From Bdellovibrionales bacterium (GTDB taxonomy: Bacteria > Bdellovibrionota_C > UBA2361 > RFPC01): 34,931 nt of DNA. The stretch lies in assembly GCA_020434565.1 (NCBI GenBank), contig JAGRAO010000007.1, positions 1 through 34,931 on the forward strand, read 5' to 3'. The translations under genes and the position numbers were made by a program. Positions within the stretch are counted from its first letter, which is position 1. The number at the start of each line of letters is the position of its first letter. Below are positions 1 through 34,931 of the stretch, piece after piece. The notes beneath the pieces were generated by a model. The model was not told the DNA's origin, searched no databases, and saw nothing but the letters and a program-made list of their open reading frames with translations.

Positions 1-988
1 CCTCTTTGAGAACACTCAAGAGCGGAAGGATGCTGCAGTAGTCGGCAGTGCTAAGAGAAAGGAGCGAGATCTCTTCGTGACCTGTTCCACGGAGGCTTTT
101 TTCAACTATCTTTCGAATCTGTTCTGGACTGCGCTCGCGCTGGGGACGATAGAGATATCCGGCTTGGCAAAATCGGCACCCACGAACACATCCTCGCATC
201 ACTTCAACGGAGAGCCGATCGTGGACGGCTTGAATGTTTGGAAGGATCGGGGCCTCAGGAAAGGGGGCTTCTTCAAGTGTGGCGAGCACTCTTCTCTCGA
301 TCGGAAACTTTTGAGATGACTCGAATGGGACCTCGAATCGACCTGTCCCAGTTACTGCGGTTTTGCTCAAACTCGGGACATAGACTCCTGTAATCTCAGA
401 CAGGAGAGCAAGCCGCTCTTCCCTTGGGAGCCCCCGTCGCTTGGCCTCAAGTAGTTGTTCGTTAAACTCAAGTACGAGCTCTTCGCCATCACCAACTAAA
501 AAAGCATCGAAGAAGTCAGCGAATGGCTCCGGGTGGTATGCAACCGGGCCTCCACCAATAATGAGGGGTGACTGTTCTTCTCGATCTCTCTGGAGGAAAG
601 GAATACGTCCAAGGTCGAGAATAGTGAGGATTCCAGACATGCACAGCTCGTACTGCAGACTAAATCCCACCCAGTCAAACTCTTCAAGAAGCCGCTTAGA
701 CTCAAGAGAACGGAGAGGAGCGCCGCGTTCTCGGAGGAGCTTCTCCATATCCGGTAGCGGCACGTAGACTCGCTCAGCCCACCAGGAGGGCGTTCGATTG
801 AGGAGATCATAGAGAATTTGATAACCGGTGTGCGACATCCCGACTTCGTAGGTATCCGGGAATGCGAGGCACATCCTCAACTCCACGCTCCGCTCGTCTT
901 TAACGACTGAGCCGAGTTCTCCGCCGAGGTATTGGGCGGGGCGGCTTACCTGGAGCAATTCATTCTGGTCTATCTGCGGGTAGGTCAT
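1..988 (-). CDS. B12-binding radical SAM protein, TIGR03960-like (3' end beyond window)
   Basis: The minus strand is open from the ATG at 988 to the window edge (329 residues visible), so the C-terminal part is missing. The N-terminus has the family-like phrase ending QYLGGELGS and continues into a cobalamin-binding-like Rossmann region (AFPDTYEVGMSHTGYQIL, then PLIIGGGPVAYHPEPFADFF). The radical SAM cluster motif CVRGCRFC is at residues 267-274 (Cys267, Cys271, Cys274), followed by YRPQRERSPEQI, typical of TIGR03960. Such proteins bind a 4Fe-4S cluster and S-adenosylmethionine; the physiological reaction of this family is not established to my knowledge. The ATG at 988 was chosen because the conserved N-terminus starts directly after it; its ribosome binding site is weak. 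The gene is divergent from smc across about 300 bp. Family assignment is confident, function is not. Confidence 0.88.
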   Translation of the reverse strand, partial: MTYPQIDQNELLQVSRPAQYLGGELGSVVKDERSVELRMCLAFPDTYEVGMSHTGYQILYDLLNRTPSWWAERVYVPLPDMEKLLRERGAPLRSLESKRLLEEFDWVGFSLQYELCMSGILTILDLGRIPFLQRDREEQSPLIIGGGPVAYHPEPFADFFDAFLVGDGEELVLEFNEQLLEAKRRGLPREERLALLSEITGVYVPSLSKTAVTGTGRFEVPFESSQKFPIERRVLATLEEAPFPEAPILPNIQAVHDRLSVEVMRGCVRGCRFCQAGYLYRPQRERSPEQIRKIVEKSLRGTGHEEISLLSLSTADYCSILPLLSVLKE

Positions 989-1168
989 CTCTGTTCTCGA
1001 TTCTTTCGTGTTCGAACATACGGACTCTCCTCTCTCTTGTCGAAGGAGGGCTGGGTGGGCCCCTTACTTGGGATCTTGAGTATTCTGGGTGCAATCCACG
1101 AATCGTTTAAACCTATGTTTGACTCCTTTGGGGGCGTACAGTATCAATAGCCAAAACCACATGGGTGA

Positions 1169-1197
1169 TTGATTTGGTGGTTTAATTTACTTAAAGT
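1169..1197 (+). promoter_or_regulatory. Possible smc promoter in the divergent 989-1287 spacer
   Basis: TTGATT (1169-1174) and TAAAGT (1192-1197) are 17 bp apart, each matching the sigma-70 consensus at 4 of 6 positions. The rest of the spacer toward smc (1180-1265) is strongly AT-rich. AGGA at about 1271 lies upstream of the smc ATG at 1288. No gene is seen in 989-1287. This is a weak promoter call by eye. Confidence 0.25.
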
Positions 1198-1287
1198 CCA
1201 TGCTGAACTTCGTTCACGAGCATTCCTTTAACTATAAGATATTATTTCTATTTTTAGTTTGGCATTGGTTAAGGACAGTAAGAGAAT

Positions 1288-4200
1288 ATGCGTGTAACCC
1301 GAATTGAGATCTTTGGATTTAAGTCCTTTATGGAGCGCCTGATTCTTCCCCTGGATGCCGGCGTTACTGGGGTTGTTGGCCCAAACGGGTGCGGAAAGTC
1401 AAATATTGTAGACGCCTTACGATGGGTTCTTGGTGAAACCAAGGCTCGAAATCTTCGAGGAGGAGTGCTCGAAGACGTTATTTTTAATGGAACCGATAAG
1501 CTCAGACCACTCGGCTTGGCTGAGGTGAGTCTTACTCTTCGATCACGGGGCGAGAGTCTCTTCGATGATATTGTCGAAGTCGATAGCGAAACAGAGATTC
1601 TCACTGAGCTTGCAGCAGCTGAGCTCGAAGTAAAGCAACGCAACAAAGACCTCAAGGCTACAGCGGACGCTCTTGAAGGCTCTGGGAGTGAGGCAGTTGC
1701 TGAATCTGGAATCAACGAATCAGAAGAAAGCCCCTCGGAAGAGAGTCCTGAGCCTCAACGTGAAGGAGTTCTCTCGCATGAAGAGATTCCAGATGAGAGA
1801 TCTGCGAGTGGGGAAATTGGGGGAAACGGTCGACCAAAGTTGACTGTGATTCTTGGAAAGCGTGGTCCGGCTTTCGAGGGGCACGGAGATGACAGCGAGG
1901 GGGGTTGTTCATCGGAAGAGGTGTCGAAGGATGAACCGGCCGAGCTCGCGCAAACGATTGAAGCCGCTACCGATGAGACTCCGAAAGAGAAAGCAGCTCT
2001 CCCTCCTCCAGCAGCGTTAGTACAGAAATTTTCATGGCTTCGAGCTGCAAGCGAAGTACAGGTTACTCGGCGACTGTATCGAAGTGGGGAGTCGGAGTAT
2101 TTCATAAACCGAGTGCCATGCCGACTTCGTGATTTGAAGGAGCTCTTTCGCGCATCGGGTATTAGCGCCCGTGCATATACTCTTGTTGCTCAGGGAGAGG
2201 TCTCTCGAATTGTGACGGCAAAGCCTGAGGAGCGAAGGATCATCCTCGAAGAAGCGGCAGGGATCGCAGGTTTTCGGGATAAGATCCAGGCGGCACAACG
2301 AAGGCTCTCTGATACCGCAATCAATATTTCGCGAATAGATGATATTCACAAAGAGGTCGTGCGTCAGGTCAATTCTCTCCGTCGTCAGGCTGCCAAAGCG
2401 CGGAGCCGACAGACGTTGAAGGAGGAATTGAAAGACATCGAATTTCTCCTCTTCGCTCACTCTCAGCTCCATAACGAACGAAAGCTCGATGAAGCCAAGC
2501 GCAAACTGGAACAAGCGAAAAACGACGAGGAGCGGTGTCAAGCGCTTTTGCAGAAAGCTCAATCCCAGGAGTCGTTTGCCCGATCGGAATTGATGCGTGT
2601 CGATGTGGTCGGTGACGAGCTTCGTTCGAAGATTGATACTCTGAAGGAGGAGATCAACAACCGTGCTCGGCGTCGTTCTGAGAAGAAATCTCGCTTGAGT
2701 GAATTGAGCGCGTTTGAACTTTCTCGTCAGACGGAACTCGAGCGACTGCATGAGCGTCAGAAAACTCTTGAAGAACGAGAAGAACAGTCGCGCGCTCAGC
2801 AAGTTGAGCTCGAGAACGAGGCGACGAGACTCCAGCAGGCTATCGATGAGATAGGAGATGCAGGAGAATCGGAACTCGAGGCAGTCACCGCTCGCCTAAG
2901 AGAGTTTGAGCAGAGTCTTCGTGAAGCAGAATACGCATACAGAGGCTCCAAAGAAGAACATGCTCGAGTTGAAGGAGAATTGGCTGGAGTGAGACGACAG
3001 TTTCTCGCTTCTTCACCGCTTGCGAAGCTTAAGAAAGCTGCTGAGCAAGGGGTCTCAGAGAATGACTCGACGCTTCGAATGTTAATTGATGGGATCGAAG
3101 TTCGACCTGAGATCGCTAAGGCGCTTGAAGCCATCCTTCAAAATAGGGCCGCATATCTGTTAGCAGACGATCCACACGATGTCGCCCGTCGATTGACGCA
3201 GACATCGATGGCCCAGGAAGAGGGAGCTGCATTTGGAGTTCTCCGCTCAGGGGATTTGAGCCGACCACAGTCGACAGAACCGAATACCATTCCTTTTCCC
3301 GCGCTGTGGAGTGAGCTCGTCGTCGAACCTCAGTTCTCAGCTGCTGCTCATCGCCTTTTGGACTCGGTCTATCTTGTGGATACCTTCGAAGAAGCGATGG
3401 GATATTTCGCGTCTTCTCCGGATTCTTCAATTGTTTGCGTTTCCCGAGAAGGGGATGTCATAGACCGGGACAGCTTCTTCCGCTTTCGACATGAGGGTGG
3501 GCTTGTTCAGATGCGTGCTCAAATTGAAGAGCTCCAATCGAAAACTGAGTCTCTTCAAACTTTGTTGGGAGAACAAGAACAAGTCGTTTCGCAGATCCGA
3601 GAACAGGAAGGGCAAACAAGAGCCAAGCGCGAAGAGTTACTCACCATCGCTCGTGAGAAACAGCGGAAAGCGAAAGAACTCGGAAATGAGTTGGGCGCCG
3701 TTCGCGGACGCCGCCAATCGCTCATGTCTGGGCTCGATCAGATCAGGGGAGACCAAGAGCGCCTTTTGCAGCAGATTCGTGAAGCTCGCGAGCGTATTCA
3801 AGAATTTCGAAAGGAGAAAGTTCAGGTTCAGGAGGAGTTGGATGCCCTTGTTCCAGATGAAGAGAAGGCCCTTCATGCTCAGGTGCGAGAGCTTCAGGGA
3901 GAATATCTTGAACTGGATGAGGTTCGACAAAAGCATAGGGGCGAACTTTCTCAGTTAATACTTGCCGTAGAGCGAGAGCGTTCTGGACTCGATTCCTCTC
4001 GGGGTGTCGTGTCGGATCAGCAGCTCGAGTTGCAGCGCCTCGGTATGGAGCTTGAACACAGCAAGGAACGAATTGAAGAAGAGTATGGCCATGATATGTT
4101 TCTTCAGCAAAGTGAGAGCTTCAGAATCCGAGCATCTGAACTTTCGGATGCACAAGTAGAAGAGCAACGGGAGGCTCGTTCAAAGATACGCGCTCGTATC

Positions 4201-4821
4201 GTCCGTGAGGGAGAAGTCGACCCGAGTTCGATCGAGCGTTTTGAGGAGGAATCAAAAAGACTCGAGGATCTCGAATCGCAGAAAAAAGATCTTGAAAGTG
4301 CCTCGGATACCCTTTCAAAGACCGTTGAGCGACTTAAGGCGACTTCCCAAGAAAGATTTGTGAGAACGTTTGACCTGGTGCAGAAGAACTTTGAAAAGCT
4401 CGTTCCTCGGCTTTTTGGTGGAGGAGTGGGCTCTTTGGAGCTTCTTGATCCTGAAAATCCACTCGAGAGTGGGGTGAGCATTATGACTCGGCCTCCTGGA
4501 AAAAAGCCAAAGAGCATCGATCTCCTCTCTGGAGGAGAGAAGGCGTTGTGCGCCACCGCGCTGATTTTTTCGATGTTCCTCGTGCGGCCAAGTCCACTGT
4601 GTGTTCTCGACGAAGTCGATGCCCCGCTCGATGATGCGAACCTGGTTCGATTTTTGTCTCTCGTGAAAGAGATGAGCGATCGAACCCAGTTTATTATGAT
4701 TACCCACAATAAGGGATCGATGGCATCGGCAGACAAGCTGGTGGGAGTCACGATGGAGCAGCCGGGGGCAACCAAGGTCATTAGTGTTTCCCTACAGGAA
4801 GCGTACGACCAAGTCGCGTAA
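1288..4821 (+). CDS. smc: Chromosome segregation ATPase SMC with an enlarged head insertion
   Basis: SMC is an ABC-type ATPase that dimerises and, with ScpA/ScpB, loops and organises DNA for chromosome segregation. The 1177-residue product has Walker A GPNGCGKSN at 31-39, the conserved head segment RRLYRSGESEYFINRVPCR from about residue 261, a long coiled coil, a divergent hinge at about 590-735, a second coiled coil at about 742-1020, the ABC signature LLSGGEKAL near 1080 and Walker B CVLDEVDAPLDD near 1105. Odd: about 170 residues lie between EVSLTL (ending at 84) and EVQVTRR (from 256), where most SMCs have about 25. The extra part is Glu/Ser/Pro-rich and looks disordered. Total length stays normal because the arms are shorter than usual. 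ftsY follows on the same strand, a common arrangement, but after 386 bp. Confidence 0.97.
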   Translation: MRVTRIEIFGFKSFMERLILPLDAGVTGVVGPNGCGKSNIVDALRWVLGETKARNLRGGVLEDVIFNGTDKLRPLGLAEVSLTLRSRGESLFDDIVEVDSETEILTELAAAELEVKQRNKDLKATADALEGSGSEAVAESGINESEESPSEESPEPQREGVLSHEEIPDERSASGEIGGNGRPKLTVILGKRGPAFEGHGDDSEGGCSSEEVSKDEPAELAQTIEAATDETPKEKAALPPPAALVQKFSWLRAASEVQVTRRLYRSGESEYFINRVPCRLRDLKELFRASGISARAYTLVAQGEVSRIVTAKPEERRIILEEAAGIAGFRDKIQAAQRRLSDTAINISRIDDIHKEVVRQVNSLRRQAAKARSRQTLKEELKDIEFLLFAHSQLHNERKLDEAKRKLEQAKNDEERCQALLQKAQSQESFARSELMRVDVVGDELRSKIDTLKEEINNRARRRSEKKSRLSELSAFELSRQTELERLHERQKTLEEREEQSRAQQVELENEATRLQQAIDEIGDAGESELEAVTARLREFEQSLREAEYAYRGSKEEHARVEGELAGVRRQFLASSPLAKLKKAAEQGVSENDSTLRMLIDGIEVRPEIAKALEAILQNRAAYLLADDPHDVARRLTQTSMAQEEGAAFGVLRSGDLSRPQSTEPNTIPFPALWSELVVEPQFSAAAHRLLDSVYLVDTFEEAMGYFASSPDSSIVCVSREGDVIDRDSFFRFRHEGGLVQMRAQIEELQSKTESLQTLLGEQEQVVSQIREQEGQTRAKREELLTIAREKQRKAKELGNELGAVRGRRQSLMSGLDQIRGDQERLLQQIREARERIQEFRKEKVQVQEELDALVPDEEKALHAQVRELQGEYLELDEVRQKHRGELSQLILAVERERSGLDSSRGVVSDQQLELQRLGMELEHSKERIEEEYGHDMFLQQSESFRIRASELSDAQVEEQREARSKIRARIVREGEVDPSSIERFEEESKRLEDLESQKKDLESASDTLSKTVERLKATSQERFVRTFDLVQKNFEKLVPRLFGGGVGSLELLDPENPLESGVSIMTRPPGKKPKSIDLLSGGEKALCATALIFSMFLVRPSPLCVLDEVDAPLDDANLVRFLSLVKEMSDRTQFIMITHNKGSMASADKLVGVTMEQPGATKVISVSLQEAYDQVA

Positions 4822-5207
4822 ATCTGGTTGGAGGCTTGTCGGGGGAGTTGGGTCTCTCGCTTGAACGTTCCCGGTTTAAGAGGGGCGTTTTCCCTTGAAG
4901 TATTGTTTTATCGTTTAGGGCATTTTAAATCCTCTTCAATACTGAACTGTGGTCTGCGTGCATAACTTAGCGGCAGTCTGGCCTACATGAAGAGTGAGTC
5001 CTCACAGCAATTTGCACATGAAGAGAGCGTGTTTCGGCTTCTGACAAATTCCTGAAGAATAAAGTGGGTTTTATAGAGTGGAACTCTCGAGCCAGAGACG
5101 TATACTCTACAGGGCTTCCGACGAAATCGGCGATTTTGATTGGTTTGAAAAGATATCAGTAGAGAGGCGTTTGGCAAACTCTCCTCGTCACAATAAAAGA
5201 ATGAAAC
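4822..5207 (+). other. smc-ftsY intergenic region, no gene seen
   Basis: This 386-bp stretch holds no convincing reading frame; the longest candidate on the minus strand would overlap the ftsY start and has no family resemblance. It contains short dyads only, such as AGAGT/ACTCT around 5075-5090 and CCGA/TCGG at about 5119-5131. I could not find a strong promoter or terminator. The length suggests ftsY has its own transcription start rather than depending on smc read-through. Confidence 0.5.
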
Positions 5208-6833
5208 ATGGTTGATTTTCACAATAGCCTTTTAGAGTTCTTAAAGGGGATTTCCAATTCGATTGGAACTGGTGATGTTCAAGGTGACTTTACAGTCTTG
5301 GTGCTCATTCTCGTTATTGCTCTGGGCCTCCCGCTAACCTTTCTTATCATTCGTCGCTCTAGTAAAGGAGGCGCTGCCTCGAATCGTCACTCTGACGGCT
5401 TCGATCGCTTGAGTGGAATTGCCGGGCGAGTTGAGCGGTTCGACATGAATATGAACTCTATTCGCACGGAGACGATGCGAAATGTCGAGATGCTCAAAAC
5501 TCGAGTGGGTGAGCTTGAGGCTGAAATTAAAGCTCTGAGGCGGCGAGTCGCAGCCTTGGATGGCCAGACTGATTTTTCCCCAAAGACCGAGCACTTTGAA
5601 GTTCCCGATGTCGAGGTGACGGAAAGGGTTTCTCTTGAGAGTTTTTCACCTCCTGAAGTGGGAACCGAGAGAGAGGAGAGTTCAGACTCTCGTGAGCCGG
5701 TAGCTTTCGATGACGGATTTCTCTCGCCCTCAGATGCTGTTGAGCAAGCGGAAAAGGTCCATGAACGAGAGACTTCGGAGGCAATCCGACAACAACGCGA
5801 AACTCAGGAGGAATACGAAAGAGAGGGAAAAGAAAAGAAGCACACGTTGAGCTTTGGGCTCAAGAAGACACGAATCGGACTCTTCGAAAAGCTTCGTGGA
5901 GTGTTTTCATCGAAGAGTCGGCTTGATGAAGAAACGCTTGAAGAACTCGAGGCCCTCCTTATCAGCGCCGATCTCGGTGTTCAACTTGTGACCGATTTGA
6001 TGGAAGAGTTGAGGCGAGAGGTGTCGTCTGGTTCGGATATTTCAGAAGAGAAACTCACGAGCCTCTTGAAGGGAAAGATCCTTTCCAGGCTTGATGATGA
6101 CTCTTCGGCTCAAACAGCAATTTCGCCAAAGCAAGTTGAAGGCGCTCCACTCGTTGTGATGATGGTTGGTGTAAACGGTGTCGGAAAGACTACCACGACC
6201 GCCAAACTTGCAGAGCGGTGGAAAACGGAAAATGCAAAGGTTCTTATGGTTGCCGCTGACACCTTTCGAGCTGCTGCCGTCAAGCAGCTTCAGGAGTGGG
6301 GTGAGCGCATTGGCGTTGATGTGGCAGCTGGTGAAGAGAACGCAAAGCCTTCTTCGGTCGTCTTTGATGCTATGGAGCAAGCGGTTGAGGGGGATTTTGA
6401 TGTTGTGCTGATCGATACGGCCGGTCGTCTTCATACCCGTACGAACTTGATGCAGGAGCTTCAAGGGGTGCGAAATGTCATTGAGAAACATATTCCGGGT
6501 GCTCCACACGAGACGCTCCTCGTAGTTGATGGTTCTACAGGCCAGAACGCTCTGTCTCAGGCGAAGGAGTTTCATTCTGCAACCCCACTTACCGGGCTCG
6601 TCGTGACGAAACTCGATGGAACTCCGAAGGGCGGAATTGTTGTTGCGATTAAATCCGAGGTAGGAACACCGGTTCGATATATTGGCGTAGGAGAATCCGC
6701 AGCCGATTTGCGAGAGTTTGATGCGAATGAGTTCGTTGAGGCCCTTTTTGACTCCTCAGAGAAAACCGATACTGACGAACTTGGTGCTCACGCAAAAACC
6801 CGCCGGAAACGGAGGGCGACAGCCGGATATTGA
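5208..6833 (+). CDS. ftsY: Signal recognition particle receptor FtsY, membrane-anchored form
   Basis: FtsY is the SRP receptor GTPase that delivers ribosome-nascent chain complexes to the SecYEG translocon at the inner membrane. The 541-residue protein starts with a hydrophobic segment at about residues 28-49 (LVLILVIALGLPLTFLII) that probably forms a transmembrane anchor. A short coiled-coil-like part and an acidic linker follow to about 205. The N domain begins near 215 (LKKTRIGLFEKLRGVF). The G domain shows G1 GVNGVGKTTTT from 321, DTAGR at 403-407 and TKLDG at 467-471. A basic tail (KTRRKRRATAGY) ends the protein. Many FtsY proteins, such as that of E. coli, lack a true transmembrane helix, so this form is notable but known in other lineages. 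The Shine-Dalgarno sequence is weak. The gene converges on the hydrolase gene with a 10-bp gap. Confidence 0.97.
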   Translation: MVDFHNSLLEFLKGISNSIGTGDVQGDFTVLVLILVIALGLPLTFLIIRRSSKGGAASNRHSDGFDRLSGIAGRVERFDMNMNSIRTETMRNVEMLKTRVGELEAEIKALRRRVAALDGQTDFSPKTEHFEVPDVEVTERVSLESFSPPEVGTEREESSDSREPVAFDDGFLSPSDAVEQAEKVHERETSEAIRQQRETQEEYEREGKEKKHTLSFGLKKTRIGLFEKLRGVFSSKSRLDEETLEELEALLISADLGVQLVTDLMEELRREVSSGSDISEEKLTSLLKGKILSRLDDDSSAQTAISPKQVEGAPLVVMMVGVNGVGKTTTTAKLAERWKTENAKVLMVAADTFRAAAVKQLQEWGERIGVDVAAGEENAKPSSVVFDAMEQAVEGDFDVVLIDTAGRLHTRTNLMQELQGVRNVIEKHIPGAPHETLLVVDGSTGQNALSQAKEFHSATPLTGLVVTKLDGTPKGGIVVAIKSEVGTPVRYIGVGESAADLREFDANEFVEALFDSSEKTDTDELGAHAKTRRKRRATAGY

Positions 6834-6843
6834 AAGAGTCGGG

Positions 6844-7500
6844 TCATAAAGTGCTCTCGGTTGATTGATCAATAAAGGAGCCTGTTTTGATAAATCGGAT
6901 ACACAAGTCATGAGCGTCTTTGCGGAGAGGAAGAGCCCAGTGGTTTGTGTCCACCGAAACATGTTCCGTAAGAGCTTCGGATTGAGTTTCTCTTAGCTGC
7001 ACCAGAATGTCGTTCTCCTCTTTGAGGAAGGGATTGCAGACTCTTGCGAAGGAGGATTTTCCGGCGATCATCCCAACCGTTGCTGAGCTTTGGGGGAGAA
7101 ATTCTTGCGAATTGGCGAGATCGAGAAAACATTTGCCAAAAATCAAACCAGAACCTGGTATCCGTGACACTTTTTTTGCCAACTCACTCCCGTTGATTGG
7201 ACTACCGAGAAAAACGACACGATGAACAGCGTTCATCGCAAACTCTTGATAGGTTCCTATCATCTCCGCACAGATAACACCTCCGAGAGAAAAGCATACA
7301 ATGCTCACCGAAGAATCTCGTTCTCGAAGATAGTCCACAAGAAGTTCTGCGCACTGACTGACGTTGTTTCGACGTGGAGAGTAAGAGAAGAAAGGAGTAT
7401 GAAAGCCTTCTTCACGAAATCGTCGGGCCAAAGGACCAAGAAAGAGCCGAACTCTCTCCATTCCGTGAACGAAGACCACAAGAGAAGGACACGCGTCCAT
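6844..7500 (-). CDS. Small alpha/beta-hydrolase, lipase-like
   Basis: This 218-residue protein has the layout of an alpha/beta-hydrolase of the PGAP1/lipase type: an oxyanion-side HG at residues 12-13 (VVFVHGM), a nucleophile elbow around Ser71 (IVCFSLGGV), a probable acid Asp164 and a probable catalytic His187 (NHWALP). The elbow reads C-x-S-x-G, with Cys in place of the usual first Gly. No signal peptide is seen, so it is likely cytoplasmic. TAGGAG lies at 7513-7518, about 12 bases upstream of the ATG at 7500, which supports that start. It is convergent with ftsY. The substrate cannot be deduced: lipase, esterase or acyltransferase roles are all possible. Triad positions are inferred from order and spacing. 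Confidence 0.75.
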   Translation of the reverse strand: MDACPSLVVFVHGMERVRLFLGPLARRFREEGFHTPFFSYSPRRNNVSQCAELLVDYLRERDSSVSIVCFSLGGVICAEMIGTYQEFAMNAVHRVVFLGSPINGSELAKKVSRIPGSGLIFGKCFLDLANSQEFLPQSSATVGMIAGKSSFARVCNPFLKEENDILVQLRETQSEALTEHVSVDTNHWALPLRKDAHDLCIRFIKTGSFIDQSTESTL

Positions 7501-7623
7501 AAATCTCTGAAACTCCTACGATTATCGGGGGGCTCCCCTTCCTCGTCTACCCTACCGTAACTCCGAAAATTCACAAAGCTGATACATTTCTGTGACAACA
7601 GAAGTCCTGAATCTCTTTATCCT

Positions 7624-7731
7624 TTACTGGAAGTTCGGGTTTGGAGTCAGAGGTTTTTCCCCCTTTTTCAGAAGCTTTTCAAGAGTCTCCTCTCCCAGGA
7701 GTTCGGAGATTGTGAAGTCGCTTCTCAGCAT
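7624..7731 (-). CDS. Possible 35-residue small protein, unknown
   Basis: In the gap between the hydrolase and the RNase D-like gene, the minus strand holds a 35-codon frame from ATG 7731 to TAA at 7624. It starts MLRSDFTISELLGEETLEK and ends in a Pro/Asn-rich tail. The middle would form an amphipathic helix, which is more protein-like than most chance frames. There is no clear Shine-Dalgarno sequence, and I recognise no family. The rest of 7501-7824 holds only the RBS regions of the two flanking genes. Low confidence; comparative data would decide. Confidence 0.22.
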   Translation of the reverse strand: MLRSDFTISELLGEETLEKLLKKGEKPLTPNPNFQ

Positions 7732-7824
7732 CTGCAAGCGTGCGTTCTCTCATCACCTGATCCATTTTCGCAGTTTCGAGGTCCTGGATCCTTCCCTCAA
7801 AGAGAGAGGGGTAGGAGTATCCCG

Positions 7825-10071
7825 ATGCTTGATCGAAGTGAGCATGGGCACCGAGTCGAACCTGGTGCGACAAGCCAAGAAATCAGTTCGTTTGGACAGA
7901 GCTTGCCACCGCTTCGGCTTGTCCCGAATTGGAAAGTTCATGAAGTAAAAACTCTTGAGCAACTCGAGAGAGTGTGTCAGCGGCTCAAAAGAGCACCAAT
8001 CCTCTCTGTCGACACTGAAACCGGCGGAATCGGTGATGAAGCTATCAACCGCCGTCTTGCGCTGATTCAAATCGGAATTCCAAAAGTTGACGCGAAGGGA
8101 AACTACGCAGGGCGCGGGACAACGTATCTCATCGATGTCGTAGCGCTCGAACAGCAAGCAGATGATCTCATGAGAATAAGTGGTGATCATGTCAATCCAC
8201 TCTCGTCACTTAAGTCGATATTGCAGAATGAATCTCAACTGAAGATCGTACAGGCAGGACATTTTGAAGAAGGCCAGTTCTCGAAGTACGATGTGAAATT
8301 AATCGGAACTGATGACACAAAAAAGATGGCTCAGGAGCTTCGGCCCGCCTTGCGAGCTCGAGGTTCTCAAGCGGGTTTTGGCCTTGGTTCTCTTGCTGTT
8401 GAGTTAATAGGAAATACTCTTGATAAAGGTGAACAAGACAGCAAATGGCTCGTGCGCCCTCTCTCTGATGCTCAGCTCAATTACGCAGCACTCGATCCGG
8501 AAGTAACATATGAGGTCTGGAGAGCTTTAAAGGCGGTACAAGATGCCGTCGCCATTTCAACCGGACTTGAAACCTCTCAGTTGGTGTATCAATACGAGCA
8601 AGAAATCATGGCGCATCAGGCAATGATCCGTCCGATAGCGAGCCAAATATTTGTGCTGGAGGATAAGAACCAACAGCGTATTGAACGTATTAAATCCATT
8701 CTCACTCGGGAGGCCGAGGCTCTTAGAATTCCTCTCGATTCACTCACGGACGAAGAACTTCCTGTCTTTGAAGACGATGTTCTCGGTTCGGCAAGGGTTC
8801 GGTTTCGAGAGGAACGAGGTGAGGATATTCAGAAGCTTTTTGAACTTGATCCAAAAGTAGCCAAAGAGGTGGTCTATGAAACAGCAACCAGAAAAGACGT
8901 TGAAGCAGCGTTTGTCCAAAAAGGCGTTACGCCTGCCGATGCTCGAAAGATCTGCGATCGACTTTACGAAAAAGTGGGTACTACCGAACCTTCGCTCAAA
9001 CTCGAGATCGACCTCTCCAGACTCTACCGAGAAGCCAGCGGCCTAGAGGTCATGAAGGACAACTGGAAGAGTTCTGGCGGCACTCTTGATCAGTTTCTCT
9101 CCCGTATGCAGTCGAGTCCCATCTTGTCCCTGTCATGTCCGTCTCAAGGCAAGGAGAAAAAAATTGTTATTGGTCTTCCGAGAGTGCAGCAGGGAAAAGT
9201 AACCAAAGGTGCCGGTCTCATCTTTGAAATTTCAGAGGAGCAACTTTCCCAGCTTGCCGAGACTCAACCCGAGCAGCTCCAGATTCTTCGATCAGTGCTT
9301 TCTGACTCAGAGAGAAGTGTTGTGACGTTTGAGCAGAATAAAGCGTTGTTGTGGATTGAAGAGTTTGGTTTAGAAGTCTCCTGCCTTCAGTCTCTGGTTA
9401 CTGAGGCGGAGCGGTTTCGACCCGATCTCCCAGCATATACTGAAGATATTATCACTGCAGAGGTGCTCGGAGTGGTACCAGGATCATTAAACGATACTCT
9501 TCGCGCAAAGTCAGCGGTAGAAGTAGCACTTGAAATTCGACGCCGAAAGCTCTTGAGTGCGATCGAAGATAAGGACGAAAGAGATCCATGGAAAGTTCAG
9601 ATTGAGAGAGAATTTCGAGCTATACTTGAGGCTCGCGCTGAGAAAATGGCTCTGCTTCGGTCGGTCGGTGAGACTTATGATATTTCGAGAGTTCGAGCTT
9701 CCAAGATACTTGAGCGGCTCACCGAGAATCTCCTCGCCAAAAAGGAGCGGGACGATCAGACAAAAGTAAGGGAGGAAGGGGAGTGGGGTGTCGTCTCAAT
9801 CTCGCAACGCGCTGTTAATGAATTAAATATCCGAGCTCTTCGAGCAGAGTTTCCCGAGATTGCTGACGCTGTACTCAAAGAGAAAATCAATAAGGCTCTG
9901 CTCGAAGTGCTCTGGAAGAAAGAGACGCAGCCACAAATCTTTGAAAAAAACTGGGATAAAGTATTTCCTCCAAATCGGGTGGGGCTATCTTCTTCCGCGG
10001 CTCCAAACTATGGAGCGATTCACCAACCACACTCAACACAGGATTCAATCCGCGCGCGCCGAGCAGCCTAG
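7825..10071 (+). CDS. RNase D-like 3'-5' exonuclease with a long unassigned C-terminal half
   Basis: Residues about 35-240 of this 748-residue protein form a DEDDy exonuclease of the RNase D family: Exo I SVDTETG (Asp63, Glu65), an Exo II equivalent QAGHFEEGQF (residues 143-152), and Exo III with Tyr220 and Asp224 (LNYAALDPEVTYEVW). The family degrades RNA (tRNA 3' ends) or DNA from the 3' end using two metal ions. At Exo II the usual Asp appears to be Glu148. The remaining 500 residues have no domain I can name; there is no obvious HRDC domain. Around 430-530 the pattern of strands and helices resembles a second exonuclease fold without its acidic residues. The tail after about 700 is polar and probably disordered. 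GGAG at 7814-7817 is 7 bases before the ATG and fixes the start. Substrate is unknown. Confidence 0.78.
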   Translation: MLDRSEHGHRVEPGATSQEISSFGQSLPPLRLVPNWKVHEVKTLEQLERVCQRLKRAPILSVDTETGGIGDEAINRRLALIQIGIPKVDAKGNYAGRGTTYLIDVVALEQQADDLMRISGDHVNPLSSLKSILQNESQLKIVQAGHFEEGQFSKYDVKLIGTDDTKKMAQELRPALRARGSQAGFGLGSLAVELIGNTLDKGEQDSKWLVRPLSDAQLNYAALDPEVTYEVWRALKAVQDAVAISTGLETSQLVYQYEQEIMAHQAMIRPIASQIFVLEDKNQQRIERIKSILTREAEALRIPLDSLTDEELPVFEDDVLGSARVRFREERGEDIQKLFELDPKVAKEVVYETATRKDVEAAFVQKGVTPADARKICDRLYEKVGTTEPSLKLEIDLSRLYREASGLEVMKDNWKSSGGTLDQFLSRMQSSPILSLSCPSQGKEKKIVIGLPRVQQGKVTKGAGLIFEISEEQLSQLAETQPEQLQILRSVLSDSERSVVTFEQNKALLWIEEFGLEVSCLQSLVTEAERFRPDLPAYTEDIITAEVLGVVPGSLNDTLRAKSAVEVALEIRRRKLLSAIEDKDERDPWKVQIEREFRAILEARAEKMALLRSVGETYDISRVRASKILERLTENLLAKKERDDQTKVREEGEWGVVSISQRAVNELNIRALRAEFPEIADAVLKEKINKALLEVLWKKETQPQIFEKNWDKVFPPNRVGLSSSAAPNYGAIHQPHSTQDSIRARRAA

Positions 10072-10267
10072 AAGCTCCCGAGATGAGGTTCTCAAACGCT
10101 GTTTCTCTTCCACGAGAACTCTTGTTTTGTGCCTTCCTGTCCTATAAGTCCCGTCGCCGTCGATAGAGATGGAGCGTCGAAAATGAGGGTATTTCCCGTA
10201 AAGCTTCTTGACTGTTGGACCGCTAAAGAGGTCAGAGGACTAACTTCGATATTCAGAGGGACAGACA

Positions 10268-12643
10268 ATGGTTCACTTTACACTTCGGTTCGGCTTTCTC
10301 TTCGTTTTCGCAGCTTTTTCAGTCGTTCAGTCAATTCAAGCACAGGATTCGGTTCGAGAAAGTCTTGAGCTATCTGGCTCTCCAGTAAAGGCTTTGGCGG
10401 CGTCCCCGGATGCAGTAGTTATTCTTGCGGCATCTGAGAGCCCTATTGGTCTTCATTATACAACAAGTTTTGGGGGAGATTGGAAAACCGCAGCCGGCGG
10501 AGATTACAGCGCTGGCTCAGTGCAACAAGTAGCCCTTACTTTCGATGCGGCATTTATCATAGTGAACAACCAGATTCTTCGGAGCGACTTACCATTTGAT
10601 GACGAGGAATGGGAACCAAACTGGGAAAGCGATGATAATCTTCCCCAGCAGATCTCTTTCATCCAAGCAGTAGATTCTTTTCTCATTTATTCGTCGGCAA
10701 ATTCGATCCATGTCTATGACACTGAAACAAACGACGAGGTCGATTCCTTTTCAGCCGCTGATAGCTTTCAAATAAGTCGATTTGGAATCGGTGATTCCTT
10801 TATCCTCCTCGGATCGACTAATGGAGACGGAGACTATCTCAGTGTTGCGTTTGATCCTGGGACCGGTTCACTCGGAAATACTTCTACTGATCTGAGTGGT
10901 GCTACTGGTATCCCAGATGGGCTCGCTTATGGAAGTTTTTTCGTCAACCCTACGAACGGTGATATCTATCAAGGAACCCGCGATAGCAGCGGCGAGAATT
11001 TTGTCGATCTCGTTTACAAAAGTACCGACGAAGGAGCCACGTACAGCGCAACAACTCTCAGTACATTACCAAACGCTATGTGTTTTACCGGCAACATTGT
11101 GGTAGCTGGCGCTCGCTATAGCAAGGACAGCGGAGCAAATTTCAGTGAGCTATTTCGGGGGCAAGAGCAACTTGATGGAGGTCGCTTTGAAGACAAGGCG
11201 TGCCTGATCGATCCTTCCAACGGCGAAAATGCTTACCTTACGACAAACGAAGGAGTAGATGTTACTTCGAATCTAAAAACGAACGATTCAACCCCTTCTT
11301 GGACACCGGGAACATCTGGCCTTACCGGAACCCTCGTCTATACAGTCTCTCAATCTCCAGTGACAGAGGGACAAGCGGTACTCGGCACGAGTTCAGGCGT
11401 TGCTTTTACTGCCAACTTTACCGGAGACGAAGTCAGCTGGGTGTATCCAATATGCCCCGGAAACGACTGTGTTGGAGGAGCTAATGTTCAGATGGATCCA
11501 TCTGAAGCTGGAGTCATTTACTACGGGTCTGGAAATATTCGAAAGGGGACAGTGTCAACTGACGGAGATGATATCAGCGTTACGTTTGAGAATTGGGCTT
11601 CGAAGCCTTCTGACACTGTAAACTATTCGGTATTTGGAACTTTTGAGGCATTGCCAAACTTTCTTGTGGCTGGCTACGTAAGAACCGAAGGCCAGATAGA
11701 TGGGGGGCTCTATTTCTACGACAAGGAAGATCCAGAGAACCCAGTGTCCTCTGACGATCTCGACGGTAAACCGATTGCTGCCTTCCTTCCATTGAGCTCA
11801 GACCTCATGTTCGCTGGAGTTGGAGTCTCCTCTGAAGAGGATGAGGAACTTCGTGGGCTCTATCGAAGTTCAGATGGTGGATCAACTTGGACAAAGGAGA
11901 CGGATACGGATCTTCCCGACCTTCTCTTGGTCGAAGCGTTTGCCTACGACGAAGACAGTGACTTTCTCTATTTTGCAACTTCTGGTGAGGGAGGAGTTCC
12001 GACGGTGTTGCGCCTTGCCAATGCTTTAAATAGTGGCACCGATTGGGAAGCACCAGACGAGGCGATCGACACCGATGAAAGTGGTGCTCCAAGCGATATT
12101 ACGGTCGATCCAGACGATGGTTTTGTTTACGTCAGTATCGGAAATAAGATTTATCGCTCAACCGACAATGCTCGGACTTTTGAATTGTATTTTACCGGCC
12201 TCTCCGGAGAAGAAACGAGCGCCTTAGAATCTACTGAAGAAAGCGATAGTCAGACCCAATCCCTTCGGGCAAGGGGAGGTTCTCGGTATCGGCTCGTACA
12301 AGCGTCAAGTGCTGGAATCTTTGCGCTTGGAGACAGCGTTGAGACAACTTGCTCATTAGGGCTTAACAGCGAATGCAAGGGGTCCGCCGAAAAGAACTCG
12401 ACCTGTTCTCTGAACGTGAAGCTCAAGAATGCATCTTCAAAAGTTGGAGTTCAGGGCACCTATCGGCTTCAGAAGCGAAAGAACCAGAAAAAGCCTTGGA
12501 AAAATGTCGGGAAAGAACGAACGACCTCTTCGAAAGGGAAGGGCAAGATCAAGGTTCGAGCAAAAAAGAGCGCGCAGTATCGGGTCGTGTTTAGCACACC
12601 TGGATGCGTGACGACCAACAAGCGCTTGAAAGTAAGCAAGTAA
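10268..12643 (+). CDS. Secreted beta-propeller-like protein with Asp-box (BNR) repeats and basic Cys-containing tail
   Basis: The 791-residue product starts with a signal peptide (hydrophobic 5-20, likely cleaved near SIQA|QD, about residue 25). The body is acidic and rich in Asp, Ser, Gly and Thr, with recurring Asp-box-like motifs of the S-x-D-x-G-x-[TS]-[WYF] kind: YKSTDEGATYS, YSKDSGANFS, YRSSDGGSTW and a degenerate YRSTDNARTF. These point to a BNR/sortilin-like propeller. The last 95 or so residues are different: four Cys plus many Lys/Arg (LQKRKNQKKPWKNVGKER), ending KRLKVSK. The tail may bind a polyanion, peptidoglycan or the cell surface, which is inference. AGAGGGA stands 8 bases before the ATG. 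A hairpin terminator follows the stop codon. No enzymatic residues are recognised, so a structural or binding role is as likely as catalysis. Confidence 0.75.
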   Translation: MVHFTLRFGFLFVFAAFSVVQSIQAQDSVRESLELSGSPVKALAASPDAVVILAASESPIGLHYTTSFGGDWKTAAGGDYSAGSVQQVALTFDAAFIIVNNQILRSDLPFDDEEWEPNWESDDNLPQQISFIQAVDSFLIYSSANSIHVYDTETNDEVDSFSAADSFQISRFGIGDSFILLGSTNGDGDYLSVAFDPGTGSLGNTSTDLSGATGIPDGLAYGSFFVNPTNGDIYQGTRDSSGENFVDLVYKSTDEGATYSATTLSTLPNAMCFTGNIVVAGARYSKDSGANFSELFRGQEQLDGGRFEDKACLIDPSNGENAYLTTNEGVDVTSNLKTNDSTPSWTPGTSGLTGTLVYTVSQSPVTEGQAVLGTSSGVAFTANFTGDEVSWVYPICPGNDCVGGANVQMDPSEAGVIYYGSGNIRKGTVSTDGDDISVTFENWASKPSDTVNYSVFGTFEALPNFLVAGYVRTEGQIDGGLYFYDKEDPENPVSSDDLDGKPIAAFLPLSSDLMFAGVGVSSEEDEELRGLYRSSDGGSTWTKETDTDLPDLLLVEAFAYDEDSDFLYFATSGEGGVPTVLRLANALNSGTDWEAPDEAIDTDESGAPSDITVDPDDGFVYVSIGNKIYRSTDNARTFELYFTGLSGEETSALESTEESDSQTQSLRARGGSRYRLVQASSAGIFALGDSVETTCSLGLNSECKGSAEKNSTCSLNVKLKNASSKVGVQGTYRLQKRKNQKKPWKNVGKERTTSSKGKGKIKVRAKKSAQYRVVFSTPGCVTTNKRLKVSK

Positions 12644-12672
12644 AATCACGCTTGTAACGTTTAAGCTCGGTT

Positions 12673-12719
12673 GGTCGAAGGGAGTCTTTCCTTTCGGCCA
12701 GCGACTTTTCTCAACTTTT
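12673..12719 (+). terminator. Hairpin terminator after the propeller gene
   Basis: GGTCGAAGGGA (12673-12683) pairs with TCCTTTCGGCC (12689-12699) over 11 bp, two of them G-U, with a 5-base loop. A T-rich tract with two TTTT runs follows (12706-12719), matching rho-independent termination of the plus-strand gene. On the minus strand, where the recJ-type gene ends at 12722, the stem is not followed by T residues. Confidence 0.6.
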
Positions 12720-12721
12720 CG

Positions 12722-14734
12722 TTAAGCTCCCGCTGTTTCAACGGGAGAGGCCGCAAGAATACGCAACCGTACTTCGTATTCGTCACTGTGTTTTTCCCGG
12801 CGATAAAGATACGGCTTTGCTATGACATGCACATCTGCCTCATCGCGAAGGATAGGGTGCTCCCTCGTAAAAAAGAGCGTTGCTTTGATCTTGGAGCCGT
12901 CTCCTTGCCGGAAAGTGACTTCAAGGTGCCCCTTCGGTGTGACCTCGGTTCCAAACACAAACATATTCTCAAAGAGATATCGAGCACCGGGATTACCGCG
13001 ACCACACGGTTCAAGAATTTTTTGCCCGTTCACGATCGCTTTTGGAGCTTTCAATAATTCCTCAATAGTAAGAACTGTATCAGGCTTAACGAGAAACGGC
13101 TTCACTTCTGGTGTGCGCTGTTCCTTGGCTCCACGTTGAATCGCTGCGATAAATTCATCGAGCTGTTTTTGAGCCAGGCGCACTCCTCCGGCTCCTTCGT
13201 GCCCCCCGTAGTGGGTTACACAGTGAGCCGCGCAAGAAAGGAGCTTCTCGATGTCATAGCGCTTCTCTTTCTCCTGGCTTGGATTTCCGCTATCTGGTGC
13301 CCTGGCAGAGCCGGTAAGAGATCCCTTTGAGGAGTTCGTGAGCAAAATAACTGGGATATTCAGATTTTCAGCAACGCTTGCGGCCGCAGGGCCAATCACA
13401 CCGGGATGGAGCGTTTCGTCGGCAAACACGAGCGCTTCTGTTCCGGCGGGAAGCGATTGAAAGTGAGCTAGAGCTTTTTCTTCAGCAAGACGTTGGTCCT
13501 TTCGCCGCCTAACGTTGAGACCGGTAATTTTCTCAGCGAGTCTGACAGTTGCTCTATCGAAGCGCTTTCGGAGAAGGAGGTTTGTTGCCAGTTCTACTCC
13601 GGCTGGTCCCTCTTCTGTAACCATTCTTCCAGGAGCGTTTAATCGGGGTCCAAATTCAAACCCTAAATCACTCGCTTCGATCTTTCTCTTAATATTGGAG
13701 ACATACTTGAGAGCTCGAACGGCTGGAATCGGGCCCGAATTAGGATCCTTTTTGTCTTCTTGAACATTCATGAAGTGGAGAGCTTCACGGAGAAAGGCGC
13801 GATTTTTTCCGACGACCTTCATCTGATCGGCCACCAGCGCAAGTCCGGCCATCTGAATCAATCGACGAGAATCGATCCCTTCAGCGGCATACCGTATGTA
13901 CTCCTCACCACATTTCGAGAGTGCTTCCCGTATGCGTAGAGCAGTGAAAAAGGTCAATTGAGCAGCACAGAGATCGCCATCGCCATAACCGCAATTCGGC
14001 TGCATCGGATCGACAAACGCATCAGCATTCGGGGCGTGAAGGGCACCGGTTTGTGGATCTCGGGAGAGTCTATGGTGATCAATAATGACCACCTTGAGTC
14101 CCTTTGATTTAGCATAGTCTACCACGTCGTGTTGAGTGGCCCCGATATCCATCGCTATGAGAAGTTTCGCCTTTGACCGTAATGCGCGGTCAACCATATC
14201 TTTGGTGAGACCGTAGCCCCCGTGTTTTCCATAGCGATTCGCGGCGAGCTGTTTGCACTTCGGTGCTCCCATCCGTTGACAGACATCACTCAGAATTGCG
14301 AAGGAACAAGCACCATCCACGTCATAGTCGTGAGCAAGCGCTATTTTTTCCCTGCGAACAATTGCCGACGAAACGATCTCAGCTGCTGTGTCTATACCTT
14401 TGATTGTTCCAAAATCTCGAAACGCCTCCTCCCATGTCTCGTGTTGATACTGGTCAAGAGCTTTACTTGTCGTAACACCTCGATTGACTAAGACTTCAGC
14501 CGTCTTTGGATGAAGCTCGTCGGAAGCTCGTACAAGACGATGAGCGGCTCTTGCACGCTTCGCAAGTTCCGCCGTTGAGTAGTCAGGTAGATGGACCTGT
14601 TTTCGTGAAGCGACCGCACTTTCTTGAACTGCTTCGGCAATTCCGTCTTGCCGACTTCTCTTCTCAAATCCACCTGCTTTGGCGCGACTTGCGGAATCAT
14701 CTCCGGGGTCGCGCTGAGAGACGCTCAGATTCAT
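12722..14734 (-). CDS. recJ: Single-strand DNA exonuclease RecJ (DHH family)
   Basis: RecJ degrades single-stranded DNA 5' to 3' in RecF-pathway recombination and in base-excision and mismatch repair. The 670-residue protein shows the DHH-family motifs in order: DYDVDG at 136-141, NRYGKHGGYGLT near 167-177, MDIGATQHD from 195, DHH at 219-221, VADQMKVVGKNR near 307-318, and the DHHA1 motif GGHEGAGG near residue 510. A C-terminal RecJ OB-like part follows. The first 50 or so residues are polar and poorly ordered in appearance, an extension not needed for catalysis. GGHEGAGG has Gly where AAG is common. A near-consensus promoter lies upstream. A second recJ copy elsewhere in the genome cannot be excluded, so the symbol carries some risk. 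Confidence 0.88.
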   Translation of the reverse strand: MNLSVSQRDPGDDSASRAKAGGFEKRSRQDGIAEAVQESAVASRKQVHLPDYSTAELAKRARAAHRLVRASDELHPKTAEVLVNRGVTTSKALDQYQHETWEEAFRDFGTIKGIDTAAEIVSSAIVRREKIALAHDYDVDGACSFAILSDVCQRMGAPKCKQLAANRYGKHGGYGLTKDMVDRALRSKAKLLIAMDIGATQHDVVDYAKSKGLKVVIIDHHRLSRDPQTGALHAPNADAFVDPMQPNCGYGDGDLCAAQLTFFTALRIREALSKCGEEYIRYAAEGIDSRRLIQMAGLALVADQMKVVGKNRAFLREALHFMNVQEDKKDPNSGPIPAVRALKYVSNIKRKIEASDLGFEFGPRLNAPGRMVTEEGPAGVELATNLLLRKRFDRATVRLAEKITGLNVRRRKDQRLAEEKALAHFQSLPAGTEALVFADETLHPGVIGPAAASVAENLNIPVILLTNSSKGSLTGSARAPDSGNPSQEKEKRYDIEKLLSCAAHCVTHYGGHEGAGGVRLAQKQLDEFIAAIQRGAKEQRTPEVKPFLVKPDTVLTIEELLKAPKAIVNGQKILEPCGRGNPGARYLFENMFVFGTEVTPKGHLEVTFRQGDGSKIKATLFFTREHPILRDEADVHVIAKPYLYRREKHSDEYEVRLRILAASPVETAGA

Positions 14735-14783
14735 GACTTCGTTCTCTTGAAATGGTTATCGACAACAGGTGGGCTGTAACACC

Positions 14784-14811
14784 ATTATAGGGAAGAGAGA
14801 GGTTGAATCAA
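14784..14811 (-). promoter_or_regulatory. Sigma-70-type promoter of the recJ gene
   Basis: On the minus strand TTGATT (14811-14806), a 16-bp spacer and a perfect TATAAT (14789-14784) lie about 50 bases upstream of the recJ ATG. The predicted start of transcription is near 14777. A/T-rich sequence just upstream of the -35 box could act as an UP element. Confidence 0.65.
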
Positions 14812-14869
14812 AAAGACTTTTCGCTGGGGGCTAGTAAAAAAAGAGAGATTTTGCAGTAGGTTAGGTTGC

Positions 14870-16114
14870 TCATCGCCTGTGGTGAGGAGTCTTTTCAAAC
14901 TTCCCTTCCTTAAGAAAGTTTACAAAGGAGAGAAAGACCCCGTTGGTCCATCCGAAACCAAGCTGGTCTGGGTATCGGTCTTCCACGGCCCGCTCGCCTC
15001 GAACCACGTCGTATTTTTCAAAGTTCGTGTTGTTCTGTAGGTAAATTCGATTTACGAGGTCGAGCCATTTTGTCGCCAGCCTTGTCGCCTCCTTTTCAAA
15101 GCCTTGACGGGCAAGTCCTTCGACAACGATCCAATGCAGAGGAGCCCAACCGTTCGGCCATGCCCACTGCTTGTGTACTTCTCCCTGTGCAGGTTTCCAC
15201 TCCTCGGTCGTAGCAAGACCAAAATCATATTCAAATTTCTGAAGTGAAAGTTCGACCATACGTGACGACTGTTCCGGAGTTGTTATGCCTGCCCAGAGCG
15301 GAAAAAAGCCAGCCAAGGAATAAAATGTACTCCGTCGTTCATGGGCTAAATCAAAATCAAAGAAAAAATTTTTTTCTGCATCCCAAAGGACTTCGTTCAT
15401 AACTTCTCGACGTCTCTCGCGGCGGCGTTTCCACCCTTCAAATTCGCCATCGCCAACAATCTTTGAAAAATCCATAAAATCGCTTTCATACTGAAAAAGG
15501 AGAGAATTGAGATCGACAGCGAGAAAATCAAGACACCGGTTTTCAAAGCGGGGAGTCATATCCCAGCCGGATTCAGCCTCCGCGGCGTTATGCCAGATGT
15601 TCAAATCGAAATATCTCGAAAGATAGCGCTTCATCTCTCGTTGGTCAGGGAACTGTTTTCCCCGCCAAATCGACCAATACTCTTTTTGGGCTATGAGGTA
15701 TCCTCGCTCAAGGAAATTCCGTGTCTCATGATGCGAAGCCCCTTGGGCCTCGAGTACCTCGAGAGAGAGTTTTATCATCGACGTGAGGAAGGGAGGTTGA
15801 GACCGGCTGAGGAAGTAAAAGCGACTTGCATTGGGTATGCGGCCGAATCGCTCAAAGAGATAGAGTAAGTTCTCGGTCATATCAACGATATGATGAGCAA
15901 ACGGAGTAAACTTGAGACCCACCGAGATAAAAAAGGAATCCCAGTAGTACATCTCTTGGAAGATTGCATGGTTTGCCGTCAAAAATGGCCGCGGGAGACC
16001 TATAAGAGTTCCGTGATCGTGAGGACTGTGAATTCGAAGCTTCTCCCAATACGATTCGATGTACTCGAGGCACTCACTATATTTGTTGAGATTTACTGTT
16101 CCAGAATCAGCCAT
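14870..16114 (-). CDS. Trehalase-like (alpha/alpha)6 glycoside hydrolase, GH37 or GH63 type
   Basis: This 414-residue protein has no signal peptide, so it is probably cytoplasmic. It keeps the landmarks of inverting GH37/GH63 enzymes: FQEMYYWDSFF at 52-62, SRSQPPF near 103-109, ESGWDMTPRF with the presumed acid Asp185, QWAWPNGWAP at 316-325, and NFEKYDV with the presumed base Glu366, then GFGWTNGV. Compared with classical trehalases (about 550 residues) it is short. The -1 subsite Arg of the GGRF-E-YYWD motif is replaced (IFQEMYYWD, Ile51), and QWD is QWA. The length is close to mannosylglycerate or glucosylglycerate hydrolases of GH63, so a compatible-solute hydrolase is a serious alternative to trehalase. 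It overlaps the small upstream gene by 22 bp, suggesting coupled translation. Fold and mechanism are confident, substrate is not. Confidence 0.8.
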   Translation of the reverse strand: MADSGTVNLNKYSECLEYIESYWEKLRIHSPHDHGTLIGLPRPFLTANHAIFQEMYYWDSFFISVGLKFTPFAHHIVDMTENLLYLFERFGRIPNASRFYFLSRSQPPFLTSMIKLSLEVLEAQGASHHETRNFLERGYLIAQKEYWSIWRGKQFPDQREMKRYLSRYFDLNIWHNAAEAESGWDMTPRFENRCLDFLAVDLNSLLFQYESDFMDFSKIVGDGEFEGWKRRRERRREVMNEVLWDAEKNFFFDFDLAHERRSTFYSLAGFFPLWAGITTPEQSSRMVELSLQKFEYDFGLATTEEWKPAQGEVHKQWAWPNGWAPLHWIVVEGLARQGFEKEATRLATKWLDLVNRIYLQNNTNFEKYDVVRGERAVEDRYPDQLGFGWTNGVFLSFVNFLKEGKFEKTPHHRR

Positions 16115-16389
16115 AAATTTTCTACCAGAGTCACAACCAACACCTGTTTATTCGAATCGAGTTCTTTGTTTGTACGAGAGCGAACAAGGCACTTCAGCTC
16201 AGGGCGCACTTTAAGAGCTTCATAACAGAATAAACTAAAGCTCCTTGCAATTGCTCGTTCTTCAAACCTGAGCTCCGTCCGGCCGAGCACACCGCCGAAG
16301 GGAAGTCTCCCAGAGGGGCTAATAAAGACTGCCCACCGAAAACAGTCAAAGGCGCCTCGTATTTGGCCGTGGTAACCAACCAAGTTCAT
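16093..16389 (-). CDS. Small protein of unknown function upstream of the glycosidase
   Basis: A 98-residue frame starts at ATG 16389 and ends 22 bp inside the glycosidase gene. Its content looks protein-like: alternating hydrophobic strands (GAFDCFRWAVFISPSG, then TELRFEERAIARSF), codon use like the neighbours, and a hydrophobic C-terminus (VLVVTLVENLWLILEQ). I recognise no family. Overlap with the downstream start is the usual form of translational coupling. The start is uncertain: there is no good Shine-Dalgarno sequence at 16389, and an in-frame GTG ten codons or so upstream is possible. If real, it forms an operon with the glycosidase and could modulate it. It could also be a chance frame. 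Confidence 0.4.
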   Translation of the reverse strand: MNLVGYHGQIRGAFDCFRWAVFISPSGRLPFGGVLGRTELRFEERAIARSFSLFCYEALKVRPELKCLVRSRTNKELDSNKQVLVVTLVENLWLILEQ

Positions 16390-16444
16390 TGGCAGGCGGT
16401 ATATAAGGGCGCTCACCGAAGAGTTCAGAGCGAGAGTTTCCCAG

Positions 16445-16478
16445 TTGGAGAAGCGACGACATCTGTTATATATATAAC
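16445..16478. promoter_or_regulatory. Divergent promoter region with a 14-bp TA-rich palindrome
   Basis: GTTATATATATAAC (16465-16478) is a perfect palindrome ending two bases before the plus-strand ATG at 16481. It includes TATATA boxes readable in both directions. TTGGAG at 16445-16450 could serve as a weak -35 for the plus-strand gene. A -10 here would place transcription start at or next to the ATG. Confidence 0.4.
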
Positions 16479-16480
16479 GA

Positions 16481-17167
16481 ATGATGAAGATTTCAGATGC
16501 ACTTCGAACAGTCATCATGCAGAGCCCCTTTCTCCGATTTGGTCTCAGCAGGGGACTTCTCAACCTCTCCCAACTCGCCCGGTTCCTCCAACCCCTGATA
16601 GAGGCTCGGACAAAGAAGCATGTAAAGCCGAGTGCCATCCTCATGTCGCTTTCTCGACTTGCTCGAGGCGATGAATTTCAAGGTGAGGCTGATCCTGACC
16701 GCGGATTTGAAATTGGGGCTTTGAACGTGCACAGCGGACTTGTCGTTTATACATTTTATAAGAATTCAGACTCCCACAAGGCTGCGAATCAGGTATACCG
16801 CAAGATTCAGCACCGAGGGGGGTTCATTACTATCACCGAGGGGATCACGGAAATTACGATCATTACTGAGGATCGATTTGGGGAGCTCTTCAAAGAGGAC
16901 TTTGTAGAAAAGCCCAAGCATCACAATCAACGCATCGCATCATTGAGCGTGAAATTTCATCAGAGCTATGTGAACCAACCAGGGTTTCTGTACTCAATAC
17001 TTCAACAGATCACTCTTCAGGGGATTAACGTCGTTGAGGTCGCTTCGACGGCAACAGAATTTATTCTCTACCTCGAAGAGAGCGACGTTCAGCTTGCATT
17101 TGATACGTTGTACGGGACCTTCTCTTCTCGAGAGTCGCACAGGACTCGTATCCTCAACGAACTGTAA
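16481..17167 (+). CDS. ACT-domain protein
   Basis: The 228-residue product has a C-terminal ACT-like domain at about 150-225 (QSYVNQPGFLYSILQQITLQ, then GINVVEVASTATEFILYLEES), with the pattern of amino-acid-binding regulatory domains as in aspartokinase. A second, weaker beta-rich stretch lies at about 85-145 (LVVYTFYKN, FITITEGITEITIIT). The first 60 or so residues are helical and basic and might bind nucleic acid; I cannot assign them to a named helix-turn-helix family. No enzymatic domain is attached, so a regulatory or ligand-sensing role is inferred. There is no Shine-Dalgarno sequence before ATG 16481; a second ATG follows directly at 16484. It converges on the Yip1 gene with a 17-bp gap. 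Confidence 0.7.
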   Translation: MMKISDALRTVIMQSPFLRFGLSRGLLNLSQLARFLQPLIEARTKKHVKPSAILMSLSRLARGDEFQGEADPDRGFEIGALNVHSGLVVYTFYKNSDSHKAANQVYRKIQHRGGFITITEGITEITIITEDRFGELFKEDFVEKPKHHNQRIASLSVKFHQSYVNQPGFLYSILQQITLQGINVVEVASTATEFILYLEESDVQLAFDTLYGTFSSRESHRTRILNEL

Positions 17168-17184
17168 ACCGAATTCCGGAAAAA

Positions 17185-17976
17185 CTACTGTTGCCCAGTT
17201 ACCTTGCCAAGTATCTTTGCCGTGTCCTCGAGCTCCTTTGTATCAATAGAAATACCGCCGATGTTTAACTTCATGTTCTCATTATTCGGGGTAATAATCT
17301 GAGCTCCTGGAGAAGGTGAGAGAGCGGCTATAACGAGCTGAATCAGCGCTCCAGCAACGATAGAGAGAATAATCGAAACAGCGAAGAATCCATTCTTTCG
17401 CTCTTGAGGAACCTCGGTCATCACTCCAAAACCCTGAAAGAATGTATAAAAGCTGTAGAGGCCAAAGAGCATTCCAACAAAACCGAGAGCTGGGATGATA
17501 GAAAAAATACCGCCAACAAGAGAGGCAGTCATCGCGTACACAACGAGTTGAAGCGCGCGAGCGAACGAAATTGAAGATTGAAATCTTGGAGCAAGCTTCT
17601 CGATACAGAACGCGACAACTGCGGGCATGAGCAAGTACGAGAGATACATTGTGACCGCGATGCCAAGCCCACTTCCGACACCCCATTTAAGAGTAATGTT
17701 TGAGAGGGGGACTGAAACTCCAATAAAAACCATTCCGAGATAGCTCGCGATGACTGGGAGAGCAGCGAGTGGAATAAGGTAGTTTTGGTAGAGTGACTTT
17801 GGATCGGGATTCTCTTGCAGAATAATCTGGCTCCAAACTCCCTTCGGATCTTTCAATATTGCAAGTGCTCGGTCTTTCACAAAATCGATCGAAAAACCCT
17901 CTGGGGAATGACCGGGTTTTTGACTTGTTTGGCCTTGTTCGCTCCGAAATTCCATTTTTTCAGCCCCGTCTCCCAT
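17185..17976 (-). CDS. Yip1-family multi-pass membrane protein
   Basis: The 263-residue protein has a polar N-terminus, then the family-typical amphipathic segment FVKDRALAILKDPKGVW, followed by five hydrophobic segments at roughly 66-90, 98-122, 138-156, 158-180 and 197-220. This is the Yip1 (PF04893) layout. The C-terminal 40 residues are polar. Bacterial members sit in the inner membrane and have no established function. AAGGAG precedes the ATG by 8 bases, a strong start. It is downstream of the spoVR cluster in the same direction but separated by about 210 bp with a hairpin, so it is probably transcribed on its own. Confidence 0.8.
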   Translation of the reverse strand: MGDGAEKMEFRSEQGQTSQKPGHSPEGFSIDFVKDRALAILKDPKGVWSQIILQENPDPKSLYQNYLIPLAALPVIASYLGMVFIGVSVPLSNITLKWGVGSGLGIAVTMYLSYLLMPAVVAFCIEKLAPRFQSSISFARALQLVVYAMTASLVGGIFSIIPALGFVGMLFGLYSFYTFFQGFGVMTEVPQERKNGFFAVSIILSIVAGALIQLVIAALSPSPGAQIITPNNENMKLNIGGISIDTKELEDTAKILGKVTGQQ

Positions 17977-18154
17977 GTCCTGCTCCTTTCATTGAGTTGG
18001 CTTCCTTTTAACCAAAATTACTTTCTGGTCGGTCGCCGATCGCAGAGACTAGCTGGATAGCTTTGAAATTTAAAGCAGTTTTGTCACCTTACCCCTATTC
18101 GCTGGCAAGGAGGATGTGTTTTCAAGCACTTCAGGGAGCTCCTTTCGAGCCCAG

Positions 18155-18176
18155 ATCCTGGGCGAAAAGCCAGGAT
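18155..18176 (-). terminator. Possible hairpin at the end of the prkA-spoVR operon
   Basis: ATCCTGG (18155-18161) and CCAGGAT (18170-18176) form a perfect 7-bp stem with an 8-base loop, 11 bases after the stop of the small membrane-protein gene. No T-run follows on the minus strand, so it may be an RNA 3'-end protecting hairpin or a factor-dependent end rather than an intrinsic terminator. Confidence 0.35.
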
Positions 18177-18186
18177 GAGCGCACTT

Positions 18187-18423
18187 TCACCCAGAGTTCG
18201 ACTCGTCACCGTCTCGGTGTGAGTACGGATTCTCGGTTTCCCGAAAGATAAGGTCGCGGGCGAAAAGAGAGCTAACATAAACGAGAAAGGCTCCCAGTAT
18301 GGCATTAAAAAATTTCCACGCGGCAAAGCCGTTTAGGACGATCATTCCGATGTGAAGGCCAAGAACTGTGCCGCCGAGTGCAGCCCAGAAGACCACTTTG
18401 TTTCCTTGTGAAAAGAAGGTCAC
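18187..18423 (-). CDS. Small two-helix membrane protein, last gene of the spoVR cluster
   Basis: This 78-residue frame starts at GTG 18423, with GGAG nine bases upstream, only 15 bp after the spoVR stop codon. Two hydrophobic segments (about 9-30, VVFWAALGGTVLGLHIGMIV; and 35-55, AWKFFNAILGAFLVYVSSLF) are followed by a charged tail (ENPYSHRDGDESNSG). I do not recognise a family. Position and spacing put it in the prkA-yeaH-spoVR transcript, so it may act at the membrane in the same stress response, which is inference from context only. Confidence 0.65.
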   Translation of the reverse strand: MTFFSQGNKVVFWAALGGTVLGLHIGMIVLNGFAAWKFFNAILGAFLVYVSSLFARDLIFRETENPYSHRDGDESNSG

Positions 18424-18438
18424 GGAGCGTTTCTCCGA

Positions 18439-19896
18439 CTACGGTTTTTCAATTTTGAGCGAGTCACCTGAGATCTTGAGGAGCGAAGGTTTTTCATTGA
18501 GGAGAGTTTCCAGCACTACTTCTCGACCCCACAAGGCTTTTGCGTGCTTAAGAGATTGTTCAGCATATTCCAACTGTAAGTCTCTGCCATCGTGATAGTG
18601 CTTGAGGTACAGCGTTCGCTTGGATCCGAAGTCCGCATCTTCGACTTTAATCACAGGAAGCGACGCCGAGCCAACACTTCGAATGAGAGTTTCTTTTACC
18701 TGAAGCCAGTTCTCTTCGTCAGCGACTTTGGTAATGATTCGCTCTTTTCCGCGCTTCTCATGTTGGAAAAGCTCTAGCTCCCTCATGATGTCTACTGTCA
18801 GAAATCGCCTGAGAAAGGATGTGTCTCTGTCAGATTCTCGGACTTCAAAGATTTTTTTTCTTCCAGGAGTTTCATTCTCTGGGATCGAACCCAAGTTCGC
18901 TGGGGGAGTATCGTCGGTATACTCTCGCCCAGTGTCTCCTTCGTTCCACCTTCTCTCAATATCGTGCCAAATAACAAACCCGAGGTGATATGGGTTGAGT
19001 CCACCCGGAGTCGGTCGCAAAACTTGATTGTGGCGGACAAGGAATTCGAGGTGGAAGCCATCTCCGAGATCAAGTTCGCGGAGAATTTTATAATGCCAAT
19101 AGCTTGCCCACCCCTCGTTCATAATCTTTGTTTCCATCTGGGGGATAAAATAGCGCGTCTCCTCGTCGGCGATATGCAGCAGATCCCGCTGCCATTCGCC
19201 GAGGTATGGATTGTATCGCGCAATGAACTCAAGCAGGTTCTCTTCCGGCTCAAGGGGAACTCGAGACAGATCTGGCGGGGTATACTCTTTCTTTGGGTGG
19301 ATTTCTCTCCACGGATCTTCTGGGTGTTGCGCCTGCTCCCATTTTCTGAGCCGAAGCTCGGGTTGCGAAAGCTTCTTAATCGCCATGTTCCGAGTACGTT
19401 GAAACGAGAGGGCGTGAGCGTGATCGAGAATGCTTTCGACTCCCTCAATTCCGATGGACGGGTCTTCGATATACGAGTCGACGCGTCGACCGTGACTCTT
19501 AAACATCTCGACGGTGTACTGCGCATCGATATTTGACGTAAACGTAAAATTGTTTGCGAAAAAGTCGTTGTGACCGTAGACGTGCGCCATTGTGAGAATC
19601 TGGAGCAAGTCGGTATTGTCTCGCATGAGGTAGGCGATACACGGATTGGAGTTGATCACCATCTCGTACGGCAAACCTGAGACGCCGTAATCATAGAGTG
19701 TTTTCTGTTTTTCAAATGATTTTCCAAACGACCAGTGAGCGTATCTGGAGGGCATCCCAGAATACGCCATATACCCAAGCATCTCATTGTGATCGCACAC
19801 CTCGAACTCTTGTGGATAACAATTGAGTTGGTATTTCTCGACGAGTTCGAGAATCTTGTCATCCCATTCCTGAAGTTGCTCAAGGGTAAGACTCAT
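18439..19896 (-). CDS. spoVR: SpoVR family protein
   Basis: The 485-residue sequence matches SpoVR/YcgB proteins along its length: GYMAYSGMPSRYAHWSFGKSF, NTDLLQILTMAHVYGHNDFF, a long His/Glu-rich core, MNEGWASYWHYKILRELDL, and NPYHLGFVIWHDIERRW. In Bacillus the protein takes part in spore cortex formation. In Gram-negative bacteria its homologue is encoded with PrkA and YeaH or expressed with them in stationary phase; its biochemical activity is unknown. The conserved H-x-H-N and E-x-W-x-x-Y-W-H motifs suggest a metal site, but this is inference. Start supported by GGATAGGAAG just upstream. The gap to yeaH is 10 bp and to the small membrane-protein gene 15 bp, so one operon is likely. Confidence 0.95.
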   Translation of the reverse strand: MSLTLEQLQEWDDKILELVEKYQLNCYPQEFEVCDHNEMLGYMAYSGMPSRYAHWSFGKSFEKQKTLYDYGVSGLPYEMVINSNPCIAYLMRDNTDLLQILTMAHVYGHNDFFANNFTFTSNIDAQYTVEMFKSHGRRVDSYIEDPSIGIEGVESILDHAHALSFQRTRNMAIKKLSQPELRLRKWEQAQHPEDPWREIHPKKEYTPPDLSRVPLEPEENLLEFIARYNPYLGEWQRDLLHIADEETRYFIPQMETKIMNEGWASYWHYKILRELDLGDGFHLEFLVRHNQVLRPTPGGLNPYHLGFVIWHDIERRWNEGDTGREYTDDTPPANLGSIPENETPGRKKIFEVRESDRDTSFLRRFLTVDIMRELELFQHEKRGKERIITKVADEENWLQVKETLIRSVGSASLPVIKVEDADFGSKRTLYLKHYHDGRDLQLEYAEQSLKHAKALWGREVVLETLLNEKPSLLKISGDSLKIEKP

Positions 19897-19906
19897 ACTT
19901 CCTATC

Positions 19907-21148
19907 CTAAGAAGTTACCGATGCGGCTCCTTCGCTACTCGTTGTTCCCGGAGTAACGTTGAGCGGACTCGTCTTGTCTTTCGTTAAAAAGCTCTTAAAT
20001 GCTGGCCAGAGATCCTCTTTCTTTTCAATGACAAGCATCTGAAAATTATCGCGGTCTATCTTTGAGAAGACATCAAGCATACTGCCGGAATAGTAAGCGC
20101 TGCCCGAAGGCTTGATCTCCCCATATCCAAAGAGGTTGCAAACGTCACACAGCTGTTCAGCTGCCTGGATTGCGCGATCGTTGTCAGAGTAAAAGTTGTC
20201 ACCGTCGGAACAGTGAAACGCATACACGTTCCACAGTGAGGGGTGGTAACGGTCTTCGATAATATCGAGCGCTTTTTTGTATCCGGATGAAATGTACGTT
20301 CCCCCAGACTCAACTTTATGGAAGAACTCCATCTCAGTAACTTCTTTTGCTTCAGTATGGTGAGCGATAAAAACGACTTCGACGTTCTGGTACTTCTGCC
20401 GGACAAATTGGTACAGGAGAAAGTAAAAACTCCGAGCAAGATACTTTTTCACAGTTCCCATCGAGCCCGAGGTGTCCATGATGCAGAAAACCACAGCATT
20501 CGATACTTCACGAGTCGTAGGAGCGATATGAAAATAGCGGAGATCATCCTTATGGAAAGGAAATTCGCCTTTCTTTGAAGAGTCCTGGGTACCTTCTTCT
20601 TCGTCTATTCGGTCTGATGCAAGCTGCCGGCGAATGCGGTTTTTCGCCGAAGCCTTTTTGTTGAGACGCGGCCGAATGCCGGCAGTTCGAATTCCTTTTC
20701 GTTTCATGGCGTGCTCAGAAACGATCTGCCGCATCGCTTTCTTTTCAAGCTCCGGGAGTTCGAGATCGTCGAACATGATCGAGAGCAGTTCCTCAAGAGT
20801 GACATCCGTCTCAATTGCGTCGACCCCCGGCTGATCTCCTCCTCCCTGTCCGACAGAGGGAGATCCCTGTTCGGCTGGGCCGATGACGTCGCCCGGCTTT
20901 TGATCGCCATTCCCTTGCGCGACCCCTGGGGCGTTCTCGCCATAGATAAAGCGATATTCCTTTATCGAGCGAATAGGGATCTTAATGATCTTGTCTTTAT
21001 CGCGCCCGATAATCGACTCTTCCGACAAGATATCGGCGATGTTGTCTCGAATAGAGTCTTTAATCTTTTGGCGGTGACGAGCCCTATCTCGAGCGCTCCT
21101 ATCAGAGCGTTGGCTGGTGGGAACGTATGGACGAAAGATTGTGCTCAT
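19907..21148 (-). CDS. yeaH: DUF444 / YeaH-YhbH family von Willebrand-like protein
   Basis: The product matches the YeaH/YhbH (DUF444) family, usually encoded beside prkA. Its N-terminus is basic (SDRSARDRARHRQKIKDSIRD) and is followed by a Gly/Gln-rich linker and the helical segment LEELLSIMFDDLELPELEK. A von Willebrand A-like domain carries the MIDAS motif DTSGSMG (residues 225-231). I chose ATG 21148 (413 residues) because AGAGGAGT lies at 21151-21158 and the family starts close to this point; a longer GTG start at 21178 would lie inside the loop of the hairpin between prkA and yeaH. The protein is thought to work with the PrkA kinase in stationary-phase and nutrient-stress responses; the mechanism is not known. 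Confidence 0.93.
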   Translation of the reverse strand: MSTIFRPYVPTSQRSDRSARDRARHRQKIKDSIRDNIADILSEESIIGRDKDKIIKIPIRSIKEYRFIYGENAPGVAQGNGDQKPGDVIGPAEQGSPSVGQGGGDQPGVDAIETDVTLEELLSIMFDDLELPELEKKAMRQIVSEHAMKRKGIRTAGIRPRLNKKASAKNRIRRQLASDRIDEEEGTQDSSKKGEFPFHKDDLRYFHIAPTTREVSNAVVFCIMDTSGSMGTVKKYLARSFYFLLYQFVRQKYQNVEVVFIAHHTEAKEVTEMEFFHKVESGGTYISSGYKKALDIIEDRYHPSLWNVYAFHCSDGDNFYSDNDRAIQAAEQLCDVCNLFGYGEIKPSGSAYYSGSMLDVFSKIDRDNFQMLVIEKKEDLWPAFKSFLTKDKTSPLNVTPGTTSSEGAASVTS

Positions 21149-21160
21149 GAACTCCTCTGA

Positions 21161-21195
21161 TATCCAAGAGAGGACCACGCGATCCTCTCTGGATA
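21161..21195 (-). promoter_or_regulatory. Strong intercistronic hairpin between prkA and yeaH
   Basis: TATCCAAGAGAGGA (21161-21174) pairs with TCCTCTCTGGATA (21183-21195): 13 bp with one bulged A and an 8-base loop. It stands between the prkA stop (21209) and the yeaH ribosome binding site (21151-21158), with only two bases between stem and RBS. No T-run follows. It could tune translation of yeaH, stop 3'-5' decay or mark a processing site. Confidence 0.7.
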
Positions 21196-21208
21196 ATCAT
21201 TGTTCGCG

Positions 21209-23137
21209 TTAGTCCTTCCACAGGTTGTTTGCGGCGTACTTAAGAATGGTATCAACACAAGCAGCGGGATAGCCGTTTTTAATGAGCTGCTCAACCATGC
21301 GCTCGTACTTCTCGCTCTGTTCTTGATCTCGAGTTCGCGCTTTCGTGATGATCCGAGAAACGTCTCGCACGCTTGACATAAGCTTCTTTTCAATTGCTTC
21401 TTTGAGAGGTTCGTAACTCTCGTAACTGATCTTTTCGCCCTTGCGGCTTACTGACCAGAGGTATGCGATCACTTCTTGGCGGAATCCATCACTTGCAGTT
21501 CCAATAATGGCGATCTGCTCTTCGATGGATTTCATGAACGCCTCATCGGGTTCGAGATCTTCACCAGTGTTACGATCCTTGAACTTCTTCTTATTCACAT
21601 AAGCCTCGGCGTGATCGAGATAGTTCTGGAAGAGCGACTCTGCCTGCTCTTGATAAGAGTAAACGAAAGCCTTCGTGATCTCTTTCTCGAGGATTTCGAG
21701 ATACTCTTTGTGAAGAGTGTCTTGGAGAAACTCGAGGTACTGCTTTCGCACATCGTCTGCCATATCACTCGCTTTTACCATTTGCACGAGGGCTTCTCGA
21801 ACATTCAGCGGGTGGATACAGTTGTCTTGAATATTATCAGAAAGAGCGTTGTCGAGCGCTTTCATGATGAAACGAGTGGAGATACCGGTCATCCCTTCGT
21901 CTTTCGCTTCCTCTCTGAGCTCGACGACATCGATCTTCTTTGTTTTTCCTTTCTCAACGACCTCTTCTCCGTTATACAGTTTGAGTTTCGTCAAGAGATC
22001 GCATTTGTTTGTTGCTTGAAGGCGGCTCAAAATCGCAAACATCGATGCAATTTCAAGGGTGTGAGGAGCGATGTCAGCCGTGAAGCGAGATTGCCGAATG
22101 ATCTTTTTATAGATCTTTACCTCTTCAGAGAGCCTTAAGTTGTAAGGAACTTTAACCGTGACGATACGGTCGAGAATCGCTTCGTTCGCGTGGTCACTCT
22201 TAAACTTTTTCCACTCAGCTTCGTTCGAATGCGCCAAGATGCATGTGTCGACATAGATCATTCCGTGACGACCGGGAGCAGGGATGTGTTTTTCCTGAGT
22301 CGCTGTGATCATCGCATGGAGATACTCAGTTTCGTTCTTGAACACCTCAATGAATTCCACCATCCCACGGTTCCCGACGTTGAGCGCTCCTGAGAGGTCC
22401 AACACCAGCGGATCGCCTTCGGAATACTTATGGAGTTTCGAAATGTCTTCTCCCCCAACGAGAACACTGGTGTCCTGGTTGTTTGGGTCAACCGGAGGTA
22501 CGACACCCACTCCACGACGGGCACGAACGCTGAATTCGTAAGTTCGAACCGGCATCTCTTCCCAGTGGCCTTGGAATTCAGTTTTTAATCGGTACCGAGT
22601 AATCGGGTTAAGATCTCCCTCGATTTCTACCCCGAGCATCTTGCTGAACTCTTTGCGGAGGTGGCGAGGAATAAGATGGAGCGGCTCCCCGAGCATCGGA
22701 TCGTCTTCAATCGCGTAAAAAGGCGGGAGGAGTTCAAGTCCACGCTTTATCGCTTCAACGAGGGAGCTTTTCCCCGATCCTACCGGACCAACAAGAAAGA
22801 GCACTTGGCGGCTCTCTTCTCCTTTGAGGGATGCCGAGTGAAAGTACCGAACGATCTCGCTGACCGTTTGGTGCATCCCGTAAAAATCTTCTTTAAAAAA
22901 GTTGTACTCTCGCAGCGTCTCCTTCTTGTAGAGGCGCTGGAGTTTTGGATCATCCTCTAGGTTGATCTCGGTTACGCCGGGTTCCATCAGCATGTCGTAG
23001 ATGCGACGGTGGGAAAGTTTCGCAATCGATGGATCTTCCCGTACCAGTTCGAGATATTCGAGCATCGTTCCACGCCAACGCTCTTTCTGTCTCTTTTCTC
23101 GATCTTGGGTGATAAGTTTTTGAAAATCGTCTGTCAT
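21209..23137 (-). CDS. prkA: PrkA family serine protein kinase / AAA ATPase
   Basis: The 642-residue sequence is a full-length PrkA (YeaG) protein. An N-terminal AAA-like domain contains the P-loop GPVGSGKSS at 117-125 in the context RQVLFLVGPVGSGKSSLVEA. It is followed by PrkA-typical segments (GEPLHLIPRHLRKEF, RRGVGVVPPVDPNNQDTSVL, DLSGALNVGNRGMVEFIEVFKNE split across the centre) and a C-terminal helical part formerly annotated as the kinase-like domain. PrkA has been reported as a serine kinase and, in Bacillus, an ATP-dependent protease active in sporulation; in enterics it acts in nitrogen starvation and stationary phase with YeaH. GGAG lies 3 bases before ATG 23137. It is the first gene of the minus-strand cluster with yeaH and spoVR downstream. 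Confidence 0.96.
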   Translation of the reverse strand: MTDDFQKLITQDREKRQKERWRGTMLEYLELVREDPSIAKLSHRRIYDMLMEPGVTEINLEDDPKLQRLYKKETLREYNFFKEDFYGMHQTVSEIVRYFHSASLKGEESRQVLFLVGPVGSGKSSLVEAIKRGLELLPPFYAIEDDPMLGEPLHLIPRHLRKEFSKMLGVEIEGDLNPITRYRLKTEFQGHWEEMPVRTYEFSVRARRGVGVVPPVDPNNQDTSVLVGGEDISKLHKYSEGDPLVLDLSGALNVGNRGMVEFIEVFKNETEYLHAMITATQEKHIPAPGRHGMIYVDTCILAHSNEAEWKKFKSDHANEAILDRIVTVKVPYNLRLSEEVKIYKKIIRQSRFTADIAPHTLEIASMFAILSRLQATNKCDLLTKLKLYNGEEVVEKGKTKKIDVVELREEAKDEGMTGISTRFIMKALDNALSDNIQDNCIHPLNVREALVQMVKASDMADDVRKQYLEFLQDTLHKEYLEILEKEITKAFVYSYQEQAESLFQNYLDHAEAYVNKKKFKDRNTGEDLEPDEAFMKSIEEQIAIIGTASDGFRQEVIAYLWSVSRKGEKISYESYEPLKEAIEKKLMSSVRDVSRIITKARTRDQEQSEKYERMVEQLIKNGYPAACVDTILKYAANNLWKD

Positions 23138-23462
23138 ACTCTCCGTCCGGCAAGTTGATCTTGTTACAAATAACTGTAGCGAACTCGAGCTAAACTCAGC
23201 AACGAGTTTTCCCCCAGCAGAAGTGCACTGCTCTCAAATACCACCAAGCAAAAAGAGGTCACTGAGCAAGAAACGGAACGCTATGAGCGACGGTTCTTGA
23301 GATGGACCTCTTCTTGTCACTCTTTAGGATGAACTCGATCCCAGAAGGGATTGGTAAAACGGCAAGAAATGCTCCCTTATGCCCCTAGAAACACTGTTCC
23401 GAGATAGAAAACGTGTTCTAGAACTCTAGATTCGATATGGAATAAAGTGAGATGCCGTTCAA
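23138..23462 (-). promoter_or_regulatory. Upstream region of prkA with repeated operator-like motif
   Basis: No gene is seen in these 325 bp. On the plus strand GAAACACTGTTC (23388-23399) and GAAAACGTGTTC (23407-23418) are direct repeats matching at 9 of 12 bases, 19 bp apart, each preceded by TA(G). The second runs into the palindrome GTTCTAGAAC (23415-23424), and TCTAGA follows at 23425-23430. Nearer prkA, AGCAG/CTGCT (23216-23232) flank an AGTGCACT palindrome. I looked for a sigma-54 promoter (GG-N10-GC), as known for yeaGH of E. coli, and did not find a convincing one. The repeats look like binding sites for a regulator, identity unknown. Confidence 0.4.
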
Positions 23463-23717
23463 CTACTGAAGCTCAGGCGGATCAAAATCATCGTGGGCTG
23501 AGCGCTCCACTGAGAAGACGGTTCGTCCCTCCCAAGTATTCACTGAAAAGAGAGTCTTTCTTTCACTCCCCCCAATCGCCTTTGCACGATCGAAGAAATG
23601 AGGAGGAATGACACAGAAGGGGTAAGGAGTACGGTCAAAGTCGAGCTCGTAAACTTCCGTCTCGATTGATTCGCGGAGGGGCTTTTGAGGGGTTTTGGGG
23701 TCGCTCATCGCTCTCAT
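23463..23717 (-). CDS. Small hypothetical protein upstream of the prkA cluster
   Basis: An 84-residue frame ends at 23463 in the same direction as prkA. It may start at ATG 23717 or at the internal ATG 23708 (MSDPKTPQKPLRES); AAAGGA lies close upstream and fits the second start better. It has a charged N-terminus, then YELDFDRTPYPFCVIPPHFF and a beta-like part KTLFSVNTWEGRTVFSVERS, with an acidic end. It looks like a genuine small soluble protein, but I do not recognise a family. A 325-bp gap with regulatory repeats separates it from prkA, so co-transcription is uncertain. Confidence 0.55.
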   Translation of the reverse strand: MRAMSDPKTPQKPLRESIETEVYELDFDRTPYPFCVIPPHFFDRAKAIGGSERKTLFSVNTWEGRTVFSVERSAHDDFDPPELQ

Positions 23718-24054
23718 TATCCTTTGGCAGAACAGGTTTACAACATCTTCGGTGCGATCACTTCTCCAAACTACTTTCGAGGTACCGAGGGGCGATAGCC
23801 GTCACCAACCTCGTGACGCCTAAATCACCGTGTCCTCAACTGCACTTAGTAGGAAAACACCAAAAGAACCGAGTCAAAAAGAGCAAACGACTCAATCAGC
23901 AACGGGAAGGGATGATGTGAGGATAAAGAAGAGACCTTTGAATCCTCAGGTACTCGCTGCGTCGTCCGTTAAGAAAATTATACGGTCCGGGTTCTCCGTA
24001 TTCCACCTGATTTTTTGATTCCGTGTTCTCTGATTGATTTTTTGGGCTTACCCT

Positions 24055-24083
24055 TTGAAACCTTTTAGTTTCTTGCCTAGAAT
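24055..24083 (+). promoter_or_regulatory. Near-consensus purL-purF promoter
   Basis: TTGAAA (24055-24060), a 17-bp spacer and TAGAAT (24078-24083) each match the sigma-70 consensus at 5 of 6 positions. Transcription should start near 24090, giving a leader of about 120 bases before the purL ATG at 24213. Confidence 0.7.
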
Positions 24084-24095
24084 TCCCGTTCTACT

Positions 24096-24118
24096 CCGAG
24101 GAGCCAATCTGCCCTCGG
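24096..24118 (+). promoter_or_regulatory. Hairpin at the start of the purL leader
   Basis: CCGAGG (24096-24101) pairs with CCTCGG (24113-24118) around an 11-base loop; an overlapping alternative is GAGCC with GGCTC. It lies within a few bases of the predicted transcript start. It could affect stability or regulation of the purL-purF mRNA; no known riboswitch class fits. Confidence 0.35.
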
Positions 24119-24212
24119 GCTCGTTACGCTGCATGAGCGTCAGGTGTGTGGAGGGACTCTGGCCATTCTCGAAACACGAGGTACGAAAATTTCAGGGTAG
24201 GAAAGAAGTTGT

Positions 24213-26456
24213 ATGAAGGATGAGCAGTGGTGGCGGCGCGAAGCAAGCAGAGATGAAGCTCTGCAGCACGGACTAAGAGAGGAGGAATACGAAGGTCTCC
24301 TCCAAGCGTTGGGTCGATCGTTGAATATGGTCGAGCTTGGAATTTGCTCAGCCCTTTTTTCAGAGCACTGCTCGTACAAGAGTACGAGAGTTCATCTGAA
24401 GAATCTTCCCACTCAGGGGCCACACGTGATCCAGGGTCCGGGGGAAAATGCAGGAATCATTGATATCGGTGATGGAGATGCGGTCGCCTTTAAGATCGAA
24501 AGTCACAATCATCCGTCCTTTATCGAACCCTTTCAAGGAGCAGCAACCGGAGTTGGGGGAATCCTCCGGGATGTCTTCACGATGGGAGCGAGACCGATTG
24601 CCCTGATGAATGCACTGCGTTTCGGCTCCCCCAAACTTGCTAAAACGAGACATCTCGTACCACAAGCCGTAAAGGGAATTGGAACTTACGGGAATTGTGT
24701 CGGCGTCCCCACAGTCGGAGGCGAACTCTTTTTTCACTCGGCTTATGACGGAAATTGCCTTGTCAATGCTTTTGCGCTTGGGGTGGTTCAAACGGATAAG
24801 ATCTTTCTCGGCCATGCTTCTGGAATAGGTAATCCGATTTTTTATGTAGGCTCAAAAACCGGAAAAGATGGAATCCATGGCGCTACCATGGCCTCAGAAG
24901 AGTTCAACTCAGATTCCGAAGAGAAGCGTCCCACTGTTCAGGTGGGCGATCCGTTCCAGGAAAAACTTCTTCTTGAGGCATGTCTTGAAGCGATGGACTC
25001 AGGAGTTGTCGTCGGTATTCAAGACATGGGCGCTGCGGGACTCACGAGTTCGTTGTACGAGATGGCGGAGCGTGCCGAATCCGGTGTGCGAGTTCATCTC
25101 GATCGCGTTCCCCAGCGAGAAACCGACATGAACCCGTATGAGATCATGCTCTCTGAATCTCAGGAAAGAATGCTTATCGTGGGCTCGAGGGAAGAAAGCG
25201 AGAAACTCATCTCTATTTTTGAGCATTGGGAACTTGATGTAGTTCAAATTGGAGAAGTCGTCGAGGGCAAAGATGTGGAACTGCTTTGGGAGGGTGACGT
25301 CATATCGACGATGTCACCGCTTATCCTGTCAGGAGCAGTGCCGCAGTACCGTTGGGAAGAACGTGAACCACATCACTTTTCGAGTCGGCAGGAGTTCTCT
25401 CTTGATGATGTTCAATTGCCGGAGAATTTAGGAGCGGTCTGGTTGAAGCTTTTGCAACACGAGAATGTTTGTTCTCGGAGACCGGTGTATCAGCAGTATG
25501 ATTCTACCGTTCGAGCGAGTACCGTCGTCCATCCTGGCGGCGATGCGGGCGTCGTGAGAATCAAGCGGAAAGCGCCGGGTTCACCTGATAAAGGTGTTGC
25601 CGTAACGGTCGATTGCAATTCCGTGTATTGCGATATTAATCCTCGCCACGGCACGGCTCTCAGCGTTGCAGAGAGCTACCGGAACCTGACCTGTGTCGGC
25701 GCCACTCCGCTTGCGCTTTCGGATTGTCTGAATTTTGGAAGCCCTGAAAAACCTGAAGGGATGTGGCAGATTGCTGAAAGTATTCGGGGGCTAGGTGAAG
25801 CTTCCTCGGTGTTTGAAACTCCGATTGTGAGTGGAAACGTAAGTTTGTACAACGAAACATCTGGAAAGCCGATTCTTCCCACACCGATGGTTTCTATGGT
25901 TGGTTTGCTTGACGATGCTTCGAAAGCGATCCCTGCGTTTTTTCAGAATGATGGTGACGAGATCTTTGTCATCGGTGATTTGGCGGGGGCTCAACTTGGC
26001 GGCTCTCTCTATCTCTCAGTCCTGTTTGGAATTGAAAAGGGCCCACTGCCCCACCTTGATTACGACGTAGAGAAACGAGTCTCCAAAGTCATCCGTGATT
26101 TGATCGATAAAAGGCTTCTCAAGTCGTGCCACGATGTTTCGGCAGGTGGAGCGGCTGTCGCGTTTGCCGAATGCTGCTTACATGACTATGGTGGAATGGG
26201 AGCATCGATCGCGCTAGAGAAGAGTAATGAGCGTTCTGATGTTCAGATGTTTTCAGAAAGTGGCCCGCGGTATGTAGTTTCGTTTGACCCCTCAAAGCGC
26301 AAGCGAATTGAAGAGGTGCTCTCTCGCGAGAATATTTCGGTCTGCGCAAGAGGCACTGTGGGAGGAGAGAGGATCCGTTTCGGAGAACTTGCGGAGCTTT
26401 CGTTTACTGAAACACAAATTGCTTGGAAGTCGGGACTTCAGGGGCTGTTCGCGTAA
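24213..26456 (+). CDS. purL: Phosphoribosylformylglycinamidine synthase subunit PurL (small type)
   Basis: PurL catalyses the ATP-dependent conversion of formylglycinamide ribonucleotide to its amidine, the fourth step of purine synthesis. At 747 residues this is the small form, which works with PurS and the glutaminase PurQ; neither is in the window. Conserved parts include [16 protein letters not shown] near residues 47-62, [39 protein letters not shown], and the second half-repeat with [15 protein letters not shown] and [16 protein letters not shown]. The two-fold repeat with one ATP site is family knowledge. AGGAAAG upstream supports ATG 24213. purF follows after 58 bp, so the two form an operon. 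Confidence 0.97.
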
Positions 26457-26514
26457 AGGGAAGACTGAGTACGAGAATCGGTATACGAGAAAAGGTCCTA
26501 TAAAATAGAGAGAT

Positions 26515-27951
26515 ATGTTTGATAAATTTCGTGAAGAATGTGGACTCATGGCCGTTTGGAACCACTCTGAATCGGCAAACCTCACCTATCTTGGGCTGTA
26601 TGCGCAGCAACACCGAGGCCAAGAAGGGGTGGGAATAGTCTCGTATTCAGGAAGTGAGCTTGTTCCTGGCGATGGCGGTTTCCATGTTCATAAAGGACTC
26701 GGGTTGGTGCAGGACGAGTTCGAGAATTATGACTTTGATGTGTTGCCGGGGCATTCAGCGATAGGGCACGTTCGGTATACTACCGCGGGTGGGTCTCGCC
26801 TTGCGAATGTACAGCCGCTGTTATCAGAAATTTCCAAGGGGCGGGTAGCAATCGCTCACAACGGAAACTTGATAAATGCAGATTCCTTGAGAGATGAACT
26901 TATCCGGGCTGGAGCAATTTTCGGCACATCCTCTGATACCGAAGTTATTCTCCATCTCATCGCTCGCACTCCAAATAATTTGCCGCTTGAGGAGGCGGTC
27001 ATCCAGGGGCTTCAACAGATTCGGGGAGCTTATTCACTTGTGTTCCTTTTCGCGGACCGGATGATGGTGGTTCGAGATCCGGGCGGCCTCCGTCCCATGT
27101 GCATGGGGATTCTTGGAGATTCGCTTGTTTTTGCTTCGGAAACATGTGCACTCGATCTCCTTGGGGCGAAGTATGAACGCGATATCGAACCGGGTGAGTT
27201 GTTGGTGGTTCCTCGCGGAGGGAAGCCGCAGTCATTTTTCCCATTCGGGAGGCGACAGGAGAGTCCGTGTGTTTTTGAGTACGTGTACTTTGCGCGGCCT
27301 GACTCGAGCGTGTTTGGGCGGAACGTTTATCCAGTTCGAAAAAGAATGGGCGAAGAGCTGGCGAAAGAGGCTGGGATAGATGCAGATATGGTCGTGCCAG
27401 TCCCGGATTCGGGGGTTACTGCGGCTCTTGGTTACGCACAGCAAGCAAAGCTTCCGCTTGAGCTCGGTCTCATTCGAAACCACTACGTCGGTCGAACGTT
27501 CATAGAGCCAAAACAGGCAATTCGAAACTTTGGGGTGAAGATAAAACTTAACGCTAATCCAGATGTGTTGAAAGGAAAACGCGTTGTTGTCGTAGACGAT
27601 TCGATCGTTCGGGGAACGACCAGTCGAAAGCTCATGAGCATGTTTCGAAAGGCCGGTGTCAAAGAGATTCACATGAGGATATCAGCACCGCCGACGACCA
27701 ATCCTTGTTTTTATGGGATTGATACCCCTGCTCGTGAGGAGTTGATTGCTTCAACAAAGTCCGTCGAAGAAATTGCGCAGTTTATCGGCGTAGATTCTCT
27801 GAAATATCTTTCGTTTGCTGGCTTGTACCGGGCCGTTGGCGCAAAGGAAGGGGCTCTGTGCGATGCGTGTTTTTCAGGAAAGTATCCTCTCGGAACACCC
27901 GAGAGTGATGGAGGGCGAGCCCAAGCCACTCTTTTTGCCGAAGACTCGTAG
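26515..27951 (+). CDS. purF: Amidophosphoribosyltransferase PurF (Fe-S, propeptide type)
   Basis: PurF makes 5-phosphoribosylamine from PRPP and glutamine, the first committed step of purine synthesis. The 478-residue protein begins with an 8-residue stretch before Cys9 (EECGLMAVW), the expected nucleophile after propeptide removal. Glutaminase landmarks are LYAQQHRGQEG, IGHVRYTTAG and IAHNGNL. The PRPP loop is VVVVDDSIVRGTTSRK at 357-372. Four cysteines placed as in the Bacillus enzyme (Cys252, Cys398, Cys449, Cys452) predict a structural 4Fe-4S cluster. The purL-purF spacer contains no promoter I trust, so expression probably depends on the promoter before purL. End-product inhibition by AMP/GMP is family knowledge. 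Confidence 0.97.
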   Translation: MFDKFREECGLMAVWNHSESANLTYLGLYAQQHRGQEGVGIVSYSGSELVPGDGGFHVHKGLGLVQDEFENYDFDVLPGHSAIGHVRYTTAGGSRLANVQPLLSEISKGRVAIAHNGNLINADSLRDELIRAGAIFGTSSDTEVILHLIARTPNNLPLEEAVIQGLQQIRGAYSLVFLFADRMMVVRDPGGLRPMCMGILGDSLVFASETCALDLLGAKYERDIEPGELLVVPRGGKPQSFFPFGRRQESPCVFEYVYFARPDSSVFGRNVYPVRKRMGEELAKEAGIDADMVVPVPDSGVTAALGYAQQAKLPLELGLIRNHYVGRTFIEPKQAIRNFGVKIKLNANPDVLKGKRVVVVDDSIVRGTTSRKLMSMFRKAGVKEIHMRISAPPTTNPCFYGIDTPAREELIASTKSVEEIAQFIGVDSLKYLSFAGLYRAVGAKEGALCDACFSGKYPLGTPESDGGRAQATLFAEDS

Positions 27952-28008
27952 GAAGAGGAAATCTTTCGAACCGCTTCTTGCGCTTCTTTCTCACAATCGG
28001 ATACCCCA

Positions 28009-28083
28009 GGGAGTTTGGCAAAGAGATGTTTTCACAGCTTTCATGGGTCGAAGCACTTTTTGTTTTGCCTCCCTCAGGTCAGC
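28009..28083. other. Long-range inverted repeat in the purF-dcd spacer
   Basis: The 27952-28150 spacer between the convergent purF and dcd genes has no confident gene. GGGA and GGCAAA (28009-28012, 28017-28022) can pair with TTTGCC and TCCC (28074-28083), leaving a 4-base bulge and a loop of about 50 bases that contains a T-run. It may contribute to transcript ends, but it is not a standard terminator. Confidence 0.25.
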
Positions 28084-28150
28084 GCGCGTACCGCGCCCCG
28101 CATTTGAGAGCGAATACATTTGGGAGTGAAGAAGTGAATTGGTCGCGGCA

Positions 28151-28711
28151 CTAGTCGCGGCCGAGTATCTCATTCTTGAATATCGGGAGACCAACTGAAG
28201 ATTGTTCTCGATATTTACCCTTGTCGTCATATTCTTCTGAGCTCGGAGTCTTGAGTTCGAAAAGCGCTACTCTGGCTATCTTCATGCGTGGATAGAGAAG
28301 AATCGGGTTTGGGCCGTGGTTTGCAAGTTCAAGCGTTACCGCACGGTTTCTGTGGCCAGGATAAACGAGCATGGCTGTCTGAACGATCGTGAGGCCCACC
28401 CGAGCGAGTGTGCTTCTTCCCTCGATAAAAAACCCGAGCCTTTTGCCAACTGAAACTTTTTCAAATGTGTGGCCGAGGACAAATTCGCCGTGCTGCAACG
28501 GATAGGGATTTTCGTCGGTGAGAGTGATCTCCTCATAGTCAGGTACGATGTTGTTCTTTACATCAACGAGACCGCCAGAGATCGGTTTCAGGAGGGTCTC
28601 CCCGAGGTGGAGGGTAACGCCAGCTGTTTTCACGATTGCCGGTGAAAATGGGTCAATCACAAGGTCGCCGTTTTGCAGAGCGTCGTGAATGTCGGCGTTG
28701 GAGAGCATCAT
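28151..28711 (-). CDS. dcd: dCTP deaminase-family protein
   Basis: The 186-residue product belongs to the dCTP deaminase/dUTPase superfamily. It starts MMLSNADIHDALQNGDLVID, close to the typical Dcd N-terminus, and has GVTLHLGE near 31-38, EGRSTLARVGL at 98-107 and VTLELANHGPNPILLYPRM at 125-143. Glu128 is at the place of the Dcd catalytic Glu. The enzyme turns dCTP into dUTP (or dUMP when bifunctional), feeding dTMP synthesis. Odd: the loop that usually reads DPG or DAG reads VYPG here, with Tyr117 for Asp, so a change in specificity or in the dUTPase half-reaction is possible. Either of the first two ATG codons could be used; the ribosome binding site is weak. Confidence 0.85.
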   Translation of the reverse strand: MMLSNADIHDALQNGDLVIDPFSPAIVKTAGVTLHLGETLLKPISGGLVDVKNNIVPDYEEITLTDENPYPLQHGEFVLGHTFEKVSVGKRLGFFIEGRSTLARVGLTIVQTAMLVYPGHRNRAVTLELANHGPNPILLYPRMKIARVALFELKTPSSEEYDDKGKYREQSSVGLPIFKNEILGRD

Positions 28712-28728
28712 AGCGGCATTCTCAAAAC

Positions 28729-28748
28729 TCCATTTTCATGGAAATGGA
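28729..28748. promoter_or_regulatory. Perfect inverted repeat upstream of dcd
   Basis: TCCATTT (28729-28735) and AAATGGA (28742-28748) are perfect inverted repeats with a 6-base centre, 18 bp upstream of the dcd start. It lies in the predicted 5' leader, so it could be an mRNA hairpin affecting ribosome access, or a DNA operator. Confidence 0.4.
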
Positions 28749-28823
28749 CGTCACTGTAGGTCCGTATTGCAAATAGTCTTCTCTAAGAGCCTCTCGCCAC
28801 AAGCTCACAAATGAGGGCCTGAG

Positions 28824-28852
28824 AATATAGAGAAAGACTCCTCTAAAGTAAA
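28824..28852 (-). promoter_or_regulatory. Candidate dcd promoter
   Basis: On the minus strand TTTACT (28852-28847), a 17-bp spacer and TATATT (28829-28824) resemble a sigma-70 promoter (4/6 and 5/6 matches). The leader to the dcd ATG would be about 106 bases and would include the inverted repeat at 28729-28748. The 28712-28989 spacer is divergent; no clear promoter was found for the plus-strand gene at 28990. Confidence 0.4.
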
Positions 28853-28989
28853 ATATTGAAAAACCTCTGTCTTCTTACCGGTTGAGGGGAGTAGAAGAGC
28901 TCTGGTAAGCTTCAGGGATTCCATAGTGTTCCTGAGATGAGGTACAACGAGCTGAAATTGCGAGTTGAATTCAGAGGACGAAGCAAGAA

Positions 28990-29301
28990 ATGAAAGTAGA
29001 TCAAACAGAAAGACGACTCGGATGGACGTGGTTGCTCGTAGCTGGTGGGTTGGCCGCTGGCCTCAGTTTCTCTCTCTTTTCGGTGGATAGGTTTCTTGCA
29101 GGTTGGGACCGCGAAGAGCGCCTAGCGGATACTCTTCGAGAGCTTCGAACCGCTCAGTTTGAAAGCGGTTCAGGTGAAACAGATGTTCGGCTCCTCGCCG
29201 AAGAAAAGGAATTAGCGACCGACAATCATGCTGCTCTTGATTCTCCTAGTGCTGCTCACGGTGAAGAACTCCAGGTCGGACACGACTCTTCTCACGAATA
29301 A
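28990..29301 (+). CDS. Small single-helix membrane protein, unknown
   Basis: The 103-residue protein has a short charged N-terminus (MKVDQTERRLG), one transmembrane helix at about 12-34 (WTWLLVAGGLAAGLSFSLF) and an acidic, flexible C-terminal part with several His and Ser. The positive-inside pattern would place the tail in the periplasm. AGAGGA lies about 10 bases before the ATG. The TPR-like gene begins 9 bp downstream, so the two are probably co-transcribed. No family recognised. Confidence 0.65.
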   Translation: MKVDQTERRLGWTWLLVAGGLAAGLSFSLFSVDRFLAGWDREERLADTLRELRTAQFESGSGETDVRLLAEEKELATDNHAALDSPSAAHGEELQVGHDSSHE

Positions 29302-29310
29302 GTTGGTACA

Positions 29311-29817
29311 GTGACCACTCCTTGGCGATGGGCTAGGGCTCTTTTTTGTGAACTCCAGTTCTTTCTCTCTACCACTTCAACTGAAACCCTTTCAGCTCCG
29401 GTCCAATTGGAGCGGCAGTACGTTCTCCTAAAGCAGCTTCTTCCTCGCGTCCCTTACTGGAGCAGGGGATATGAGCACTTTATCGAAATTTGCCTCGAAC
29501 TCGCGCGGGGAAGGGAGGTCCTCTTGGCGTGTCTTGCGCTTGAGCAGCTGAATGGCACCTCTTCACGGATTACCACGTGGAGGACCCAGGCGCTTGTTCA
29601 GATCGGCAGCTTTGTTGAGGCTCTCTCTGTCTTGGAAGGAGAACCGTCTCTGACTTTTGAACAACACGAAATCGCTGCATCTGCCGAGTTTGGCCTTGGT
29701 GAGTTTGACAAGGCTCTTTGTCGGCTTGCTGCAATCCCGGAGAGTTCGCTCTCTGGGGCCGGCAAGGCGGCCAAGTCCTTTCTCGAGAGCAAGAGTTCAG
29801 AAGGGGGCTCTTTTTGA
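29311..29817 (+). CDS. TPR-like helical repeat protein, unknown
   Basis: The 168-residue frame begins at GTG 29311 without a clear Shine-Dalgarno sequence, so the start may be further in or translation may be coupled to the preceding gene 9 bp upstream. The sequence is nearly all helical, with tetratricopeptide-like pairs: YEHFIEICLELARGREVLLA, then QALVQIGSFVEALSVLEGEP, then AASAEFGLGEFDKALCRLAA. The alternation of small residues (A, G) at helix contacts fits TPR repeats. No signal peptide. A protein-binding role is inferred; partner unknown, perhaps the adjacent single-helix membrane protein. Confidence 0.6.
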   Translation: MTTPWRWARALFCELQFFLSTTSTETLSAPVQLERQYVLLKQLLPRVPYWSRGYEHFIEICLELARGREVLLACLALEQLNGTSSRITTWRTQALVQIGSFVEALSVLEGEPSLTFEQHEIAASAEFGLGEFDKALCRLAAIPESSLSGAGKAAKSFLESKSSEGGSF

Positions 29818-29826
29818 ACAAAAAGC

Positions 29827-29919
29827 CTGGGAATTTACCTCGAAAAGCCCGAAGGAGTATTTTTTTGCCGCGAGAGGGCTTTTGTCCCAGACAGGAAAGC
29901 TGTTATTTTTTTGATCTGG
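29827..29919 (+). terminator. Compound hairpin and T-run structure, terminator or leader RNA
   Basis: CTGGGA (29827-29832) and TCCCAG (29885-29890) enclose AAAAGCCC (29843-29850) paired with GGGCTTTT (29876-29883), the latter perfect over 8 bp. Directly after, ACAG/CTGT (29891-29903) is followed by TTATTTTTTT (29903-29912), the layout of an intrinsic terminator with a short stem. CCAGA (29887-29891) and TCTGG (29915-29919) can pair instead, and CCTCG/CGAG compete inside the first hairpin. It ends the TPR-like transcript or acts as leader of the lipoprotein gene 74 bases later. Confidence 0.55.
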
Positions 29920-29992
29920 CAGACAAATCAGGGTCGCTTTCATTGTCTCGATCCGTTTGCCTAAGTTTTTCATATTGATAAAGGAACCAGAA

Positions 29993-30388
29993 ATGAGAAC
30001 TCTTTTCCATCTTTCTGTATCTCTCTGTGTTGTAGCAGGACTCGTCGCTTGCAGTGGGGAGCCGTTGTCTGGTCGTGAGAAGGGAGCGTTGGGTGGTGCT
30101 GCGGCTGGCGCAGGACTCGGAGCAATAATCGGGTCTGCCACTGGCCATGCTGGAGTAGGAACTGCGATTGGTGGAGGAATCGGTGCAGTTAGTGGAGCAG
30201 TTATCGGTAACGAGATCGATAAAGATGACGAGCGCCAACGAGGTCAAGAAGAAAGGCTGCGACGACAGGAAGAACAGCTCCGTCGACAACAGAGGGAGCT
30301 TGATCAGCTGAAACGACAACAACAAGGTGATGACTCTTATCGTTACGACGATCGTGATCAGTATCGTGAGGACGATTATCGCTATTGA
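29993..30388 (+). CDS. Glycine-zipper lipoprotein with coiled coil and Tyr/Asp tail
   Basis: I start the gene at ATG 29993 (131 residues) because AAAGGA stands 7 bases upstream and a lipoprotein signal follows at once: hydrophobic 4-19 and lipobox LVAC with Cys20. The TTG 36 bases upstream would put extra residues before the signal. After the lipid anchor comes a glycine zipper (GALGGAAAGAGLGAIIGSAT, then GVGTAIGGGIGAVSGAVIGN) like the YMGG/OmpA-associated families. Next is a coiled coil with RQEEQLRRQQREL heptads and a tail of alternating Tyr, Asp and Arg (YRYDDRDQYREDDYRY). It should sit in the outer or inner membrane facing the periplasm. Glycine-zipper lipoproteins often affect envelope integrity, but no specific role can be given. 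Confidence 0.8.
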   Translation: MRTLFHLSVSLCVVAGLVACSGEPLSGREKGALGGAAAGAGLGAIIGSATGHAGVGTAIGGGIGAVSGAVIGNEIDKDDERQRGQEERLRRQEEQLRRQQRELDQLKRQQQGDDSYRYDDRDQYREDDYRY

Positions 30389-30424
30389 TCCAAACCGAAA
30401 TCGGGGGTTGCAAAGTTGTGCCTT

Positions 30425-30454
30425 GACTCTCCAATTAACGCTCAAGTGAGAGTC
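30425..30454 (+). promoter_or_regulatory. Inverted repeat before the methyltransferase gene
   Basis: GACTCTC (30425-30431) and GAGAGTC (30448-30454) are perfect inverted repeats with a 16-base spacer in the 95-bp gap between the lipoprotein and methyltransferase genes. It may be a weak hairpin between the cistrons or an operator. No T-run follows. Confidence 0.3.
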
Positions 30455-30483
30455 TCCCTTATGTAAATCCGTAGGATGAAGCG

Positions 30484-31224
30484 TTGTCGAGTACTTACGA
30501 TGTCATCGGAGTTGACTATCATCTTAAGCGCCACTCTGATCCACGTCTTAAAACTCAGATCTATCGAAGTATTGAATCTGGCAGCGCGATCCTAAATGTT
30601 GGGGCTGGCACCGGGTCGTATGAAGATCCCCGATATCCTCTCGTTGCGCTTGAGCCGTCACTCAGAATGATCGAACAGCGCCCCGTGAATTCGGCCCCGG
30701 CGGTTCGCGGTGCTGCCGAGACGCTTCCTTTTCGCGATAAAACTTTTGACGTCGGACTGGCTCTTCTCACGGTTCATCATTGGGCTGATTTCGAAAGAGC
30801 AGCTCTAGAACTGAAAAGAGTATTGCGCAAGAAAATAGTGTTTCTCACATGGGATCCGGAGGTTTCTCCGTTTTGGCTCGTAAGAGATTACTTCCCTGAA
30901 ATCTTTCGGAAGGACCAGACTCTCTTTCCAAAGATGGAGGATTTTCGCAAGTTTTTTCCGAGATGTTCAATCGAGAATGTCGAGATTCCAGATGATTGTA
31001 TTGATGGATTTCTCGGTGCTCACTGGAAACGGCCGGAAGAATACCTTCGCCCATCGACAAGGCAATGTATTTCAGCTTTTCAACGGCTGCAGAATTTTGA
31101 TCGCGGGCTTGAAGCACTCAGGTGTGATCTCGAGAACGACCAATGGTACGAGCGAAATAGAGAGCTCATGCCGTTACAATCGCTTGATGTCGGATATCGC
31201 ATCGTCATCTGTGAAATCTTTTGA
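30484..31224 (+). CDS. Class I SAM-dependent methyltransferase
   Basis: The 246-residue protein carries the Methyltransf_11-type Rossmann motifs: motif I AILNVGAGTGSYE at about 35-47, an acidic post-I Glu in LVALEPSLRM near 53-62, and motif II with FDVGLALLTVHHW around 88-100. A variable C-terminal part (WKRPEEYLRPSTRQCISAF) probably binds the substrate, which cannot be deduced. The start is TTG 30484, supported by TAGGA eight bases upstream; no other in-frame start lies near. It converges on the AMIN-domain gene with an 11-bp gap. Small-molecule methylation is more likely than nucleic-acid methylation because no DPPY-type motif is present. Confidence 0.8.
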   Translation: MSSTYDVIGVDYHLKRHSDPRLKTQIYRSIESGSAILNVGAGTGSYEDPRYPLVALEPSLRMIEQRPVNSAPAVRGAAETLPFRDKTFDVGLALLTVHHWADFERAALELKRVLRKKIVFLTWDPEVSPFWLVRDYFPEIFRKDQTLFPKMEDFRKFFPRCSIENVEIPDDCIDGFLGAHWKRPEEYLRPSTRQCISAFQRLQNFDRGLEALRCDLENDQWYERNRELMPLQSLDVGYRIVICEIF

Positions 31225-31235
31225 GAAAGTACGGC

Positions 31236-32195
31236 TTACGACGGTTGAAAAAGCGGTGAAGTGGTTTGAACGACGAGCTTTTTTCCCCTTGCGAACGCGC
31301 GAACCTGAGAGCCGTGCTCAACTGTCAGTTCAATTTCCACTCCATCTTCACCTTGAGAAGCTTTCACCATCGTCAGACCCATAAATCGATTTGGAGGAAA
31401 GAATGGTAACGCCAAATGTTTGCCGGCGAGCTTTGCGCGTGGCAACACTATGTTGAAACTCTCAGGTGATATCTGGTTGAGGGAGAATTCTGGGCGAACT
31501 GCAAGTTCAAGAATGAGCTCACTTCTCTCTTCATCTGAGGCACTTCCGAAAACGATCGTCTTAAGTTGTTGCCCCTCAGCATCAATATTGAGGGGGGGCT
31601 TGGGGAAAGATTTTTCTGTGCTGCGAGCAATTGCTCTTGGCACTTCCGAAACAAGATCGGCTTCAACTGGATCAGGCGAAGCCGGCTCTTGGGCAATATC
31701 CCCGATGTTTGAAGCAACCTCTGGAGATATTGTGCTTGTGTGGGAATATCTCTGGACGCTTACTATTGATGCCGCCATGATCGGACGAACAGGAGCCGTG
31801 TTGGCCGGGCCTCCTTGAAAGACCAGTGACACAGATCCTTTTGAACGAATAATCTCATAGTCTGGAAACGAATCGTTTTTGAGATCGAGTACGACCCGGA
31901 TTTTATCAGGATGGATTCCAAGCCGGACATTTTTCACGAAGGACATCTCGTCAACCGAGAGATGGGGCTTTTTGTTTTCCCGATCTCCGATGAGATCGAG
32001 TACGAGTCGCGGAGGATCCGTCAGCGAAAATACCTCGGCTTTCCCCCCATTAAAACCGGATACCGTGACAGTCGAACTCTCATATTTCGGCGGCGAAGGA
32101 GGTAAGCCCTCCGCAAGAAGCATCGGGTTAAATGGCTGCAAAGCGCACATCAAAAACAAGAGAATCGTCATACGACAAAAGATATTTGGGAGCAT
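31236..32195 (-). CDS. Periplasmic AMIN-domain protein
   Basis: The 319-residue protein has a signal peptide (hydrophobic 10-25, cleavage near LLAEG), then an AMIN-type beta domain at about 40-128 (VTVSGFNGGKAEVFSLTDPP, then RLVLDLIGD and KIRVVLDLKND). A Pro/Ser-rich linker follows, and a second AMIN-like domain spans about 210-312 (LILELAVRPEFSLNQISPES ... GVEIELTVEHGSQVRAFARG). AMIN domains place proteins at peptidoglycan or secretins, as in AmiC and PilQ. Here neither an amidase nor a secretin domain is attached, so an assembly or localisation factor is inferred. ATG 32171 is an alternative start. The signal peptide fits both starts; neither has a strong ribosome binding site. It is downstream of the two-helix membrane gene on the same strand. 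Confidence 0.75.
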   Translation of the reverse strand: MLPNIFCRMTILLFLMCALQPFNPMLLAEGLPPSPPKYESSTVTVSGFNGGKAEVFSLTDPPRLVLDLIGDRENKKPHLSVDEMSFVKNVRLGIHPDKIRVVLDLKNDSFPDYEIIRSKGSVSLVFQGGPANTAPVRPIMAASIVSVQRYSHTSTISPEVASNIGDIAQEPASPDPVEADLVSEVPRAIARSTEKSFPKPPLNIDAEGQQLKTIVFGSASDEERSELILELAVRPEFSLNQISPESFNIVLPRAKLAGKHLALPFFPPNRFMGLTMVKASQGEDGVEIELTVEHGSQVRAFARGKKLVVQTTSPLFQPS

Positions 32196-32253
32196 AACGA
32201 TTTCTCTGCTTCAAAAAGCGCGATGGAAGAACTTCTTCTTGCTCCACAACTAC

Positions 32254-32281
32254 CGTATTGAGGGAAAATACGCCACTCAAT
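32254..32281. promoter_or_regulatory. Overlapping inverted repeats upstream of the AMIN gene
   Basis: Two six-base inverted repeats share bases: CGTATT/AATACG (32254-32259 with 32267-32272) and ATTGAG/CTCAAT (32257-32262 with 32276-32281). They cannot form together as RNA. They lie in the 161-bp gap between the two-helix membrane gene and the AMIN gene, about 60 to 85 bases upstream of the latter. Operator or leader switch, unproven. Confidence 0.3.
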
Positions 32282-32356
32282 GGTGGTGTTTTGATAACTT
32301 TTTTGAAGTCCTCTTCGTGTGTCTCTGGAGCAATTTGAAGAAGTGAACGGTGAATT

Positions 32357-33088
32357 CTATGAACCGAGGTCGAGTTTTTCGGCTTTCTCGAAGTCAATTC
32401 TCTCCGCCCTTGGTTGTTGAATCAACTGTTGAAGTCGCTGATAAAACACACTGAGCGCTGCTGGGTACGGACTTCTCAGTCTTACGCGATACATCCCCAA
32501 TGAACGCTGGTCAAGGCCGAGGATGTAAGCGCGCTCGGGCCCTGGCAAGTCAGCTGTTGAAGGATCGAGCTCGATAGAAAGACGATCATTTATCACGTGT
32601 CCAAATTCCAGTTGGGCTCCTCCTCTTTGCTCTGACATCATAATTAATGCGTCATCAAAGAGCGATATCCATACTTCTGTCTGTGCGTTGTTGGAGATTG
32701 CCGCATCAAGCGCGCTCAAGATACCTTCGGCATCGTTCTGTTCATAAACAATCTCCATCGAGCCGCGAAAAATTACACTTAACGTGAGATCTGTCGCTTT
32801 AACAGCAAAAGCGTATCTTCTGGCAGCAGATCGCGCTGCGAGATACTCAAGCATTGCTTTTGGGCGGAGATATTTCCATTTTCTTGATGCGGAGAATTGA
32901 AAGATGATCGGTGAACTCAGGAGCGCAATCCAAAACACCATCATTTGTTGAAAGCCAACTGCCAATGTTCCGGCTACGAGAAGAAGGGCGGCTACGGCCG
33001 CGGTGCCGGACGCGTGAGCCTTCGCCATAATGACGAGCTTTTCCTCCGGGGGAACAATTCGCCAGGTCTCTCTGTCGTCTAGTCTCAT
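32357..33088 (-). CDS. Two-helix membrane protein with cytosolic domain, unknown
   Basis: I start at ATG 33088 (243 residues), with GGAAG upstream; a TTG at 33157 would add a 23-residue piece that overlaps the dyad array. Two hydrophobic segments lie at about 27-50 (GTAAVAALLLVAGTLAVGF) and 51-66 (MMVFWIALLSSPIIF). A soluble domain of about 170 residues follows with strands such as EVWISLFDDALIMMS and RLSIELDPSTADLPGPERAY and a helical end. No family is recognised. The domain may be PH-like (a bPH-type membrane protein layout), which is only a guess from the order of two helices and a beta-rich part. It may be co-transcribed with the AMIN gene. Confidence 0.6.
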   Translation of the reverse strand: MRLDDRETWRIVPPEEKLVIMAKAHASGTAAVAALLLVAGTLAVGFQQMMVFWIALLSSPIIFQFSASRKWKYLRPKAMLEYLAARSAARRYAFAVKATDLTLSVIFRGSMEIVYEQNDAEGILSALDAAISNNAQTEVWISLFDDALIMMSEQRGGAQLEFGHVINDRLSIELDPSTADLPGPERAYILGLDQRSLGMYRVRLRSPYPAALSVFYQRLQQLIQQPRAERIDFEKAEKLDLGS

Positions 33089-33111
33089 ACCAGCTTCTTC
33101 CGCCACGAATT

Positions 33112-33139
33112 TGCCGACAGGTCGGCAATTCCTGCCGAC
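33112..33139. promoter_or_regulatory. Dyad array between the membrane gene and comM
   Basis: TGCCGAC (33112-33118), GTCGGCA (33121-33127) and TGCCGAC (33133-33139) are three exact copies of one 7-mer in alternating orientation, with 2- and 5-base spacers. The first two form a 16-bp near-perfect palindrome. The array sits 24 bp upstream of the minus-strand ATG and 204 bp before the comM start, in a divergent spacer, which fits a shared operator. Confidence 0.5.
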
Positions 33140-33342
33140 ATATCGAGCGCTCTCCAAAGAAAAGTCAGGAGGTTAGCAAATCAGGGGAGCGTTCTTTGTT
33201 CACTAAAGCAGGTTTTAGGCCAGGGATGAGAGCATTGGCACGGGAGAGGCAGGGCGAAGAAGGAGGGAGCAACTTTCGCAACAAACTCGCGAAGAGAGAG
33301 AGGAGAGTCCTTCACCCGTTTTCAGAAGAAAGAGGAGTACCT

Positions 33343-34887
33343 GTGCTCGCTATAGCAAAGACAGCATCACTTTACGGAATCGAATGCGTTCCCGTTCGGG
33401 TGGAGGGGAGAATTCGAGCGGGCAAATCGAGCTTTCAGATCATCGGTTTGGGAGACGTGGCCATCCGGGAGGCGCGAGAGCGGGTGAGTTCAGCGATTCG
33501 CTCCCTGGGCTACTCTCTTCCTGACCAAATTCTTATTAACCTTGCTCCAGCAGAAGTGAAAAAGGAGGGGAGCTGTTTCGATCTTGCGATAGCGGTCTCT
33601 ATCCTATGTGCCGCCGGTGTGGTCGAAAAATCAAGGATCGAATCGGTCGAATTTTATGGAGAACTCGGACTGGACGGAACCATAAAGTCTGTTCGAGGAC
33701 TGCTTCCCCTCTTATCGCGCTCTTTGGACACCCAAGAGCTGCTCGTTCCGTATGAGAATTTACGGGAAGCCCAACTGGCGTCGGATGAACAGTGTATTGG
33801 TGTTCGAACACTGAGAGAAGTTCTTGAATATCTTTCAAAGGGACTCGCTCCCAATCAAGATCAGGGAGAGGAGGGGAGTCAGCCAGAACCTCTGAAATCT
33901 CGTATTACTCTCTCGGACATCGTCGGACAACAGAAGGCGAAAGAGGCTCTCACTATCGCCGCCGCAGGAGGACATAATCTTCTCTTCGTCGGCCCCCCTG
34001 GGTGCGGCAAAAGTATGATTGCTGAACGACTGCCACAAATCCTTCCACCACTTTCACGTAGCGAGCGGCTTGAAGCTGTAAAGGTGGCAAGTATCTGCGG
34101 TGAACCCCTCGAGATGCTCCTGCAAGGCAAAGCACCATTTCGCTCTCCTCACCATACAGTGAGTGACGTTGCCCTAACTGGAGGGGGGTTGCAGCTTCGG
34201 CCCGGAGAGGTGAGCCTGGCTCACAGGGGCGTTCTCTTTTTGGACGAATTTCCCGAATTTCGACGCACTGCGCTTGAAGCACTTCGAGCACCGCTTGAGA
34301 GCGGAAAAGTGCGTGTTGTTCGTGCCAGAGGTTCTGTTGAGTATCCTGCGAGCTTTCAACTCGTCGCCGCAATGAACCGCTGTCCCTGCGGAAGGCTTGG
34401 GGTGCCAGGGACCGATTGTACGTGCAGTCGCAACGAACTTCTACGTTACCTTGGAAAATTAAGTCAACCAATTCTTGACCGGATAGACCTTCAAGTCGAC
34501 TGCGAAGCTGTCCCTCTTAGTTCAGTAAAAGATGGATACCTCAGTAGTGTGCGAGAGCCTGACAGCCCGTGTCTTGAGACGGAGTCTGTTCGAGAGCGAG
34601 TCGAACGGGCTCGGCTCCTCCAGCTCGAGAGGCAGGGCTGTACGAATGGAACGCTTTCGGGATCTTTGTTGCGAAAAGTGATCACGTTGGGGCCCGAAGC
34701 AGAGATGCTTTTGAATGCATTGATTAATAAGCGAGATTTTAGTGCACGGAGACTCGTTCGCATCCTTAGGGTCTCACGCACTCTCGCCGATCTTGAGCAG
34801 CGAAAAAAAATTTCTGACACGGATATCGGGCTCGCTGTATCCTTTATGGCGCTCTCTCGGATTGAGCAATTCGCTCAGGGAGGTTAG
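33343..34887 (+). CDS. comM: ComM/YifB family Mg-chelatase-like AAA+ protein
   Basis: ComM is a hexameric AAA+ helicase that promotes branch migration when single-stranded DNA is integrated during natural transformation; it is also widespread in bacteria not known to be competent. I chose GTG 33343 (514 residues) because GAGGAG stands five bases upstream and the family-typical start (V/M)LAIAKTASLYGIE follows; the frame is open upstream to 33196, but the added part is basic and non-conserved. Order: N-terminal ChlI-like domain (IIGLGDVAIREARERV, INLAPAEVKKEGSCFDLA), Walker A GPPGCGKS at 217-224, SPHHTVSDVALTGGG, Walker B VLFLDE at 297-302, and the Cys cluster NRCPCG with CTCS. The C-terminal Mg-chelatase domain ends in DTDIGLAVSFMALSR. 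Length is normal. Confidence 0.95.
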   Translation: MLAIAKTASLYGIECVPVRVEGRIRAGKSSFQIIGLGDVAIREARERVSSAIRSLGYSLPDQILINLAPAEVKKEGSCFDLAIAVSILCAAGVVEKSRIESVEFYGELGLDGTIKSVRGLLPLLSRSLDTQELLVPYENLREAQLASDEQCIGVRTLREVLEYLSKGLAPNQDQGEEGSQPEPLKSRITLSDIVGQQKAKEALTIAAAGGHNLLFVGPPGCGKSMIAERLPQILPPLSRSERLEAVKVASICGEPLEMLLQGKAPFRSPHHTVSDVALTGGGLQLRPGEVSLAHRGVLFLDEFPEFRRTALEALRAPLESGKVRVVRARGSVEYPASFQLVAAMNRCPCGRLGVPGTDCTCSRNELLRYLGKLSQPILDRIDLQVDCEAVPLSSVKDGYLSSVREPDSPCLETESVRERVERARLLQLERQGCTNGTLSGSLLRKVITLGPEAEMLLNALINKRDFSARRLVRILRVSRTLADLEQRKKISDTDIGLAVSFMALSRIEQFAQGG

Positions 34888-34894
34888 CAATCGT

Positions 34895-34931
34895 TAGTGG
34901 ATCCCTCATTCGTGGAGGGCACTACTCTCTT
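34895..34931 (+). terminator. Probable terminator after comM, cut by the window edge
   Basis: TAGTG (34895-34899) and CCCTC (34903-34907) pair with GAGGG (34915-34919) and CACTA (34920-34924), giving a 10-bp stem with a 3-base bulge and a 7-base loop. The following CTCTCTT begins a pyrimidine tract, but the window ends, so a T-run cannot be confirmed. Confidence 0.5.

Follow-up and report, generated by a model that had tools for sequence, protein, structure and literature searches.

The spacer between prkA and yeaH in the window (the whole stretch of 34,931 nucleotides) carries a stable stem-loop in the sense RNA. It is one more intercistronic hairpin, and as such a fairly ordinary find. Judging from sequence and placement, we tentatively suggest, at somewhat less than even chances, that it acts as an ordinary intercistronic stem-loop, which would shield the 3' end of prkA and separate this gene from yeaH-spoVR. 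This assignment is favoured by the location of the stem, which lies in the sense RNA and between genes of the same orientation, the lack of a U tract, the mostly free Shine-Dalgarno (SD) sequence, the precedent of E. coli, and the fact that prkA is set apart from the other two genes. The stem is also a worked case of a striking hairpin that is real, yet not conserved.

All three genes are encoded on the minus strand. The upstream gene, prkA (21209..23137), codes for a PrkA family serine protein kinase / AAA+ protein of 642 amino acids, identified from its ORF and from the NCBIfam PrkA family model PRK15455.1 (E 4e-128, 428.7 bits, which is under the model's cut-off of 576). Its stop codon (21209-21211) is followed by the 60 nt spacer (21149..21208) and then by yeaH/yhbH (19907..21148; DUF444, 413 amino acids), with the ATG at 21146-21148. 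The third gene, spoVR (18439..19896, 485 amino acids), starts 10 nt past yeaH; like yeaH, it was assigned from its ORF and NCBIfam, with a score of 314.7 bits against the SpoVR family, under that model's cut-off of 679. From the spacing, we infer that the three genes share one transcript. A GTG start in-frame upstream of the ATG, within the hairpin (ORF 19907-21178), was rejected, because the ATG has an SD and begins the conserved MSTIF; in most relatives read, the N-terminus of YeaH is MSTIFRPY or a close variant. An out-of-frame ORF of 32 codons, which runs from an ATG at 21200 and overlaps yeaH, was given no weight. The source genome is uncultured and fragmented (84% complete, 434 contigs, 3.83 Mb). 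In E. coli, the yeaGH (prkA-yeaH) operon takes part in the response to starvation and stress, the sRNA SdsR reduces its translation, and YeaH is described as a protein of unknown function (PMC10954441). The top NCBIfam model for the YeaH of the window (19907-21148) is the sporulation protein YhbH (TIGR02877, 470 bits, just over the cut-off of 467.95), and the PRK05325 models score at most 250.7 bits, well under this value. The YhbH-like YeaH occurs in a lineage whose nameable relatives are metagenome bins that carry labels such as Bdellovibrionales, Oligoflexia and Deltaproteobacteria.

The original prediction, made from the letters of the window, was of a 13-bp hairpin between prkA and yeaH with a single bulged A, located past the prkA stop and directly 5' of the yeaH ribosome binding site. 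All of this holds at the exact coordinates. On the plus strand, the arms TATCCA (21161-21166) and GAGAGGA (21168-21174), separated by the bulged A at 21167, pair across a loop (21175-21182) with TCCTCTC (21183-21189) and TGGATA (21190-21195), giving 6+7 = 13 Watson-Crick pairs for the core (21161..21195). Local folding assigns -22.3 kcal/mol to 21160-21195. When the same 67 nt are folded for both strands, the coding-strand RNA does better than the plus strand (-26.0 vs -22.9 kcal/mol), because U.G and C-G pairs extend the stem as far as a GCGU loop. An outer extension (UGA/UCA) adds 3 more pairs, so that in the coding-strand RNA the self-complementary segment comprises 42 nt (21158..21199), with a predicted stem of about 18 bp. 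This stem is flanked by 9 nt on either side, which separate it from the prkA stop and from the yeaH ATG, respectively, and the SD sequence GAGGAG (21152..21157) begins directly 3' of it. The arms also show dyad symmetry in the DNA, as would be expected if the dyad were bound by a protein, either as an operator or within an internal promoter of yeaH. We consider such a DNA-level role most improbable, since the G.U pair and the greater stability of the sense-strand fold point to RNA, the stem is present in single copy in the genome, and the minus-strand scan, which was directed at sigma-70-like sites with other promoter types outside its scope, detected none near the stem.

The claim that the pairing exceeds chance expectation is borne out by a scan for stems with at least 13 Watson-Crick pairs, at most one bulge and a loop of 3-12. 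The scan returned one stem for the window and two for a further 303,448 bases of the source genome, and ten mononucleotide-shuffled versions of the window contained none. Moreover, the 67-nt region is more stable than all of its 200 dinucleotide shuffles (z -3.8), and 0/300 shuffles of the 60-nt spacer alone are as stable (z -4.4). By fold energy, the prkA/yeaH stem is strong, yet it is not unique in the source genome: a hairpin of -22 kcal/mol or lower within 80 nt past the stop is found at 4 of 46 tandem junctions, prkA/yeaH included (the junctions being defined by mechanical gaps of 30-150 nt in sampled stretches).

The comparison with known classes of hairpins narrows the choice. No U tract follows the stem on either strand. 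A canonical intrinsic terminator was rejected, as the stem lacks a U run and is absent from the terminator-like sites scanned. The same observations make it improbable that the stem attenuates or partly terminates transcription between prkA and yeaH, all the more so as the SD and the yeaH start come immediately after the stem. However, in sampled stretches of three members of the family, U-tract hairpins are no commoner past genes than at random, so that a terminating function is compatible with the lack of a U tract. In these stretches (G000, which is the source genome, G001 and G002), hairpins with a tail of at least 6 T in 8 show no higher frequency past stop codons than at random positions; in G000, for example, a hairpin with a T-rich tail is found at 2/66 non-tandem gene ends vs 19/1000 random positions. 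The three genomes thus appear not to depend on intrinsic terminators of the classical kind. A REP or other repeated palindromic element was rejected because only the stem's own copy is found in the 84% complete genome, the four other matches of the repeat search being short (14-19 nt, E 1.65-3.07). A conserved structured RNA was also rejected, since the spacers of the same family cannot be aligned and no Rfam family exceeds its gathering score in the window (the best below it is Thr_leader, 17.9 bits vs 55). With the mRNA-stabilising intercistronic stem-loops, the index stem shares a stable sense-RNA hairpin between co-directional genes and the absence of a U tract. Retention of the structure in relatives, which is usual for this class but not required, is not found.

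The partition function leaves the SD mostly open, with unpaired probabilities of 0.72-0.90 for the first five bases and 0.16 for the last, and a switch that sequesters the SD is accordingly unsupported. The predicted partner of GUUC is a GAAC close to the prkA stop. The stem could nevertheless act on translation only, as an insulator that stops post-prkA reinitiation at yeaH and slows loading of the 30S subunit, with no role in mRNA decay. Its position, 9 nt away from either gene, fits this idea, as does the cost of opening the region from -20 to +14 around the yeaH start, which is raised by about 8 kcal/mol (15.3 kcal/mol with the 42-nt segment, 7.1 without). For the region from -9 to +3, the costs with and without the segment are nearly equal (4.6 and 5.1 kcal/mol). 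The open SD speaks against such an insulator, and so does the fact that two members of the same family, G002 with a spacer of 14 nt and G004 with one of 46 nt, manage without it. We therefore regard a purely translational role as rather unlikely.

Relatives were sought in a sample of 45 genomes of the phylum, in which the genus of the source genome is represented by one genome, and their prkA/yeaH junctions were located by tblastn. A yeaH match is present in 40 of the 45, and prkA lies upstream of yeaH at 38/39 loci examined in the phylum; the distance between the two genes ranges from -1 to 153 nt. Of 30 genomes, 27 have more nucleotides between prkA and yeaH than between yeaH and spoVR, 2 have fewer and 1 has the same number (median of 34.5 nt for the first gap and of 7.5 nt for the second), which indicates that yeaH and spoVR form a compact pair from which prkA stands apart. 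The original prediction had proposed conservation of the stem at related junctions as a test, and here the result goes against it. No alignment was found among the five spacers of the same family, and a strong hairpin is present in only two of them, with unrelated stems: in the source genome (spacer of 60 nt), and in G001 (locus L008, also 60 nt), where a perfect 11-bp hairpin has an AAAA loop (p 0.003). In G003, the spacer of 70 nt contains a borderline hairpin (p 0.06), in G004 there is none (46 nt, p 0.6), and in G002 the 14 nt are too short for testing. Among the 28 spacers in the phylum of at least 20 nt, six reach p 0.01 (G000, G001, G012, G014, G040 and G024). The strong unrelated stems at the same junction in G001, G012, G014 and G040 were counted in favour of a boundary between prkA and yeaH-spoVR. 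In G012 (locus L023), the spacer holds two successive strong stems, which are unrelated to the index stem. In G024 (locus L029), the whole 28-nt spacer is a single 10-bp hairpin with GAAGGAG in its loop, just ahead of the yeaH start, a possible SD-in-loop arrangement.

The lack of alignment among the spacers of the family is also what would be expected if the 42-nt self-complementary segment were a functionless palindromic insert, neutral or nearly so, that originated in a spacer free of constraint. Removing it would leave a spacer of 18 nt, inside the range of the relatives (e.g. 14, 18, 25-28 nt). Equally significant hairpins are found in about 1 in 18 control spacers (10/182), and there is no clear excess at the junction. 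Yet the stem is nearly perfect although it is single-copy, and hence does not derive from a still-visible repeat family, and it sits between genes, where a stem would matter. On balance, we consider a functionless insert unlikely, if well worth bearing in mind.

Whether hairpins are enriched at the prkA/yeaH junction depends on how starts are chosen. An initial comparison of spacers of at least 30 nt gave hairpins in 5/20 prkA/yeaH spacers vs 10/185 controls (Fisher 0.008), or 4/19 without the index case (p 0.03), and 4/11 vs 9/134 for spacers of at least 50 nt (p 0.009). This comparison was unfair, as the starts of the controls were the farthest possible ones in mechanical ORFs, and those of the prkA/yeaH junctions were curated. 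The farthest-start rule shortens spacers, that of the index case itself from 60 to 30 nt. In addition, G012, G014 and G040 had entered the control set because of their hairpins, and the 185 controls of the first test still held three prkA/yeaH junctions without hits (G000, cut short, G004 and G013). With one start rule for both groups, the counts are 3/19 vs 10/182 (p 0.11). In fixed windows past the stop, they are 3/20 vs 6/182 for 60 nt (p 0.05; 0.17 without the index case) and 3/20 vs 9/182 for 80 nt (p 0.10; 0.28 without the index case). Loci L011-L020 were excluded from the hairpin counts, because L012 and L015-L018, at the least, duplicate genomes already in the sample, as the rest also appear to do. 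The apparent excess was thus largely due to unequal start-codon rules, and faded once case and control starts followed one rule. There is no sound evidence that hairpins are commoner at the prkA/yeaH junction than in other tandem spacers.

The same junction of E. coli offers a partial parallel. The annotated yeaG-yeaH spacer has 112 nt (L101 4844-4955), and a stem is found 7 nt past the yeaG stop in all four E. coli sequences read, with the eight outer pairs intact and variation in the loop-proximal bases. The region is present in 5,374/5,426 E. coli genomes. As in the window, a hairpin without a U tract occurs soon past the kinase gene. In contrast to the index stem, which adjoins the SD, the unrelated E. 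coli stem is 79 nt away from the yeaH start, and its energy is not below that of spacer shuffles (p 0.25-0.41). The E. coli hairpin ends in GGCCTAC, which resembles the tail of E. coli REP units. Among plasmid and chromid spacers of Pseudomonadota, 0/13 reach p 0.01, Cupriavidus and Ensifer coming nearest (p 0.06). Six of seven Hyphomicrobiales spacers have at most 37 nt.

Hairpins of this kind are well known in E. coli. According to the main text of PMC5927463, which does not mention yeaG, the mRNA 3' end lies just past a stable hairpin without a U tract in 26 of the 34 gene pairs whose upstream gene is stabilised. The structures have been retained in 75% of the cases that E. coli shares with Salmonella and in 91% of those that it shares with Enterobacter (PMC5927463, main text); these genera are closer to E. 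coli than the relatives available for the index genome are to it. The index stem resembles this set, as well as malE-malF and puf, in that a stable hairpin without a U tract follows the upstream gene, at a boundary where the needed amounts of the products may differ. It differs in that it is predicted from sequence and is not a repeated element; moreover, 17 of the 26 E. coli hairpins lie in the downstream coding sequence (PMC5927463, main text), whereas the index stem is located in the spacer. A second model is the papBA-type arrangement, with an RNase E cut and a 5' protective hairpin (as covered in the main text of PMC5927463), by analogy to which the index hairpin could shield the 5' end of yeaH-spoVR. 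In this respect the index locus is different, since only 9 nt separate the prkA stop from the stem.

If the index stem shields the 3' end of prkA, as we tentatively propose, the yeaH-spoVR part of the transcript would be cut first. The stem would then block 3'-to-5' exonucleases, and the prkA segment would outlive the rest of the mRNA. The stem may also raise the cost of opening the 30S footprint of yeaH. By either route, the output of prkA would increase relative to that of yeaH-spoVR. What would matter is the presence of the stem and not its sequence, which would fit relatives with different stems or none. The interpretation given in the original prediction stands in part: placement, the sense-RNA stem, the open SD and the longer spacer agree with a spacer element that separates prkA from yeaH-spoVR, but the stem is unconserved, there is no clear hairpin excess at the junction, and the E. 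coli stem remains within the range of shuffles. Any of the three roles named in that prediction, control of the PrkA:YeaH ratio, mRNA processing or stabilisation of the prkA segment, may apply. If the stem sets the ratio of kinase to partner, it would provide a simple handle on stoichiometry. A bolder version, in which the prkA/yeaH-spoVR boundary has been selected for some hairpin of any sequence, with repeated independent origins in the phylum and in E. coli that keep the kinase in excess, appears very doubtful to us.

Two further observations concern yeaH in the phylum. In G028 (G028:C16:44849-45985) and G029 (G029:C139:134-1270), the yeaH matches contain one in-frame stop each (TAG and TGA, respectively), and their start overlaps the prkA stop by one base. 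In G015, G018, G020, G024 and G026, a second, distant YeaH homologue with 32-35% identity is present beside the close match.
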